Part shown: piece by piece, positions 1 to 64,000 of the stretch | Numbering within the stretch: the stretch's first letter is position 1 | Layout: the number at the start of each line of letters is the position of its first letter | NCBI RefSeq assembly: GCF_003634935.1 | Contig: NZ_RBXO01000001.1 | Coordinates: 3,931,501-3,995,500 of the forward strand | Direction of reading: 5' to 3' | DNA: 64,000 nucleotides | Source of the DNA: Saccharothrix australiensis | GTDB taxonomy: Bacteria; Actinomycetota; Actinomycetes; Mycobacteriales; Pseudonocardiaceae | The notes under the pieces: generated by a model | Databases searched by the model: none | What the model saw: the letters and a program-made list of their open reading frames with translations, nothing else | What the model was told of the DNA's origin: nothing | Program-made: the position numbers and the translations under genes

Positions 1-336
1 CAGGCGTTCGCCGATCAGCGCCAGCACGTCGGTGTTCTGCGCGAACGAGTAGCCGAAGCACGGCGCGTCGCAGACGATCGCGGTCGGTCCGGAGCCGAAC
101 GTGCGGCCGGTGAAGATCCCGCCGGCGAAGTCCAGGAACTGCCGCCACCACGGGTCGCCGTAGCCCATGAACTCCCGCGCCAGGGCCAGGTTCTGCTCGG
201 TGCACGGCCGGCCGCACGCCTGGAGCGCCGGGTCGGCGGGCACCAGGTAGAACACGGCGTAGGTGCTCAGGGCGACGAGGAACAGCACCAGCACCGCGCC
301 GGCGATCCGGGTGCCGGCGAACTTCGCGGTACGCAT
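1..336 (-). CDS. ABC transporter permease, DppB/OppB type (partial)
   Basis: First about 112 residues of a permease; the rest lies beyond the left edge. The ATG at 336 shares one base with the stop of the upstream permease gene (TGATG), so the two are translationally coupled. A hydrophobic segment at about residues 10-30 ends in VFYLVPADPA, the usual first helix of DppB/OppB subunits, and is followed by a periplasm-facing stretch that contains Cys residues. By family knowledge it pairs with the DppC-like protein to import di- or oligopeptides or another small solute. The substrate cannot be read from the sequence. No ATPase or binding-protein gene lies inside the window. Confidence 0.85.
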   Translation of the reverse strand, partial: MRTAKFAGTRIAGAVLVLFLVALSTYAVFYLVPADPALQACGRPCTEQNLALAREFMGYGDPWWRQFLDFAGGIFTGRTFGSGPTAIVCDAPCFGYSFAQNTDVLALIGERL

Positions 337-1268
337 CAGCGCAGCACCGCCGTCCGCGGGTCGAGGGCGTCGCGCAGGCCGTCGCCGAGGACGTTGAACG
401 CCCACGTGGCCAGGAACAGCGCCGCGCCGGGGAACACCAGGAACATCGGGTCGGTCCCGACCCAGTCGACGGCGGCGCTGATCGCGCGGCCCCAGCTCGG
501 CGTGGGCGGCGGGATGCCGAGCCCGAGGAACGACAGCGCGGCCTCCAAGCCGATCTTGCCGGGGATGGACAGCGTGGACACCACGATGATCGGGCCCCAC
601 AGGTTGGGCAGCAGCTCGTGCCGGAACACGTGCGCCGGTCCCGCGCCCAGCGACCGGGCGGCCGACACGAACCCGCGCGTGCGCAGCGTCAGCGTCTGGG
701 CCCGGACGATCCGGGCGATCGAGGGCCAGCCGAAGAACCCGATGACGACGATGAGCAGCGCCGGGCGCGGCACCTCGGCGGGCACCACGGCCGCGAGCGC
801 GATCATGAACACCAGGTAGGGGAAGCCCAGCAGCACGTCCGCGGTCCAGGTGACGAGCCGGTCCACCACGCCGCCGAGGTAGCCGGCGGCGGCGCCGAGC
901 ACGACGCCCAGCAGCACGGACAGCAGCGTCGCGGTCAGGCCGATGAGGAACGACGTGCGCGCGCCGTGCGCGACGATCGCGAACAGGTCGCGGCCGGTCA
1001 GCGGCTCGACCCCGAACCAGTGGTCGCCGCTCACGCCGCCCAGCGGCCCGGCGGGCGCGCCGGTGGCGGGGTCGAGCGCCTCGGTGCGGTAGGTGTAGGG
1101 GTCCTGCCCCTCGATCGCGGTCCACACGTCCGCGCCCAGGGCGAGCAGCGCCAGCAGCGCGATCGTGACCGCGCCCGCCAGCGCCCAGCGGTCCCGGCGC
1201 AGCACGGAGCGGATGGTCGTCCACGGCGAGCGGACGCCGGTGACGGACAAGGGTTCGGACACGGCCAC
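336..1268 (-). CDS. ABC transporter permease, DppC/OppC type
   Basis: Inner-membrane permease of a peptide/nickel-type ABC importer (310 aa, normal length). An N-terminal helix at about 30-50 precedes an extracytoplasmic loop with the family motif WFGVEPLTGRDLF, then five further helices. The cytoplasmic coupling (EAA) loop is visible as ARSLGAGPAHVFRHELLPN near residues 205-223, where the ATPase docks. Translation continues into the DppB-like gene through a TGATG overlap. A TAGGGT -10-like hexamer overlapping an inverted repeat lies just upstream. Substrate unknown. Confidence 0.92.
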   Translation of the reverse strand: MAVSEPLSVTGVRSPWTTIRSVLRRDRWALAGAVTIALLALLALGADVWTAIEGQDPYTYRTEALDPATGAPAGPLGGVSGDHWFGVEPLTGRDLFAIVAHGARTSFLIGLTATLLSVLLGVVLGAAAGYLGGVVDRLVTWTADVLLGFPYLVFMIALAAVVPAEVPRPALLIVVIGFFGWPSIARIVRAQTLTLRTRGFVSAARSLGAGPAHVFRHELLPNLWGPIIVVSTLSIPGKIGLEAALSFLGLGIPPPTPSWGRAISAAVDWVGTDPMFLVFPGAALFLATWAFNVLGDGLRDALDPRTAVLR

Positions 1269-1282
1269 CTGACCTCTTGAGC

Positions 1283-1303
1283 GGGTGAAACGCGCTCACC
1301 CTA
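1283..1303 (-). promoter_or_regulatory. Probable promoter and operator of the permease genes
   Basis: Inverted repeat GGGTGA-N7-TCACCC at 1283-1301. On the minus strand a TAGGGT (-10-like) occupies 1303-1298, about 30 bp before the GTG/ATG region of the DppC-like gene. A repressor bound to the repeat would cover the transcription start. No regulator gene is adjacent, so its identity is unknown. Confidence 0.4.
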
Positions 1304-1745
1304 GGCCGATCGGGCTACCGTCCCGGCCCCGCTCCCACGACGTGGACTGTGACGGAAGCGATGTTGAAGTTCCGGAACCATGTCGTTCTCGCCGCCGTCC
1401 GACCCCTGGTCGGGGCACGTCCACAGTGGAGTATCGGGGCCGACGGCCCGGCGCGGTCCGCGCCACGCCGGTCGGGGTGGCCCGGCTCGGCCGTGTCCAC
1501 TGTGGAGCGACACGGGGAGCCGGAGTGCGCTGCCCGCGGCGCGTCATCCGTCGGTGCGTCCGAATCGGGTCATCGTCGTCGCGGTCCGTCGCGAAAATCG
1601 CGAAAGCGCGCTGATCGGGTGATCCGAAATGCCTCTCCGATAGCACCGTGGTGGGTTTTCGGTCGATTCCCCTGCGCCCGCCGAAGGCGTGGGTAATCTG
1701 GGTCGTGGTGTTCCCCGCGCCGATTCGGGAGAGATGGTGGCGGTC
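1302..1745. other. Intergenic region with two short palindromes
   Basis: No convincing gene on either strand; the short open frames here have no ribosome binding sites or recognisable motifs. It holds two copies of an 11-bp palindrome, TCCACAGTGGA at about 1419-1429 and TCCACTGTGGA at about 1497-1507, and GTTCCGGAAC near 1369. The base composition becomes slightly more AT-rich after 1560, just before the secreted-protein gene. Confidence 0.5.
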
Positions 1746-2099
1746 ATGTCGATCGGAAATCGCAAAGCGCTCGTCGCGGTGTTCGCGTTCAGCACGATGA
1801 TCGGCGGCGGTGTCGCCGCCGCCGACTCACCCCCACGCGAACGCGTCGACCAGAAGTACACGTGCAACGCGCTGACCAGTGCCTCCGTGCCGGAGGTCCG
1901 CCTGGCGCTGGTGCTGTCGGGCATCAACCCGGCCGAAGCCAAGGGGCCGGTCGGGCTGGCGTGCACGGTGCCCGAGCGCGTGCAGCCGGACGGCGGCGAC
2001 GTGCACATCACCGGTATCGAGGACGTCGTGTTCACCTGCGGCAAGGCCGACCTCAAGAAGGAGAACCAGATCGTCTTCTTCGACGGGTGCAAATCCTGA
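1746..2099 (+). CDS. Small secreted protein, function unknown
   Basis: About 117 aa with a clear Sec signal peptide: a basic start (MSIGNRK), a hydrophobic core to about residue 22, then an Ala-X-Ala site (GVAAADS). The mature part of about 90 aa has four cysteines (in KYTC, LACTV, FTCGK and DGCKS), enough for two disulfides, so it is probably exported. The ATG at 1746 is chosen because it gives a compact signal peptide. An in-frame ATG at 1734 lies right after GGGAGAG and would add only four residues. I recognise no family. It stands alone upstream of metH. Confidence 0.7.
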   Translation: MSIGNRKALVAVFAFSTMIGGGVAAADSPPRERVDQKYTCNALTSASVPEVRLALVLSGINPAEAKGPVGLACTVPERVQPDGGDVHITGIEDVVFTCGKADLKKENQIVFFDGCKS

Positions 2100-2330
2100 G
2101 CCCCGCCATCACCGGGTGACGGCGACGCCCGGCGGTCCGGTCGGGAAACGCCCCGCGACCGCGCGCCGGGCAGGGTCGCGGCACTCCACCCGGAACGGTC
2201 CCCGACACCGCGGCGGTGCCGCGCTCCGCGTGCGACCGGACGGCCCCGGCCACGCGCGTGGTCGGCGGGTGGCCGCACCTCGGACCGCCGCGCCCGCCGG
2301 TCGGCGGCCGTGGCGCTTGCGCGCTTGCGA

Positions 2331-2336
2331 TATCTT
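2331..2336 (+). promoter_or_regulatory. -10 hexamer of the metH transcript
   Basis: TATCTT, followed about 8 bp later by the first stem of the SAH riboswitch at 2345. Transcription would therefore begin just before the aptamer. No good -35 is visible. Confidence 0.45.
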
Positions 2337-2344
2337 GGGACGCA

Positions 2345-2417
2345 GGGTCGAGAGGCGCTGCAACGGACCACGGTCCGCCACGCTCGACCCGGTACGACAC
2401 TCACCCAAGGGCGCCTC
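2345..2417 (+). promoter_or_regulatory. S-adenosylhomocysteine (SAH) riboswitch
   Basis: Matches the known SAH (ahcY-metH type) aptamer. P1 is GGGTCGAG (2345-2352) paired with CTCGACCC (2383-2390). The conserved core GGCGCTGCAAC follows at 2354-2364. P2 is CGGACC/GGTCCG around 2365-2377. The family pseudoknot is AGGCGC (2353-2358) with GCGCCT (2411-2416). It lies 27 bp before the start of metH, one of the usual regulons. Known members switch expression on when SAH, the toxic by-product of methylation, accumulates; here that would raise methionine synthase. Identification is by eye from the consensus, not by a covariance search. Confidence 0.85.
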
Positions 2418-2443
2418 CCTGAGACACATGAGGGAGACGAAGG

Positions 2444-6061
<3,618 letters not shown>

Positions 6062-6070
6062 CGCGGCGAC

Positions 6071-6113
6071 ACCCGGCGCGGCCCGCCGGGGGAGGGCCCC
6101 GGCGGGTCCGGGT
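6071..6113 (+). terminator. Terminator hairpin after metH
   Basis: A 10-bp perfect GC stem, 6082-6091 with 6097-6106, is extended by ACCCGG/CCGGGT flanks (6071-6076, 6108-6113). It starts 10 bp after the metH stop. There is no U tract, as is usual in actinomycetes. Confidence 0.6.
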
Positions 6114-6152
6114 CGTCCTGCCACTCCCGCCCGGCCGTGCTTAAGTGGTGCG

Positions 6153-6530
6153 GTGACGAACCCCGAGACGGGCCCGTGGACGCGGGTCGAGACCCTGGCC
6201 GAAGGCCAGGCGGTGCTGGTGCGCGTCGGTGGCGACATCGACCAGGGCACCGTCGCCACGCTGGACGAGGGGTTGGCGCGGGCCACGGCGACCAGCGCCC
6301 CGCTGGTGGCGGTCGACCTGCACGAGGTGGGCCTGCTCGCCTCGGTCGGCCTGTCCTCCCTGATCCGGGTCCACCAGCGGCTCGGTGAGGACGGGCGGGA
6401 GTTCGCCGTGGTCGTCGACGCCGAGCACCAGCTCTCCCGGCTGCTCTGGACGACCGCGCTCACCCGCATCCTGACCGTGGTCCCGTCGGTGGACGAGGCG
6501 CTCGCCCGCGCGCCGCGCAACCCCGGATAG
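6153..6530 (+). CDS. STAS-domain protein (anti-anti-sigma factor-like)
   Basis: 125 aa, a single STAS domain. Such proteins bind anti-sigma kinases of the RsbW type and release a sigma factor, with phosphorylation of one Ser as the switch. The strand-helix core is visible: AVLVRVGGDIDQGTVATLDEGL, then VAVDLHEVGLLASVGLSSLI. The usual phosphorylated D-S-(S/T)-G is here ASVG, which keeps one Ser but loses the Asp. Start GTG at 6153; TTAAGT six bases upstream could be a -10 for a leaderless message. It is a lone gene, and its kinase partner is not in the window. Confidence 0.85.
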   Translation: MTNPETGPWTRVETLAEGQAVLVRVGGDIDQGTVATLDEGLARATATSAPLVAVDLHEVGLLASVGLSSLIRVHQRLGEDGREFAVVVDAEHQLSRLLWTTALTRILTVVPSVDEALARAPRNPG

Positions 6531-6817
6531 CCTTCGTCCACTGTGGACTCATCGGTGCCCGGCGGGCGTCGGCGCCCTTCGATCGGCGGTAGCGCGACGG
6601 CCGCGTCCTCCGGAGCGGTGGTCTAGACCTCTGTGGGGACGACGTGCCGCCGCGGGAGGGGGAGCGCCGTGAGGCTCCGCCGCCGTGCCTGCTCGGACGT
6701 CATCCTCGGCGGCTGAGCGCCGGCCGCGCGCGGCCACCACGTCCGGCCGCCTTTCGTAGAGTGGGCACGCGCCGACGCCGGGTCGAGCGCGCCGCGGAGG
6801 GGGAGCGGGCCCACCCG

Positions 6818-8080
6818 ATGAGGAACACGCCGAAGAGAACGACCGCGCCGGCCACGTCGAGCAGGACGACCGCGCCGGCCACGGCGACCGCGCCGGACGC
6901 CTCCGGCGGGACGGGCGCGCCGACCGCGCTGCACGGCCGCGCCGCCGAGGTGGCGCTGCTGCGCGACGTGCTCGGGCGCGGCACGGGCACCGTGCTGGTC
7001 GACGGCGTGCCCGGCGTGGGCAAGTCCCGGCTCCTGCGGGAGGGCGAGCGGATCGCCGCCGGCCTCGGGTACGCCGTGCGGCGGGTCGGCCTGGGCCGCG
7101 CGTGCCCGGAACCGGTCACCGACGGCCGGCCCGCGCTGCACGTGCTGGACGACGCGCACCTGCTCGACGAGCGCGCCGTCGCCGAGCTGCTGGCCGACGA
7201 CGCCGTGGCCGGGCCGCACGACGGCACGGCGGCGCGCGGGGTGTGGTTGGTCGCGCGCCGCACCGCGACCGGTCCGCGGCCGGCGGACGTGCTGCCCCCG
7301 GCGCTGCCCGGCCGGACCGCGATCGTCGCGCTGCCGCCGCTGACCGCCGCCGCGTCCGTCGACCTCGCGACCGACCTCCTCGGCGCGGTGCCCGACGCGC
7401 CGCTGACCCGGCTGGTGGCCTCCGCCGGCGGCCACCCCGGCCTGGTGGTCGAACTGGTCCTCGGCCTGCGCGAGGACGACGCCCTGCGGATCACCGCCGG
7501 TCGGGCCCGCCTCGTGCGCGAGGGCCTGCCCGCGCGGTTGACGACGCTGACGGCGTCGACCCTGCACACCTACTCCGCCGAGTGCCGCAACCTGCTCCGC
7601 GTCGCCGCCGTGCTGGGCGACGAGGTCGTCTACGGCGAACTGGCGCCGCTGCTCGGCACCTCCTCGGCCGGGCTGATCCCGGCGCTGGACGAGGCGTGCG
7701 CGGTCGGCGCGGTGATCAGCGACGGCGAGCGCACCGCGTTCCGCAACGAGCTGACGCGCCGCCTGATCGCCGAGTCGGTGCCGCTCACGCTGCGCCGCGA
7801 GCTGCGGCGCGAGGTCGCGGCCATCCGGGCGCGGTCCGACCGGTCGCCGGGGCAGGTGCCGGCGCGGCCCACCGCCGACGACGACCTCGACGGCCGTCGG
7901 CGCGACGTCGTGCGCCTCGTGGCGCAGGGGCTGACCAACCAGCAGATCGCCCGACGCCTCGGCCTGTCGCCGCACACCGTCAACTACCACCTGCGTCGGC
8001 TCTACCAGGCGTACGGCGTGCGGTCGCGGATCGAACTGCTGCGCGCGGCGCAGCGGCGGAACACCCCGGAAGCCCCCTGA
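6818..8080 (+). CDS. LuxR-family transcriptional regulator with ATPase domain
   Basis: Regulator of about 420 aa. An N-terminal P-loop NTPase-like region (~40-300) has Walker A GVPGVGKSRLL at ~68-78 and a Walker B-like LHVLDDAHLLD. The C-terminal LuxR HTH is GLTNQQIARRLGLSPHTV, followed by NYHLRRLYQAYGV. The layout is that of a short LAL-type activator (usual members are ~900 aa), so the sensing TPR region is reduced. The ATG at 6818 is preferred because the upstream frame is Arg/Pro-rich non-coding DNA. The stretch MRNTPKRTTAPATSSRT before the ATPase is low complexity. Its target may be the hydrolase gene downstream, but that is only inferred from position. Confidence 0.85.
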   Translation: MRNTPKRTTAPATSSRTTAPATATAPDASGGTGAPTALHGRAAEVALLRDVLGRGTGTVLVDGVPGVGKSRLLREGERIAAGLGYAVRRVGLGRACPEPVTDGRPALHVLDDAHLLDERAVAELLADDAVAGPHDGTAARGVWLVARRTATGPRPADVLPPALPGRTAIVALPPLTAAASVDLATDLLGAVPDAPLTRLVASAGGHPGLVVELVLGLREDDALRITAGRARLVREGLPARLTTLTASTLHTYSAECRNLLRVAAVLGDEVVYGELAPLLGTSSAGLIPALDEACAVGAVISDGERTAFRNELTRRLIAESVPLTLRRELRREVAAIRARSDRSPGQVPARPTADDDLDGRRRDVVRLVAQGLTNQQIARRLGLSPHTVNYHLRRLYQAYGVRSRIELLRAAQRRNTPEAP

Positions 8081-8192
8081 CAGCCGGCCGGACGACGCGG
8101 CACTACCCGACCTGGTAGGCCGCGCTACCAGCATTGGCAGTCCTCGGCGGACCACGCCGGAAACGCGGTCCGGGATGCCTAGCGTGGCGGCC

Positions 8193-8969
8193 GTGAGAAC
8201 ACCGCGAGAACCACTCGTCACCGGCTCGGGCCCGGCGCTCGTGCTCGCCCACGGCGCGGGCAGCGACCTCGACGACAGCTTCGGCCCGGTCATCGACCGG
8301 CTCGCCCGCGCGCACCGCGTGATCGGGGCGGACTACCCCGGCTCAGGCGCGAACCCGCGAGCGCCGCTGACCCTGGACGGGCTCGCCGACCACGTCGTCG
8401 CGGCGGCGGACGCGGCGGGCGCGGACCGGTTCGCCCTGCTCGGCTTCTCGATGGGCACGGCGGTCGCGGTCCGCGCGGCCACCCGCCACCCCGACCGCGT
8501 GACGGCGCTCGTGCTCAGCGCCGGGCTCGCGCACCCGGACGCCCGGCTGCGGCTGGCGGTCGACGTGTGGCGCGCGCTCGCCGACCGGCCGCGCACGCTC
8601 GCCGCCTACCTGACGCTGGTGGTGAACTCGCCCGACTGGGTCGCGAGCCGCCCGCCCGCGGCACTGGCCGCGCAGCTGACGTCGTTCGCCGCGACCGCGC
8701 CACCGGGCGTCGACGACCAGCTGGCCCTGCTGCGGGACGTGGACGTGCGCGCCGACCTGCCCTCCATCACCGCGCCGACGCTCGTCGTCGCCGCACGCGC
8801 GGACGTCCTGGTGCGGCCGGCGCACTCGGCGCGGCTGGCCGCGGGCATCCCCGGCGCGACGCTCGTGACGCTCGACTGCGGCCACGCGATCGCGGCCGAG
8901 GACCCCGACGGCTGGGCGACGGCCGTGACGCGGTTCCTCGCCGGGCTCGGCGGCCCTGCACAGGGCTGA
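8193..8969 (+). CDS. Alpha/beta-fold hydrolase
   Basis: 258 aa, a single hydrolase domain. Visible are the oxyanion loop LVLAHGAGSD, the nucleophile elbow GFSMGTA (Ser ~90) and the C-terminal catalytic His in DCGHAIAAEDP. An acidic residue lies in the ARADVLV loop. It resembles small esterase, peroxidase or lactonase-like hydrolases; the substrate cannot be told. The GTG at 8193 is favoured: TAGCGT at 8180-8185 is followed by 7 bp and the GTG, the spacing of leaderless actinomycete genes. An ATG at 8175 would overlap that -10. Confidence 0.9.
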   Translation: MRTPREPLVTGSGPALVLAHGAGSDLDDSFGPVIDRLARAHRVIGADYPGSGANPRAPLTLDGLADHVVAAADAAGADRFALLGFSMGTAVAVRAATRHPDRVTALVLSAGLAHPDARLRLAVDVWRALADRPRTLAAYLTLVVNSPDWVASRPPAALAAQLTSFAATAPPGVDDQLALLRDVDVRADLPSITAPTLVVAARADVLVRPAHSARLAAGIPGATLVTLDCGHAIAAEDPDGWATAVTRFLAGLGGPAQG

Positions 8970-9142
8970 CCGGGCTGACGGCGCCGACCGGTGCCGATGG
9001 CGCGGGCCGCCGGCGGCGCGTCGACCGACGGCCCGCCGACCGACGGCCCGCCGACGGGCGCGGTGCGCCCGGAACCGCGCCGTTCGCGGAGTTATGCGCA
9101 GGTGTTATCTGGTCCGGGCGGGTCGCCGGGCGCTACCTTCGG

Positions 9143-9820
9143 GTGAAGTCCAGGCCCGCGCCCGAACCGGGGCGGCGGGCCCGTCCGGCGGTTCGGCGGC
9201 TGTCCGGTGTTCCGGCGGCGCGCACGGGAAATGGAGCGGCTGCGTTGTTCCGAGCGACGTTGTTCCGAGCGACATTGGCGGGGATCGTCGGCGTGCTCGC
9301 CGCGATCGCCCTGGTCGGCGCCCCCACCGCGGCGTCCGCGCTGCCGCGCGAGGACGCGGCGCGCACCATCTACTACAACTCCGGCCGGGCGGCCGAGCTG
9401 GCGCCCCTGGTCGACCAGGCCGCCGAGATCTGGAACTCGGGCGTCACGACGGTCCGGCTCGTCAAGGGCTCGGGCGGCATCACGGTGGTGACGTCCGAGA
9501 ACGGTTCGGCGCCGGGCACGGCCAGTTGCGTCGGGTGCACCAGGGGCACGATCAACTTCTACCGGAACCAGATCAAGCAGTCCGGCGCGGGACCGCTGCG
9601 GGTCGTCGTGCACGAGTTCGGCCACATCCTGGGGCTGAACCACCCGCCGGACATCGGCAACTGCGACAAGGTGATGGCCGGCGGGCGGTGCGACAACGCC
9701 CAGCCCAACGCGCAGGAGCTCGCCGCCGTCGAGCGGTTCTGGGCCGGCCGTCCCGCGCCGGTCGCCGGCCCCGTGGACGAGCGCGGCGTCTTCGGCGCGC
9801 CCGCGCTCGCCGGGACGTGA
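9143..9820 (+). CDS. Secreted snapalysin-like zinc metalloprotease
   Basis: About 225 aa with an export signal: hydrophobic core LAGIVGVLAAIALVGAP, then an ASA site before LPRED. The catalytic motif is VVVHEFGHILGLNHPPD, the HExxHxxGxxH signature followed by Asp that marks peptidase family M7. Downstream are the Met-turn-like KVMAGG and cysteines in CVGC, NCDK and GRCDN that should form disulfides. It degrades proteins outside the cell. The start is uncertain: GTG 9143 gives a long Arg-rich leader, while TTG 9245 (GGAG about 9 bp upstream) gives a compact signal peptide. A 15-bp direct duplication encodes the tandem LFRAT-LFRAT at the signal start. Confidence 0.85.
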   Translation: MKSRPAPEPGRRARPAVRRLSGVPAARTGNGAAALFRATLFRATLAGIVGVLAAIALVGAPTAASALPREDAARTIYYNSGRAAELAPLVDQAAEIWNSGVTTVRLVKGSGGITVVTSENGSAPGTASCVGCTRGTINFYRNQIKQSGAGPLRVVVHEFGHILGLNHPPDIGNCDKVMAGGRCDNAQPNAQELAAVERFWAGRPAPVAGPVDERGVFGAPALAGT

Positions 9821-9865
9821 GCGGGCGGCGCTCGGTGCGGCACGAGTAGCGGAGCACAGGGCAGC

Positions 9866-9898
9866 GGGCGGTGTGGGCGCAGGTCGCCCGCACCGCCC
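9866..9898 (+). terminator. Terminator hairpin after the metalloprotease gene
   Basis: A 14-bp stem with one G-U pair, 9866-9879 with 9885-9898, and a 5-nt loop. It sits 45 bp after the stop and before the P450 gene. Confidence 0.6.
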
Positions 9899-10004
9899 GT
9901 CGCTCGACCCACCGCCGGGCCCGGTACCCCCGAACGGGGGCTCGTCCCGGTATGCCCCACAACGGGTCTTGTACCGGCTGTGCGCAAGGGGTCACGATGA
10001 GTGC

Positions 10005-11222
10005 ATGGCTGCGGACCCGTTCGTGCTCGACACCACCGGTCGCGACATCCACGGTGAAGGGGCCCTGCTGAGGGCGCGCGGCGCAATGACGCGCGTCGAG
10101 CTGCCCGGCGGGGTGGTGGCGTGGTCGATCAACCGGATCGACGTGCTCAAGCGGCTGCTCGGGGACGCGCGGGTGTCCAAGGACCCCCGGCGGCACTGGC
10201 CGGTGTGGCGGCAGGGCGGCATCCCCGAGGACTGGCCGCTGCACCTGTGGGTCTCCGTGCGGAACATGTTCACCGCCTACGGCGACGAGCACCGGCGGCT
10301 GAGGTCGCTGGTGTCCAAGGCGTTCACACCCCGGCGGATCGAGGCGCTGCGCCCGACCGTGGAGGCGATCACCGCCGGGCTGCTCGACGACCTCGACGCC
10401 GGGCCGCCGCGGGTGGACCTGCGGGCGGCGTTCGCCTACCCGCTGCCGATCGAGGTGGTCTGCCGGCTGATCGGCGTGCCCGACGACATCCGGCCGGGCC
10501 TGCGCCGGGCCGTCGACCTGATCTTCGACACGGCCATCACGCCGGCGGAGGCGCTGGCGAACCGGCAGGACATCTACCGGATGGTGAGCGAGCTGGTCGC
10601 GCTCCGGCGGCGGCAGCCGGCGGACGACGTCACGTCCGGCCTGATCGCCGCCTGCGACGAGCAGGCGTCGCGGCTGTCCGAGGAGGAGCTGGTCGACACC
10701 GTCATCCTGCTGATCTCGGCGGGGCACGAGACGACGGTCAACCTGCTCGACCACGCCATCACCGCCCTGCTGGCCCACCCCGACCAGCTGCGCCTCGTGC
10801 TGGCGGGCGAGCGGAGCTGGTCCGACGCCGTCCACGAGGTGCTGCGCTGGCAGGCGCCGGTGGCGAACCTGCCGCTGCGGTACGCCGTCGACGACATCGC
10901 CGTCAACGGGGTCCTGATCCGGCGGGGCGAGGCCATCATCGCCTCCTACGGCGCGGCCGGCCGCGACCCGGACTTCCACGGGCCCACCGCGGACCGGTTC
11001 GACATCACCCGCGAGGACAAGACGCACCTCGCGTTCGGGCACGGCGCGCACTTCTGCCTCGGCGCGCCGCTGGTGCACCTGGAGGCGGAGGTGGCGCTGC
11101 CCGCGCTGTTCGCCCGCTTCCCGGACCTGGCGCTCGCCGTGCCCGCCGACCGGCTGCGGCCGGTGCGCTCCTTCATCTCCAACGGCCACGACACCCTGCC
11201 GGTCGTCCTCCGCGCGGGGTGA
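10005..11222 (+). CDS. Cytochrome P450
   Basis: Soluble bacterial P450 (405 aa, usual length) that inserts one oxygen atom into a small molecule using ferredoxin-delivered electrons. Visible motifs are the I-helix LLISAGHETTVN (acid-Thr pair), the K-helix EVLR (ExxR) and the haem loop FGHGAHFCLGAPL, with the Cys ligand near residue 351. The class resembles CYP105/107-type biosynthetic enzymes. No ferredoxin gene is adjacent. The ATG at 10005 follows AAGGGGTCACGATGAGTGC. A nitroreductase gene lies 79 bp downstream in the same direction, suggesting a two-gene tailoring unit. Confidence 0.95.
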   Translation: MAADPFVLDTTGRDIHGEGALLRARGAMTRVELPGGVVAWSINRIDVLKRLLGDARVSKDPRRHWPVWRQGGIPEDWPLHLWVSVRNMFTAYGDEHRRLRSLVSKAFTPRRIEALRPTVEAITAGLLDDLDAGPPRVDLRAAFAYPLPIEVVCRLIGVPDDIRPGLRRAVDLIFDTAITPAEALANRQDIYRMVSELVALRRRQPADDVTSGLIAACDEQASRLSEEELVDTVILLISAGHETTVNLLDHAITALLAHPDQLRLVLAGERSWSDAVHEVLRWQAPVANLPLRYAVDDIAVNGVLIRRGEAIIASYGAAGRDPDFHGPTADRFDITREDKTHLAFGHGAHFCLGAPLVHLEAEVALPALFARFPDLALAVPADRLRPVRSFISNGHDTLPVVLRAG

Positions 11223-11301
11223 GCGGGCGCGGTGCGCCACGCGGCCCGGCGCACCGCACCGCGCTCGTCGCAGCCGGGCCGACCGACCGGATGGAGATGG
11301 C

Positions 11302-11886
11302 GTGGAGTTCCAGGACGTGGTGCGCCGCAGGCGCATGGTGCGCGAGTTCAGCGACGAGCCGGTGTCCGAGGAGAGCCTGCGGCGGATCATGCACAACGCG
11401 CTGCGCGGGCCGTCGGCGGGTTTCTCCCAGGGCCAGGAGTTCCTGGTGCTGCGGGGCGCGGACCGCGCGCGGTTCTACGGGCTGGTCCAGCTCTGGGCGG
11501 CGGAGTCGGTGCGGGCCGCCCCGGTGCTCGTGGTCGCGTTCGCGGTGAAGGACGCCTACCTGGACCGGTACGCCGAGCCGGACAAGGGGTGGACCGACCG
11601 CAGCGAGGACCGGTGGCCGGTGCCGTTCTGGCACATCGACACCGGGATGGCCGTGCTGCTGATCCTCCAGACCGCCGTGGACGAGGGGCTCGGCGCGGTG
11701 TACTTCGGCATCGCCGCGGAGGACTTCGACCGGCTCCGGGCGGAGTTCGGCGTGCCCGCGACCCACGTGCCGATCGGCGCCGTCGCGATCGGCCACAGCG
11801 CGGAAGCACCGGGCCCACAGGACACCTCGGCGTGGACCCGCCGCCGCAAGCGCTTCGAGGAATCCGTCCACTTCGGACAGTGGTAA
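11302..11886 (+). CDS. Nitroreductase-family flavoprotein
   Basis: 194 aa FMN-dependent reductase fold. The N-terminal RRRRMVREFSDEPVSEESL and NALRGPSAGFSQGQEF are the FMN phosphate-binding and helix signatures. GLGAVYFGIAAEDFDRLRAEFGVP and the PIGAVAIGH strand near the C-terminus are also typical. Such enzymes use NAD(P)H to reduce nitro groups, quinones or unsaturated bonds, or to dehydrogenate azolines. GGAG lies 6-9 bp before the GTG start. It may act with the upstream P450. The substrate is unknown. Confidence 0.9.
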   Translation: MEFQDVVRRRRMVREFSDEPVSEESLRRIMHNALRGPSAGFSQGQEFLVLRGADRARFYGLVQLWAAESVRAAPVLVVAFAVKDAYLDRYAEPDKGWTDRSEDRWPVPFWHIDTGMAVLLILQTAVDEGLGAVYFGIAAEDFDRLRAEFGVPATHVPIGAVAIGHSAEAPGPQDTSAWTRRRKRFEESVHFGQW

Positions 11887-11920
11887 CCCCGTGCCGCCCC
11901 CTCCCTCCGCCACCCGGTCC

Positions 11921-12141
11921 GCGAGGCCGCGTCGGCCTGTCACGCCCGATTCCCCGCCGATCACGCTCTTCGATCGGCGGGGAATCAGGCGTGATGGGCC
12001 GACTTCTGGCGGCCGAGCCTGCCGTCTGCGGAGCAGCGGCAATTCAACACAGCGGGGAATCAGGCGTGATGGGCCGACTTCTGGCGGCCGAGCCCGCCTC
12101 GGCGGAGCCGAGGCGGCAATCGGACACAGCATTCAACACAG
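11921..12141. repeat. Dispersed palindromic repeat, copy A (forward, partly duplicated)
   Basis: One of four copies of a ~130-bp element (others at 22216, 23563 and 23777). It runs from GCGAGGCCGCGTCGGCCTGT to a CAACACAG end. The core hairpin pairs 11941-11962 with 11970-11991: CACGCC at one outer edge with GGCGTG at the other, CCCCGCCGATC with GATCGGCGGGG. The right half is duplicated: 42 bp at 11978-12019 recur at 12053-12094. It fills most of the 335-bp gap between the nitroreductase and SDR genes. No protein is encoded. Confidence 0.85.
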
Positions 12142-12201
12142 TTCGTAGATTTGCGAACTATGGGTCCCTGCGGCTAGGTTCAAGTTCGTCATACGACGAA
12201 C
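12140..12201 (+). promoter_or_regulatory. Promoter of the SDR gene flanked by two operator-like repeats
   Basis: TTGCGA (12151-12156) and TAGGTT (12175-12180) form a -35/-10 pair with an 18-bp spacer. The -35 is inside inverted repeat AGTTCG-N8-CGAACT (12140-12159). A second repeat, GTTCGTC-ATAC-GACGAAC (12184-12201), covers the expected start site. Both share GTTCG half-sites, so one dimeric repressor, probably TetR-type, could occupy both. No regulator gene is adjacent. Confidence 0.65.
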
Positions 12202-12221
12202 GTCGAACAAGGGGGTTCCGG

Positions 12222-12959
12222 GTGAACCGGGAGCTGGACAAGCAGGTCGCGCTGGTCACCGGCAGCACGACGGGCATCGGGCGGGAGACCGCCCGGCTGC
12301 TCGCGGCGGCCGGCGCGGAGGTCGTCGTGTCGGGCCGCGACGCCGAGCGCGGCGCGGAGACCGTCGCCGCGATCGAAGCGGACGGCGGGCAGGCGCGGTT
12401 CGTGGCGGCCGACCTGGCGGACCTCGCGTCCGTGCGGCGGCTGGCCGACGCGGTGGGGGAGGTCGACGTGCTGGTCAACAACGCCGGCATCTTCCCGTTC
12501 GCGCCGACCGCCGACCAGGAGTTGGAGCCCTACGAGCGGTTGTTCGACGTGAACGTGCGCGCGCCGTTCTTCCTCACCGCCGCGCTCGCGCCGCGCATGG
12601 TCGCGAAGGGTGGCGGCAGCATCGTCAACATCTCCACCGTGGTCACCGCGATCGGCCTGCCCGGCGCGGCCGTGTACAGCGCGACCAAGGCGGCGCTGGA
12701 GTCGCTGACCCGCACGTGGGCCGCCGAGTTCGGCGGCGGTGGTGTGCGGGTGAACGCCGTGGCGCCCGGCCCGACGCTGACCGACACCGTGCTGGCGACC
12801 ACCGCCGACGTCGCCAGGCAGCAGGCCGAGGCCAGCCTGCTGGGTCGGGTGGCCGAGCCGGGGGAGATCGCGGAGGCGGTGCTGTTCCTGGCGTCGTCGC
12901 GGGCGGCTTACGTCACCGGTGTGACGCTCATGGTGGACGGCGGCCTCGCGATCGCCTGA
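12222..12959 (+). CDS. Short-chain dehydrogenase/reductase
   Basis: Classical SDR of 245 aa, NAD(P)-dependent oxidoreductase. The cofactor motif is TGSTTGIG (residues ~14-21), followed by NNAG near 92. The catalytic residues are Ser in NISTVV and Y-x3-K in VYSATK. The C-terminal GVTLMVDGGLAIA is typical of the FabG-like group. The substrate (alcohol, ketone or acyl) is not predictable. GTG start at 12222 after the purine-rich ACAAGGGGGTTCCGG. The twin operators upstream imply ligand-controlled expression. Confidence 0.93.
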   Translation: MNRELDKQVALVTGSTTGIGRETARLLAAAGAEVVVSGRDAERGAETVAAIEADGGQARFVAADLADLASVRRLADAVGEVDVLVNNAGIFPFAPTADQELEPYERLFDVNVRAPFFLTAALAPRMVAKGGGSIVNISTVVTAIGLPGAAVYSATKAALESLTRTWAAEFGGGGVRVNAVAPGPTLTDTVLATTADVARQQAEASLLGRVAEPGEIAEAVLFLASSRAAYVTGVTLMVDGGLAIA

Positions 12960-13038
12960 CGGCCTCGATCCAACCGGCCTTCAATAAGGAAATTCCACCT
13001 ACTCCACCGTGCGCGGCCGAGAATCGGCCCCGACGTGC

Positions 13039-13084
13039 CGATCCGCCGCGTGCGCCGGGATTGTCCGGTGCACGCGGCGGATCG
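13039..13084. terminator. Bidirectional terminator hairpin
   Basis: A 19-bp stem with one G-U pair, 13039-13057 with 13066-13084, and an 8-nt loop. It lies between the convergent SDR gene and the Asp/Trp-rich protein gene. Confidence 0.7.
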
Positions 13085-13138
13085 TCATCTCACTGGGTAC
13101 CGTCTTGCGTCATTACGACTGCCGATGAACTGCTGGGC

Positions 13139-13612
13139 TCAGCCCTCGGCGTGGGATTCGGTGTCCGAGGCGAACGCGCCATCCGGGCCGGCGAACGCGA
13201 TCTCCTGCTCGAAGCTGGCGCTCGGGTCGTCGTCCCAGTCCCAACCGTCGTGGCCGCCGTTGTAGTCGGCGTCCCCGTTGTCGTCACCGTTGTCGTCGTC
13301 CCAGTCGTCGCCGTTGTCGTCATCCCAGCCGTTGTCCCAGTCGTCGTCCCAGTCGTCGTCGGCGTTCGCGGACGACGATGTGTCGCTGGCGGCGGCGCCC
13401 TGGTCGGTGGCGATCGCCCACTCCTCGCTGAAGTAGGCGTTGCCGTCGCCGTCGGCGCCCGAGTGCACCTCGTGGGCGATCGAGCCGTGCTGGCCCGCGG
13501 CAGCGGCTTCGTGATCGAATTCGGTCTCGGCGGCGTAGGCCAGGCTGGCCGCGCCGAGCAGAATGGGTGCGGTGAGCGTGCCGGCGGCAATCAAGCGGCA
13601 GATGTTGCGCAT
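13139..13612 (-). CDS. Secreted Asp/Trp/Gly-rich repeat protein
   Basis: 157 aa, with a strong AAGGAGG ribosome site 5 bp before the ATG and a clean Sec signal (MRNICRLIAAGTLTAPILL, cut after LAYAAE). The mature protein is very acidic. Its middle (about 83-120) is a run of DDDW, DNGDD and DDNGD units, flanked by two related modules (HSGADGDGNAYFSEEWAIATDQGAAASDT and SASFEQEIAFAGPDGAFASDTESHAEG). I recognise no family. Acidic repeats of this kind often bind Ca2+, but no EF-hand or haemolysin repeat is visible, so the role is unknown. The repeat DNA is CCCAGTCGTCGTC-type and likely prone to slippage. Confidence 0.75.
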   Translation of the reverse strand: MRNICRLIAAGTLTAPILLGAASLAYAAETEFDHEAAAAGQHGSIAHEVHSGADGDGNAYFSEEWAIATDQGAAASDTSSSANADDDWDDDWDNGWDDDNGDDWDDDNGDDNGDADYNGGHDGWDWDDDPSASFEQEIAFAGPDGAFASDTESHAEG

Positions 13613-14047
13613 GGGTTCCTCCTTGAGATTTTGGCCATGCCGTCACATCGTCGCCTCATCCGCCGAACTTGTGCATCACGAGGTCTTCGATCGTGTTTCC
13701 GATTCATACCTTCGAGGGCGTGTCCAGGGTTCTCGACACGGAATGCAGTGATAGTGCGCTCGTTGAATCCCTAATTCGGTGACGCCGGTCGGGACTCGGC
13801 CGGTGTAGTGGCGTAAACGTTCGCAGGTCAGGGGCACACCGCCCGCGCCGCGGCACGGGGCGAAGGAACACACACCGTGACAGGAGCGCCGTTCAGGACC
13901 GTGCACTCGTATCGCGTGCACGGAGGGCACCTGCACCGCGCATGCGCGGCGGTCCGGGTGGGGAGCGCGTCCGACCGCCCACCGCTTCCGCCCGGACGCC
14001 CGCGGTGGACGGGTGCACCGCGCCGGGGATCGGGGAACAGTACCGGC
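13613..14047. other. Intergenic region before the GCS2-type ligase gene
   Basis: 435 bp without a convincing gene. It carries the promoter side of the Asp-rich protein gene, an AT-richer stretch at 13670-13770, and TGGCGTAAACGTTCGC near 13808, which could belong to a promoter. An open frame continuous with the ligase extends upstream to about 13877, but the extension is Arg/Pro-rich and unlike the family, so it is read as untranslated. Confidence 0.5.
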
Positions 14048-15166
14048 ATGACAGCCCGGACGACCGCCGCCGCCACCCCGTCGCAGAGCACGACGACCGT
14101 CGGCGTCGAAGAGGAGTTCCTGCTGGTGGACGCGACCACCCGGCAGACCGCCGCGCGAGCGGCCGACGTGCTCGCGCGGACGCCCGCCCTGCCGGCGGGC
14201 GCGAAGGTCGACCGCGAGCTGCTGACCACGCAGGTCGAGTTCGCCAGCGGGGTGTGCACGGACCTCGACGAGCTGCACGGGCAGCTGCTGGCCGGCCGCC
14301 GGGCGCTGGTGGCGGCGGCCGGCGCGGAGGGCGCGCTGGTGGTCCCCTCCGGGACGCCCGTCCTCGCCGGGCCGGTGCCGCCGCTCGCCGAGGGCGACCG
14401 CTTCACCCGGATCTCCGCCCTCTACGGCGGCCAGGTCGCCGACTACCAGTGCTGCGGGTGCCACGTCCACGTCGGCGTGCCGGACCGCGACACGGCGGTC
14501 GCCGTGGTCAACCACCTCCGTCCGTGGCTGCCGACCCTGCTCGCGCTGTCGGTCAACTCGCCGTTCGCGGCCGGCCGGGACACGGGCTTCGGCAGCTGGC
14601 GGATGGTCGAGCAGGCGAGGTTCCCCGGTTCCGGGGTCCCGCCGAGGTTCGGGTCGGCGGCCGAGCACGACGCGGCGGTGGCGCGGCTCGCGGAGTGCGG
14701 CGTCCTGGTCGACGAGGCGATGACGTTCTGGCTGGCCCGCCCGTCGCCGCGGTACCCGACGGTCGAGGTGCGGGCCGCCGACGCGGCGGTCACCGCGGCG
14801 GACGCCGTGCTCCAGGCGGGGCTGACGCGGGCGCTGGTGGACGCGGCGCTCGCCGACCTCGCGGCCGGGCGCGAGGCCCCTGCGCTCGACGACCAGGTGC
14901 TGGCCGCGGCCGTGTGGTCGGCGGCCCGGCACGGCCTGGGCGGTCCCGGCGTCGACCCGTGGCGCGGCGTCCCGGTGCCCGCCGCGGACCTGCTGCGGCG
15001 GCTGGTCGAGCACGTGTCGTACGACGGCCCGGTGTGGTCGGTGGTGGCGGGCGGCACCGGCGCGGACCGGCAGCGCCGCGCGGCCGACGGCGGCCCGGTG
15101 GCGGTGGTCGACGCGTTGGCCGCCGCGTGCATCAGCGCGCCGGACGGGGGTAACCCGCGACGGTGA
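14048..15166 (+). CDS. Carboxylate-amine ligase, YbdK/GCS2 family
   Basis: 372 aa ATP-dependent ligase of the glutamate-cysteine ligase type 2 fold. It starts with the family signature TVGVEEEFLLVD and continues with QVEFASGVCTDL, CCGCHVHVGVPD (metal- and substrate-binding His) and SVNSPFAAGRDTGFGSWRM. Such enzymes join a carboxylate such as glutamate to an amine. Weak gamma-glutamylcysteine activity is known for some, and many actinomycete copies have no assigned substrate. ATG at 14048. The stop overlaps the GTG of the next gene (GTGA), so the two products are probably made together. Confidence 0.88.
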   Translation: MTARTTAAATPSQSTTTVGVEEEFLLVDATTRQTAARAADVLARTPALPAGAKVDRELLTTQVEFASGVCTDLDELHGQLLAGRRALVAAAGAEGALVVPSGTPVLAGPVPPLAEGDRFTRISALYGGQVADYQCCGCHVHVGVPDRDTAVAVVNHLRPWLPTLLALSVNSPFAAGRDTGFGSWRMVEQARFPGSGVPPRFGSAAEHDAAVARLAECGVLVDEAMTFWLARPSPRYPTVEVRAADAAVTAADAVLQAGLTRALVDAALADLAAGREAPALDDQVLAAAVWSAARHGLGGPGVDPWRGVPVPAADLLRRLVEHVSYDGPVWSVVAGGTGADRQRRAADGGPVAVVDALAAACISAPDGGNPRR

Positions 15167-16164
15167 CGCACATGCCGGGCCTCGAAACGCCCACCCTGCC
15201 CGCGCCGCGCGGACCCGTGTCCGCCGCCGTCGTGGAGGCGCTGCGGACCGATCCGCCGCCCGCGGCCCTGCCGACGGCGCGGGCGCGGGACGCCGACCCG
15301 TACGGCGAAGACCTCCACCTGGCCCTCCAGGTCTGCTACGAGCTGCACTACCGGGGCTTCCGCGGCGTCTCGCCGGACTGGGAGTGGGAACCGGACCTGC
15401 TGCGCCTGCGCGCCGTGCTGGAACGGGTGTTCCTGGACGCGCTGCACGCCGACCTGCCCGGTCGGCCGGGCGTCGACGACGTCCTGGCCGAACTGCTGGT
15501 GGAGCCGGTCGACGGCACGGGCGTGAGCCACCACCTGCGCGACGGCGGCGAGTGGTGGCAGATGCGGGAGTACCTGGTCCACCGGTCCGTCTACCACCTC
15601 AAGGAGGCCGACCCGCACGCGTGGGCGATCCCGCGGCTGCGCGGGACGGCGAAGGCCGCGCTGGTGGCCGTGGAGTTCGACGAGTACGGCGGCGGGCGCG
15701 GCGAGCGGATGCACTCCCAGCTGTACGCGCGCCTGCTGGCCGGCGCGGGCCTGGAGACGGGCTACCTGCACTACCTGGAGCACGTGCCCGCGCCGATGCT
15801 CGCAACGGTCAACCTGATGTCGCTGTGCGGCCTGCACCAGGGGCTGCGCGGTGCGCTGGTGGGCCACTTCGCCGCCGCGGAGATCACCACCGCGCCCAGC
15901 GCCGCCCGGATGGCGAAGGCGCTGGAGCGGATGGCCGCGCACCCGGACTGCGTCGAGTTCTTCACCGAGCACATCGAGGCGGACGCGGTGCACGAGCAGG
16001 TGATGCGCCACGACGTCGTCGGCGACCTGGTGGCGCGGGAGCCGGAGACGGCCGACGCCGTGGTGTTCGGCGTGCGGGCGACCGAGCTGCTGGAGCAGCG
16101 GCTGGGCGACCACCTGCTGGGCGCGTGGAAGAACGGCGAGAGCAGCCTCCTCCGGCCACTCTGA
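15163..16164 (+). CDS. Haem-oxygenase-like iron-containing redox enzyme
   Basis: 333 aa, all-helical protein of the haem-oxygenase-like, iron-containing redox enzyme superfamily. Candidate iron ligands lie on helices: LQVCYELHYRGF (~50-61), REYLVHRSVYHLKEADPHAW (~130-150), VEFDEYGGG with RMHSQLYARLL (~172-192), and FFTEHIEADAVHEQVMRH (~267-284). The E/H-rich last helix is typical of the family. Known relatives are non-haem diiron oxygenases that act on amines, fatty acids or amino acids. The GTGA overlap with the upstream ligase (15163-15166) argues for a joint pathway. Product unknown. An ATG at 15172 is an alternative start. Confidence 0.85.
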   Translation: MTHMPGLETPTLPAPRGPVSAAVVEALRTDPPPAALPTARARDADPYGEDLHLALQVCYELHYRGFRGVSPDWEWEPDLLRLRAVLERVFLDALHADLPGRPGVDDVLAELLVEPVDGTGVSHHLRDGGEWWQMREYLVHRSVYHLKEADPHAWAIPRLRGTAKAALVAVEFDEYGGGRGERMHSQLYARLLAGAGLETGYLHYLEHVPAPMLATVNLMSLCGLHQGLRGALVGHFAAAEITTAPSAARMAKALERMAAHPDCVEFFTEHIEADAVHEQVMRHDVVGDLVAREPETADAVVFGVRATELLEQRLGDHLLGAWKNGESSLLRPL

Positions 16165-16321
16165 CGAGCCCAGCCACTCCGACGACGCGACGAAGGCGAA
16201 GGCCGGGGACGACAGCGGGGAACGGCGCTTGCGGCCCCGTGGGCGTCGGCGCTCGCGGTGGCGTCCGGTCATGGCCGCCGTCGGCGGGATGTCGGGTCGG
16301 CGGGATGGGTCGGCGCGATGG

Positions 16322-16519
16322 TCAGCGTCGGCGCTTGCGGTGGCTCGTGTCGCACCACGGGTAGCGCTTGCTGCGCCGGCACACGCACACCGCGACCACG
16401 AACCGGTCGGAGGTGACGGTCGTCCCGTCCTCTTGGACGATCTCCACCGGTCCCTCGACCAGCAGCGGGCCGCCGGGCACCGGGGTGATCCGGCGGCGGT
16501 CCTCACTCGGCGTCGGCAC
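16322..16519 (-). CDS. CDGSH-type iron-sulfur protein
   Basis: 65 aa. The C-terminus carries CVCRRSKRYPWCDTSH, the C-x-C-x2-S-x3-P-x-C-D-x-S/T-H pattern that binds a 2Fe-2S cluster with three Cys and one His. The usual Gly of CDGSH is Thr here. Role: electron transfer or cluster handling in the cytosol. The GTG at 16519 lies inside the 3' end of the methyltransferase gene (17-bp overlap), so the two are coupled. The basic RKRRR tail ends at the stop. Confidence 0.85.
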   Translation of the reverse strand: MPTPSEDRRRITPVPGGPLLVEGPVEIVQEDGTTVTSDRFVVAVCVCRRSKRYPWCDTSHRKRRR

Positions 16520-17150
16520 GGACCACCACCAGTTCCTCGTGATCCTGCCCGGCCTGGACGAACCCGCGCGCCCGCAACCAGTCCAGGCGGGAGCGCAGCA
16601 CGGGTCCGAACCGGACGCTCCGCCGCGCGACCACCGACGCCTTGAGCCCGGCACCGCGCAACTGGCGCAGCGTCACGTCCTCGCGGCACATCGTGGAGTG
16701 CACGACCAGCGCCATGCCCTGGTCGGCCAGCAGCAGCGGCAGCACCGCGCACAACCGGTCCAGTACGGACCTCCCTCGCGGCCCGGCGTCCCACGCCCTG
16801 GCGGCGCCGCGGTCGGCCGTGTCGTCCGCCGGCACGTACGGCGGGTTGGCCAGCACCACGTCGAACCGGCCCGCGCCGACCAGGTCGCCGAAGTCCCCGC
16901 GCCGGGCCCGCACGGGCAGCCCGCGGACGCGACCGTTGAACCAGGCCGAGAGCACGGCCCGGCGGCTCCGGTCCACGGCGGTCACCTCGCCCGCGCCGGC
17001 CAGCCCCGCCGCGACACCGAGCGCGCCGGTGCCCGCGCAGGCGTCCAGCACCCGTGCGCCGCGTGGCACGCCGGCCACGGCGAGGGCTTCCGCCACCAGC
17101 CACGTGTCTTCCTGCGGGCGGTACACCCCTGGCGGTCTCCACAGCCACAT
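16503..17150 (-). CDS. HemK/PrmC-like class I methyltransferase
   Basis: 215 aa SAM-dependent methyltransferase. Motif I is VLDACAGTGALGVAAG (~33-48), and the catalytic NPPY is in VVLANPPYVPADD (~104). NPPY marks enzymes that methylate planar amides or amines, such as the Gln of release factors (PrmC/HemK2 group) or nucleobases. The opening MWLWRPPGVYRPQEDTWLV is characteristic of the short HemK2-like branch. Start at ATG 17150; the open frame extends further upstream but is Arg-rich and lacks the family pattern. It is followed by an overlapping CDGSH gene. Confidence 0.88.
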   Translation of the reverse strand: MWLWRPPGVYRPQEDTWLVAEALAVAGVPRGARVLDACAGTGALGVAAGLAGAGEVTAVDRSRRAVLSAWFNGRVRGLPVRARRGDFGDLVGAGRFDVVLANPPYVPADDTADRGAARAWDAGPRGRSVLDRLCAVLPLLLADQGMALVVHSTMCREDVTLRQLRGAGLKASVVARRSVRFGPVLRSRLDWLRARGFVQAGQDHEELVVVRADAE

Positions 17151-17511
17151 GGAACGAAGATTCCCCGCACCACCCCGACCAAACGGCGAAGTCCGCCGTG
17201 GACCGCCGCGCCGCGCCGGCCGGCACGCGCCGCGCGGTGCCGCCGAACGCCCACTCCCGCGCCGAGGGTGTTCGGGTGCGTTCGGTTCCGCCGCGCATGC
17301 CCGCACGGATCGCGAACGCGTGTGCGACAGGTGTTCGGAGGTGTTCGATCCGGACGGCGGACCGGTCGCCGGACCCGGCCCTGCACGATCCGTGTCCGGT
17401 CCGATTCAGAGGCCACGAAAGGGTTCCGGCGGGGCCGCTGGTCTGGCGCGGCGCGCCGGCAGCGCCCACAGTGGCGGGTAGACCAGTCGGAGTAGTCGGG
17501 CGAGGCGAACC
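17151..17511. other. Divergent intergenic region
   Basis: 361 bp between the methyltransferase (minus) and USP (plus) genes. It contains several GTGTTCGG/GTTCGG direct repeats (about 17265-17350) that could be regulator half-sites. A purine-rich site, GGGCGAGGCGAACC, lies directly before the USP ATG. No gene seen. Confidence 0.4.
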
Positions 17512-18186
17512 ATGTCCAAAGTGATCGCGGCGGAACCGGTCGGGTGGCTCCCACGGCAGAGGGGGGCCCGGCGCACCACCCGTGCGGTCGCGGTCGGGGA
17601 GGACGGCACACCGGCCACGCGCCGCGCGGCGGCGTGGGCCGAGCGGTACGCGGCGGTCATGGGCGTCGAACTGGTGTCCGTGCCACCGGAGGAGTTGCGC
17701 ACGGTGGACTGCGCGATGCTGGTCGTCGGCCCGCACGGCGAGCCGTTCCGCCCGCGCGGGTACGCGGCGGCGGCCGAGAACCCGGAGCGCGCGCTGGTCG
17801 TCGTGCGCGGCCTGCCGGAGCCGCGCACGGGCGTCGTGACGGCCGCGGTGGGCGGGGCGGCCGACACCGGGGTGCTGTCGGCCGCGGCGGCGTTCTGCCG
17901 GGCGAGCGGCGCGCGGCTGCGGGTGCTGCACGTGCACCACAACTTCGGCGGCGTCGCGGAGTCGGCCGAACCGGACGACGCGCCGCTGCGCCGGGCGCTC
18001 GCGTTCCTGGAGGTGGTGGCGGCCGACCTGACGCCGGCCGTGGTGCTGGACGGGCGCGAGCCGCACGACGTGCTGGCCGCGCCGGTCAGCGACCTGGTGG
18101 TGGTGGGCCGAGGTCCCGCCGGCGGCCTCGGGCGGATGGCGCGCACCGCGCTCTACCACTCGGCGTGCCCGGTGCTCATCCCCTGA
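17512..18186 (+). CDS. Universal stress protein (UspA-like)
   Basis: 224 aa, two USP-like halves. The N-terminal half begins RAVAVGEDGTPATRRAAAWAERYAAVMGVEL and lacks a nucleotide loop. The C-terminal half has VVTAAVGGAADTGVLSAAAAFCRASGARLRVLHVHHN and ends SDLVVVGRGPAGGLGRMARTALYHSACPVLIP, the family's ATP-binding and dimer strand. Residues at the G-2x-G-9x-G/S/T site are only partly kept. By family role it is a cytosolic stress-responsive nucleotide-binding protein. Lone gene. Confidence 0.85.
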   Translation: MSKVIAAEPVGWLPRQRGARRTTRAVAVGEDGTPATRRAAAWAERYAAVMGVELVSVPPEELRTVDCAMLVVGPHGEPFRPRGYAAAAENPERALVVVRGLPEPRTGVVTAAVGGAADTGVLSAAAAFCRASGARLRVLHVHHNFGGVAESAEPDDAPLRRALAFLEVVAADLTPAVVLDGREPHDVLAAPVSDLVVVGRGPAGGLGRMARTALYHSACPVLIP

Positions 18187-18550
18187 CTCCCCTCCGGCGC
18201 GGTCGGCCGCCGGCGGCGGTCCGGCCCGGTGCGAGCGACGGTGAGCGGTCCGGCACGCGGTCGATCGGGTAGGTGCCGTGACGTACCGGGACCTGGCGTC
18301 CCGCGCCGGGCCCGACCTCGACGCGGTGGCACCCGAGCTGCACCGCGCCGTCACGGGCGGCCACGGCGTCGCGGTGCGGCTGCCGTCCACATCGGACGGT
18401 CTTCGGCCGGTGGTCGGCGCGCCCGTCCTGGAGACCCCGGCTCGACGCGGGCCGGGAGGCGCTGAGGCTGGAGGGGTCGGGTTGGCCGGGAGGTCGAGGC
18501 GTTCCCGGCGTCGCGCGGGTGACTCGCGGGAGGGGGCCTGCGACGGGCCT

Positions 18551-18905
18551 GCCCACCTGTGGAGCATCGCGGTGGAGGAGCAGTGCTGCGCCGTGTGGCC
18601 GCTGCTGGTGCTGCCGCTCGCGCGCGGCGCGTCGACCGCCGGGTCGTCCTCGCTCCGGACGAGTTCCACGCCGCACCCGGACGAGCTGCGGGAAACCGCA
18701 GCGGCGGCGAAGGACGTGGTCGACCAGTCGGCCGGGCACGCCGTGCTCCTCGACAGCGCGGTCGTGTGGGGCGCCGCGCACCAGCGCGAACGCGACAGCG
18801 CGAACGCGACAGCGCGAACGCGACGGCGAGGCCGACCGCGGCGCGGACGGCATCCACACGTGCCCTGCCGGTGCGGCCCGCTTCACGGCGTGGCTGATGG
18901 CCGAA
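18551..18905 (+). pseudogene. Remnant of an acyltransferase-3/SGNH fusion gene
   Basis: At 18551-18625 one frame reads AHLWSIAVEEQ..VWPLLVLPLAR, the hallmark of membrane acyltransferases (LWSLAVEEQFYLVWP in intact enzymes). At 18846-18905 a different frame reads DGIHTCPAGAARFTAWL, resembling the Asp-x-x-His block of the SGNH hydrolase domain that is often fused to them. Only about 220 bp separate two motifs that are normally hundreds of residues apart, and the frame changes, so this is a large internal deletion plus a frameshift. Intact homologues O-acetylate cell-surface glycans. Confidence 0.6.
18784..18825 (+). repeat. 14-bp tandem repeat, three copies
   Basis: GCGCGAACGCGACA repeated at 18784, 18798 and 18812 (the last with one change). 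It sits inside the decayed acyltransferase region and may mark the deletion junction. Confidence 0.8.
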
Positions 18906-19138
18906 CCGACGCAGCGCTACTCCGGCGTCGGCCGCACCGACCCGGCACCGGACCGCCCTCGCGATCGGAACTGTGTCCACAATGGACTGGAGCGGGCAAC
19001 CACGCCGTGTGGTGGTGTCTCATTTCGCAGGGTGGGACACGCCGCTTCGCCGACGCGCTGCCACTGTCCCGGAGCCCCCGCGAGTGGCAGGCTGTGACCA
19101 GGAGAACGCGCCGAGTTGCCTTCCGGGGGAGCGATCGC

Positions 19139-22100
19139 ATGGCACCGCAGGATTTGTCGCGCCGGGATCTGTTGCTGCGCAGCGGCCAGGTGGCCGCCGC
19201 GCTGGGTGTGGCGGGAGCGGCGGGTGTGGCGGGAGCGACCGCCGCGCACGCCGACCGGCCCGACCGGCGGGTGCGGCTGCGCGAGGGCACGAACATCTCC
19301 GTCGCGCTGTCGCCGGACGGCAAGTGGCTCGCGACGGACCTGGTCACCGCCATCTGGGTGCTGCCTGCCGAGGGTGGCGCGGCACGCAGGCTGACCGACG
19401 ACCTCCAGGACGCCACGCTGCCGTCGTGGTCGCCCGACGGGCGTTCGATCGTGTTCCAGTCCTACCGGGACGGCAACTTCCACCTCTACCTCGTCGACGC
19501 GGCGGGCGGCGAGCCGCGCCGGTTGACCAGCGGCCGGTACGACCACCGCGAGCCGGTGTTCTCGCCGGACGGCACGCGCATCGCGTTCACCGGCGACCGC
19601 GGCGGCGCGTACTGGGTCTGGCTGCTCGACGTCGCGTCCGGCGAGGTCACCGCCCTCACCGGCGGGTCGGACGAGGCCGCCGCGCCGCGCTGGTCCGCGG
19701 ACGGGCAGCGGATCGTCTTCACCGCCAACGAGACCGCCGTGGACGTGGTCACGGTCGCGACCGGCGAGCGGGTCCGGCTGGTGACCGCGCCCGCCGACGG
19801 CCGCGTCCACGGCGCGGCGTTCGGACCGGGCGGCACGCCCAGCTACACCCTCGTCCGAGGCGCCCGCGCCGACCTCGTGCTCGGCGACCGCCCGCTGACC
19901 GAGGGCGAGGACGTCTTCGGGTTCGCCGCCACGTGGATCGGCGGCACGGCCCTCTACACCGCGGACGGGCGCATCCGCCGGCGGGATGCCGAAGGCGTGA
20001 CGCGCGACATCCCGTTCGAGGCCGTCGTGCCGGTCGCCGCGCCCGTGCCGCCCCGACGCCGCCCCGACCCGACCACCGGGCCCGCGCCGGTGCACGGCAT
20101 CGCCGGGCCGGTCGTGTCGCCGGACGGCGGGCTGATCGCGTTCCGCGCGCTCAACGCCGTCCACCTCGTGCCGATCACGGGCGGCCGGCCGCGCAAGCTC
20201 ACCGACGGCGCGTACTTCGACTCCGACCCGGACTTCTCCCCGGACGGGCGGTCGATCGTGTACTCCAGCGACCGCACCGGCACGCCCGCGCTGTGGCTGC
20301 GCGACCTGGCCACGGGGGAGGAGCGGGTGCTGAGCCCGTCGCCCGGCTCGCAGACGACACCGCGGTTCGCGCCCGACGGCCGGCGGATCGCCTACGTCGA
20401 CCAGGACGGCGCGGTGTGGGTGCTCGACGTGACGACGGGCGACCACCGGCAGGTGACGCCGACGCTGTTCCAGCCGGGTCGCCCCACCTGGTCGGCCGAC
20501 GGCAACGTCCTCGCGCTGGCCGCCGTCAAGCCGTTCTCCCGCCGGTTCCGCGAGGGCACCAGCCAGGTCCTCACCGTCGACCTGACCAGCGGCGAGCTGC
20601 GCTACACCGAGCCGCTGCCGTTCCGCTCGATCGCGACCAGGGGCGACGACGGGCCGGTCTGGTCGCCGGACGGGCGGCACCTGGCGTTCGTGGTGGAGAG
20701 CGTCGCCTGGGTCGTCGCGGTCGACGCGTCCGGCCGGTTCCTCGGCGACCCGCGCCAGGTGACCCGCGAGGTCACCGACTCCCTGGCGTGGCGCGGCCCG
20801 GACGAGCTGGTCCACCTGTGCAACGGCAGGTTGCGCCGGGTCGCGCTGGACGGCGGCGGCGCCCGGACGATCCGCCTCGACTTCACCTGGCGCAGGCCGA
20901 AGGCGCCGCGGCGCACGATCGTCCACGCGGGCGCGGCGTGGGACGGCGAGTCCGACCGCGTGCGGCACGACGTCGACATCGTCGTGGAGGAGGGCCGGGT
21001 CCGCGAGATCCGGCCGCACCGGGCGTCGGCGGGTGACCGGGTGGTCGACGCGCGCGACCTGTTCGCCCTGCCGGGGCTGATCGACGCGCACAACCACTGG
21101 CACCTGCGCGGCAGGCACTGGGGCGCGCGGCAGGGCCGGGTGTGGCTGGCCTACGGCATCACGACCACGCGCTCACCGGGCGACCCGGTCTACCAGATGG
21201 TCGAGACGAGGGAGGCGCTGGCGTCCGGCGCCCTGGTGGGACCGCGGCTGTTCGGCACCGGCGAGGCGATCGACGGTTCCCGCGTCTACTACAACTTCAT
21301 GCGCCCCACGCTGTCGCGCGAGCAGCTCGACCTGGAGCTGAAGCGCGCGTTGGAACTCGACTACGACCTGGTCAAGACCTACGTGCGGCTGCCGGTGGAA
21401 CTCCAGCGGGAGACCGTGTCGGCCGCGCACCGCGCGCGGCTGCGCCTGACGTCGCACTACCTCTACCCGGCGGCGAACCTCGGCATGGACGGCATGGAGC
21501 ACGTCGGCGCGACCAACCGCCTCGGCTACTCGCACACGGTGAGCCGCACCGGGCGCTCGTACCAGGACGTCGTCGAGCTGTTCGGGAAGTCCGGCATGTC
21601 GGTGACCCCGACGCTGTTCCAGTCCCGCGCGCTGTACGCCGACGACAAGTCGCTCGTCGAGGACGAGCGCACCAGGGTCCTGTTCCCGCCGTGGGAGTAC
21701 CAGCGGTACGCGGAGGACGCGAACGGCGCGGGCAAGCCGGGGTCGCCGTGGTCGCGGGACGTGCTCGCGGGCTGGGTGGACATGGTGCTGCGCGTGCACC
21801 GCGCGGGCGGGCTGGTGATCTGCGGCACCGACGCGCCGCTGGACGCCGTCGCCACCTCGACGCACCAGAACCTGCGGGCGATGGTGGCCTTCGGCTTCAC
21901 GCCGCTGGAGGCGTTGACGACGGCGACCCGCAACCCGGCGGTGTGGCTGGGGATGGAGGGCAGGCTCGGGACCCTGCGACCCGGCGCGCACGCCGACCTG
22001 TCCCTCGTGGCGGGCGACCCGCTGACCGACATCCGCGCGGCGGCGGCCGTGCGGAAGGTGCTGGTCGGCGGCGTCGTGCACGAGGTGGACGACCTGCTCG

Positions 22101-22225
22101 CGCCGTTCCGGTCGACGCAGGCGACGACCCGCCGCGCCCCGCTGCCGCCCTTGGCGTCCGCCGCGCACGACCACGAGCACTGGTGGCACGAGCCGGAGTG
22201 GTCGGAGCACGTGTGCTGTATTTGA
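19139..22225 (+). CDS. Tat-exported beta-propeller amidohydrolase
   Basis: 1028 aa. The twin-arginine signal is SRRDLLLRSG, followed by a hydrophobic Ala/Gly/Val run and an AHA site, so the folded, metal-loaded enzyme is probably exported. Residues ~50-580 are TolB/PD40-like propeller blades (repeated LSPDGKWLA, WSPDGRSIVF, FSPDGTRIAFTGD). From ~600 a metal-dependent amidohydrolase of the imidazolonepropionase/prolidase type follows: LPGLIDAHNHWH (HxH metal site), the lysine in DLVKTYVRLP, SHYLYPAAN and ICGTDAPLD. Likely substrate is a peptide or cyclic amide. ATG 19139 follows GGGGGAG. The final codons and stop lie inside repeat copy B, so the C-terminus may have been altered by its insertion. 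Confidence 0.92.
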   Translation: MAPQDLSRRDLLLRSGQVAAALGVAGAAGVAGATAAHADRPDRRVRLREGTNISVALSPDGKWLATDLVTAIWVLPAEGGAARRLTDDLQDATLPSWSPDGRSIVFQSYRDGNFHLYLVDAAGGEPRRLTSGRYDHREPVFSPDGTRIAFTGDRGGAYWVWLLDVASGEVTALTGGSDEAAAPRWSADGQRIVFTANETAVDVVTVATGERVRLVTAPADGRVHGAAFGPGGTPSYTLVRGARADLVLGDRPLTEGEDVFGFAATWIGGTALYTADGRIRRRDAEGVTRDIPFEAVVPVAAPVPPRRRPDPTTGPAPVHGIAGPVVSPDGGLIAFRALNAVHLVPITGGRPRKLTDGAYFDSDPDFSPDGRSIVYSSDRTGTPALWLRDLATGEERVLSPSPGSQTTPRFAPDGRRIAYVDQDGAVWVLDVTTGDHRQVTPTLFQPGRPTWSADGNVLALAAVKPFSRRFREGTSQVLTVDLTSGELRYTEPLPFRSIATRGDDGPVWSPDGRHLAFVVESVAWVVAVDASGRFLGDPRQVTREVTDSLAWRGPDELVHLCNGRLRRVALDGGGARTIRLDFTWRRPKAPRRTIVHAGAAWDGESDRVRHDVDIVVEEGRVREIRPHRASAGDRVVDARDLFALPGLIDAHNHWHLRGRHWGARQGRVWLAYGITTTRSPGDPVYQMVETREALASGALVGPRLFGTGEAIDGSRVYYNFMRPTLSREQLDLELKRALELDYDLVKTYVRLPVELQRETVSAAHRARLRLTSHYLYPAANLGMDGMEHVGATNRLGYSHTVSRTGRSYQDVVELFGKSGMSVTPTLFQSRALYADDKSLVEDERTRVLFPPWEYQRYAEDANGAGKPGSPWSRDVLAGWVDMVLRVHRAGGLVICGTDAPLDAVATSTHQNLRAMVAFGFTPLEALTTATRNPAVWLGMEGRLGTLRPGAHADLSLVAGDPLTDIRAAAAVRKVLVGGVVHEVDDLLAPFRSTQATTRRAPLPPLASAAHDHEHWWHEPEWSEHVCCI

Positions 22226-22347
22226 TTGCCTCGGCTCCGCCGAGGCGGCTCGGCCGCCTGTTAGTCGGCTCATCGCGCCTGATTTCCCGACGATCGAAAA
22301 GCGTGATCGTCGGGAAATGAGGCGCGACAAGCCGACGCGGCCTCGCG
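22216..22347. repeat. Dispersed palindromic repeat, copy B (reverse)
   Basis: Starts CTGTATTTGATTGCC, whose TGA is the stop codon of the amidohydrolase, and ends ACGCGGCCTCGCGG. The core hairpin is TCGCGCCT-x-ATTTCCCGACGATC against GATCGTCGGGAAAT-x-AGGCGCGA (loop GAAAAGCGT), with a single mismatch. It could act as a terminator. Confidence 0.88.
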
Positions 22348-22389
22348 GGGGGTGCGGGGGAAGGGGTGGGCGAAGGGGAGGGGGTGGGC
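22348..22389 (+). other. G-rich tract with G-quadruplex potential
   Basis: Seven runs of three to five Gs separated by 1-4 bases, directly after repeat copy B and up to the stop codon of the convergent membrane-protein gene. Four-run G-quadruplex rules are met on the plus strand. Confidence 0.5.
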
Positions 22390-22908
22390 CTAACTGGTGG
22401 CTGGGCTTGGGTGGTTGGTGGTGGCTGGGCTCGGGGGAGTGGTGGTGGCTGGGCTCGGGGGAGTGGTGGTGGCTGATGACCAGGCGAAGGTGACGGTGGC
22501 GATGGTGAACAGGGCGATGGGTGGCGCGGGTAGCAGCCACAGGGACACGCCCAGTGCCGCCAGCGAGGCGAGCAGGGCGAGGGTGCGCAGCCGGCGTGAT
22601 CGCGTGACCAGGTCCGGCGCGGAGCGGGCCACGTGCGCGCACACCAGGCCGCCGAAGATCAGCGCCACGGCCATGACCAGCGACATGCCCTGGTCGAGGT
22701 CGTACAGGCTGCGCCGCACCCCGGGGATCTCCGGGCGGTAGCCCCGCATCGCGGCGACGGCGCCGGCCTCACCGGGGTCCCCGGGCCCCAGTGCCGCCAC
22801 GGCCGTGAGCGCCAGGTGGCCCACGCCGGTGACCACCCACGACCAAGCCCCGATCCGGAACGTCGTCAACACCCGCCGCTGCATGGCGGGCCCCCTCTCG
22901 TCTGCCAT
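22390..22908 (-). CDS. Four-helix membrane protein with Thr/Pro repeat tail
   Basis: 172 aa from ATG 22908 (164 aa from ATG 22884, which has GAGGGGG 6 bp upstream). About four hydrophobic helices are visible: WSWVVTGVGHLALTAVAAL, GMSLVMAVALIFGGLVCAHV, TLALLASLAALGVSLWLL and PIALFTIATVTFAW. A polar SPATTTPPSPATTNHPSPATS tail follows, encoded by a 24-bp DNA repeat. Family not recognised. The gene starts inside a 51-bp inverted repeat just downstream of a TetR gene on the same strand and is a likely target of that regulator. TACAGT five bases before ATG 22908 may be a -10 for leaderless expression. Confidence 0.8.
   Translation of the reverse strand: MADERGPAMQRRVLTTFRIGAWSWVVTGVGHLALTAVAALGPGDPGEAGAVAAMRGYRPEIPGVRRSLYDLDQGMSLVMAVALIFGGLVCAHVARSAPDLVTRSRRLRTLALLASLAALGVSLWLLPAPPIALFTIATVTFAWSSATTTPPSPATTTPPSPATTNHPSPATS
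22393..22481. repeat. 24-bp tandem repeat inside the membrane-protein gene
   Basis: Two identical 24-bp units (22417-22440, 22441-22464) flanked by diverged partial copies. On the minus strand they encode the SPATTTPP-type tail of the membrane protein. Confidence 0.85.
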
Positions 22909-22950
22909 GCACAACTGTATGTTCGAACCATACAGTTGTGCATGGCAGAC
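22900..22950. promoter_or_regulatory. 51-bp inverted repeat, probable TetR operator
   Basis: Perfect 22-bp arms (22900-22921 and 22929-22950) around TTCGAAC. The inner part, ACTGTATG..CATACAGT, has the size and look of a TetR-family operator. The outer part reads into ATGGCAGAC on both strands and includes the start codon of the membrane-protein gene. It lies in the 57-bp gap between the TetR stop and that gene. Confidence 0.75.
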
Positions 22951-22965
22951 CCCGTCCGGGGCCGG

Positions 22966-23541
22966 CTAGGGGAGGGGGATCAGCTGCTCGACCAGGTGCT
23001 TCATGGCCGCCTGGCCGCGTGGGCCGTCCGGCGCGACCTCGGGCACCACCGCCGAGGCGGAGCGGCGGAGGTCGGCCCACCCGAGGTAGGCGGCGTAGGC
23101 GACGACGGCCTGCCGGCGCGCCACCGCGGGCGTCAGGCCCAGTTCGGCGTAGACCTCGGCGAGGAACGCGATGCGCCGCTCGATCACGCGCTCGACCACG
23201 GGGGTGATCACGGGGTGGTCGACGTGGGCCAGGAGTGAGGGCTCCAGACCGGCCACGGCCTCCGCGCCGAGCGCCGACCGGAACCCCTCGCGCAACTTGT
23301 CGCGCGGGTCGTCGACGGTCGCCAGCCGGGCGATGAGGTCGTCCGTGGTCCGCTGCTCCCACAACTCCACGGCGGCCACCAGCAACGCCTCCCGGTCCTT
23401 GAAGTGCCAGTAGAAGCTGCCGCGGGTGATGCCCAGCTCGCCGGCGAGCACGTCGACGGCGACGGCCGCCACCCCTCCACGAGCCAACGCCCGCAGCGCC
23501 GCCATGATCCAGTCCTCACGAGTGACCCGTCCCCTGCCCAT
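22966..23541 (-). CDS. TetR-family transcriptional regulator
   Basis: 191 aa. The HTH is AVDVLAGELGITRGSFYWHFKDREALLVAAVELW (~25-58), a textbook TetR recognition helix, followed by an all-helical ligand domain of low conservation. Start ATG 23541 (MGRGRVTREDW). It probably controls the membrane-protein gene 57 bp downstream through the 51-bp inverted repeat. Its ligand is unknown. Repeat copy C lies 21 bp upstream of its start. Confidence 0.92.
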   Translation of the reverse strand: MGRGRVTREDWIMAALRALARGGVAAVAVDVLAGELGITRGSFYWHFKDREALLVAAVELWEQRTTDDLIARLATVDDPRDKLREGFRSALGAEAVAGLEPSLLAHVDHPVITPVVERVIERRIAFLAEVYAELGLTPAVARRQAVVAYAAYLGWADLRRSASAVVPEVAPDGPRGQAAMKHLVEQLIPLP

Positions 23542-23562
23542 GCGGGCAGAGTATTGGTTGGG

Positions 23563-23691
23563 CTGTATTTGATTGCCTCGGCTCCGCCGAGGCGGGCTCG
23601 GCCGCCTGGTAGTCGGCAGCTCGTGCCTGATTTTCCCGCGATCGAAAAGCGTGATCGCGGGAAAATGAGGCACGAACTCCCGACGCGGCCG
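23563..23691. repeat. Dispersed palindromic repeat, copy C (reverse)
   Basis: Same orientation as copy B: CTGTATTTGATTGCC to CGACGCGGCCGAG. The core hairpin is TCGTGCCT-x-ATTTTCCCGCGATC against GATCGCGGGAAAAT-x-AGGCACGA. It differs from copy B at several paired positions, with the matching change on the other arm. Confidence 0.88.
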
Positions 23692-23776
23692 AGCGGCGCG
23701 TGTCGCCTACACCGCTCGACCCGGTCGCTATCCTTGACCTGGTCGCTGCTCGGCCCGTGGTCGCCGAGCCCCCAGC

Positions 23777-23909
23777 GCGAGGCCGCGTCAGCCTGTCGCG
23801 CCTCATTTCCCGCCGATCATGCTTTACGATCGGCGGGAAATCAGGCGCGATGGGCTGACTCCCAGGCGGCCTCGCCCGCCGTCTGCGGAGCAGCGGCAAT
23901 CCAACACAG
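23777..23909. repeat. Dispersed palindromic repeat, copy D (forward)
   Basis: GCGAGGCCGCGTCAGCCTGT to GGCAATCCAACACAG, in opposite orientation to copy C and 85 bp from it. The core hairpin is ATTTCCCGCCGATC against GATCGGCGGGAAAT with CGCGCC/GGCGCG outside. It ends 1-2 bp before the GAGAGG ribosome site of htpG, so it lies in the htpG leader or promoter. Confidence 0.88.
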
Positions 23910-23920
23910 AGAGGATGAAG

Positions 23921-25786
<1,866 letters not shown>

Positions 25787-25808
25787 CTGCACCGCTGGAG
25801 CGGTGATC

Positions 25809-25843
25809 CGGCTGCCCGTCGCACCTCGTGCGGCGGGCAGCCG
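25809..25843 (+). terminator. Terminator hairpin after htpG
   Basis: A 16-bp stem with one G-U pair, 25809-25824 with 25828-25843, a CTC loop, then TCGTTTCC. Confidence 0.75.
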
Positions 25844-25865
25844 TCGTTTCCGGGGTAGCGGTGGC

Positions 25866-26030
25866 GCTTGATCTTTTATTCTCTCTATTACTTCAGTGCT
25901 GACTAATCAAAGGTGCTCATCGGGGGAATACCGGGTGGATCCCGGACCGGCATCGGTGATCGCCCTGATGCCCGCCGGACGCCTCGGGTCGTAGGTTCCG
26001 AGTCGCCCGGTCGGAAGGGGTCCGACCGGT
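25866..26030 (+). promoter_or_regulatory. AT-rich island, -10 and leader hairpin
   Basis: 25870-25912 is unusually AT-rich for this chromosome (GATCTTTTATTCTCTCTATT). TAGGTT at 25993-25998 is a good -10. The expected transcript starts around 26005 and opens with a hairpin, CCGGTCGGA/TCCGACCGG at 26008-26016 and 26022-26030, just before the membrane-protein gene. Confidence 0.4.
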
Positions 26031-26048
26031 TCTCACCGGGGGGTAGAG

Positions 26049-26444
26049 ATGACGGGTGTGCGTCGGTGGGCGGTGGCCGCTGCCGCCTGCTACGTGGTGT
26101 GGGGCCTGCTGCACCTGGGGCTGGGGTTGTCGACGGTGGTCGGCGACCTCGCGGGTGGCTTCCCCGAGGGGGAGTTGGCGGCGGAGAGCCTCATGTTCTT
26201 CGTCTGCGCGGCCGTGTTCGGCGCCCAGGCGGTCTTCGTCGCGCTGGCGCTGAACCGGGTCAACAGCCGGGTCGGGTTCTGGCTCAACGGCGTCGTGCTG
26301 GGCGTGGTCGACGTGGCGTTCCTGGTCGTGCTGGTGCTGCCCGGCCACGTCGACCCGATCGGCGGGGCGTCGGGGCCGGTGGTCTGGTTGTTGGGCACCG
26401 GGTGCGCGGTGGTGGCGCTGCGCCGGGAGCCGGTGGGCGCGTAG
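26049..26444 (+). CDS. Small four-helix membrane protein
   Basis: 131 aa, mostly hydrophobic, with helices AVAAAACYVVWGLLHLGLGL, SLMFFVCAAVFGAQAVFVALAL, GFWLNGVVLGVVDVAFLVVLVL and GPVVWLLGTGCAVVAL. No catalytic motif. The first helix carries the W-G-x2-H pattern of small DoxX/DUF-type actinobacterial membrane proteins, but I cannot name the family. Strong GGGGGG-TAGAG ribosome site 3-8 bp before ATG 26049. It is convergent with the amidohydrolase across a 20-bp terminator stem. Confidence 0.8.
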   Translation: MTGVRRWAVAAAACYVVWGLLHLGLGLSTVVGDLAGGFPEGELAAESLMFFVCAAVFGAQAVFVALALNRVNSRVGFWLNGVVLGVVDVAFLVVLVLPGHVDPIGGASGPVVWLLGTGCAVVALRREPVGA

Positions 26445-26492
26445 CCGCTCGCGGGCGTCGTCGGGGGGTGGGCCGACGACGCCCGCGAGCGG
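26445..26492. terminator. Bidirectional terminator, 20-bp perfect stem
   Basis: 26445-26464 pairs perfectly with 26473-26492 around GGGGTGGG. It fills the gap between two convergent stop codons. Confidence 0.85.
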
Positions 26493-27872
26493 TCATGCCT
26501 CGAACACGGTCCGGCCGTCCAGGACGGTCATCGAGACGGCCACGTGCGGCAGGTCGGCGGGCGCGAGGTCGAGCGGGTTGGCCTCCAGGACGCACAGGTC
26601 GGCGACCTTGCCGACCTCGATGGAGCCCTTCCACGCCTCGGCCCCGTCCTGCCTGGCCGGGTTGACGGTGTAGGCGCGCAGCAGCCGGCGCATCAGGGCC
26701 GGGCTCGGGTCGGCGCCCATCCACTCGGCGGCGGCGGCGATCCAGCGCCGCCAGTCGGGTTCGATGACCGGCGCGTCGGAGCTGAGGCACACCGGCACGC
26801 CGTGCTCGAACGCCCTCCGCAGCGGCCACGCGTCGCGCAGCGCCTCGTCGCCGAGCGCGGCGGCCAGCCACGGGCCGGTGGCGGCGGCGATGCCGGGTTG
26901 GGTGTTCAGGCCGATGCCCAGTCCGGGCAGCCGGGCCAGCACCTCGGGTGACACGAGGTCGCCGTGGATGAGGTAGTGCCTGCCCGCCGGGCCGTGGGCG
27001 GCGATCGCGTCGGCCATCGCGGTGACGACGGCCTCGATGGAGCGGTCGCCGGTGGCGTGCACGCCGATCTGCGCGCCCGCGCGGTGGGCGAGGTCGATCA
27101 TGCGGTGGAGGTTGGCTTCGCGCTCGGCGTCCTGCGCGCCGTCGACGAGCAGGTGGCCGGAGGTGCCGTCGGCGTAGCAGCGGTGGGTCCAGGCGGAGCG
27201 CATGGGCGGGATGCCGTCGGCGAAGATCTTGACGCCGGTGACGTTGACCCGGCGCGGGTCGGTGCTCGGGAGGGGCGCGCCGAGGCCGCGTTCGAAGTCG
27301 GCCAGCGTGCTGGGTCCGTCGAGTTCGCCGAACAGGCGCAGCACGGTGACGCGCGCGGTGAGCAGCCCCTCGTCGGCGAGCGCGGCGTACTCGTCGAGGA
27401 CGGCGCTGGAGAAGCAGCCGGTGCGGCCGGCGTCCTCGCCGGGTCCGAGGCCGGGTTCGGTGTAGCTGGTGATGCCGAGCGGGGCGATGATGCGGCCGGT
27501 GCGGAGGATGGCGGCGCGGCGCGCCTCGGCGTCGGCGAGCAGCGGCGCGCCGGGGCCGTCGGTGTCGCCGTGGGTTCCGCCGTCGTGGGTGTCGCCGCCC
27601 ATGCCGCCGCCCATGCCGCCGCCGAGGATGGTGGTCGGCCAGATGGCGCCCAGCCACGCGCCGTGCAGGTGGGAGTCGTTGATGCCCGGCAGCACCGCGC
27701 GCCCGCGCAGGTCGACCACGCGGGTGTCGGGCCCGGTGACGTGGTCGACGTCGCCGACGGCGACCACCGTGCCGTCCGCGACGGCCAGCGCGGTGGCCTC
27801 GCGGTCCTCGCCGTCGAAGGTCAGCACCGTGCCGCCGGTCAGCACCAGGTCGGCGGTCTTGGGTGGGGTCAC
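26493..27872 (-). CDS. YtcJ-like metal-dependent amidohydrolase
   Basis: 459 aa amidohydrolase-3 family enzyme; hydrolyses amide or cyclic C-N bonds, substrate unknown. The N-terminal beta-sandwich is ADLVLTGGTVLTFDG. The metal site is LPGINDSHLHGAWLG, KIFADGIPPMRSAW carries the metal-bridging Lys, and HATGDRSIEAVVTAM, YLIHGDLVS and CLSSDAPVIEPDW complete the site. The C-terminus ends GKVADLCVLEANPLDL. An odd Gly/His/Asp-rich insertion (GGGMGGGMGGDTHDGGTHGD) sits just after the HxH motif. GTG 27872 is chosen because GGAGG lies 6 bp before it. Divergent from the aldo/keto reductase gene with a shared operator. Confidence 0.9.
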   Translation of the reverse strand: MTPPKTADLVLTGGTVLTFDGEDREATALAVADGTVVAVGDVDHVTGPDTRVVDLRGRAVLPGINDSHLHGAWLGAIWPTTILGGGMGGGMGGDTHDGGTHGDTDGPGAPLLADAEARRAAILRTGRIIAPLGITSYTEPGLGPGEDAGRTGCFSSAVLDEYAALADEGLLTARVTVLRLFGELDGPSTLADFERGLGAPLPSTDPRRVNVTGVKIFADGIPPMRSAWTHRCYADGTSGHLLVDGAQDAEREANLHRMIDLAHRAGAQIGVHATGDRSIEAVVTAMADAIAAHGPAGRHYLIHGDLVSPEVLARLPGLGIGLNTQPGIAAATGPWLAAALGDEALRDAWPLRRAFEHGVPVCLSSDAPVIEPDWRRWIAAAAEWMGADPSPALMRRLLRAYTVNPARQDGAEAWKGSIEVGKVADLCVLEANPLDLAPADLPHVAVSMTVLDGRTVFEA

Positions 27873-27945
27873 GCTGTCCTCCGTCAACAGGTGTAGATGA
27901 AGCGGTGCCGTCTTGCGCGCCGCCGCAGGGGGGAACTCCCGGTTT

Positions 27946-27967
27946 TTAGTCTATGTATGTAGACTAA
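27946..27967. promoter_or_regulatory. Operator between divergent amidohydrolase and AKR genes
   Basis: TTAGTCTA-TGTATG-TAGACTAA, with perfect 8-bp arms. TAGACT is present on both strands and can serve as a -10. A related sequence lies before the TetR gene at 30597-30616 (14 of 20 positions shared), so that TetR is the likely binder. Confidence 0.75.
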
Positions 27968-27999
27968 CCCAAACTTCCGGTGGTTAGTGAGGAGCGCTC

Positions 28000-28965
28000 A
28001 TGGGCGAGGCACCCCGCGTCCCGGTCCGGCAGCTCGGGCCAGGCGGCCCGCAGGTTCCGGTGTTCGGGCTCGGCTCGTGGAACACGTGGGACCGGATGGA
28101 CTTCGGCGACGCCGTGACCCTGCTGTGGCGCGCCGTCGACGCCGGGGTGACGCTGTTCGACGTCGCGCACTACAACATGGGCCCGCACGCCGAGCAGGCG
28201 CGCACCGACATCATCTTCGGCGAGGCGGTGCGCGCGGCGGGGATCGCCCGCGAGGACTACCACCTGTGCGGGAAGCTGTGGCTCTGGGAGTACCCGGCGG
28301 CCGGTTTCGAGCAGCAGCTCACGACCTCGCTGGACCGCATCGGGGTCGACAAGGCCGACAGCGTGGTGGTCGGCGACTACATGTCGCCGCCGGACATCCC
28401 GTCGATCGTGACCGACGTCGCCGAGCAGATCCGCGCCGGCCGGTTCGACGTGTGGGGCGTGAACAACTGGATCGCCGCCGACCTCGCGGAGGCGTTGGCG
28501 TTCGCCGAGCGCGAGGGCATGCCGGCGCCGGTCTTCGCGCAGCTGAAGTACAGCATCGCGCGCCGCAGCATGGCCGAGGGCGAGTACTACGGCGGCCACT
28601 TCGCCGCCGGTCGGCTGGCGTTGCAGGCGTCGGACGTGTTCGAGGGCGGCATCCTCGCCGGCCGCAAGTTCCCGGAGCGCAAGATCGGCGCGGACCCCGG
28701 CGGCATCCGCGACGCGATCCGGGAGACCGCGGACCGGGTCGCCGAGGTGGCCGCCCGCCACGACGCGACGGCCGCCCAGGTCGCCCTCGCCTTCTGCCTG
28801 GCCAACCCCGCCGTCGCCAACGTCCTGTTCGGTGTCAGCCGGCTGTCCCAGCTGGAGGACAACCTCGGCGCGCTGCGGCTGGCCGCGGAGCACGGCGCGG
28901 AGCTGCGCGCGGAACTCGATCCACTGTGGACGGACCGCGCGGTCGACCCCGACGGCTCCTGGTGA
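28000..28965 (+). CDS. Aldo/keto reductase-family protein
   Basis: 321 aa TIM-barrel oxidoreductase of the AKR superfamily. The Asp-Tyr pair is in VTLFDVAHYNMG (residues ~49-60) and the catalytic Lys is in YHLCGKLWLWE (~90). NADPH-binding elements near the C-terminus include LFGVSRLSQLEDNL. The strand that normally ends in the catalytic His (like IDLYLIH) here reads ADSVVVGDYMSPPD, so the His is replaced and activity may be modified. GAGGAG lies 5 bp before ATG 28000. It is cotranscribed with the next hydrolase (30-bp gap) and probably repressed through the 27946-27967 operator. Confidence 0.88.
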   Translation: MGEAPRVPVRQLGPGGPQVPVFGLGSWNTWDRMDFGDAVTLLWRAVDAGVTLFDVAHYNMGPHAEQARTDIIFGEAVRAAGIAREDYHLCGKLWLWEYPAAGFEQQLTTSLDRIGVDKADSVVVGDYMSPPDIPSIVTDVAEQIRAGRFDVWGVNNWIAADLAEALAFAEREGMPAPVFAQLKYSIARRSMAEGEYYGGHFAAGRLALQASDVFEGGILAGRKFPERKIGADPGGIRDAIRETADRVAEVAARHDATAAQVALAFCLANPAVANVLFGVSRLSQLEDNLGALRLAAEHGAELRAELDPLWTDRAVDPDGSW

Positions 28966-28995
28966 CCGCCCGCGACGACGAGGAGGTCCCGCGCC

Positions 28996-29925
28996 ATGCC
29001 GCTCGATCCCGCGGTCGCCGCGCTGCTGTCGGCGACCGCCGCGCCGCCCGCTGACGCGCCCGCCCGGACGCCCGCCGAGATCCGCGCCGCGTTCGCGGCG
29101 GGCGTCGTCGTGCCCGACGACCTGCCCGAGGTGCGCTCCGTCACGGACCTGGCCGTGCCGGGCCCGGCGGGCGACCTGCGGGTCCGGCTCCACCTGCCGG
29201 GGGCGGCCGGGCCGGTGCCGCTGCTGCTCTGGATGCACGGCGGGGGCTGGACCCTGGGCGACATCGAGGAGAACGAGGTCGCCAACCGCCGGGTCTGCCG
29301 CGACGCGGGTGTCGCGGTGGCGTCGGTGGAGTACCGGCTCGCGCCCGAGCACCCGTACCCGGCCGCGCCGGACGACTGCTACGCGGTGCTGTCCTGGTTG
29401 GTGGCCAACGGTTCCCGGCACGGCGTCGACGCCTCGCGCGTCGCGGTGGGCGGGGAGGGCGCGGGCGGCAACCTGGCGACCGTGCTCGCGCTGCTCAGCC
29501 GGGACCGGGGCGGGCCCCGGCTGTCGGCGCAGGTGCTGGTCTGCCCGGTCACGGCGCACCCCGACGACGAGGGGCTGGCGTCCTACGTGGACTGCGCCGA
29601 GGGGTACGGCACGTCGGCGGAGTCGATGCGGTTCTTCTTCCGGCAGTACCCTTCCTCGCCGGACGACCTGGCCGACCCGTACCTGCTGCCCTCGCGCGCG
29701 CCCGACCTCACGGGCCTGCCGCCCGCGCTGGTGCTGACGGCCGAGTACGACGTGCTGCGCAGCGAGGGGGAGCGGTACGCCGAGCGCCTGGCGAAGGCGG
29801 GCGTGCCGACGACGCTCAAGCGGTACGACGGGCAGATCCACGGCTTCTACGGCCGGTACACGGACCTGCCGGCCTCGGCGGTGTCCCACTCGGACGTCGT
29901 CGCGTTCCTCGGCTCCGTCCTCTGA
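28996..29925 (+). CDS. HSL-family alpha/beta hydrolase lacking the catalytic Ser
   Basis: 309 aa. Oxyanion motif HGGGW at residues ~79-83, then SVEYRLAPEHPYPAAPDD, as in hormone-sensitive-lipase-type esterases. The nucleophile elbow, GDSAGGNLA in active enzymes, reads GEGAGGNLA here (codons GAG GGC GCG), so the Ser is Gly. The acid (TAEYDVLRSEG) and the His (GQIHGFYG) are kept. It may be a non-hydrolytic binding protein or use another chemistry. GAGGAGG lies 9 bp before ATG 28996. Second gene of the AKR operon. Confidence 0.88.
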   Translation: MPLDPAVAALLSATAAPPADAPARTPAEIRAAFAAGVVVPDDLPEVRSVTDLAVPGPAGDLRVRLHLPGAAGPVPLLLWMHGGGWTLGDIEENEVANRRVCRDAGVAVASVEYRLAPEHPYPAAPDDCYAVLSWLVANGSRHGVDASRVAVGGEGAGGNLATVLALLSRDRGGPRLSAQVLVCPVTAHPDDEGLASYVDCAEGYGTSAESMRFFFRQYPSSPDDLADPYLLPSRAPDLTGLPPALVLTAEYDVLRSEGERYAERLAKAGVPTTLKRYDGQIHGFYGRYTDLPASAVSHSDVVAFLGSVL

Positions 29926-29927
29926 CA

Positions 29928-29970
29928 CCGGGTGCGGCGCCCTCCCGAGCCGGGACGGCGCCGCACCCGG
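29928..29970. terminator. Bidirectional terminator hairpin
   Basis: A 14-bp perfect stem, 29928-29941 with 29957-29970, between the convergent hydrolase and TetR genes. Confidence 0.75.
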
Positions 29971-29979
29971 CGCGGGGGA

Positions 29980-30573
29980 TCAGGGTCGCGTGATGCGCTC
30001 GAAGAACGTGTCCAGGTGCTGCTTGCGCAGCTTGCCGGTGGAGTAGCGCGGGCCCACCAGGCTCATGACGTTCGCACCGGCGTTCATCAGCACGATCTCG
30101 TCCACGAGCTGCTCGTCCGGCGTCGACGTGCGGATCTCGCCGTCCTCCCGCGCGCGCCGGATGTGCTCGTGCATCAGGCCGCGCCAGGTCCGCAGGTGCT
30201 CCAGGTACCGGTCGTGCAGCCGCTTGTTGGCCAACGACATCTGCCAGAACACCAGCAGCACCCGCGCCGCCGTCACCCGCTTGGCGTCCAGCGGCATCGC
30301 GCCGTAGCAGATGGCGCGCAACGCCTCCAGGCCGGAGCGGTCGGCGCTCGCGCCGGAGACGTGCGCGTGCACCATGGACAGCGCGCGGTCGAAAGTGGCC
30401 TCCACCAAGGCGTCCTTGCTGGGGAAGTACCGCTTCAGCGCGCCGTTGGCGAAGCCCGCGGCGGTGGCGATCTCGCGCATCGTGGCGGCTTCCAGGCCGC
30501 CGCGCACGATGAGGCCCCACGTCACGTCGATGATGTGCTCGCGACGTTCGTCGTGGTCGATGACCTTGGGCAT
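29980..30573 (-). CDS. TetR-family transcriptional regulator
   Basis: 197 aa. The N-terminal HTH is TMREIATAAGFANGALKRYFPSKDALVEATF (~31-61). The C-terminal ligand domain is helical (ARVLLVFWQMSLANKRLHDRYLEHL), close to the group of regulators with a broad TetR_C domain. ATG 30573 follows GAGGAG. The operator-like sequence before its own start resembles the perfect palindrome between the divergent amidohydrolase and AKR genes, so it probably represses that cluster and itself. Confidence 0.92.
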   Translation of the reverse strand: MPKVIDHDERREHIIDVTWGLIVRGGLEAATMREIATAAGFANGALKRYFPSKDALVEATFDRALSMVHAHVSGASADRSGLEALRAICYGAMPLDAKRVTAARVLLVFWQMSLANKRLHDRYLEHLRTWRGLMHEHIRRAREDGEIRTSTPDEQLVDEIVLMNAGANVMSLVGPRYSTGKLRKQHLDTFFERITRP

Positions 30574-30596
30574 CGTGCTCCTCGCAACCGGCGGTT

Positions 30597-30616
30597 TGTC
30601 TACGTCCGTAGTGTAA
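30597..30616 (-). promoter_or_regulatory. Degenerate operator upstream of the TetR gene
   Basis: TGTCTACGTCCGTAGTGTAA aligns with AGTCTATGTATGTAGACTAA at 27948-27967 (14/20). It lies 24 bp before the TetR start, as expected for autoregulation. Confidence 0.55.
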
Positions 30617-30688
30617 CTGTGATCCGGGCTGCCGGATTCGTGATGCGGGGAGACGCCGGTCGCACCGGCGCGGTGGCCGTGCCCCGCC

Positions 30689-32812
30689 TCACGCGGGGAG
30701 CCGCGGCCCGCCGGTCCTCCACGCCGGCCGCCGCGCCGCCGCCCACGCCAGTGCCGCCGCCACCACCAGGTACGCGCCGAGCACCGCCGAGGCCCGCCAA
30801 GCCACGTCCGTCTCACCGCCCGTGACGGTCACCCGCAGCGCGTCCACCACGTGGGTCATCGGCAGCACGGGGCCGATCACCCGGAACGGCGTCGGCAGCG
30901 CGTCCGGCGGGTAGAGGCCGCCGCACGACACGGCTTGGACCACCAGCAGGACCAGCGCGAGCGCCCCACCGCCGACCACGCCGAACGCGCGCCGCAGCAG
31001 GCGCACGACCGCCGTGAACGCCGCCACGGCCAGCGCGAGCACGCCCACCGTGCCCGCCACCGACACCGGCCGCAGCCCCAGGCCCACGTCGACCACCGCG
31101 AACAGCAGCAGCGCGCCCGCCAACCCCACCGCGTAGACCGGCGGCCACGCCGCCACCGGGGCGGGCGCGGGACCGTCCCGTCCTGCTGGGCCGCGCTTCG
31201 GGTCCGCCCGCCCCGCCGTGCGCTTCGGGTCGGCCCGTCGTGCCGGGTCGGCTTGTCCTGCCGTGGCGCGGGCCGGCTCGGCCGGTTCGACCGTGGCGTG
31301 GGTCGGGTCCGCATGTGCTGCCACGGTGTGCACGGGGTCGGCGTGTGACGCCGTGGTGCGGGTCGGACCGGCTCCTCCCGCCGGCGGTCGCCGCGCCGCC
31401 GGTCCGGGGAACAGGGACGCCACCATGCCGAACACCCACAGCGCGAGGCCGAAGGCGAGCGGCGCGAGCCCGCGACCCTGGACCACCGCCGGGTGCAGGT
31501 GCTCCACTTCCACGTCGACCGGTCGGGCCAGGGTGCCCGCCGCCCTGGCGCGCTGCGCCGGGTCGAGCGAGGGCACGCGGTCCGCCGCGTTCGCCAGCCC
31601 GTCGACGACCTGGCGGGTGCCGTCGGCGAGGTGGCCGGTGTCCGCGGCGAGCCGGTCCGCGCCGGTCCGCGCGTCGGCCAGGCGGCGGTCCAGCTCCGCC
31701 AGCCCGTCGGCGACCCCGGCGGCGGCGCGGTCGAGGCGGTCGAGGTCGTCGCGCGCCGAGCCGAGCGTGCGCTGCGCCGCAGGCACGTTCTGCCGGATGT
31801 GGTTGACGCCGGTCGCGATGGTGCCCGCGCCGGTCGCGATCCGGCCGGTCAGGTCGGCGACCGACGCGGCGTCGGCGGACACCGTGCCCGCCGCGCGCCG
31901 CACGCCCTGGAACACCGGGTCGGCGGCCACCTCCGGGTACTTGGCGGCCAGCGCGCCCAGCCCGTCGGTGACGGTCCCGGTGGCCAGCGCGATCGTGCCG
32001 CCGTCCGCGGTGGTCTTCGCCGTGACCTCGGCGGACAGCGCGGTGATGTCGCCCGCCGTCCGGACGACGCCGGGCAGCCCGGCGGAGATCGCGTCCAGCA
32101 CCGGGCCGGACAGGGCGTTGATCCGGCGCATCCCGTCGGCCACCCGCCGGGCGTCGGGCGCGAGTCCGGCGGACCCGTCGTGCAGCCCGGCGACGCCGCC
32201 CGCGAGCGACACCGCGCCCGTGTGGGCGGACTCCGCGCCGGTCTCCAGCCGTCCCGCGCCCTCCCGCGCCTGCACCAGGCCGTTCTCGATGCTGTCCAGC
32301 CCGGCGAAGGCCACCTCCGCGAACGCGCTGACCGCGGCGGCGTCGACCTGCCGGTCCAGCTCGGCCCGCACCGCCTCGGCCATCCGGCCGACCAGGTAGC
32401 CGTTCGCGTCGTCGAGCTGCACGCGCAGCGCGGCCCGCTCCGGCGTGCCGCCCGCGCTCGCGACCAGGTCGGCGCTGAAGTCCGGCGGCACCGAGATCAC
32501 CAGGTGGTAGCGGCCGTCCCGCCGACCGCGCTCGGCCTCGGCGCGGTCGACGAACCGCCAGCCCAGCAGCGGCGCGTGCCGGAGCTGGTCGGTGAGCAAC
32601 GCGCCGGCGTGCACCGTGCGGTCGCCCGCGGTCACCGGGCGGTCCTCGTCCACCACGGCCACCGGCACCCGGCCCAGGCCGCCGTACGGGTCCCAGGTCG
32701 CCCACAGCGCGAGCGCGCCGCACAGCAGGGGCACGAAGGCGAGGCACAGCAGCGCCGCCCGGCGCGGCGGGGTGCGGAAGCGGCGCAGCCCGCGTGCGGC
32801 GAGGTCAGGCAT
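30689..32812 (-). CDS. YhgE/Pip-type ABC-2-like membrane protein
   Basis: 707 aa. A first transmembrane helix (AALLCLAFVPLLCGALALW, ~20-38) leads to a large extracytoplasmic region (~50-470) with helical heptad-like stretches (GLDSIENGLVQAREGAGRLETGAES and later DRLDRAAAGVADGLAELDRRLADA). Five to six C-terminal helices begin APLAFGLALWVFGMVASLF. This is the architecture of YhgE/Pip, EsaA-like proteins tied to phage adsorption, type VII secretion or drug resistance. A cytosolic loop between the first two C-terminal helices is an expanded ADP/THA repeat (TASHADPVHTVAAHADPTHA). ATG 32812 has GGAG 7 bp upstream; a longer start, GTG 33007, would add a Pro-rich repetitive 65-aa tail. Confidence 0.85.
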   Translation of the reverse strand: MPDLAARGLRRFRTPPRRAALLCLAFVPLLCGALALWATWDPYGGLGRVPVAVVDEDRPVTAGDRTVHAGALLTDQLRHAPLLGWRFVDRAEAERGRRDGRYHLVISVPPDFSADLVASAGGTPERAALRVQLDDANGYLVGRMAEAVRAELDRQVDAAAVSAFAEVAFAGLDSIENGLVQAREGAGRLETGAESAHTGAVSLAGGVAGLHDGSAGLAPDARRVADGMRRINALSGPVLDAISAGLPGVVRTAGDITALSAEVTAKTTADGGTIALATGTVTDGLGALAAKYPEVAADPVFQGVRRAAGTVSADAASVADLTGRIATGAGTIATGVNHIRQNVPAAQRTLGSARDDLDRLDRAAAGVADGLAELDRRLADARTGADRLAADTGHLADGTRQVVDGLANAADRVPSLDPAQRARAAGTLARPVDVEVEHLHPAVVQGRGLAPLAFGLALWVFGMVASLFPGPAARRPPAGGAGPTRTTASHADPVHTVAAHADPTHATVEPAEPARATAGQADPARRADPKRTAGRADPKRGPAGRDGPAPAPVAAWPPVYAVGLAGALLLFAVVDVGLGLRPVSVAGTVGVLALAVAAFTAVVRLLRRAFGVVGGGALALVLLVVQAVSCGGLYPPDALPTPFRVIGPVLPMTHVVDALRVTVTGGETDVAWRASAVLGAYLVVAAALAWAAARRPAWRTGGPRLPA

Positions 32813-33163
32813 CTGCGGCTCCGGTGGGGTCGGCGTCGGCCCGGCCGGTCGCCGGGGCGGGGTCGGGCGTGGTACCGGTGACCCGGTCGTGGCGGGCGGC
32901 CGGGCCGCGATGGGTGGCCTGATCGGGACGGGTGGCCTGATCGCGGCGGGCGGCTCGGTCGCGGCGGGTGGCCTGGTCGGGGCGGGCGGCTCGCTCGCGG
33001 TGCCCACGGCGCGAACCTCCCGTTCGGACTATGCCCCGGTGGCGGCGGGCACGCCGCAGGACGACCCCGCCCATCCACTCGGACGAGTGAACGACCCGCG
33101 CGTGCCCGCACGCACCGACCTAGCCTGCGAGAAGCGTCCGCTGTGGATGCTCGCGGAGGACCC
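32813..33163. other. Repetitive upstream region
   Basis: 32880-33000 contains imperfect ~15- and 30-bp direct repeats (GGGCGGCTCGG, GGGTGGCCTGATCG). If GTG 33007 is used they encode a Pro-rich N-terminal tail on the YhgE-like protein; otherwise they are leader DNA. TAGCCT at 33121-33126 is a plus-strand -10 candidate. Confidence 0.4.
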
Positions 33164-33490
33164 ATGAGCGTGCTCAGAGACGAGGATGTCGAGCCCCACC
33201 CCGAACCGCCGGCGCTGCCCCTCGCGCGCGGACCACTACCGCGGCGATCGTCGCCGTCGCCGTCGCACCGCCGCCGCATCGCCGCGCCGCGCCGCCGGCA
33301 CCGTCGAGCGGTCGGGAGGGCGACCGGCAGCGCCGCCACCGGGTGCGCCACCCTGCGGGAAGGCCGCGAGCCACCTCCGACTCGGCGCTGCCGATGCCCG
33401 ACGCGGGCGCGGCGACCCGCCGCGGAACCCACGCGCGAGGCCCGCGCCACCCCGCCCTCGCGCACGACCCCGGAAGGGAGACCATCATGA
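33164..33490 (+). CDS. Possible small ORF before the NlpC-like gene
   Basis: 108 aa from ATG 33164, with GCGGAGGA 3 bp upstream and TAGCCT about 40 bp before. The stop overlaps the next ATG (ATGA), which suggests coupling. The first ~23 codons (MSVLRDEDVEPHPEPPALPL) look coded; the rest is Arg/Pro-rich with poor third-position bias. In the shifted frame a hydrophobic AIVAVAVA stretch appears at about 33241, so this may be a frameshifted remnant of a membrane or regulatory protein. Weak call. Confidence 0.25.
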   Translation: MSVLRDEDVEPHPEPPALPLARGPLPRRSSPSPSHRRRIAAPRRRHRRAVGRATGSAATGCATLREGREPPPTRRCRCPTRARRPAAEPTREARATPPSRTTPEGRPS

Positions 33491-34050
33491 GGAGACTGCT
33501 GTTCGCGGCGATCGGCGTGCTGATCGCGGCGGTACCGCCGGCCCAGGCGGGCGCCGAACCGCGGACCTACGGCGGCCAGGGGCCCGCGCCGAGCGCCGAG
33601 CAGGTCCGCGCCACCGTCGCCGCCGCCGAGCCGATCACGCGGGCCGAGGTCGTCGAGCGCGCCCGGTCGTGGCTCAACCCGCCCGTGCCCTACGACATGA
33701 AGGGCTACAAGGACGGCTGGCGCACCGACTGCTCCGGTTACGTCTCGATGGCGTGGAAGCTGGACTCCTCCCTCAACACCGAGACGCTGCCCGACGTGTC
33801 CCACCGGATCGAGAAGGACGACCTGCGCGCCGGCGACGTGCTCATGATCGGTGGGCCGAACACCGGCGGCGTCTACGGCCACGCCACGATCTTCGAGCGG
33901 TGGACCGACGAGACCCGCACCCGCTACTGGGCGTTCGAGCAGACCGAGCCGCAGACCGTGCACCGCGAGATCCCGTACCCGTACTTCGACAACGACACCA
34001 GGTACCTGCCCTACCGCTACAACCTGATCGTCGACGGCCCCGTTCCGTGA
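33487..34050 (+). CDS. Secreted NlpC/P60-like cysteine hydrolase
   Basis: 187 aa with signal peptide MRRLLFAAIGVLIAAVPPAQAG. The mature part has the NlpC/P60 nucleophile block WRTDCSGYVSMAW (Cys ~82) and a His in VYGHATIFERW (~130), with DLRAGDVLMIGG between them, the usual spacing of papain-like peptidoglycan peptidases or amidases. No extra binding domain. GGAAGGGAGA lies 6 bp before ATG 33487. It may act on the cell wall outside the membrane. The TIR operon starts 149 bp downstream. Confidence 0.85.
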   Translation: MRRLLFAAIGVLIAAVPPAQAGAEPRTYGGQGPAPSAEQVRATVAAAEPITRAEVVERARSWLNPPVPYDMKGYKDGWRTDCSGYVSMAWKLDSSLNTETLPDVSHRIEKDDLRAGDVLMIGGPNTGGVYGHATIFERWTDETRTRYWAFEQTEPQTVHREIPYPYFDNDTRYLPYRYNLIVDGPVP

Positions 34051-34198
34051 CCGCGCGCGGTCGCGGCGTGGTCGGCGCGCCCCGCCGAGCGGTCACCTTC
34101 CGGACAGAACGCGGACAGATCCCGGCATTGGTCACATCCGACCGGGCCGTGGCGTTTGCTGTCTCCTGGGGCAACCGGGAGCGCGCGGAGGTGGCGGG

Positions 34199-35302
34199 GT
34201 GGCCGAAGAGGTGTCGTACGACGTGTGCCTGTCGTTCGCGGGCAGCGAGCGCGACTACGTCGAGGAGGTCGCGGGACTGCTGCGCGCCCACGACGTGCGG
34301 GTCTTCTACGACGCCTACGAGACCGTCGACATGTGGGGTGACGACCTCCACGAGCACCTGGTCGACGTCTACCGCGACCGGGCGCGCTTCTGCGTGCTGT
34401 TCGCCTCGGCGGACTACGCCCGCCGGGTGTGGACCACGTTCGAGCGCCGGGCGGCGCAGGACCGGGCGATCCACACCGCGGGGCCGTACCTGCTGCCGGT
34501 GCTGTTCGACGACGCCGCGATACCCGGCCTGCACCGCACCACCGCGTGCGTGGACGCGCGCACCACCTCGCCCGCCGGGCTCGTCCGGCTGCTGCTGGAG
34601 AAGCTCGGGCGGACCGCGCCGCCGGTCGGCGTGCCGTCGTCGGTGCTGGTCCTCGCGACCGACGAGCCCGACCCGGAGCTGGACCGGGTCCTGGACACGG
34701 CGCTCGCCCGCTGCCGCCTCACCCTGCGGCGCGACCGGCGGCGCTCCACCGACCGCCGCGTGGTGGCGGTCGTGCCGGAGTCGGTCGCGTCCGTCGTGGA
34801 CGTGGTCACCGCGCTGGTGCCCGCCGTCGAGTCGGTGGCCCGTGAGCGGGGGTCGGCCGCGCCCGGCGGTCCGCTGCGCGTGGCGGTCCACTGCGGACAG
34901 GTGATCGGCTTGGACGGCGTGGACGTGGCGGGCGCGGTCGACGCCGCCGCGTCGGCCGCCGTCGGCGACGTGCTGTCCCGCGCGGACCGGGCGCGCTGCG
35001 CCGTCGCGGTGTCGCAGCGGGTGTGGGAGCGCGTGGTCGAACGCGGTCGCGGCGGCAGCAATCCGGCGGCCTACCAGCGGATCCGCCTGCCCGACGGCGC
35101 GGAGTACCACGTGCGCGTGCAGGGCTACCCGAAACCGCCGCCCGCGCGGGGCGGTCCGGACCACCCGCGCGGCGACGGCGGCGGCGGCAACGGCGGCGCG
35201 AAGTCGTACTACTTCCACGACAAGGTGGACGTGGGCCGCATCGGCGACACCTTCAACCTCGGCGACGGGTACCGGTTCGGGAGCGCCGATGGCGGCCGGT
35301 GA
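34199..35302 (+). CDS. TIR-domain protein with cyclase-like C-terminal region
   Basis: 367 aa. Residues 5-130 are a bacterial TIR domain: YDVCLSFAGSERDYVEEVA, VRVFYDAYETVDMWGDDL with the probable catalytic Glu (E41), FCVLFASADYARRVWTTFE, and YLLPVLFDD. TIR domains of this class cleave NAD+ or make cyclic ADP-ribose signals. Residues ~145-320 resemble a degenerate class III nucleotide-cyclase fold (PLRVAVHCGQVIGLDG, then CAVAVSQRVWERVV) without clear metal-binding Asp residues. The tail GGNGGAKSYYFHDKVDVG is like the Gly-rich tags on actinobacterial conflict proteins. GTG 34199 has GGAGG 7 bp upstream. First gene of a four-gene operon, overlapping the next by 14 bp. Confidence 0.88.
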   Translation: MAEEVSYDVCLSFAGSERDYVEEVAGLLRAHDVRVFYDAYETVDMWGDDLHEHLVDVYRDRARFCVLFASADYARRVWTTFERRAAQDRAIHTAGPYLLPVLFDDAAIPGLHRTTACVDARTTSPAGLVRLLLEKLGRTAPPVGVPSSVLVLATDEPDPELDRVLDTALARCRLTLRRDRRRSTDRRVVAVVPESVASVVDVVTALVPAVESVARERGSAAPGGPLRVAVHCGQVIGLDGVDVAGAVDAAASAAVGDVLSRADRARCAVAVSQRVWERVVERGRGGSNPAAYQRIRLPDGAEYHVRVQGYPKPPPARGGPDHPRGDGGGGNGGAKSYYFHDKVDVGRIGDTFNLGDGYRFGSADGGR

Positions 35303-37529
35303 CCCGCCGGAGGACCGCGCCGACGACACCGACCGCGCCGGCACCCGCGACACCGGCACCCGCGACACCGGGGCCACCGGGACCCGTGACACCGGGACGG
35401 CGGGCCGCTCGGACGTCCGGGACCGGGCGGGCGACGCCGACAAGGGCTTCACCGAGGCGCAGGCGAAGGCGGCCGACCCGTCCTCCGCCGGCGAGTGGCA
35501 GGACCTGCGGGCCAAGTTCGACACGGCCAAGCAGTGGCTCGGCGGCGGCACCACGAACGTCTTCTTCGGCGAGGCGCGCGTCGGCTCGCTGGGCGACCAC
35601 TACGCGACGGCGGGCGTCGCCTCGGCCCACTCCGCGCACTTCGGCGTCGTGGTCAACAGCGGGCCGGTGCCCGCCGCGATGCTCGCCGACATCCGCGAGT
35701 CCTACGTGGAACCCGCGCGCTACGGCCACCTCCGCGCGGTGCTGGAGTCCCACCAGGTGGTGGTGATCCGGGCGCCCGACGGCACCGGCCGCACGGCCAC
35801 CGCGCTGCGCCTGCTGGACGACCTGTGCCGCGAGGGCGTGCTCAAGCTCGACCCCGACGTGAACCTCAAGACCGTCGACGGCAGCGCGTTCAGCGGGCTG
35901 CGCGGCTACCTGCTGGAGTCCCTGGACCCCGAGCAGGCCCGCGAGCTGCGCGCCTTCCACGCCGAACGGCTGTGCGCCCTGATGAAGGACAAGGGCTGCA
36001 TGCTCGTGGTGATCGCCGACGACCGGACGCCGCTGCCGGTCGAGGACATCGGCCACCTGGTGGTGGACGACCTGGGCGAGGTCGAGCCCTCGGCGCTGAT
36101 CCGGCGGCACCTCGACTGGGGCCTGTCGGCGGTCGAGTCGCCGCGGGCGGGCGCGGCCGTGCTCGACCTGCCCGAGGTGCGGGAGATCGTCACCGCGCTC
36201 ACCCCCGACGTGCCGCGCCGCCAACTGGCCGACCTCGGCGCGCTGCTGGTGGACGTGGCCACCGGGCGCATCGACGTCGAGGTGGTGCGTGAGCGGTACT
36301 CGGCCACCAGCCGGGCGAACTTCGTCTCCTGGTTCGACCAGCAGACCGACGTCGAGCAGCGGGCGTTCGTGATCGCCCTGGCCGTGTTCAACGACGAGCC
36401 CGTGCACCTGGTGTCCGGCGCCGCGACCATGCTGGCCGACCTGGTCAAGGAGGTCGAGCTGCCCCGGCGGGCGGACCGCGGGCGCGCCCTGTTCGCCACC
36501 CCGCTGAGCAGGCGGCTGGAGGACGCCCGCGCCGAAGTGGTGGAGGACACCGAGCGGACCCGCATCGGCAACGTGACCGTGCGCAAGGCGCGGTTCCGCG
36601 ACGACCGCTACCCGGCGCTGGTGCTCGCCCACCTGTGCACCGAGTACGACCAGGGCCTGACGGTGGTCACGCGGTGGCTGCGGGAACTCGGCGGGGCACT
36701 GGGCGGGCGGGTGCGGGTCCGCGCCGGCATGGCCGCGGGTTTCCTGAGCACCTACGACTTCTTCGGCATCCACCACGAGGTCGTGCAGCCCTGGGCGGAC
36801 GCCGACGACCCCTACACCCGCGACGCGGCCGTGGCGGCGCTCCAGTTCCCCTCCGACCACCCCGCGCTGGGCCGCGTCGTCCACAAGCTGCTCGACGCGT
36901 GGCTGCGCGATCGCGAGAACTGGTCGCGCCGCAAGACCGCCGCGCGGGCGCTGGGCAGCACCACCGCCGCGAGCCCGGCGGCGGTGCTCAGGCTGCTCAA
37001 GCGGACCGCCCGGCACGTCGACTGGACCACCGCGTTCATGATCGGCGAGAGCGTCAGCGACCTGCTGTGCCGGGTCGACGACCCGGTGCAGGTCCTCGAC
37101 GCGCTGGTGGCGTGGAGCGACGACGACGAGTTCCCGCTGCGCCGCGAGACCGCGCTGCTCGCCGTGCTCGTCGCGAGCAACTACCTGACCGTGTCGGTCG
37201 CCGAGAGCGCCGAGAAGTGGCCCGCGCTGCTGTGGCTGGCCGAGGACGGCGAACCGGCCCGCTCGCGGGTGGTGCTGCTGTTCGCGCGGATGCTCCAGAC
37301 CGCCGACTTCCTCGGTCGCGGCTACGAGCACCTGCGCCGCTGGCTGCGCCTCGCGCAGCGCGACCGCACGCTGCGCGCGCCGGTGGCGCGCCTGCTGTTC
37401 GACATCGGCACGGAGATGGACGACCTGGACAGCGTCCGCCACTACGTCGAGACCTGGGGCGCCGGCCGGGGCGGCCCGGCCGACGCGGCCCGCGCGGTGC
37501 TCGACCACTTCGACGAAGGAGCGAACTGA
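35289..37529 (+). CDS. P-loop/HEAT-like protein of the TIR operon
   Basis: 746 aa. A disordered start (~1-60) carries GTRDT/GTRDTG tandem units. A second segment has TNVFFGEARVG, similar in style to the TIR protein's tail. The P-loop is VVVIRAPDGTGRTATALRLL (~155-175), with Arg in place of Lys after the second Gly, followed by a Walker B-like CMLVVIADD (~240). Residues ~330-740 are helical repeats of HEAT/ARM type (DPYTRDAAVAALQF, RRKTAARALG, FPLRRETALLAVLVASN). The layout suggests a STAND-like or AAA switch with a repeat sensor. Function unknown. ATG 35289 lies inside the TIR gene; the stop is 1 bp before the next start. Confidence 0.75.
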   Translation: MAAGDPPEDRADDTDRAGTRDTGTRDTGATGTRDTGTAGRSDVRDRAGDADKGFTEAQAKAADPSSAGEWQDLRAKFDTAKQWLGGGTTNVFFGEARVGSLGDHYATAGVASAHSAHFGVVVNSGPVPAAMLADIRESYVEPARYGHLRAVLESHQVVVIRAPDGTGRTATALRLLDDLCREGVLKLDPDVNLKTVDGSAFSGLRGYLLESLDPEQARELRAFHAERLCALMKDKGCMLVVIADDRTPLPVEDIGHLVVDDLGEVEPSALIRRHLDWGLSAVESPRAGAAVLDLPEVREIVTALTPDVPRRQLADLGALLVDVATGRIDVEVVRERYSATSRANFVSWFDQQTDVEQRAFVIALAVFNDEPVHLVSGAATMLADLVKEVELPRRADRGRALFATPLSRRLEDARAEVVEDTERTRIGNVTVRKARFRDDRYPALVLAHLCTEYDQGLTVVTRWLRELGGALGGRVRVRAGMAAGFLSTYDFFGIHHEVVQPWADADDPYTRDAAVAALQFPSDHPALGRVVHKLLDAWLRDRENWSRRKTAARALGSTTAASPAAVLRLLKRTARHVDWTTAFMIGESVSDLLCRVDDPVQVLDALVAWSDDDEFPLRRETALLAVLVASNYLTVSVAESAEKWPALLWLAEDGEPARSRVVLLFARMLQTADFLGRGYEHLRRWLRLAQRDRTLRAPVARLLFDIGTEMDDLDSVRHYVETWGAGRGGPADAARAVLDHFDEGAN

Positions 37530-37530
37530 C

Positions 37531-38553
37531 ATGGGCAGTGCGACCGACCAGGGCGTCGTGCGGGAGATCGAGGTCAGCCGGTCCGCGCTGCGCAAGGCCA
37601 ACCCCTCGTCGTCGGGCCACTCCGCCGTCGTGTGCGTCACCCGGCGCGGCGAGTACGTCACCGTCCAGGGCAGGCTGACGATGGGTGAGCTGTGGCTGAC
37701 CACGCCCAGGGAGATGTACGTCGTCGACATCTCCGCCCGCGAGGACGTGTTCAAGGTCGACCTGCCCTCGCAGGAGGAGGCGTTCTCGTTCGCGGCGAAC
37801 CTGCGGGTCAGGTGGCACGTGGCGGACCCGGTGGCGGCGGTGCGCGCCCGGCTCGGCGCGCCGCAGCACTCCGTCAAGCAGCAGGTGGAGGTGCGGCTGC
37901 GGGAGGTGTCGCGGCTGTTCGACCTGGAGAGCAGCGCCGCCGCCGAGCGCCGGATCAACCTCGACCACGAGCACCTGGAGATCCCGCTGCACAACGGCGT
38001 CGTGGTCGACGGCTGCCGGGTCGTGCTGAGCCTGGACGCCGAGGCGCGCGAGCACATCGCCAAGCGCACCCGCGCCCGCTGGACCCGCGAGGACCTGGCG
38101 ATCACCGGCGAGACCGAGCAGCAGTCGCACCTGCTGGAGCTCCAGCGCACCTCGTTCCAGCGGGAACTGGAAGCCCTGCGGGAGAAGCACGAGATGGACC
38201 TGAAGATGCAGCGGATGTCCGTCTACGCGGACGCCCTGCGGACCGACAACAACAACCTCCTCGCCCTGCGCCTGGCCGGGCACGGCGAGGACGTCAACGA
38301 CGTCATCGAGATGATCATGAAGCAGCGGCAGTTGGAGTTCAACGGCGCGAGCGCCGTGCTCAACTCCCTGCTGGAGGCGAACCTGGTCAACCGCAAGGAC
38401 GTGGCCGCGATCATGGCCAACGCGAGCAACATGGTGATCGACCAGCTCGGCGGCCCGAAGGGCCTGGACAAGGCGGCCGAGCCGCGCCCGGCGGTCGCCG
38501 CCGACGCCGTGCGCGCGGACCGGGTCGAGGAGGACGACGATGACGACCGGTGA
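37531..38553 (+). CDS. SPFH/band-7-like protein of the TIR operon
   Basis: 340 aa. Residues ~30-160 fit an SPFH (band-7/prohibitin) fold: GEYVTVQGRLTMGELWLTT, VVDISAREDVFKVDLPSQ, then EAFSFAANLRVRWHVADPV and SVKQQVEVRLREVSRLFDLES. Residues ~190-260 form a charged coiled coil (LLELQRTSFQRELEALREKHEMDLKMQR), as in flotillins. No membrane helix is seen, unlike most SPFH proteins; the next gene supplies one. The acidic tail EEDDDDDR ends in the overlap. By family knowledge SPFH proteins scaffold membrane microdomains. ATG 37531, one base after the upstream stop; overlaps the next gene by 14 bp. Confidence 0.7.
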   Translation: MGSATDQGVVREIEVSRSALRKANPSSSGHSAVVCVTRRGEYVTVQGRLTMGELWLTTPREMYVVDISAREDVFKVDLPSQEEAFSFAANLRVRWHVADPVAAVRARLGAPQHSVKQQVEVRLREVSRLFDLESSAAAERRINLDHEHLEIPLHNGVVVDGCRVVLSLDAEAREHIAKRTRARWTREDLAITGETEQQSHLLELQRTSFQRELEALREKHEMDLKMQRMSVYADALRTDNNNLLALRLAGHGEDVNDVIEMIMKQRQLEFNGASAVLNSLLEANLVNRKDVAAIMANASNMVIDQLGGPKGLDKAAEPRPAVAADAVRADRVEEDDDDDR

Positions 38554-39091
38554 GGTGGTCAACCCGGTGGCCGACGTGCCGCTGGTCGGCGGCCTGCTCG
38601 CCGTGCTGGACGAGTTCGCGGCCGGCCTCGGCGTGCCGTTCTGGCTGCGTGCGCTCGCCGAGTGCGCCCTGGTGGCGGTGGTGGGGTTCGCCGTGCTGCG
38701 CCTGGTCGCGACCAGGGTGCTGCCGTGGGTGGGCGAGGCGCTGGTCCGCCCGGTCGTGCTGGTCACGGCGGCGGTGCGGGCGCTGCTGCTGCTGGTCGAC
38801 CTCGGGATCAGCCGGGCGGTGCGGCGCTTCGGCCGCGTGCCGCCGGAACCGGTCTACGCCTACGGCACGGCGGTGATGGCGGTGCTCGACGTCGTCGAGG
38901 GGTTCGTCCGGGCCGGCCTGCCGAAGCTCGCCATCGCGCGGGCCGCGCCGCGCTGGCTGCTGGTCGGCGCGATGGTGATGGCGTTCCTCGCGTGGAACGG
39001 CAACGAGTGCGTGCCCTCGGCCGACACGGCCTGCGTGAGCCCGGTCAACCACTGGACCACGTCGTTCGAGGCGTGGGTGGGGACGCGGTAG
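38540..39091 (+). CDS. Membrane protein of the TIR operon
   Basis: 183 aa with three likely helices: ALAECALVAVVGFAVLRLVA (~39-58), PVVLVTAAVRALLLLVDLGI (~71-90) and WLLVGAMVMAFLAWNG (~140-155). Two cysteines in ECVPSADTACV at the likely outer face could pair. I recognise no family. The start is embedded in the last 14 bp of the SPFH gene, so it is made with it and probably anchors the complex. Last gene of the operon. Confidence 0.75.
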   Translation: MTTGEVVNPVADVPLVGGLLAVLDEFAAGLGVPFWLRALAECALVAVVGFAVLRLVATRVLPWVGEALVRPVVLVTAAVRALLLLVDLGISRAVRRFGRVPPEPVYAYGTAVMAVLDVVEGFVRAGLPKLAIARAAPRWLLVGAMVMAFLAWNGNECVPSADTACVSPVNHWTTSFEAWVGTR

Positions 39092-39272
39092 CGGCGGGTC
39101 CGGCACGCCTCTTGGGGGAACGATCGCCGGCGGACCGGTGCGCCGACCCGGTGCTCCGGCCCCGTGCGCCGGCCCGCTCCGGCGAGGGCGCGGGGCGGCC
39201 GGTTCCCGAAGGCGCGGCTCGGGTGCGGGGCCGGGTCGGTTTCCGGCGGGCGCGGGACCGGGCGACCGGGGT

Positions 39273-39307
39273 GGGGCCCGTCCGACCGCTCGCGGCGAGC
39301 GGGCCCC
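39273..39307. terminator. Bidirectional terminator hairpin
   Basis: GGGGCCC (39273-39279) pairs with GGGCCCC (39301-39307), with an inner CGCTCG/CGAGCG stem. Lies between the TIR operon and the convergent aminopeptidase gene. Confidence 0.6.
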
Positions 39308-39411
39308 GTGCCGGTCAGTCGCGTGCCGGCCGACGCGTGCCGGTCAGTCGCCTCTCGGCCGGTGGCGTGTCGGTCAGTCGCGTGCCGGTCAGCCGCGTGC
39401 CGGTCCGTCGC
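39308..39411. repeat. Degenerate 15-bp tandem repeat
   Basis: About six imperfect copies of GTGCCGGTCAGTCGC (39308, 39337, 39367, 39382, 39397 and a diverged one at 39323). The last part runs into the 3' end of the aminopeptidase gene and supplies its final residues RDGPARG. Confidence 0.75.
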
Positions 39412-40846
39412 GGTGGATGCGCGCGAACGACTTCGGCTCGCTCGTCGTCAGCGACCGCGCGCCCACCGGCGCGGGCTTGCCGGGGGAGTGCACCCACGTC
39501 CGGAACAGGTCGTCCAGGTCGCGCCCGGTGATCTCCTCGGCCATCGCGACGAACTCGGCCGTGCCGGCGTTGCCGTGCTCCTTGGTCGAGGCCCACGTCC
39601 GCAGCAGCGCGAAGAACGTCGCGTCACCGATCGCCGCCCGCAGCGCCTGCAGCGCCAGGGCGCCCCGCTCGTGCACCGCCGCGCCGTACAGGTAGCGCGG
39701 GGTGGGGTCGGCGACCGCCACGTCCCAGACCTCGTGGTCGGCGGGGTAGTACCGGTAGGTCCAGTCCGCCAGGTCCTGCGCCGTGCCCTCGCCGACGGCC
39801 TCCGACCACAGCCACTGCGCGTAGGTCGCGAAGCCCTCGCTGAGCCAGATGTCCTTCCACTGCCGCACCGCCACCGAGTTGCCGAACCACTGGTGCGCCG
39901 TCTCGTGCACCACGACGTAGTCGTTCGGGCCGTCCTGGAACGCCCACGCCGGGTAGGCCGGCCGGGTCTGGGTCTCCAGCGTCGACGACAGGTACGGGCT
40001 GACCACGCCGCCCAGCTCGGCCATCGGGTAGTAGCCGAACCTGCCCTCCAGGAACCGCACGACCTCGCGGGTCCGCTCCACGCTGGCGCGGGCCGCCGGG
40101 CCGCGCGTGCCCAGCGCGTCCGAGTACGCCGTGACGACCTGCTTGCCGGTGTCGGAGTAGCCCCGCCGCACGTCGAACTGGCCGATCGCCAGGAACGTCG
40201 CGTAGGTGGTCTGCGGCTTGCCGCTGAACCACGACCAGTTCGTGCGCCCGTCGCCCAGCGGGAACGTGCCCACCAGCTCGCCGTTGGAGATCGCCTCCAC
40301 CCCGTCCGGCACGGTGATCACCACGTCGTAGGTGGCCTTGTCGCTCGGGTGGTCGTTGGCCGGGTACCACCAGGGCGACATCGACGGCGCGGCGACCGCC
40401 AGCGCGCCGTCCGGGGTGCGCTTCCAGCGCGTCACGGGCACCTCGGCGTGGGTACGCGACGGCGACGCCGAGTAGGTGAACACGAAGGACAGGTCGGTGC
40501 CCGCCGGCACGTCGCCGCCCGTGCCCACGGTCAGCTCGGTGCCGTGCTGGGCGAACCCGACGTCGCGCCCGTTGACGCGGGCCGTCAGCAGCGGCAGCGC
40601 GAAGTCGAAGTTGACCGACGACACGTCCCGCGTCGTGACCGCGTTGACGACGGTCCGCCCGGTCAGCACGTCCGTCGCCGGGTCGTACTGCAAACCCAGG
40701 CTGTAGTGCCGGACGTCATACCCGGCGTTGCCCGCACGGGGGTAGTACGGGTCGCCCAGGCCCGGTGCACCGGGCTCGGCGGCGTGCGCGGGCGTCGCGC
40801 CGAGCGCCAGTGCCGCGACGACCAGTCCGATCAGCGTTTTTCGCAA
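39389..40846 (-). CDS. Secreted M1-family aminopeptidase
   Basis: 485 aa. Signal peptide MRKTLIGLVVAALALGATPAHAAE. The zinc site is VVHETAHQWFGN with the third ligand Glu in WLSEGFATYAQWL (HExxH-x18-E). The aminopeptidase exopeptidase loop (GAMEN in most members) is SSTLETQTR here. N-terminal beta domain ~30-210, catalytic domain ~210-440. The long C-terminal helical domain of cytosolic PepN is absent, as in other secreted ~500-aa members. It trims N-terminal residues from peptides outside the cell. TTG 40846 is chosen because it gives a signal peptide and has GAAGGA 6 bp upstream. Confidence 0.9.
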   Translation of the reverse strand: MRKTLIGLVVAALALGATPAHAAEPGAPGLGDPYYPRAGNAGYDVRHYSLGLQYDPATDVLTGRTVVNAVTTRDVSSVNFDFALPLLTARVNGRDVGFAQHGTELTVGTGGDVPAGTDLSFVFTYSASPSRTHAEVPVTRWKRTPDGALAVAAPSMSPWWYPANDHPSDKATYDVVITVPDGVEAISNGELVGTFPLGDGRTNWSWFSGKPQTTYATFLAIGQFDVRRGYSDTGKQVVTAYSDALGTRGPAARASVERTREVVRFLEGRFGYYPMAELGGVVSPYLSSTLETQTRPAYPAWAFQDGPNDYVVVHETAHQWFGNSVAVRQWKDIWLSEGFATYAQWLWSEAVGEGTAQDLADWTYRYYPADHEVWDVAVADPTPRYLYGAAVHERGALALQALRAAIGDATFFALLRTWASTKEHGNAGTAEFVAMAEEITGRDLDDLFRTWVHSPGKPAPVGARSLTTSEPKSFARIHRDGPARG

Positions 40847-41076
40847 GTTCGTCCTTCCTCGACCGGAGGGCGGGAACGGCCCTCCGGGGACAAGACGCCG
40901 CCGGGGACGATCTTGTTGCCTCGGTGCCGCCGGCCGCTTCGGGAGTCCCCCGGTCGCCCTCCGGCGGCCGGTCTGGCAACCTGGGGGTTCCTGCGAGCGG
41001 GGTGACCCGCGTGGTCCCGCCCTGCTCGCGCCCGGCAACCGAGCCAGTGAGACGGGGTGCGGCCCGAACGGGCCAC

Positions 41077-42717
41077 GTGAACGTGGTGGAGACCAGTCGT
41101 GCGGTCCGGCGGCCGGCCGATGTCCGGGAGGACACCGGCTGGGCGAGCGCGCCCTGCCCCGTGGTGTCGGTCGACGCAGGCGGCACCCTCCTGGCGTTGA
41201 ACGAGCCCGCGCGCGGCGTGTTCCCCGCCGCGGCGGCCGGTGGCGCGCCGGCCGAGGTGTGCGCCGCGTGGCTGGCGGGGGCGCACCGCCCGCCCGTCGG
41301 CGGTCGCGGCCCGGTCACGGGCCGGGTCGGCGACCGCAGCTTCGAGGCCCACCCGGTCGACCACGCCGACGGCGCGGTGACGTGGTGGCTGGTCGAGGAC
41401 ACCGACCTGCGGCTGGCCAGGGAGGCGCTGCGGGTCGAGCGGCAGCGCGCCGCCGTGCTCGGCGAGGTGTCGACGAGGCTGCTGACCTCGCTGAACCCCG
41501 AGCGCTGCATGCAGGTCACGGCCGAACTCGCGGCCGGCCACCTGGCCGACGCCGCGTGGGTGGTCGCGCCCGGCGGTCGACGCGACTTCCCGGTCACGCG
41601 GTGCGTGCGCGGCGGCGAGGCGGTGCACGAACGGCTCCGGATCGACCCGGACGAGGTCGCCGGCCTCGCCGAGGCGCTGGAGGGCTTCCCGCCGGTGCCC
41701 GCGCGGTGGATCGAACCGTCGTCCGCGCCCGCCTGGCTGGTGCCCGAGGGGTTCGGCGAGGTCGGGTCGATCGTGGTGACGCCGCTGCCCGGCCACGGCG
41801 TGCCGGCGGGCGCGCTGATCCTCCTGCGCCGCACCGAGCAGCGGGTGTTCACCGATGAGGAAGAGGTCTTCGCCCGGCTGTTCGCGGCCCGCGCCGGCGC
41901 GGCCATCTCCTCCGCGCGCCTGTTCGCCCAGCAGATGTCCATCACCGACACCCTGCTGCGCGAGCTGCTGCCGCCCAAGCTGCACCGGGTCGACGGCGTC
42001 GAGTTCGCCGGCCGGTACCGCCCGTCGCTGGACACCGAGCGCGTCGGCGGCGACTTCTACGACATCCACCCCGCCACCGGGGGCGGCGAGTCGCTGGTCG
42101 TCCTCGGCGACGTGTGCGGCAAGGGGCTGGAGGCGGCGGTGCTGACCGGCAAGGTCCGCACCACCCTCCAGGCGCTGCTGCCGCTGGCCTCCGACCACCC
42201 GCGGATGCTCCGCCTGCTCAACGACGCGCTGCTCAACAACCACGACACCCGGTTCGTCACGGTCGCCCTGGCGTCCGTGGCGCGCGTCGACGACGGGGTC
42301 CGGCTGCGGCTGACCACCGGGGGCCACCTGCCGCCGCTGGTCGTGCGCGCGGGCGGCGAGGTGGAGGAGGTGCCCGCGCACGGCACCCTGATCGGCGTGC
42401 TCCCCGAGATCGAGGCCACCACCGTCGAGGTCGTCCTCGGCCCCGGCGAGACCTGCCTGCTCTACACCGACGGCATCACCGAGGCCGTCGGCGGGCCGCT
42501 GGGCGGGGAGATGTTCGGCGAGGACCGGTTGCACGACGTCCTCGCGGCCTGTGCGGGGATGCCCGCCGACGCCGTCGCCGAGCACGTCCACATGGTGGCG
42601 TCCCAGTGGATCGGCGGCGGCAGCCACGACGACATCGCGGTGCTGGCGATCACCGCGCCGCGCGGCAGACGGCAGGCCCCCGTCGGCGACCACGGCCGGA
42701 GCACCCGCACCGCATGA
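41077..42717 (+). CDS. PP2C-type (SpoIIE/RsbU) phosphatase with PAS and GAF-like domains
   Basis: 546 aa. A PAS-like segment (~25-125; PCPVVSVDAGGTLLALNEPARGVFP), a GAF-like segment (~130-290; ERQRAAVLGEVSTRLLTSLNPERC) and a C-terminal PP2C domain (~310-520). The metal-binding Asp residues are in RVGGDFYDI, VLGDVCGKGLEAA, LLYTDGITEA and GGGSHDDIAVLAI. It dephosphorylates STAS anti-anti-sigma proteins and so activates a sigma factor. GTG 41077 is the first of three close in-frame GTGs with no strong ribosome site. The stop overlaps the B12-protein start (ATGA), and a STAS gene completes the operon. Confidence 0.9.
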   Translation: MNVVETSRAVRRPADVREDTGWASAPCPVVSVDAGGTLLALNEPARGVFPAAAAGGAPAEVCAAWLAGAHRPPVGGRGPVTGRVGDRSFEAHPVDHADGAVTWWLVEDTDLRLAREALRVERQRAAVLGEVSTRLLTSLNPERCMQVTAELAAGHLADAAWVVAPGGRRDFPVTRCVRGGEAVHERLRIDPDEVAGLAEALEGFPPVPARWIEPSSAPAWLVPEGFGEVGSIVVTPLPGHGVPAGALILLRRTEQRVFTDEEEVFARLFAARAGAAISSARLFAQQMSITDTLLRELLPPKLHRVDGVEFAGRYRPSLDTERVGGDFYDIHPATGGGESLVVLGDVCGKGLEAAVLTGKVRTTLQALLPLASDHPRMLRLLNDALLNNHDTRFVTVALASVARVDDGVRLRLTTGGHLPPLVVRAGGEVEEVPAHGTLIGVLPEIEATTVEVVLGPGETCLLYTDGITEAVGGPLGGEMFGEDRLHDVLAACAGMPADAVAEHVHMVASQWIGGGSHDDIAVLAITAPRGRRQAPVGDHGRSTRTA

Positions 42718-43808
42718 CCGCCATCCCCGGAACCCTCGACGTGCACGCCCGCGCGCAGCGGCTGTGGGACGCCGTGGTGGACGGGGACGAGCAGGTCGCG
42801 ACGGAGGTCGTGCTGGCCGCGTGCGCGGACGGGCTCGACCCGGAGGCGGTGCTGCTGGACGTGATCGGCGCGGTGCAGCGCCGGGTCGGCGGGGAGTGGG
42901 CGGCCAACCGCCTGACCGTGGCGCAGGAGCACGCGGCGACCGCCGTCAACGAGCGGGTGGTCGCGGCGCTCGCGAACGCGGTCCCGGCGCCGGCGCCGCA
43001 CCTCGGCCGCATCACCGTCGCCTGCGTGGACGGCGAGTGGCACGCGCTGCCCGCCCGGCTGCTCGCCGAGGTGCTGCGGCGGCGCGGGTTCCGCGTCGAC
43101 TACCTCGGCGCGCAGGTGCCCGCCCCGCACCTGATCACCCACCTGCACGGCACCGGCCCGGACGCCGTCGCGCTGTCCGGCTCCCTCGCGACCCGGCTGC
43201 CGACCGCGCACGCCACGATCACCGCCTGCCAGGCCGCCGGCGTGCCGGTGCTCGTGGGCGGCGGCGCGTTCGGGCCCGACGGCCGGTACGCGCGGCTGCT
43301 CGGCGCGGACTACTGGGCGCCCGACGCGCGCACGGCCGCCGACGAGCTGACCGCGGGCCCGCTGCCCCGCCCGCGCGGCGACCACCAGCCGATCGACGAC
43401 CTGCCGCACCTGGGCGACCAGGAGTACACGCTGGTGTCACGCACCAGCGGGCAGCTGGTGAAGGCCGTGTACGCCGGGCTGGAGGCCCGGTTCCCCGTGC
43501 TGGGCCGCTACTCCGAGGCGCAGCGCAGGCACACCGTCGAGGACCTCGCGCACATCGTCGACTTCTTCGCCGCCGCGCTCTACACCGACGACGACACCCT
43601 GTTCACCGGCTTCCTGGCGTGGACCTCCGCCGTCCTCGACGCCCGCGGGGTGCCGCCCCGCTTCCTGCCGCCCGCGCTGACGCTGCTGGCCGCCGAACTC
43701 CGCGACTTCCCGCGGGCCACGCGCATCCTCGGCCGCGCCCACGACCAGTCGACCCGCGCCCTCGGCCTGGCCGAGGGCCCCGAGCACGAGCCTGGACCCG
43801 TCGCATGA
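42714..43808 (+). CDS. B12-binding (CarH-like) photosensor-type protein
   Basis: 364 aa. The four-helix B12-capping domain (~10-90) has GGEWAANRLTVAQEH: a Trp followed nine residues later by Glu-His (W62, E72-H73), the mark of light-sensing adenosylcobalamin domains such as CarH/LitR. The Rossmann B12 domain (~100-220) has DGEWHALPARLLAEVLRRRG with the lower-ligand His, and GVPVLVGGGAFGPDGRYARLLGADYW. A C-terminal helical domain (~235-364) of unknown type replaces the DNA-binding domain. It probably senses light or cobalamin state and feeds the phosphatase and STAS protein encoded on either side. ATGA overlaps at both ends. Confidence 0.85.
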   Translation: MTAIPGTLDVHARAQRLWDAVVDGDEQVATEVVLAACADGLDPEAVLLDVIGAVQRRVGGEWAANRLTVAQEHAATAVNERVVAALANAVPAPAPHLGRITVACVDGEWHALPARLLAEVLRRRGFRVDYLGAQVPAPHLITHLHGTGPDAVALSGSLATRLPTAHATITACQAAGVPVLVGGGAFGPDGRYARLLGADYWAPDARTAADELTAGPLPRPRGDHQPIDDLPHLGDQEYTLVSRTSGQLVKAVYAGLEARFPVLGRYSEAQRRHTVEDLAHIVDFFAAALYTDDDTLFTGFLAWTSAVLDARGVPPRFLPPALTLLAAELRDFPRATRILGRAHDQSTRALGLAEGPEHEPGPVA

Positions 43809-44158
43809 GTTCGCCACACCAACTGACCTGCACCACCGCCATCGTCGACGCCGACACCGCCCGCATCGCGGTGGCGGGCGAGATCGTCTTCGGCAGCAGC
43901 GACGCCCTGCTGCGCGTCGTCACCGAACTGCTCGCCGACCACCCGGTGCGGCGGCTGCGCCTCGACTGCTCCGAGGTCACGTTCTGCGACTCCTACGGGC
44001 TGGGCACGCTGCTCGCGGTGCACCGGCGGGTCGGGGCGGTGGACGGCGTGCTGCACTTGGAGAACCGCCCGCCGGCGCTGGACCGCCTCATGCGGCGCAC
44101 CAACACCTTCCAGCACCTCGTGCCGCCCGCCGAGCCCGAGCGCCGGTCCGACCGCTGA
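43805..44158 (+). CDS. STAS-domain anti-anti-sigma factor
   Basis: 117 aa, single STAS domain. The phosphorylation site is VTFCDSYGLGTLLAV (Ser ~62), with the preceding strand ARIAVAGEIVFGSSDALL. It should be the substrate of the SpoIIE phosphatase two genes upstream and bind an anti-sigma kinase not encoded here. The start overlaps the stop of the B12 gene (ATGA at 43805). The 3' end and the following 30 bp contain three copies of ACCCGACCGCTGAC-like repeats. Confidence 0.9.
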   Translation: MSSPHQLTCTTAIVDADTARIAVAGEIVFGSSDALLRVVTELLADHPVRRLRLDCSEVTFCDSYGLGTLLAVHRRVGAVDGVLHLENRPPALDRLMRRTNTFQHLVPPAEPERRSDR

Positions 44159-44234
44159 CACCCGACCGCTGACACCCGACCGCTGACGGCCGGCGGTGGG
44201 CCGGTCACGCGCGTCGTCCCCGGTCCGGCGTGGG

Positions 44235-44585
44235 TCAGCCCGTCGGGCCCTGCGCGGCGAGGGCGTCGCCCGCCGTCGGGTAGGAGCCCAGCACGCGGTC
44301 CAGCCCGGTGACCTCGAACCGGCGGCTCAGCGGTGACGGCACGGCCGCGAACGCCACACCCGCCCCGAGCGCGCGCGCCCGCCGCCAGACCGAGAGCATC
44401 GCGCCCAACCCCGACGAGTCGCAGAACGTCACCCCCGACAGGTCCAGCACCAGCACCCGCGCCCCGGCGGTGAGCAGCGCGACCGCGCGGTCGGCGATCC
44501 GGGCCGAGGTCGCCGGGTCCAGCACGCCGACCACGTCCGCCACCACCCGTCCGCCGTCGGCGGTGCGCAGGACGACGTCGTCCAC
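44235..44585 (-). CDS. STAS-domain anti-anti-sigma factor
   Basis: 116 aa STAS protein. Strand VLVLDLSGVTFCDSSGLGAML contains the canonical DSSG phosphorylation site (Ser ~57). Convergent with the light/B12-sensing operon; 76 bp separate the two stop codons. GAGAGGAG lies about 8 bp before GTG 44585. It could compete for, or act in parallel with, the same anti-sigma factor. Confidence 0.9.
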   Translation of the reverse strand: MDDVVLRTADGGRVVADVVGVLDPATSARIADRAVALLTAGARVLVLDLSGVTFCDSSGLGAMLSVWRRARALGAGVAFAAVPSPLSRRFEVTGLDRVLGSYPTAGDALAAQGPTG

Positions 44586-44649
44586 GGACCCGCTCCTCTC
44601 GCCGCGCCCGGCGTCCCGCCCGTCGGCGCTGCGGAGTGTAGTCGTCCAG

Positions 44650-45693
44650 TTACGCAGGCGTCACACCGCGGTGGTCGTCGGCAGGTCGCCAGCCGAGCGC
44701 CGGGCCGAGGCCGGTGGCCAGGTCGGTGAGGATCTGGACGTAGTCGTCGTGGGCGAACGTGAACGGCAGCGCGAACGCCACCTCGTCGACCTCCCGGAAC
44801 GCGGCGTGCGCGTGGAGCCGTTCGGCGAGCTCCGCCGACGGGCCGACCAGGTCGGGCGCGTACACCAGGCGCGCCGGCCCGTGCGGCGACGTGGTGCGCG
44901 GGGTGCGCCGCCGGACGTACTCCTCGTACTTCGCGCGCTGCGCGGCGGTCGCGCCGTCGGTGGGGATCACCACGAGCCCCTGCGACACGCGGGCCCGCTC
45001 GCCGTCGGGGTGGTGGGCGCGGAACGCCCGGACGTGCGACAGCTGGACCTCGGCGAAGTCCTCCGACTCCTCGGCCTTCACCACGTTGCTGGTGAGGAGG
45101 TTCAGCCCGTGCCGGCCGGCCCACCGCGCCGACCGCAGGCTGCCGCCGCCGTACCAGAGCCGGTCGGCCAGGCCGGGCGACCGCGGCTCGACGCGGTCGG
45201 AGAACACCTCGATCCCCTCGGTGCCGCTGAAGTCGGTGGCGGGTTCGCCGCGCAGGAAGCCCAGCAGCCGCCGCACGCGGTCGTGCCCGAAGTCCTCGGC
45301 GTTCGCGGTGTGCGGGTACAGGGCGTCCTTCACGCGGTCGAAGTGCATCGGCGGGCCGACGCTGACGCCGGGGTTCAGGCGGCCGCCGGACAGGACGTCC
45401 ACGGTGGCGAGGTCCTCGGCGAGGCGCAGCGGGTTCTCCCAGCCCAGCGGGATGACGGCGGTGCCGAGGGCGATGCGGCTGGTGCGCTGCGAGGCCGCCG
45501 CGAGCACGGCGACGGGCGAGGAGATCCCGTGCTGGAGGTGCCGGTGCCGGACCCAGGCGCTGTCGAACCCGAGCCGCTCGCCGAGTTCGATGATCTCCAG
45601 CGTCGACTCGTGGCCGGGCCGCGGATCGTCCGGGTCGAACAGCCCGATGGTGAGGAATCCCAGCTTCCGCAACGGTTCCGAGGGCAGCGGCAC
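44650..45693 (-). CDS. LLM-class flavin-dependent oxidoreductase
   Basis: 347 aa, luciferase-like TIM barrel. LGFLTIGLFDPDDPRPGHESTLEIIELGERLGFDSAWVRHRHLQ, then SRIALGTAVIPLGWENPLRLAEDLATVDVLSGGR, is the FMN/F420-binding face of this family. RLWYGGGSLRSARWAGRHGLN is the second characteristic strand. Such enzymes use reduced flavin to oxidise small organic compounds or sulfonates; substrate unknown. GTG 45693 follows GGGAGGA by 7 bp. Lone gene. Confidence 0.9.
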   Translation of the reverse strand: MPLPSEPLRKLGFLTIGLFDPDDPRPGHESTLEIIELGERLGFDSAWVRHRHLQHGISSPVAVLAAASQRTSRIALGTAVIPLGWENPLRLAEDLATVDVLSGGRLNPGVSVGPPMHFDRVKDALYPHTANAEDFGHDRVRRLLGFLRGEPATDFSGTEGIEVFSDRVEPRSPGLADRLWYGGGSLRSARWAGRHGLNLLTSNVVKAEESEDFAEVQLSHVRAFRAHHPDGERARVSQGLVVIPTDGATAAQRAKYEEYVRRRTPRTTSPHGPARLVYAPDLVGPSAELAERLHAHAAFREVDEVAFALPFTFAHDDYVQILTDLATGLGPALGWRPADDHRGVTPA

Positions 45694-45947
45694 GGGGTTC
45701 CTCCCTGGTCGGCGACGTGCTCCGGAGTGCCGAGTCTGGCAGGCCGGGCAAGGGCGGGCGGGCCTGTTCCACGGGCTGAACGACCCCGCCGCACGGGGTA
45801 ACGTGATCGGGATGCCCGCGTGCGCGGGGTGTCGGGCGGACGCGTCGAGTGGCGACCGCACGTCCGCTCGCTGCCCTTACGCGGTTGAGCTAGGACCCCT
45901 CCCGAGCGCGGTTCCCTAGGGTGCACCGGACCCCACGGGAGGCGATG

Positions 45948-47084
45948 ATGAGGAAGATCCTGGCGCTCACGGCCGCGTTCTCGCTGCTGGCGACCGGCTC
46001 CGCGGCGGCCGCGTTGCCGGTGAGCGAGGTGACCGCGAGCGACGACGACGGCAACGTGGCCGCGAACGTGCTCGACGACGACCTGGGCACCCGGTGGTCG
46101 GCGGAGGGTGACGGGGCGTGGATCCGCTTCGACCTCGGCGCCGTGAGGACGGTGTCGGCACTGGACATCGCGTGGCACAAGGGGGACACCCGGACGTCGC
46201 TGTTCGACGTGCAGACCTCCGACGACGGCACCGCCTGGCGCACCTCCGCGTCGGGCGTGACCAGCAGGAAGACGTTGCGGCAGGAGCGGTACGACATTCC
46301 CGACGCCTCGGCGCGGTACGTGCGGATCGTGGGGCACGGCAACTCGTCCGGCAACGGCTGGAACTCGATCACCGAGGTGGACGTCCAGGAGTCCGGCGCG
46401 CCGCAGCCCTGCGGCGACACGCCCGCGGAGCTGCTGGACCTGCGGAACTGGAAGGTCACGCTGCCGGTCGACAACCCGGACAAGGAGGGCACGCAGCCGC
46501 TGGAGATCACCCAGCCGCGACTGGCCGACTACGCGCTCGACCCGTGGTTCGTCGTCGACGAGAAATGCGAGGGTGTCCGGTTCCGCGCACCGGTGAACGG
46601 TGTGACGACCCCGAACAGCAAGAATCCCCGCTCCGAGTTGCGCGAGATGAACGGTTCGAGCCTCGCGAGCTGGTCCGCCAAGTCCGGCAAGCACACGATG
46701 GTGATCGACCAGGCGATCACCGCACTGCCGAAACAGCGCCCGTACGTGGTGGCCGGTCAGATCCACGACTCCAGCGACGACGTCACGGTATTCCGGCTCG
46801 AAGGCGAAAAGCTGTGGTTGACCAAGGGCGACACCACCCACCACAAGCTCATCACCGACAACTACGTGCTCGGTACCCGGTTCGAGGCGAAGTTCGAGGT
46901 CAGCGGCGGTGAGGTGCGGGCGTTCTACAACGGGCGACCGGTCGGCGCCATCGACGCCGACTTCACCGGCGGCTACTTCAAGGCGGGCGCCTACACCCAG
47001 GCCAACTGCGGCAATTCCACACCGTGCAGCAGCAAGAACTTCGGGCAGGTAACGGTGTACGGGGTCACCGTGACGCATTCTTGA
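45948..47084 (+). CDS. Secreted alginate lyase (PL7) with F5/8-type C domain
   Basis: 378 aa. Signal peptide MRKILALTAAFSLLATGSAAA. Residues ~27-150 are a galactose-binding-like (F5/8 type C/CBM32) module (VLDDDLGTRWSAEGDGAWIRFDLG, then YVRIVGHGNSSGNGWNSITEVDV). Residues ~155-378 are the polysaccharide lyase family 7 jelly roll, with the three signature blocks NPRSELREM (catalytic Arg/Glu), VAGQIHDSSDD (Gln, His) and GGYFKAGAYTQAN (Tyr). It cleaves alginate or a related uronan by beta-elimination outside the cell. ATG 45948 has GGGAGG 5 bp upstream. TAGGGT at 45917-45922 is a -10. Confidence 0.95.
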   Translation: MRKILALTAAFSLLATGSAAAALPVSEVTASDDDGNVAANVLDDDLGTRWSAEGDGAWIRFDLGAVRTVSALDIAWHKGDTRTSLFDVQTSDDGTAWRTSASGVTSRKTLRQERYDIPDASARYVRIVGHGNSSGNGWNSITEVDVQESGAPQPCGDTPAELLDLRNWKVTLPVDNPDKEGTQPLEITQPRLADYALDPWFVVDEKCEGVRFRAPVNGVTTPNSKNPRSELREMNGSSLASWSAKSGKHTMVIDQAITALPKQRPYVVAGQIHDSSDDVTVFRLEGEKLWLTKGDTTHHKLITDNYVLGTRFEAKFEVSGGEVRAFYNGRPVGAIDADFTGGYFKAGAYTQANCGNSTPCSSKNFGQVTVYGVTVTHS

Positions 47085-47129
47085 TCGACATCTGTTTCGC
47101 CTTTTTTCGCATAGTGGCCACTTGTCGGA

Positions 47130-48872
47130 GTGGCTAAGCTGCGGAGAGTGCGCACGGGCGATATGGTCGACGGCCGTTACCGGCTCGAAGACGCGAGGGG
47201 TTCGGGATCGGGTGGCACGGTCTGGACCGCGTTCGACACGAAGCTGAAGCGGAAGGTCGCGCTCAAGCGCCCGCACGGGGCGGTGAGCGCGGAGGAACGC
47301 CGGCAGCTGCGGCGGGAAGCCGAGATCGCGGCCCAGGTGCACCACCCGAACCTCATCGCGGTCCACGACTGCGTCGACGACGGCTGGCTGGTCATGGAGC
47401 ACATGGCGGCGGACAGCCTCGACAAGGCCATCGTCGAGGGCCCGCTGCCGCCGGAGCGGGTCGCCCGGATCGCCATGCAGGTGGCGGGCGCGCTCGCGGC
47501 GCTGCACGCGCACCGGATCGTGCACCGCGACGTGAAGCCGGCCAACATCCTGCTCGGCGACGACGACCTGGCGAAGCTCGCCGACTTCGGCATCTCCATC
47601 TGGCACGAGGTCACCGGCGCGGACGACGGGCGGATCAGCGGCACGCCCGCCTACACCGCGCCGGAGGTCGCGGGCGGGTCCGCCGCCCGCGAGCCGTCGG
47701 ACGTGTTCTCGCTCGGCGCGACGATGTACGCGGCGCTGAAGGGGGAACCGCCGTTCGGCACCGGTGACGCGGCCGCGGTGCTCGCCCGCGCCCGCGATGG
47801 CGACATCGCGGTGCCGGACGGCGTGCTCGCGCCGCTGATGACCGAGATGCTGGACCGCAGGCCCCAACGGCGGCCGACCGCGGCGGAGGTGCGGCGGCGG
47901 CTGGGTGAGATCGTCGGCGACTGGGCGCCACCACCCCCGCCACCCGTCCCCGCGCCGTTCTGGCGTCGCCGCCGCTTCCGGCTGGTCGGCGCGGGTTTGG
48001 CCGTCGTCGGCCTGGCGGCCGCGGCGGTGGCCGTGGCGTGGCCGAAACCCGGCCCCGACAGCCTCGTCGGCGACGAGCGCACCGCCGAGCCGTGCGCGCT
48101 GCTCCGCGCGAGCGACTTCGGCGAGTTCGGCCCACCGGAGCTCGCACCCGACCGGGGCAACTTCAACCGCTGCGACGTGCTCATCGACGTGCGGGCGAAG
48201 GAGAAGATCGACGTCGAGGTCCAGTTGACGACCCTGGTGTCACAGCAGCGGGACGCGACCTGGCCCACCCTCTCGGCACCGCCGTTCGAGGTGCTGGAGG
48301 TCCCGTCGGACGACGACTCGGAGTGCAACCGCCTGGTGCTGGTCGACGACAGGTACGGGGTCAGGGTGACCGCCGGGCTGGACGACTCGCCGAAGGACCT
48401 GTGCCGCATCGCCGACGTCGCGGTGGGCACCGTGCGGAAGGTGCTCGGCGAAGGCCCGATCCCCCGGCGTGGTGAGGACTTCCCGCCGGGGTCGGCGGCG
48501 CGCATCGACGCCTGCGGACTGCTGCCGGACGACGCGCTGCCGGGCCTGACCGGCCGTGTCGACGTGTTCGGCGGCTGGTCGTGCAAGTGGTACACGGCGA
48601 TCACCGACTCCAAGGTCCACGTGCGTTACGACCAGCACGCCAGCCGCTCCAGGATCACGGGACAGCTGAGGGCCGTGGACGGCCGCGAGGCGTACGTCGA
48701 GGATGCCGACGGCGAGTGCACCTACCGGGTGCCCCACCACCCGTCGAACCGGCCCGAGCGCGCCCGGGTGGACGTGCTGATGGTGACGGTGGCGGACGAC
48801 CAGCCCGCGGACCGGCGGTGCGGCACCGCCGAGCAGTTGACGAAGGTCGCGGCGGCCAACATGAACCGCTGA
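47130..48872 (+). CDS. Ser/Thr protein kinase with lipoprotein-like sensor ectodomain
   Basis: 580 aa membrane kinase. Cytosolic kinase domain ~14-270: ATP Lys in VALKRP (K46), HRDVKPANILL, DFGIS and APEV. A Pro-rich linker (PPPPPPVPAPF) leads to one transmembrane helix (LVGAGLAVVGLAAAAVAVAW, ~286-305). The outer part has no PASTA repeats but two Cys-bearing modules (EPCALLRASDFGEF, IDACGLLPDDALPGL) that resemble DUF3558-type lipoproteins such as the one at 51076. It may sense an extracellular ligand. GTG 47130 lies 14 bp after a CATAGT -10-like box, so the leader is very short; ATG 47163 is an alternative. Confidence 0.92.
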   Translation: MAKLRRVRTGDMVDGRYRLEDARGSGSGGTVWTAFDTKLKRKVALKRPHGAVSAEERRQLRREAEIAAQVHHPNLIAVHDCVDDGWLVMEHMAADSLDKAIVEGPLPPERVARIAMQVAGALAALHAHRIVHRDVKPANILLGDDDLAKLADFGISIWHEVTGADDGRISGTPAYTAPEVAGGSAAREPSDVFSLGATMYAALKGEPPFGTGDAAAVLARARDGDIAVPDGVLAPLMTEMLDRRPQRRPTAAEVRRRLGEIVGDWAPPPPPPVPAPFWRRRRFRLVGAGLAVVGLAAAAVAVAWPKPGPDSLVGDERTAEPCALLRASDFGEFGPPELAPDRGNFNRCDVLIDVRAKEKIDVEVQLTTLVSQQRDATWPTLSAPPFEVLEVPSDDDSECNRLVLVDDRYGVRVTAGLDDSPKDLCRIADVAVGTVRKVLGEGPIPRRGEDFPPGSAARIDACGLLPDDALPGLTGRVDVFGGWSCKWYTAITDSKVHVRYDQHASRSRITGQLRAVDGREAYVEDADGECTYRVPHHPSNRPERARVDVLMVTVADDQPADRRCGTAEQLTKVAAANMNR

Positions 48873-48896
48873 GCGGGAGGAGCCTCCGGCCCGCTC
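48871..48896. terminator. Terminator hairpin between kinase and MBL genes
   Basis: GAGCGGG (48871-48877) pairs with CCCGCTC (48890-48896) around an AGGA/TCCT inner stem; it overlaps the kinase stop codon. Confidence 0.5.
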
Positions 48897-48923
48897 GACC
48901 ACGACGCCCGCCGCGCGGTCCGC

Positions 48924-49706
48924 TCAGCCCAGGTCGAGGCGGTCGGCCAGCCCGGCCGCGGTGAAGGCGGCCACCAGTTCGTCGAGCCCCTCGGAGAAGT
49001 GGCTCCAGCCGGTGCAGTGGACCGGGACCACGCGGCGGGCGTCGAGGATGCGGGTGGCCTCGGCGGCCGACGCGCTGTCGAGGACGAGTGCCGCGCCGTC
49101 GAACACGACCGGGATGCGCGGCGCGCCGGCGAACAGGATCGCCGTGTCGATCGCGGTGAAGCGCTCGGCGACCTGCCGGACCGCGTCGAGGGAGGCGTTG
49201 TCGCCGCTGACGTAGACCGCGGGCAGGTCCGGCGCGGTCAGCACGAACCCGACGACCTGGCCGGTGACGGGTTCGACCTCCTCGCGGGCGCCGGGACCGT
49301 GCACGGCGGGCACCGCCGTCACGGTGACCGCGCCGCCGCCTGGCCGGGGCAGCTCGACGGTCTCCCAGTCCGCCAGCCCCTTCGCGGACCCGCCCAGCCG
49401 CTGCCCGCCGCCGGGGGTGGTCAGGGTGAGGGGCACGTCGGCGAGCAGCGCGCGGCCGGCGTGGTCGAGGTTGTCCGGGTGCTCGTCGTGGGACAGCAGG
49501 ACGACGTCGACGCGGCCCAATTCGGCGGGGGTGGCCGCGGGTGGCGCGGTCTTGGCGAGTTCACGGCCGGTGCCCTCCCCGTAGGTGCCGGGGTCGTCGA
49601 ACGTCGGGTCGGTGAGGAAGGTCAGGCCGCCGTAGGTGAACAAGGCGGTCGGGCCGCCCAGCACGCGGACGGGGAACTGCTCGGTGGTCGTGCCGGTGGA
49701 TGTCAC
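48924..49706 (-). CDS. MBL-fold metal-dependent hydrolase (UPF0173/UlaG-like)
   Basis: 260 aa metallo-beta-lactamase fold. Metal motif VVLLSHDEHPDNLDHAGR (~67-84), upstream LTFLTDPTFDDPG, and later metal ligands in AVHGP, YVSGDN and VPVHCTGWSHF. It resembles the L-ascorbate-6-phosphate lactonase/UPF0173 group; the substrate is unknown. Start GTG 49706, with GAGGAG about 9 bp upstream inside a 35-bp palindrome shared with the divergent CGNR regulator, which probably controls it. Confidence 0.88.
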   Translation of the reverse strand: MTSTGTTTEQFPVRVLGGPTALFTYGGLTFLTDPTFDDPGTYGEGTGRELAKTAPPAATPAELGRVDVVLLSHDEHPDNLDHAGRALLADVPLTLTTPGGGQRLGGSAKGLADWETVELPRPGGGAVTVTAVPAVHGPGAREEVEPVTGQVVGFVLTAPDLPAVYVSGDNASLDAVRQVAERFTAIDTAILFAGAPRIPVVFDGAALVLDSASAAEATRILDARRVVPVHCTGWSHFSEGLDELVAAFTAAGLADRLDLG

Positions 49707-49716
49707 GGGTCTCGAT

Positions 49717-49774
49717 CTCCTCACGGATGGGAACTTCCCATCCGTGAGGAGACGCTAGTGTTTCTCACGGATGA
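49717..49774. promoter_or_regulatory. 35-bp perfect palindrome, operator for divergent genes
   Basis: CTCCTCACGGATGGGAA and TTCCCATCCGTGAGGAG form perfect 17-bp arms around one base (49717-49751). An extra half-site, TCTCACGGATGAG, follows at 49762-49774. TAGTGT (49756-49761) is a plus-strand -10 for the CGNR gene; its -35 would lie inside the palindrome. Likely bound by the CGNR-zinc-finger protein encoded next. Confidence 0.75.
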
Positions 49775-49796
49775 GCGCAAGCTCTACCATGAGTTC

Positions 49797-50390
49797 ATGC
49801 ATGAGGACGTCGAGCCCGCGGTCCCGCCCGCACCGGGCGCGGAGCAGTACCCGGCGCTGGACTTCGCCAACAGCGCGGTGGCGCTGCCCGGCGGGCAGTA
49901 CGCCGACCGGCTCGGCACGCCCGCGTCCGCCGACCGGTGGCTCGCCGACCGGGGTCTCGCGCCGGAGAACGCCGGCCTGGCCGAGATGTGCACGTCCCAG
50001 CTCCGCTCGCTGCGCGAACAGATCAGGTCGCTGTTCGCCGCGCGGGTGGCCGGCGTGCCCGCGCTGCCCGCGGCGGTGGCCGCGGTCAACGACGCGCTCA
50101 CCAGGGTCCCGACCGCGGCCCTGCTGCTGTGGGACGACAAGACCGGCCCGCGCCGCGCGGCGCCGCACCCGGTCGACCAGATCCTCGACCACGCCCTGGC
50201 GGCGCTGGCGGCCGACGCGGCGGACCTGCTCACCGGCCCGGACGCGGCACGGCTGACCGCGTGCGGCTCCCCGCCCTGCAACCGCTTCCTGCTGCGCCAC
50301 GGCCGCCGGCACTGGTGCTCGACCCGGTGCGGCGACCGCGCGCGGGCGGCCCGCGCCTACGCCCGCCGCACCCGCCCGGCGGACGGCTGA
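49797..50390 (+). CDS. ABATE/CGNR zinc-finger protein (putative regulator)
   Basis: 197 aa. The N-terminal ABATE-type domain (PALDFANSAVALPGGQYADRL and RWLADRGLAPENAGLAEM) is followed by a C-terminal CGNR zinc finger, CGSPPCNRFLLRHGRRHWCSTRCG, with four Cys and the R-W signature. These proteins are thought to be stress-linked transcription regulators. Start ATG 49797, about 30 bp after the predicted transcription start. Divergent from the MBL-hydrolase gene over the 35-bp palindrome, a classic regulator-target layout. Confidence 0.9.
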   Translation: MHEDVEPAVPPAPGAEQYPALDFANSAVALPGGQYADRLGTPASADRWLADRGLAPENAGLAEMCTSQLRSLREQIRSLFAARVAGVPALPAAVAAVNDALTRVPTAALLLWDDKTGPRRAAPHPVDQILDHALAALAADAADLLTGPDAARLTACGSPPCNRFLLRHGRRHWCSTRCGDRARAARAYARRTRPADG

Positions 50391-50406
50391 CGCGTCGCCC
50401 GCACAC

Positions 50407-50430
50407 CCCGGCCCACCGCTCCGGGCCGGG
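50407..50430. terminator. Weak bidirectional terminator hairpin
   Basis: CCCGGCCC (50407-50414) pairs with GGGCCGGG (50423-50430), between the convergent CGNR and phosphoesterase genes. Confidence 0.4.
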
Positions 50431-50519
50431 CCGCAGGGCGCCCGGGGCGGCCCGTGACGCGCTCTCCGCCGGACAGGGCACGCCGCCGCGCGCCCAGCCA
50501 CCGTGTCTCGAACTCGTGG

Positions 50520-51011
50520 TCAGGTGACCGGCACGATGCGGGCGTCCACCAGGCGGCCGTCGTGGATGTCGAGCAGGCCGATGGTGCCGTGCGGTTGGCG
50601 GCGGCGGTCGGTGGGTGAGCCCGGGTTGAACACCCGGACGCCGTCGCCCGTCTCGTCCAGCGGGATGTGGGAGTGGCCGAACACCACCAGGTCGGCGGTC
50701 GGGAAGCGGCGGCGCATCCGGGCCGTGCGGCCCTTGGCCTGGCCGCTGTCGTGGATCATCGCGACGCGCAGGCCGGCCAGCTCCAGCTCCACCGCCTCCG
50801 GCGCGCCCCACGCCGCGACGTCCGGCCCGTCGTTGTTGCCCAGGACCGCGACGACCGGGGCGAACCGCTCCAACTCGGCCAGGACCGGTGCCACGCACAC
50901 GTCGCCGGCGTGCAGGATCAGGTCCGCGTCCCGCAGGTGCTCGGCCACCGCGGGCGGGCAGGACTTCCACCGGCGGGGCGCGTGGGTGTCGGACACGACG
51001 GCGACCTTCAT
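50520..51011 (-). CDS. YfcE/MJ0936-type metallophosphoesterase
   Basis: 163 aa calcineurin-like phosphoesterase with all metal motifs: VVSDTHAP, ILHAGDV, LGNND, MIHDSGQ and VFGHSH, ending FNPGSPTDRRRQPHGTIGLLDI, which is diagnostic of the short YfcE group. It hydrolyses phosphodiesters (cyclic nucleotides are typical in vitro substrates). ATG 51011. Lone gene. Confidence 0.92.
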   Translation of the reverse strand: MKVAVVSDTHAPRRWKSCPPAVAEHLRDADLILHAGDVCVAPVLAELERFAPVVAVLGNNDGPDVAAWGAPEAVELELAGLRVAMIHDSGQAKGRTARMRRRFPTADLVVFGHSHIPLDETGDGVRVFNPGSPTDRRRQPHGTIGLLDIHDGRLVDARIVPVT

Positions 51012-51075
51012 GGGTGGGTCGTACCCGGTCGCGGGCCGTCGGAAGCACGTCCTGCCGCGGTCCACCCGTCGGGCG

Positions 51076-52065
51076 TCACTTCGGCAGGTGGGACCAGACC
51101 TCCGCCGCGATCGCCTTGGCCGCGGCACACGCGTCCTCGACCTGGCTGCCCGTCGGCAGGTTGACGGTCACGAACGCCAGCTCGTGCAGGCCCTCGCCAC
51201 CGTCGACCGGGATGTGCGCGGTCTCGGCCGCGCACAGCGCGAGGGACGACGAGGACGACTTGCTGATCGTGGTGGGGCGCCCGCCGACGTCCTCCGCCGT
51301 CTTGGTCCGGCCGTCCGGAACCGTGGGCACGCCCACCGCGTACGTGACGCGCAGCCGCGGCGGCTGCGCGGAGCCGTCCTTGCTCCACCGGCACTGGTGC
51401 GCCGCCGGGTAGGGCTTGACCTTCGGCGACGTCATGCCCGGCACCTTGGCCGCCGTCGCGCTCGACACCGAGGAGCACGGGTCGACGCGGCCCAGCGACC
51501 GGGCCGGGAACGTGCGGTGCCCGACCTCCTTGTCCAGCACCCGGTCCGCGACGAGCCGGACGACGTGGTCGGCGATGCCGCACAGCTCTCGGGCGGAGGT
51601 CTTGTCCGCGCCGAAGTTGTCCACCGCGACCGTCAGCGTCACCAGGTCGGTGAACACCACCCGCCGGGCGCAGCGGGTCGGGTCCTCCCGCTCGACGGCG
51701 ATGCGCAGGTCCCGGTACGGCTTGTACTGGGCCTGGATCTCGCCCTCGGAGTCGAGCCGGTCGAGCAGGCCCACGGTGACGTCCAGCTTGGCGTTCGACG
51801 CCGTGGTGACCGTGAACGGGCAGTGGTCGAGCGAGTCCGGCTTGGCGGGCGCGGGCGTGCCGTGCGGGGCCAGGTCGGCGGGTTCGACCAGGCTGCACGG
51901 GTCGAAGGACGGCAGGTCGCCGAGCAGGTTCGCGGCGGTGGGCACCGGCTTCACGGGTGTCGGGTTCGGCACGGGCACCGGCGATCCGGCGACCTGGGTG
52001 GTGCACGCGCTCAGCACCGCGACGAGCACCGCCGCGAGCGGGATCCGGCTACGCGTCCTGATCAT
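51076..52065 (-). CDS. DUF3558-like lipoprotein
   Basis: 329 aa. Lipobox AVLSACTTQVAG (Cys ~21) after signal MIRTRSRIPLAAVLVAV, then a Pro-rich linker and two modules, each beginning with an acidic D-P-C-S (FDPCSLVEPADLAPHG; RVDPCSSVSSATAAKV). They are similar in layout to the ectodomain of the kinase at 47130. It is probably anchored on the outer face of the membrane; role unknown. ATG 52065. TAGGCT ending 7 bp before it fits a leaderless promoter. Confidence 0.85.
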   Translation of the reverse strand: MIRTRSRIPLAAVLVAVLSACTTQVAGSPVPVPNPTPVKPVPTAANLLGDLPSFDPCSLVEPADLAPHGTPAPAKPDSLDHCPFTVTTASNAKLDVTVGLLDRLDSEGEIQAQYKPYRDLRIAVEREDPTRCARRVVFTDLVTLTVAVDNFGADKTSARELCGIADHVVRLVADRVLDKEVGHRTFPARSLGRVDPCSSVSSATAAKVPGMTSPKVKPYPAAHQCRWSKDGSAQPPRLRVTYAVGVPTVPDGRTKTAEDVGGRPTTISKSSSSSLALCAAETAHIPVDGGEGLHELAFVTVNLPTGSQVEDACAAAKAIAAEVWSHLPK

Positions 52066-52276
52066 GGAATGCAGCCTATTCGACCGCACCGCCGGGATGC
52101 GGTGGGATTCGCGCCGGTGGTCGGTCCGGCCGACAGCGGTTGGTGCCACGGGGCTCCGGCCCGGAGGTCCGGTCGGCGGAGGCCGGCGGTGCGGGCCGGG
52201 CGCCCCGCGGTGCCGGGGTCGGGTCGTGCGTCGTGCGTCGTGCCGGGCCGGGATGTCGGGCCGGGTGGGGCGTGGT

Positions 52277-52876
52277 TCACCCGTTGCGCGCGGCGGCGAC
52301 GAACTCGCGCATCAGGCCGTGGTCCTTGACGCCCCGGCTCGACTCGATGCCGCTGGACACGTCGACACCCCACGGACGGGCGCGGGCGACGGCCTCGGCC
52401 ACGTTGCGCACGCCCAGGCCGCCCGCGAGCAGCCACCGGCCCTCGGGCCGCGCGCCGTCGAGCGCGGTCAGGTCCCACCGCTCACCGGAGCCGGGCACCG
52501 GGGAGTCCAGCAGCAGCATCTCCTCGCCGTGCGCGCCGACCCGCACGTCGGTGCCCGGTGTCAGCGCGACGGCCCGCACCAGCGGCAGGCCCGAGGTCGA
52601 GACCTCGTCGAAGGCGGCCTTCGGGTAGGCGCCGTGCAACTGGACCGCGCCGACACCGGACTCGACGGCGAGCCGCCGCACCTCCGCCGCAGGCACCCCG
52701 CTGAACACGCCGATGGACAGCACGTGCGGCGGGACCTCGCGCACGAGCCGTCCCGCCGTCGCCGGGTCGACCTGCCGGGCGCTGGGGCTGAAGACGAACC
52801 CGACCGCGTCGGCCCCGGCGTCGACGGCGGTCGCGACGTCGGCGGTGGTGCGCAGCCCGCACAGCTTCACGTACAT
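52277..52876 (-). CDS. trpF: Phosphoribosylanthranilate isomerase
   Basis: 199 aa (beta-alpha)8 barrel, tryptophan pathway. The catalytic Cys is in VKLCGLRTTAD (~C6) and the Asp is in LLLDSPVPGSGE (~125). The phosphate loop is WLLAGGLGVRNV and GVDVSSGIES. It converts N-(5-phosphoribosyl)anthranilate to CdRP. Most actinomycetes use the dual HisA/TrpF enzyme PriA and have no separate trpF, so this copy is notable. It stands alone, not with trp genes. ATG 52876. Confidence 0.93.
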   Translation of the reverse strand: MYVKLCGLRTTADVATAVDAGADAVGFVFSPSARQVDPATAGRLVREVPPHVLSIGVFSGVPAAEVRRLAVESGVGAVQLHGAYPKAAFDEVSTSGLPLVRAVALTPGTDVRVGAHGEEMLLLDSPVPGSGERWDLTALDGARPEGRWLLAGGLGVRNVAEAVARARPWGVDVSSGIESSRGVKDHGLMREFVAAARNG

Positions 52877-52930
52877 GGCGGTGACAGTAGCGCCGGCGCG
52901 GGTCCGGGCGCTCCGGTGCCGGCGGCGTGG

Positions 52931-53665
52931 TCAGCCGTGCCGCGTGACGCGGGTCAGGTCGGCGAACTCCGCCCGGTACCGGTGGTAGGCCGCCCGCAGC
53001 CCGGCCGCGGGCCAGGAGCGGGGCAGCAGGGCCGCGGGCAGGACCGGGTCGGCGAGCAGGTGCCGGACGGCCGCCGCGGCCACGGTGAACCGGTCGCGGG
53101 CGCGGTCGGCGGCCTCGAACGCCCCGAGCAGCGCGGTGGCGTGCGCGGACCAGCCGTCCAGGTCCCACAGCCCGCGCGCCAGGTACCCGTGGTCGGTCTC
53201 CGGGCGCGCCCGGAACCGCTGCACGACCCCGTCGAGGTCGTCGGTCCGCGCGCGCCGCAGGTTCGCGGGCCGCACCCACACGCCTTCCCGCAGTTCGGCC
53301 AGGCGCAGCGCCGCCAGCCGGGCCCGCAGCGCCGCCCGGTCGGCCGCGCCGCGCCCGGTCGCCGTCACGGCGAGGACCTCCCACGTGCCGTCCCAGTCGG
53401 TGGTGCTCGGCTCGACCGCGTCGTCCTGCCGCCGCTGCCGCGCCACGAGCCGTTCGCTCAGGCGGTAGGTCGCGTCGACGCGGGTGAGGTCGCCGGCCGC
53501 CACCATGCGGGTGAGGGCGACGCGCAACGCGGTGTCGCTGATGTCGAACAGGGTCGCGACGCGGACCAGGTCGCGCGCCGGCAGCTCCGGGGGATGCGTG
53601 CCGAGCAGCACGCTGAGCACGACCGACCGCGCGGTCAGCGGTCGCAGTGCGATTTCCGGCGTCAC
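52931..53665 (-). CDS. PaaX-family transcriptional regulator
   Basis: 244 aa. N-terminal winged helix (LPARDLVRVATLFDISDTALRVALTRMVAAGDLTRV), the PaaX central domain (WDGTWEVLAVTATG, WVRPANL) and the C-terminal LPRSWPAAGLRAAYHRYRAEF. The E. coli PaaX responds to phenylacetyl-CoA, but actinomycete relatives regulate varied acyl-CoA genes. Start GTG 53665. Divergent from the AidB-like gene, which it probably controls. Confidence 0.92.
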   Translation of the reverse strand: MTPEIALRPLTARSVVLSVLLGTHPPELPARDLVRVATLFDISDTALRVALTRMVAAGDLTRVDATYRLSERLVARQRRQDDAVEPSTTDWDGTWEVLAVTATGRGAADRAALRARLAALRLAELREGVWVRPANLRRARTDDLDGVVQRFRARPETDHGYLARGLWDLDGWSAHATALLGAFEAADRARDRFTVAAAAVRHLLADPVLPAALLPRSWPAAGLRAAYHRYRAEFADLTRVTRHG

Positions 53666-53730
53666 GCCCGTTCCCCCGTTCGCCCCGCTGGATGGTAGCC
53701 GTCGAGGTCGCCGCGCCGGGCATTACACTC

Positions 53731-53759
53731 TTGCTGCGGTTGTCCCATAGCAGTAATAC
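53731..53759 (+). promoter_or_regulatory. Promoter of the AidB-like gene
   Basis: TTGCTG (53731-53736), a 17-bp spacer and TAATAC (53754-53759). The ATG at 53768 is 8 bp downstream, so the message is probably leaderless. Confidence 0.65.
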
Positions 53760-53767
53760 TCGTGGTC

Positions 53768-55420
53768 ATGGCCCTCACCGCGCCGTCCCGCGCCACCCAC
53801 GAGGTCACCAACCAGCCGCCGCCGACCGCGCCCTACGACGCGTCCGCCGACGCCGCCCTGCTCGAAGGGCTGCGGCGCGAGGGAGCCGGGTGGGCGGAGG
53901 ACGACGTCCGGCGGCTCGGCGCGCACGCGGGCAGCCCCGAGGCCCAGCGGTGGGCGGAGGAGGCGAACGCGGTCGAACCCGTGCTGCGCACCCACGACCG
54001 GTACGGCAACCGGATCGACGAGGTCGACTTCCACCCCGCCTGGCACCACCTCGTGCGGGTCGCGGTGGCCGAGGGCAACGCGGGCTCGGCGTGGGCCGAC
54101 GAGCGGCCCGGCGCGCACGTCGCCCGCTACGCCGGGCTCCTCGTCTGGGGGCACACCGAAGCCGGTCACGCCTGCCCGGTGGCCATGACGTACGCGGCGG
54201 TGCCCGCGCTGCGCCTCCAGCCCGACCTGGCCGCCGGGTACGAACCGCTGCTCACCAGCCGCGTCTACGACCCCGGCCTGCGCGTGCCGACGACCAAGCG
54301 CGGGCTGCTGGCCGGCATGGGCATGACCGAGAAGCAGGGCGGCTCGGACGTCCGCACCAACACGACGACCGCGACGCCGACCGGCGAGGACGGCGTGTAC
54401 GCCCTGCGCGGGCACAAGTGGTTCACCTCCGCGCCGATGTGCGACCTGTTCCTCGTGCTGGCCAGGGCGCCCGGCGGGCTGTCGTGCTTCCTGGTGCCGC
54501 GCGTCCTGCCCGACGGCACCCGCAACCCGTTCCTCCTCCAGCGGCTGAAGGACAAGCTGGGCAACCGCTCCAACGCCTCGTCCGAACCGGAGTTCGACGG
54601 CACCCTGGCCTGGCTCGTCGGGCCGGAGGGCCGGGGCGTCAAGACCATCGTGGAGATGGTCGACTGCACCCGGTTGGACTGCGTGTCGGGCTCGGCGGCG
54701 TTGATGCGCAAGGCACTGGTCGAGGCGGGGCACCACGCGGCGCACCGCAGGGCGTTCGGCGCGCGGCTGCTCGACCAGCCGCTGATGCGCAACGTGCTGG
54801 CCGACCTGGCGGTGGAGTCCGAGGCGGCGACGGCGCTCACGCTGCGGCTGGCCGGCGCGGCGGACCGGGCGGTCCGGGGCGACGACGGCGAGCGCGCGTT
54901 CCGCCGGATCGCGACCGCCGTCGGCAAGTACTGGGTGACCAAGCGCGCGCCGGCGTTCGCGGCGGAAGCGCTGGAGTGCCTGGGCGGCAACGGGTACGTG
55001 GAGGACTCGGGGATGCCCCGGCTGTACCGGGAGGCGCCGCTGAACTCGATCTGGGAGGGCTCGGGCAACGTCAACGCGCTGGACGTGCTGCGGGTGCTGG
55101 ACAAGGACCCGGCGGCGGCGCGGGCGCTGACGGCGGAACTGGAGGCGGCGCGCGGCGGCGACCCGCGCCTGGACGCGGCCGTCGCGCGGGTCGGCGCGGC
55201 GCTCGCCGACCGGGACGGCGCGGAGGTCCGCGCGCGCCGCCTCGTGGAGCTGATGGCGTTGGCGCTCCAGGGTTCGCTGCTCGTCCGGCACGCGCCGGCG
55301 GCCGTCGCGGACGCGTTCTGCGGGACCAGGTTCGGCGGTGGCGGCTACGCGTTCGGGACGCTGCCCGCCGGGACGGACTTCGGCACGATCCTCGACCGGG
55401 CCCTGCCCGAAACGCGCTGA
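53768..55420 (+). CDS. AidB-like acyl-CoA dehydrogenase-family flavoprotein
   Basis: 550 aa acyl-CoA dehydrogenase superfamily protein of the AidB branch. The AidB signature is LLAGMGMTEKQGGSDVRTNTT, followed by GHKWFTSAPMCDLFLVLA, and the C-terminal ALECLGGNGYVEDSGMPRLYREAPLNSIWEGSGNVNALD. It binds FAD. E. coli AidB protects against alkylating agents, though its exact reaction is disputed. ATG 53768 is preferred over GTG 53762 because of the promoter position. Under probable PaaX control. Confidence 0.93.
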   Translation: MALTAPSRATHEVTNQPPPTAPYDASADAALLEGLRREGAGWAEDDVRRLGAHAGSPEAQRWAEEANAVEPVLRTHDRYGNRIDEVDFHPAWHHLVRVAVAEGNAGSAWADERPGAHVARYAGLLVWGHTEAGHACPVAMTYAAVPALRLQPDLAAGYEPLLTSRVYDPGLRVPTTKRGLLAGMGMTEKQGGSDVRTNTTTATPTGEDGVYALRGHKWFTSAPMCDLFLVLARAPGGLSCFLVPRVLPDGTRNPFLLQRLKDKLGNRSNASSEPEFDGTLAWLVGPEGRGVKTIVEMVDCTRLDCVSGSAALMRKALVEAGHHAAHRRAFGARLLDQPLMRNVLADLAVESEAATALTLRLAGAADRAVRGDDGERAFRRIATAVGKYWVTKRAPAFAAEALECLGGNGYVEDSGMPRLYREAPLNSIWEGSGNVNALDVLRVLDKDPAAARALTAELEAARGGDPRLDAAVARVGAALADRDGAEVRARRLVELMALALQGSLLVRHAPAAVADAFCGTRFGGGGYAFGTLPAGTDFGTILDRALPETR

Positions 55421-55491
55421 ACCGGCCGGTGTGCGCGCCTGCCGCACCGGGCCGCCTCACCTGCCGCGCCGGCCGGGTCTCAGGTGCGCGC

Positions 55492-55560
55492 AACCGCCGC
55501 CGGAACCGTCCGACCGCCGCCGGGCCGAACCGTCCGACCGCCGCCGGCCGGTTCCGTCCG
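55492..55560 (+). repeat. Imperfect 20-24-bp tandem repeat
   Basis: Three copies of ACCGCCGCCGG(CCG)AACCGTCCG between the AidB-like and AraC-type genes, ending at the promoter of the latter. Confidence 0.75.
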
Positions 55561-55576
55561 GGATAGCCTGGACGGC

Positions 55577-56458
55577 GTGCGGACGGGGTGGGACGGTCGG
55601 AGCGGGTGGTCGCCCGACCGGTCGCTGTCCGGCGCGCCGGGTGCTCGCCGGCTGCGGTTCGGCGGCGGCGCGGCCGGTATCGAGCGCATGGAGGCCGCGC
55701 TGACCGGCGCGGCGTTCGCGCCGCACCGGCACGACACCTACGCCGTCGGCGTCACGCTGGCCGGCGTGCAGACGTTCCGCTACCGGGGCGCCCTGCGGCA
55801 CTGCCTGCCGGGGGAGTGGCACGTGCTGCACCCCGACGAGCTGCACGACGGCGCGGCGGGCACCGAGGGCGGGTTCGGCTACCGGATCATCTACCTGGAC
55901 CCGGCGCTGGTCCAGGACGCGCTCGGCGGACGGCCGCTGCCGTTCGTCGCCGACCCGGTGATCGGGCCGGCGCGCGTGGGCCCGGCGGTGGCCGGTTGGC
56001 TCGCGCACATCGACGAGCCGCTGGACGAAGCCGAGGCCGCCGAGGTCACGGCGGCGGTGGCGGACCTGCTGGCCAGGCACTCGGCGGACGGCCCGGCGCG
56101 CCGCGCGGCCCTCGACCTGGAGGCGGTGCGGCGGGTGCGGGAGCTGCTGCTGGACGACGTCACCGGCAGGCACCCCGTGGCGGAGTTCGAGCGGGTGTCC
56201 GGCCTGGACCGGTGGGCGGTCGCGCGGCAGTTCCGGGCGGCGTTCGGCACGAGCCCGACCCGGTTCCGGACGATGCGGCGGCTGGACCTGGCGCGGCGGC
56301 AGCTGCGCGCGGGCCGACCGCCGGGCGAGGTGGCGGTGGCGGTGGGGTTCGCCGACCAGAGCCACCTCACGCGCATGTTCAAGCGCGCCTACGGGTTGAC
56401 CCCGGCGGCCTGGGCCGCGGCCGTGCGCGGCGCGGCCGCCCTGCCGCGCCCGGACTGA
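55577..56458 (+). CDS. AraC-family transcriptional regulator
   Basis: 293 aa. An N-terminal cupin (FAPHRHDTYAVGVTLAGVQTFRYRG, then PDELHDG) carries the effector site. Two C-terminal HTHs follow: HPVAEFERVSGLDRWAVARQFRAAFGTSPTRF and PPGEVAVAVGFADQSHLTRMFKRAYGLTPAAW. GTG 55577 lies 7 bp after TAGCCT, indicating a leaderless message. The target is unknown; the neighbouring genes face away. Confidence 0.93.
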   Translation: MRTGWDGRSGWSPDRSLSGAPGARRLRFGGGAAGIERMEAALTGAAFAPHRHDTYAVGVTLAGVQTFRYRGALRHCLPGEWHVLHPDELHDGAAGTEGGFGYRIIYLDPALVQDALGGRPLPFVADPVIGPARVGPAVAGWLAHIDEPLDEAEAAEVTAAVADLLARHSADGPARRAALDLEAVRRVRELLLDDVTGRHPVAEFERVSGLDRWAVARQFRAAFGTSPTRFRTMRRLDLARRQLRAGRPPGEVAVAVGFADQSHLTRMFKRAYGLTPAAWAAAVRGAAALPRPD

Positions 56459-56523
56459 TCCGCACCGACGCCGCCGAGGTGGCCGGCGGGACCGGGGCGT
56501 CGGCCGGTCCGGGTCGCCCCTCG

Positions 56524-57435
56524 TCACCCGGACCGACCGGCCGGCCGCGACCCGACCGGGTCGCGGCCGTTCCGCGACCTGGCCCGGATGGCCCGGACCA
56601 CCGCCGCCATGTCCTCACCGCCGTGCCCGAGCCCGACGGTCTCGGCGAACAGCGCGTGGCACACGTCCAGCAGCGGCGACGCGACGCCGGCCGCGCGCGC
56701 CGCCTCGGCGATGAGGCGGTTGTTCTTCAGCACGTCGAGCGCCGCCGCCTGGACGGTGAAGTCGCCCGCCAGCAGCTTCGCCGCCTTCGCCCGCGACACC
56801 GCGGACGCCATCGGCCCGGCGTCGAGCACGCGCGTCAGCACCTCCGGGTCCAGCCCGTGCGCCTCGGCGAACCCGTACGCCTCCGCCAGGCCCGTGACCA
56901 GCGTGATCAGGTGCAGGTTGACGGCGAACTTCATCAGCAGCGCGCCGGGCACCGGTCCGCAGCCCACCACCTCCGCGCACATCGGCGCGAGCAGCGGACC
57001 GACCCGGCCGTCGTCGTCACCGGACACCATCGCGACGAGCGAACCGGCCTCGGCCGGGCCGCGCGACCCCGAGACCGGCGCCTCCACGTAGCCGCCGCCG
57101 ACGGCCGCGACCTCGGCGGCCAGCGCCGCGGAGTACGTCGCCGACACGGTGCCCATCTGCACGACGGTCCGGCCGCGGCAGCGCTCGGCGAAAGCCGCCG
57201 TGCCGCGGGCGAGGACCGCGTCGACCGCCTGCTCGTCGGCGAGCATCAGCAGCACCACGCCCGCCTGCTCGAACACCTCCGCCGGCCCGGCGGCGACCCG
57301 CGCCCCGGCGGCGGCGACGGGCCCGCACCGGGCGGCCGTGCGGTTCCAGACCACCAGCGGCGCACCGGACCGCGCCAGGTTGACCGCCATCGGCTGCCCC
57401 ATGACGCCCAGCCCGATGAACCCCACGTCGACCAT
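56524..57435 (-). CDS. NAD(P)-dependent beta-hydroxyacid dehydrogenase
   Basis: 303 aa of the 3-hydroxyisobutyrate dehydrogenase/tartronate semialdehyde reductase family. Rossmann motif [17 protein letters not shown] at the start, substrate loop [18 protein letters not shown] (~118-135), and the catalytic Lys in [13 protein letters not shown] (~171). Helical C-terminal domain with [11 protein letters not shown]. It oxidises or reduces a small 3-hydroxy acid. GGAGGAG lies about 6 bp before ATG 57435. Lone gene. Confidence 0.93.
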
Positions 57436-57548
57436 GCGCGCTCCTCCCGTGATCCCACGCGTGTTGTAGCCGCCGCGCGCCGCGCCGGTCTTGAACGTTT
57501 GTGCGCGGACCACGTGGCCATCCGTTCGGTAACGGCTAACGTGGGCCG

Positions 57549-58364
57549 ATGCCCGACACCACGGACCTCCTCGCCCGCTACGACGCGCAGCTGCGCCCCG
57601 CCGAGTGGACCAACCTGCCGCCCGGCGCGCACGCCGAGCACGACGGGCCGGTGGTCCGGGTCGTCGGGCAGCACCGCCGCGGTTTCGTCAGCGGCGCGCG
57701 CGACCTGGGCACGGCCGGTCCGGCGCTGGACGCGGTGATCGCCCGGCAGCGGGACTTCTTCGCCGCGCGCGGCGAGGCCGTCGAGTGGAAGACGCGGGGC
57801 CACGACCTGCCCGCCGAGCTGCCCGAACGGCTCTCCGCCGCCGGTTTCACCGCCGAGCCGCGCGAGACCGTGCTGATCGGCGCGACCGCCGACCTGGCCG
57901 CTGCGGCGCCCGCGCCCGCCGCCGGCGTCACCGTCCGGGAGGTCACCTCGGACGCCGACCTGCGCCGGGTCGCCGACATGGTATCCGAGGTGTGGGGCGA
58001 CGACCGGAGCCGGCTGGCGGCGGAACTGGGCGACCGGCTGCGGTCGGGTGACGGCCGGACCGTCGTGGTGGTCGCGGAGGCGGGCGGCCGGGTGGTGTCC
58101 TCGGCGCGGCTGGAGTTCGTGCCGGGCACGGACTTCGCCGGGCTGTGGGGCGGTTCGACGCTGGCGGAGTGGCGCGGACGGGGCACCTACCGCGCTTTGG
58201 TGGCGCTACGCGCGCAAATCGCGGCGGCGCGCGGCACCCGCTACCTCAACGTGGACGCGACCGAGGACAGCCGCCCGATCCTGCAACGCCTCGGCTTCAC
58301 GGCCATAACAACCACCACGCCCTACGTCTGGACACCCCCGCAGCCCAACACCCCGACCACCTGA
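57549..58364 (+). CDS. GNAT-family N-acetyltransferase
   Basis: 271 aa. The C-terminal half (~115-250) is the GNAT fold: [39 protein letters not shown], and the acetyl-CoA motif [21 protein letters not shown], then [18 protein letters not shown]. The N-terminal ~110 residues are an extra, less conserved domain. Substrate unknown. ATG 57549 is six bases after TAACGT (57537-57542), so it is probably leaderless. Confidence 0.9.
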
Positions 58365-58412
58365 TCACCCCCCCGAGCCCCCCTCTCCCTCCCCCCTCTC
58401 CCTCCCACCCCC
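58365..58412. other. C-rich tract between convergent genes
   Basis: Runs of three to seven Cs (CACCCCCCCGAGCCCCCC and on) that fit a G-quadruplex on the minus strand, right after the CHAT gene's stop codon. May act at the 3' end of that transcript. Confidence 0.45.
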
Positions 58413-60908
58413 TCACCCGCCCCACCCGTGGCACACGAACGGCATCAACGGCTCGCTCCGGGTCGCGTCGGCCAGCGCCTCACCCGGCGGCACGCCGCGT
58501 GCCAGCGCCCGGTGGTAGGCGGTCATCACCTCGACCGCCGCCTCGTCGTCGACCCGCGCCACGCTGGACACCACGGTCCGGCTGCCGCTGTAGAGCAGGG
58601 CGGCGGTGAAGCCCAGGATCTCGTCGCCCGCCCGCACCACCGCCTGGCCGATGTCGCACGACGACAGCACGACGTGGTCCGGCACGGCCGCCAGCTGGTG
58701 CACGTCGTGCGCCATCAGCGGACCGTCGACGAGGTCCAGCCGGGAGAACAGCACGTTCTCCTGCTCGTGGTGGCCGTGCGAGGCGAAGTGCGCCAGGCTG
58801 CTGCGGTTCACCGCAGCGAGCGCGTTGTCCACGGTGGCGTCGTCGCCGTCGAGCACCGTGCTGTCGGGGTAGATCCGCGCCAGCCGCCGTACCTCGTCCG
58901 ACGAGTGCTTGAGGTTCGGGCCGCCGACCAGCAGCACGGGACCGGCCGGCCGGGTGGTGCGCTTCGCCGAGACCCACGCCGAGGGCGACGGCGTCACGGT
59001 GACCGGCCGCCCGCGCAACGCGTCCAGCAGGCCCCACGGCATCGCCGACAGCGCGCCGGTCGGCACGAGCACCACGTTGTGGTCCCCGATGGCGGGCAGC
59101 AGCGGGTCGAGCAGGTGCTCGGACAGCACACCCAGCTGGCGGCGGATCGAGGTGTGGATCACCTGCTCCAGCGCCGGGTGGAGCCGCCTGCCGCACGCCG
59201 CGTCGAGGTCGCTGCGCAACCGGGCGATGGCCTCGAACACCGCGGCGGTGCCGCCGAGCCCGAGCAGGTCGGCGCGGCGGTCGCCGACGACCTGCGCCAG
59301 CAGCCTGCCGCCGTCGACGAGGAAGCTGACCAGCACGCTGTCCGCGTCGGCCAGCTCGGCCTTCACCTCGCCGAAACCGACCTCGGCGGAGCGCCCGCCC
59401 ACGCCGTCGGTGCGCCAGCCCTTCGCCCGGATCTCGCGTTCGAGCTGCCGGGCGCGGCGCAGCGCGTCGGTGTCCTGGCTGCCCTTCAGCTCGGCGGCGC
59501 GGGCCTCCCGCGCGAGCTGCCGCAGCTCGGCGACGGCGTCGACGGTGTGCTCGTCGGCCGGTGTGCGGACGGGCGGGAAGCGGAACGCCTGCGCGCGCGA
59601 GCGCTCCAGCCACCGGTAGACCACCTCGGGCCTGCCGTTCTCCAGCGCCGCCGCGAGGCCGGCGCGGGCCAGCTCGCCGCCCAGCGAGGTGGTGCCGGTC
59701 TGGAGATCGAGGCTGCCGAACCGGCCGCGGTGCTCGCGCAGCAGCGCCAGGCCGGCGCGTGCCTCGGCGAACGTGCGGCGCTGGTCGCCCTCGGCCGCGC
59801 CGAGCTCGGCCAGGACGAGCCTGCGCAGCAGCCTCGTGGTCAGCGGCGCGCCGGGGCGGTCGCGGCCGGACAGGTGCACGCGCGCCTCGGCCGTCCGGCC
59901 CCTGGCGAGGTAGGTGCGCGCGGCGAGCAGGTCGGCCTCCTCGGCGTCGTTGCGCAGGCCCAGCGAGCGCAGCCGGTCGGCGAGCCGGGCCGCCGCGCGG
60001 GCGACGCGGACGGTGCCGTTGCCCGCCGCGAAGTCCGCCCGCAGCATCGCCAGTTCCGCGACGGCGGCCCACGTGTCGTTGCGGCGGCGGCGGAAGTGCA
60101 GCCGGGCCCGGTCGGCCCACCGCCGCGCCTCGGCCGGGTCGCCCGCGGCGAGCCGGGCCCGCGCCATCGTCAGCTCGGCCTCGGCGTGCTCGTGGCCCAT
60201 CCGCAGCTCGGGCACCCGCTTGAGGAACGTGTCCAGCTCGGTCGCCGCCTCGCTGGGCAGGCCCGCCGCGAGCAGCGCCCGCGCCCGGTCGCCGGCGAGC
60301 ACGGCCAGCATCCCCTGGCCCTGGTCGGCGTAGACCTCGGCGGCGATGTCGAAGTCCCGCAGCGCGCCGGGGATGTCACCGGTCAGCACCCGGCACTGGC
60401 CCCGGCCGTGCACGGCCTTGGCGACGGTGCGCGGCATGCCCTCGTCGGGCCCGAGCGACGCGCCCAGCTGCGCGCACTGGTCCAGGTCGGCCAGCGCCAG
60501 CCGGACCCGGCCCGCGATCTGGTGCAGCATCCCGCGGTTGAGCAGCACCCGCGTCAGCGCCGCCTTCTGGTCGGTGCGCCGCAGCCGCAGGATGGCGTCG
60601 TCGAACAGGCTCAGCGCGTCGTCCATCCGCCCGGTGAGGACGGCGACCAGCGCCCGCTGCGACAGCAGCAGGTGCCGGTCCTCCGCGGTGACGACCTCGT
60701 CGGCCTCGTCCAGCAGCTCCAGGGCCCGGCCGGTGTTGCCCTGCGCGACCTCGGCGGCGGCCAACGTGCCCAGCAACCGCGCGGTCAACGGCTCCGCGCG
60801 GTCGGCCAGGCGCAGGGCTTCGCGCAGCAAGCGCGCCCCCACGGCGGGCCGGCCGCTGTTGATCTCCTCGATCGCGCGCTGATGCAGGTCCCGCACACGG
60901 TCGCTCAC
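58413..60908 (-). CDS. TPR-CHAT caspase-like protease
   Basis: 831 aa. Residues ~5-480 are TPR-like helical repeats (ALEEINSG-type pairs: GRALELLDEADEVVTAED, GALRDFDIAAEVYADQGQ). A CHAT domain at ~560-825 ends the protein, with the catalytic His in AHFASHGHHEQ and Cys in VVLSSCDIGQA, the caspase/separase dyad. Such proteins cleave partner proteins when activated and often cause cell death or defence. GTG 60908 begins MSDRVRDLHQRAIEEIN. Five bases separate it from the upstream gene, so it is the last gene of the subtilase-sigma operon. Confidence 0.92.
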   Translation of the reverse strand: MSDRVRDLHQRAIEEINSGRPAVGARLLREALRLADRAEPLTARLLGTLAAAEVAQGNTGRALELLDEADEVVTAEDRHLLLSQRALVAVLTGRMDDALSLFDDAILRLRRTDQKAALTRVLLNRGMLHQIAGRVRLALADLDQCAQLGASLGPDEGMPRTVAKAVHGRGQCRVLTGDIPGALRDFDIAAEVYADQGQGMLAVLAGDRARALLAAGLPSEAATELDTFLKRVPELRMGHEHAEAELTMARARLAAGDPAEARRWADRARLHFRRRRNDTWAAVAELAMLRADFAAGNGTVRVARAAARLADRLRSLGLRNDAEEADLLAARTYLARGRTAEARVHLSGRDRPGAPLTTRLLRRLVLAELGAAEGDQRRTFAEARAGLALLREHRGRFGSLDLQTGTTSLGGELARAGLAAALENGRPEVVYRWLERSRAQAFRFPPVRTPADEHTVDAVAELRQLAREARAAELKGSQDTDALRRARQLEREIRAKGWRTDGVGGRSAEVGFGEVKAELADADSVLVSFLVDGGRLLAQVVGDRRADLLGLGGTAAVFEAIARLRSDLDAACGRRLHPALEQVIHTSIRRQLGVLSEHLLDPLLPAIGDHNVVLVPTGALSAMPWGLLDALRGRPVTVTPSPSAWVSAKRTTRPAGPVLLVGGPNLKHSSDEVRRLARIYPDSTVLDGDDATVDNALAAVNRSSLAHFASHGHHEQENVLFSRLDLVDGPLMAHDVHQLAAVPDHVVLSSCDIGQAVVRAGDEILGFTAALLYSGSRTVVSSVARVDDEAAVEVMTAYHRALARGVPPGEALADATRSEPLMPFVCHGWGG

Positions 60909-60913
60909 CGGGC

Positions 60914-61396
60914 CTATAGTGTCATCGTCGGGGTACTTACGGCACTCGTCCGGCCCCTTGGTCGGATCACGAACTGGACGAAACCCGACGGGATGCGTCC
61001 GAGTGCGAACCTCCCGTCCTCGTTGGCGCTGGTGCGCAGCGGTCCGGCGGGGGTGCGCACCTCGACCTCGTGCGGCGCGGGCGGCGAGAGCCAGCCGTCC
61101 ACGCGGTACGTCCCGTCGCCCCGCGCCTGCACGTTGACCATGAAGTCCACGGTGCCGCCGGCGAACGTGATCATGCGGGAGTGCACGTCGCCCCGCACCC
61201 CGGCGACCTCGCGGTGCTCGATGACCCGGACCACCTCGACCTCGGAGTCCTCCAGCTCCACCGCGAACCGGATGCGGTCGACCAGGTCGGCGGGCGCCGG
61301 GTCCAGCGACTCCCACAGCCACCGCACCTCGCGCAGCACCCGGCCGTCGAGGTCGTCGAGCTTCCCGAGGGGGCCGTCCGGGTCGTCGCGGCTCAC
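60914..61396 (-). CDS. Small conserved protein of the sigma-CHAT operon
   Basis: 160 aa. N-terminal helix (LDDLDGRVLREVRWLWESLDPAPADLVDRIRFAV), then a beta-rich part (RMITFAGGTVDFMVNVQA, RVDGWLSPPAPHEVEVR, TSANEDGRFALGRIPSGFVQFVI) that looks like a carboxypeptidase-regulatory/transthyretin-like sandwich. No catalytic motif. GTG 61396 overlaps the sigma gene's stop (GTGA). It might hold or sense the sigma factor or be the CHAT substrate; that is inference from position. Confidence 0.75.
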   Translation of the reverse strand: MSRDDPDGPLGKLDDLDGRVLREVRWLWESLDPAPADLVDRIRFAVELEDSEVEVVRVIEHREVAGVRGDVHSRMITFAGGTVDFMVNVQARGDGTYRVDGWLSPPAPHEVEVRTPAGPLRTSANEDGRFALGRIPSGFVQFVIRPRGRTSAVSTPTMTL

Positions 61397-62001
61397 CGCC
61401 AGCTCCCCTCGTCGTCGGCCAACAGCTGCTTGCGGAGCTGGGCCAGGCAGCGCCCCCTGGTCGGGCCGATGCTGCCCCTGGGCATGTCGAGCGCGGCGCT
61501 GATGTCCGCGTAGTCCGGCCGGGGGACGAACGCGATCACCCGCAGCAGTTCGCGGCAGCGGTGCGACAGCCGGTTCACCGCCGCCCACAGCCGGACGCGG
61601 CGGTCGGCGAACGCGGCCTGCTCGTCGGGGCCAGGCGCGGGGTCGACCACGTCGTCCGGCAGCGCGCCGACCAGCTCGCCGGACCGCTGCTCGGTCCGCA
61701 TGGCCCACGCGACCCGCTTCGTGACGGTCACCAGCCACGCGGTCAGCGCGCGGGGCGTGTGGATGTCGGCCAGCGAGCCGAGCAGCCGCAGCCAGGCGGT
61801 CTGGACGGCGTCCGCGCTGCGCTCCCGGTCCAGGCCCTGGGCCCGCGCGACCTGCCACAGCAACGGGGTCAGCGCCTCGGCGAGCCGGCCGAGCGCCCGG
61901 CGGTCGCCGTCGCGCGCCGCCTCGAACAGGACGGCAAGCCCCTCGTGGTCGCCGAGGGGCTTGCCGCCGAGGTGCCGCCCGTCAGAACGGGTACTGCACA
62001 T
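61393..62001 (-). CDS. ECF-like sigma-70 family factor
   Basis: 202 aa. Region 2 is LFEAARDGDRRALGRLAEALTPLL with RSADAVQTAWLRLLGSL. Region 4 is RVIAFVPRPDYADISAALDMPRGSIGPTRGRCLAQLRKQL, ending in the recognition helix with the PTRGRCL signature of the actinobacterial group found next to CHAT and subtilase genes. ATG 62001 lies within the 3' end of the subtilase gene (20-bp overlap). It presumably drives this operon or a stress regulon. Confidence 0.9.
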   Translation of the reverse strand: MCSTRSDGRHLGGKPLGDHEGLAVLFEAARDGDRRALGRLAEALTPLLWQVARAQGLDRERSADAVQTAWLRLLGSLADIHTPRALTAWLVTVTKRVAWAMRTEQRSGELVGALPDDVVDPAPGPDEQAAFADRRVRLWAAVNRLSHRCRELLRVIAFVPRPDYADISAALDMPRGSIGPTRGRCLAQLRKQLLADDEGSWR

Positions 62002-63589
62002 AGCAGCGTTCCATCGCCGCCCGCGCACGCTCGATCACGGTCTTCCGGTCGACCTGGGCGAGGCTCAGGCCGGTGTCCTCCGCCGCCACGTCGATCAGCG
62101 CGTTGGCCACGGCGGCGGCGGCCAGCGGCGTCGCGAACGAGGTGCCGTCCCACACCGCGAACCCGCTGTCGAAGTCGTCCGGGTCGAAACCGCTGCGCTG
62201 CGAGTCGGACAGCACGGGCTGCCGCGGCCCGGTCACGTCGGTCGGGAAGGTGCTGATGATGCCCGCGCCGGTCGCCCAGCACGTGACCCACTCGCCGTCG
62301 TTGGAGAACCCGGCCTTGGTCGAGTTGGGGTTGAGCGCGCCGACGCTGATCACCCCGGGCCCCCCGGCCGGGTCGTCGGGCAGCTCGGCCAGCGCCGCCG
62401 GGTAGAAGCGCCTGCTGGTCGAGTTGTTGCCGGACGCGGCCAGCACCAGCACGCCCTGCCCGACCAGGCGGCCGACGACCTCCGCGAGGTGCGAGGTGTA
62501 CTTGGCGTCGGACGGCGACTCGTCCAGGTACCCCAGGGAGAGCGACACGACGTCGACCATGTCCTCGGGGCGGCCCTCGTCCTGCGCGCGGGCGACCCGC
62601 CGCGAGATCGCCTCCAGCGCGGCGATGACGTCCGAGCCGTAGGCGACGCCGTCGCTGTGCATGACCCGGACGGCGAGCACGTCCGCGCGCGGCGCGGCCT
62701 GCCGGATGATGCCCGCGATGAACGTGCCGTGCCCGGTGTTGCTGTCCACGTCCTTGATCAGGCGGTCCGTGGTCGCGGGCTCGTCCCAGAAGTCCGTGAG
62801 CGCCTGCGCCGACGTGCCGGCGCAGGTGACGGCGGCGTTGCACCGGATCGCTTCCTGGGCCTCGTCCAGCACGGAGATGAAGCTGTCCTCGGGCGGCGGC
62901 GCGCTGCGGTCGCTGAGGCCGAACCACGGGTGCGGCCCGATCCCCGAGTCCAGCACGGCGACGACGGGCCGCCGGGCGAACCGCTCGGTGCCGACCTCGC
63001 CGCGCGGCGGCGGTTCGGCGACGAGCGTGACCGGCATCCGCGAGAACCCGGCGTCGGACCGGCGGTAGGAGCCGTTCACGATGTCGCCGTTGGTGTCCCA
63101 CGGCGTCCCGGTGATGGTGACGGCGCTGAACATCAGGTGCTCCAGGCTGATGCGCCCGACGAGGTCGCGGTCGAACTCGACGTCGTCGCGGTCGGCGGCG
63201 GCCCGCAGTTCCTGGAGCGCCGCCCACGAGTCGACGTCCCGCCTGCCGGCCAGCGGGCGCAGCACCACGGGGCGCGGCAGGGTGCCCTCCCCGACCTCGG
63301 GAGTGGTCAGGTCGATACCCGCCCCGTTGAGCACCCGGCGGATCGCGCCGAGCCCGACCTCGTCCCGCAGCACGTCCTCGGGCACCAGCAGCACCCGCGG
63401 CCGGTACGCGGTCGAGCGCGGCGCGGGCCAGCCGCCCGCCGCCGCCACCGCGCCGGGGTCGAGGACCCGGCCGTCGTGCCGGTTGAGCAGTTCCGCCGGC
63501 ACCCGCAGCCTCGTCACGGACTCGACGCCGACTCCCCCCGAGCCGCACGCATCGCCTGGCGGCGGCTTCTTGATGAACTTGATCGCCAC
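61982..63589 (-). CDS. Cytoplasmic subtilisin-like (S8) serine protease
   Basis: 535 aa. A ~215-residue N-terminal region with no signal peptide is followed by the S8 domain: Asp in VAVLDSGIGPHP (~205), His in NTGHGTFIAGI (~278), oxyanion Asn in LAASGNNS and Ser in WDGTSFATPLAAAA (~490). The lack of a secretion signal suggests intracellular action, unlike most subtilases. GTG 63589 (MAIKFIKKPPPGDACG) has GGGAGG 5 bp upstream. First gene of the operon with the sigma factor, the small protein and the CHAT protease. Confidence 0.9.
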   Translation of the reverse strand: MAIKFIKKPPPGDACGSGGVGVESVTRLRVPAELLNRHDGRVLDPGAVAAAGGWPAPRSTAYRPRVLLVPEDVLRDEVGLGAIRRVLNGAGIDLTTPEVGEGTLPRPVVLRPLAGRRDVDSWAALQELRAAADRDDVEFDRDLVGRISLEHLMFSAVTITGTPWDTNGDIVNGSYRRSDAGFSRMPVTLVAEPPPRGEVGTERFARRPVVAVLDSGIGPHPWFGLSDRSAPPPEDSFISVLDEAQEAIRCNAAVTCAGTSAQALTDFWDEPATTDRLIKDVDSNTGHGTFIAGIIRQAAPRADVLAVRVMHSDGVAYGSDVIAALEAISRRVARAQDEGRPEDMVDVVSLSLGYLDESPSDAKYTSHLAEVVGRLVGQGVLVLAASGNNSTSRRFYPAALAELPDDPAGGPGVISVGALNPNSTKAGFSNDGEWVTCWATGAGIISTFPTDVTGPRQPVLSDSQRSGFDPDDFDSGFAVWDGTSFATPLAAAAVANALIDVAAEDTGLSLAQVDRKTVIERARAAMERCYVQYPF

Positions 63590-63856
63590 TCGGCCTCCCG
63601 TCGTCGCAGTGGACACGATCCCCCGTCTACACCCATGACGTGTGCGTTTTGGCCTAGGGGATACGCCCTGGTGGTAACGAAGCCATAACGTCGTACCTCC
63701 GAACGGGTCATCGTTAACCCTTTCGGGTAGGTATCAGGGGCAGACGCACTACGCAGCATTGCCTTACTTCGGCCGGACGTGCGGGGTCTGGCGTCCGACG
63801 ACCGAGGCCCGCCGGGTCCATCTTGATCACGGTCGGTGATCGGCCACGATGACCCG
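63590..63856. other. Divergent promoter region
   Basis: 267 bp between the subtilase operon (minus) and the deacetylase-like gene (plus). It is AT-richer than average near 63640-63740 (TAGGGGATACG, ATAACGTCGTACC, GTTAACCC), where promoters for both directions are likely. No gene seen. Confidence 0.45.
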
Positions 63857-64000
63857 ATGCGCTTACTGCCGACGGGCGCGCGTGCGCGCCGGTGGACGGT
63901 CGTCGCCGTGGCCGCGTCCCTGGTGCTGTCGTCGGGCGCGTGGGGGCTGTCCGCGCTGGCCAACGCCCGCACGTTCCAGCTCTTCGGCGGCCTCACCAGC
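63857..64000 (+). CDS. Probable secreted polysaccharide deacetylase (partial)
   Basis: The first 48 codons only. A signal or anchor segment is visible (RWTVVAVAASLVLSSGAWGL), followed by SALANARTFQLFGGLTS. From memory of the family, this ARTFQLFGG lead-in precedes the catalytic domain of actinomycete polysaccharide deacetylases, but that domain lies outside the window. ATG 63857. Confidence 0.5.
   Translation, partial: MRLLPTGARARRWTVVAVAASLVLSSGAWGLSALANARTFQLFGGLTS

Follow-up and report, generated by a model that had tools for sequence, protein, structure and literature searches.

A TIR/NTPase/SPFH operon of Saccharothrix australiensis and the matched effector and NTPase tags of its family: a candidate membrane-scaffolded signalling system

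Across the family of operons to which a four-gene locus of Saccharothrix australiensis belongs, the effectors carry C-terminal tags that match the N-terminal tags of the NTPase encoded in the same operon. This pairing, seen newly here, links the NTPase with the TIR protein and was absent from the earlier note on this DNA. The four genes are located on the plus strand at 34199-39091 of the window, the 64,000-nucleotide stretch that was analysed (Table 1). We give an even chance to the reading that the operon encodes an NLR-like, amyloid-type signalosome on a membrane scaffold, in which assembly of the NTPase seeds the TIR effector.

Table 1. Genes and protein features of the operon (positions in the window)
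Feature	Position	Strand	Evidence
P1, TIR and degenerate cyclase-like effector, 367 aa, GTG start	34199..35302	+	ORF, Pfam, profile, alignment
TIR domain, P1 residues 9-131	34223..34591	+	Pfam TIR_2, 9.4e-15
Cyclase-like domain, P1 residues ~146-313 (limits approximate), GDG motif lost	34634..35137	+	profile, alignment
Effector-side C-terminal tag, P1 residues 332-352, GGAKSYYFHDKVDVGRIGDTF	35192..35254	+	tag pairing; leave-window-out profile
P2, P-loop STAND-like NTPase with HEAT-type solenoid, 746 aa	35289..37529	+	ORF, Pfam, model
NTPase-side N-terminal tag, P2 residues 85-105, GGGTTNVFFGEARVGSLGDHY	35541..35603	+	tag pairing; leave-window-out profile
P-loop APDGTGRT, P2 residues 162-169, Arg replacing Lys	35772..35795	+	translated sequence, conservation
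HEAT-type alpha-solenoid, P2 residues ~441-745 (limits approximate)	36609..37523	+	AlphaFold2 model, sub-threshold HEAT_2
P3, SPFH/Band-7 protein with long C-terminal helix, without membrane helix, 340 aa	37531..38553	+	Pfam family matches, model, hydropathy
P4, membrane protein, two clear helices and one possible, 183 aa	38540..39091	+	ORF, hydropathy

Operon layout, distribution and variable effectors

The layout described earlier, with a 14-bp overlap, a 1-bp gap and a 14-bp overlap at the joints, is confirmed by the ORF coordinates and by a codon-usage gene caller written for this analysis, which predicts the identical four genes; a scan for a promoter and a terminator found neither. In 64 of the 65 strong loci (>250 bits), the gene immediately 3' of the NTPase gene matches the SPFH profile, and of the 25 genomes in the genus, 18 possess an NTPase-core match and 11 a strong one. 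As the genes are conserved together and their presence varies, neither of the two outcomes that the earlier note had named as speaking against a conflict system, a lack of joint conservation or a fixed core housekeeping order, was observed. A fixed housekeeping role is equally ruled out by the patchy presence in wider samples, with 135 of 297 family genomes matching at E <= 1e-10, and 8 of 396 across the phylum.

A clean empty site was sought around relatives of the downstream M1 peptidase and none was found; the peptidase has relatives in 25/25 genomes of the genus, and beside the three nearest (67-71% identical) the operon is absent, as is the wider synteny. With P3 as query, the initial scan of genome contigs gave no match. 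A PADLOC scan of 51 of the 52 called window proteins matched 43 families, most among the 25 listed representing one kinase-type family set, and gave no evidence for a defence island.

The effector position is variable across the family, being occupied by TIR, TIR+cyclase-like, cyclase-like or SARP-like proteins, with TIR_2 recognized in 19, BTAD in five, Trans_reg_C in four and SEFIR in one of 50 upstream proteins. Effector swapping among these 50 proteins fits a conflict-type system. In sampled loci, PP2C, protein kinase and OmpA genes are located downstream, and SARP-type effectors combined with PP2C/kinase or OmpA neighbours suggest signalling outputs other than death. The core may be a scaffold for stress or development and not for immunity. 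In that case the SPFH protein and the NTPase would report on the envelope, and the protein encoded upstream would be a variable output, be it SARP-like transcription, a cyclase-like nucleotide signal or TIR-mediated NAD+ cleavage. Besides the BTAD and Trans_reg_C domains and the downstream genes, the failure of P2 to match anything in plasmid and phage collections is in line with such a role, which is nevertheless quite improbable in view of the patchiness within the genus, the effector swapping and the prevalence of TIR_2 upstream, TIR outputs being mostly known from immunity.

Domain content of the four proteins

Pfam supports the TIR domain reported earlier for the first gene. The assignment of its NADase-type glutamate to E41 was wrong, as position 41 is occupied by Glu in only three of five orthologues (Gln in L111 and Ala in L112), whereas E82 (codon 34442-34444) in the motif WTTFE lines up with the WTNYE glutamate of AbTIR and is conserved in 5/5. 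P1 thus has the TIR fold with the catalytic-type glutamate, E82, and is likely an NADase. A profile built from P1 and 21 relatives matches PDB entries of class III cyclases (Ma1120, 5.5e-6, C-terminal half of the domain), so that the label 'cyclase-like' is correct. Its degeneracy is equally evident, since the alignment shows the GDG motif of cyclase-only relatives to be missing in 5/5 TIR+cyclase members. The catalytic Asp pair of class III nucleotide cyclases is thus not found in these five members; the first Asp appears to be lost, which is our own reading of a column that pairs with a TIR residue in the alignment. The domain probably serves nucleotide binding or dimerisation.

In the second protein, the Arg-variant P-loop and the HEAT-like repeats stand. 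The Arg-for-Lys column is at least 90% conserved among 22 sequences, and the window P2 matches nSTAND3 (0.0021) and HEAT_2 (1.1e-4, residues 537-625), both below the Pfam cut-off; within the P2 family, nSTAND3 is found in 9 of 22 and HEAT_2 in 5 of 22 members at E <= 0.01. The AlphaFold2 model of the P2 core (pLDDT 90.6) displays a P-loop fold followed by an alpha-solenoid, for which Foldseek gave SAMD9, Avs4 and the AVAST5 filament as weak matches (3.5e-4 to 2.6e-3, TM-scores 0.2-0.3). No NACHT or NB-ARC match was obtained for P2.

Although the window P3 on its own has no SPFH match in Pfam, Band_7 matches 5 of 21 members of the P3 family (best 1.3e-6) and the P3 model (pLDDT 82.4) resembles prohibitin, HflK/C, stomatin and flotillin (best 6.4e-7), in agreement with the SPFH-like domain proposed before; the family sequence profile retrieves only coiled-coil chains from the PDB. 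P3 does lack a membrane helix, as had been stated, with no hydrophobic 19-mer and a maximum 19-mer hydropathy of 0.95, and the N-terminal membrane anchor typical of the SPFH family is consequently not seen. Three helices had been ascribed to P4, two of which are clear (residues 38-56 and 72-90) while the third stays below threshold. A P4-like gene follows in 12 of 65 loci only, and Pfam gives no NfeD match in P4.

Matched tags of effector and NTPase

The tag pairing was evaluated in those 59 of 76 loci that have an effector-NTPase gap of <= 60 bp and an N-terminal extension of at least 45 aa. The own-partner excess amounts to z = 15.1 over the 59 loci and to z = 13.7, 9.5 and 7.9 after thinning to 30, 18 and 13 loci (the last <30% identical), with 0/20000 permutations at each level. 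The own partner is ranked first in 20/59 loci, within the top five in 30/59 and below the 30th rank in 8/59, and in six genomes that each encode two or three systems it wins 15.5 of 20 comparisons. Seven comparison sets, drawn from further segments and from other pairs of neighbouring genes, are free of such an excess (five with z of -1.9 to 0.2 over all loci, two with 0.44 and -0.66). None is seen for the SPFH C-terminus as a third tag. In 7/7 Nocardia loci found later, a tag of the N.h.hGD.....hG.D type, read by eye, ends the upstream ORF, and a tag of this type begins the NTPase.

Taken alone, the tag pair of the window falls short of significance (276 of 5000 shuffles), as might be expected if the tags arose by chance or from neighbourhood composition and the operon were an unlinked assortment of genes. 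This explanation is very improbable, and for the tags of the family it is already refuted, as the permutations gave zero at all four thinning levels, other adjacent gene pairs and segments show no excess and the SPFH gene so regularly follows the NTPase gene (64/65).

The pairing is weak in four of the five TIR+cyclase loci, the window's included: L108, L111 and L112 are not significant (2901, 855 and 500 of 5000 shuffles), L065 is (48 of 5000). Tag profiles built from one side reach the other side in this subgroup at E 0.2-8 only. Leave-window-out profiles detect the tags of P1 (E = 3.8e-4) and P2 (E = 1.2e-7) in the window's own genome, where above noise no further tag-bearing effectors in trans are found. 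Against their own linkers as background, the tags (22 of 30 thinned pairs) are enriched in N, Y, I, V, H, F and G and depleted of P and E. Membership in BASS3 gained no support, the similarity to one BASS3 example peptide not being significant (141 of 2000 shuffles).

The tags might also be ordinary docking peptides without amyloid character, which act by beta-augmentation or via a common third partner, with P2 carrying P1 to the scaffold. The pairing statistics demonstrate tag matching and say nothing on cross-beta structure, and the weakness of matching in the window's own subgroup is compatible with docking as well. Docking is unlikely nonetheless, as two tags that resemble each other are more readily explained by homotypic templating than by heterotypic docking, and their composition resembles that of amyloid signalling motifs. 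Moreover, BASS motifs show the same layout, effector C-terminus and NLR N-terminus encoded by adjacent genes (PMC7889193).

A possible signalosome and its relation to known systems

In the amyloid-type signalosome, P3 would assemble into a ring or cage and, devoid of a membrane helix of its own, would depend on P4 for its place at the membrane. P2 would act as the switch and its HEAT solenoid as the sensor of an insult, in the likeliest case a disturbed membrane or a component of a phage. Oligomerisation of the STAND-type P-loop domain would then bring the N-terminal tags of P2 together. Folding as a beta-arch, these would form an amyloid-like seed and act as template for the C-terminal tag of P1, whereupon the gathered TIR domains would become an active NADase (E82) causing cell arrest or death, possibly in phage defence. 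The membrane-tethered sensor complex triggering NAD+ depletion or signalling on infection, as envisaged in the earlier note, gains from co-conservation, variable presence and effector swapping, and loses E41 and, with P4-like genes in 12/65 loci, a regular membrane partner.

BASS amyloid signalling gene pairs, composed of a Bell, TIR or CHAT effector and an NLR, were reportedly described by Dyrka and colleagues in 2020. Tag-paired NLR/effector gene pairs of filamentous actinobacteria, TIR effectors being a minority, are already published (PMC7889193), and the operon is therefore not an unrelated new kind. As in those pairs, effector and receptor genes are adjacent (14-bp overlap in the window), filamentous actinobacteria are the hosts, some effectors are TIR proteins and a short matched motif is shared by effector C-terminus and receptor N-terminus, here family-wide (z = 7.9-15.1) with the window pair at 276/5000. 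Unlike BASS receptors, P2 is a small P-loop/HEAT protein lacking a NACHT or NB-ARC match; the operons described here have an obligatory SPFH gene, an optional membrane gene and, among their effectors, cyclase-like and SARP-like proteins, and in the window TIR + cyclase-like domains are found in place of a Bell domain.

The VMAP/MoxR-vWA ternary conflict systems are likewise built on actinobacterial NTPases; their TIR and cNMP cyclase domains are exchangeable, and they include HEAT repeats as well as Band-7 scaffolds (Kaur et al., 2020; PMC7159879), whereas P1-P4 have no MoxR, vWA or VMAP match. The predicted fold of P3 is that of prohibitin, HflK/C, stomatin, QmcA-YbbJ and flotillin, and P3-P4 may resemble QmcA-YbbJ, in which the membrane partner of the SPFH protein is a distinct protein, although P3 is without the N-terminal membrane segment of these assemblies and P4 without NfeD. 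Thoeris and other bacterial TIR defences share the TIR domain (PADLOC ThsB weak at 0.0023, PDC-S66 at 1e-10), but P2-P4 include no SIR2/SLOG ThsA-type partner. The order of P-loop and alpha-solenoid recalls Avs/AVAST and SAMD9 STAND NTPases at the weak Foldseek values given above, with TM-scores of 0.2-0.3 only and the P1 effector separate from the NTPase. A TIR/STAND/SPFH operon was not found in the literature, which is weak evidence of absence as most subscription papers were outside coverage.

Bacterial amyloid-type immune signalling is known from sequence for NLR/Bell pairs. Here, a putative receptor is coupled with a gene for an SPFH scaffold, an association that would place the trigger at the membrane. 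The tag pairs co-vary, and the same core occurs with TIR, cyclase-like and SARP-like outputs, as if a tag of 20 residues connected one switch with different effectors. Tentatively, the conserved NTPase-SPFH core may define a family of prion-type signalosomes that are self-contained, insulated from one another and built on a membrane cage of SPFH protein, with NAD+ cleavage, transcription factors and cyclase-like proteins as outputs exchangeable via co-diverging tag pairs, such that several copies per genome could coexist without cross-talk. If true, this reading would extend amyloid templating beyond NLR cell-death pairs to membrane-scaffolded receptors and transcriptional outputs.

Effector and NTPase tags across the family

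Read side by side, each effector's end and each NTPase's start carry a similar short stretch, here called a tag, which varies between loci. In the pairing test, the best local alignment between the last 50 residues of the effector and the up to 100 N-terminal residues of the NTPase before its core was scored, the scores were doubly centred and the partners permuted (20000 permutations); 59 of 76 loci were eligible (same-strand upstream gene, gap of at most 60 bp, extension of at least 45 aa) and 17 were dropped. The own partner, the NTPase of the effector's own operon, scores in excess with z = 15.1 for the 59 loci and 13.7, 9.5 and 7.9 for sets of 30, 18 and 13 loci, the last less than 30% identical, and none of the 20000 permutations was as high in any of the four sets. 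No excess was seen in other segments of the same proteins or the SPFH C-terminus (z -1.9 to 0.2 over all loci), nor for the NTPase C-terminus against the next gene (0.44) or for other adjacent gene pairs (-0.66). The own partner ranks first among the 59 in 20 loci, in the top five in 30 and lower than 30th in 8; an earlier test version with 32 loci gave the same picture.

Where a genome harbours several systems, own pairing scores above cross pairing in 15.5 of 20 comparisons. One genome (G734; L129, L131, L132) has three systems with mutually unlike tag pairs, scoring 94, 56 and 52 with their own partner versus 23-35 across, and in the window genome (7.86 Mb, three contigs) own pairs score 36 and 36 versus 24 and 25. 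The second system of the window genome, L104, has a tag pair (GNFVFGSGPTTY / GIMVNGDGPSTY) different from that of the window.

On its own the window pair is weak (276 of 5000 shuffles); pairing is demonstrated for the family and no more than plausible for the window member. The hexamer [VI]G.[LIV]GD, defined after inspecting the tags, occurs in 4/5 effector tails and 5/5 NTPase extensions of loci with the same effector type and at 8 other places in 926 proteins. One-sided tag profiles of the window subgroup gave no significant match to the opposite side. A profile built without the window tags recovers both genome-wide (1.2e-7 and 3.8e-4; next match 0.185), so each tag is conserved, which does not in itself demonstrate pairing.

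Operon components

The four-ORF layout and spacing described in the earlier note held upon re-reading of the ORFs, and the same four genes were called by a purpose-written gene caller based on codon usage. The effector P1 matches TIR_2 (Pfam, 9.4e-15) and, in a phmmer search of the PDB, AbTIR and two related TIR chains (0.0014-0.0052), with WTTFE82 aligned onto WTNYE of AbTIR. The NADase-type glutamate had been placed at E41, a position where L111 has Q and L112 has A, whereas E82 is kept in the window, L065, L108, L111 and L112, the full set of five TIR+cyclase orthologues. The middle domain groups with cyclase-like effectors encoded at sister loci, and a profile made from all of these together matches class III cyclases at 5.5e-6; in the alignment, the GDG motif is missing from all five TIR+cyclase proteins.

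The NTPase P2 combines an Arg-containing P-loop with HEAT repeats, sequence matches being sub-threshold for the window copy but recurrent across the family. Its structure model is confident (pLDDT 90.6) and finds mainly alpha-solenoids with Foldseek, including SAMD9, Avs4 and the AVAST5 filament, at low TM-scores throughout. P3 is a predicted SPFH protein by its structure model and by Band_7 matches in 5 of 21 relatives; among PDB sequences, its family profile matched coiled-coil chains only. The membrane protein P4 has two clear hydrophobic helices. Elsewhere in the window, the TPR-CHAT protease gene and the three genes beside it have the appearance of a distinct CHAT-based cluster, for conflict or for signalling.

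Coordinates of the operon and of neighbouring or related features (window positions unless a locus or genome is named)
Feature	Location	Strand	Observation
Four-gene operon	34199-39091	+	gene order P1-P2-P3-P4
5' part of P2	35313-35396		short tandem repeats encoding a repetitive RDTGT-type linker ahead of the tag
Tandem repeat	39307-39412		15 bp, 7.1 copies, shortly 3' of the operon
TPR-CHAT protease gene	58413-63589	-	CHAT 1.4e-29; three same-strand genes upstream
Cyclase-like effector fused to DA1-like peptidase domain	L068:8244-9701		single DA1-like match among 50; locus assigned from sequence
L104, second family system	G000:C1:3114300-3127300		SARP-like upstream protein; OmpA/vWA-like lipoprotein downstream

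Distribution and gene order

P2 is matched in 36 and P3 in 23 of 199 related genomes. At E <= 1e-10 the NTPase-core profile matches 135/297 genomes of the family and 8/396 of the phylum; at genus level it matches 18 of 25, 11 of these strongly. From 80 retrieved regions, an NTPase gene was called in 76 loci, the window counted in, and in five none was called. The relatives bearing names (15 loci) include Actinokineospora diospyrosa, Actinosynnema sp. ALI-1.44, Lentzea, Saccharothrix, Umezawaea and seven Nocardia.

An SPFH-profile gene lies directly 3' of the NTPase in 64 of 65 loci above 250 bits (53 within 30 bp), the profile being built from 21 of those same loci, and a P4-like gene follows next in 12 of the 65. 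SPFH relatives with no NTPase called nearby occur at L083 (G003) and L084 (G016), which we read as orphan or decayed copies; at L094, L098, L099 and L101 the SPFH gene is followed by PP2C phosphatase and protein kinase genes (Pfam for L094 only). Among 50 upstream proteins scanned of 59, TIR_2 was found in 19, BTAD in 5, Trans_reg_C in 4, and SEFIR and a DA1-like domain in one each; many of the remainder are cyclase-like by alignment, as a group rather than one by one.

Known systems and a putative switch

In the parts of the sources consulted (PMC7889193, PMC8086366, PMC12261475), bacterial amyloid signalling (BASS) pairs include TIR effectors and resemble the present family in adjacent genes, the effector C-terminus/receptor N-terminus arrangement, like-with-like motifs and occurrence in filamentous actinobacteria; unlike the pairs as described there, the window family has an SPFH gene and a small P-loop/HEAT receptor. 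The tags are enriched in N, Y, I, V, H, F and G and depleted in P and E, a composition that the score-based choice of segments may bias. That such tags dock without amyloid, within an otherwise identical putative membrane-scaffolded switch, appears somewhat unlikely.

Cyclase, TIR, HEAT and Band-7 parts are shared with the VMAP ternary systems, as far as these are covered in the portion of PMC7159879 consulted, but their core genes are missing from the window operon. The consulted portions of PMC8195603, PMC10907252, PMC10482375 and PMC12881547 do not describe the operon. A putative signalling scaffold outside immunity would be an unlikely role for it. The favoured reading, to which we give about an even chance, is that the operon encodes a putative membrane-scaffolded NLR-like switch, which would seed a predicted TIR NADase via amyloid-type tags.
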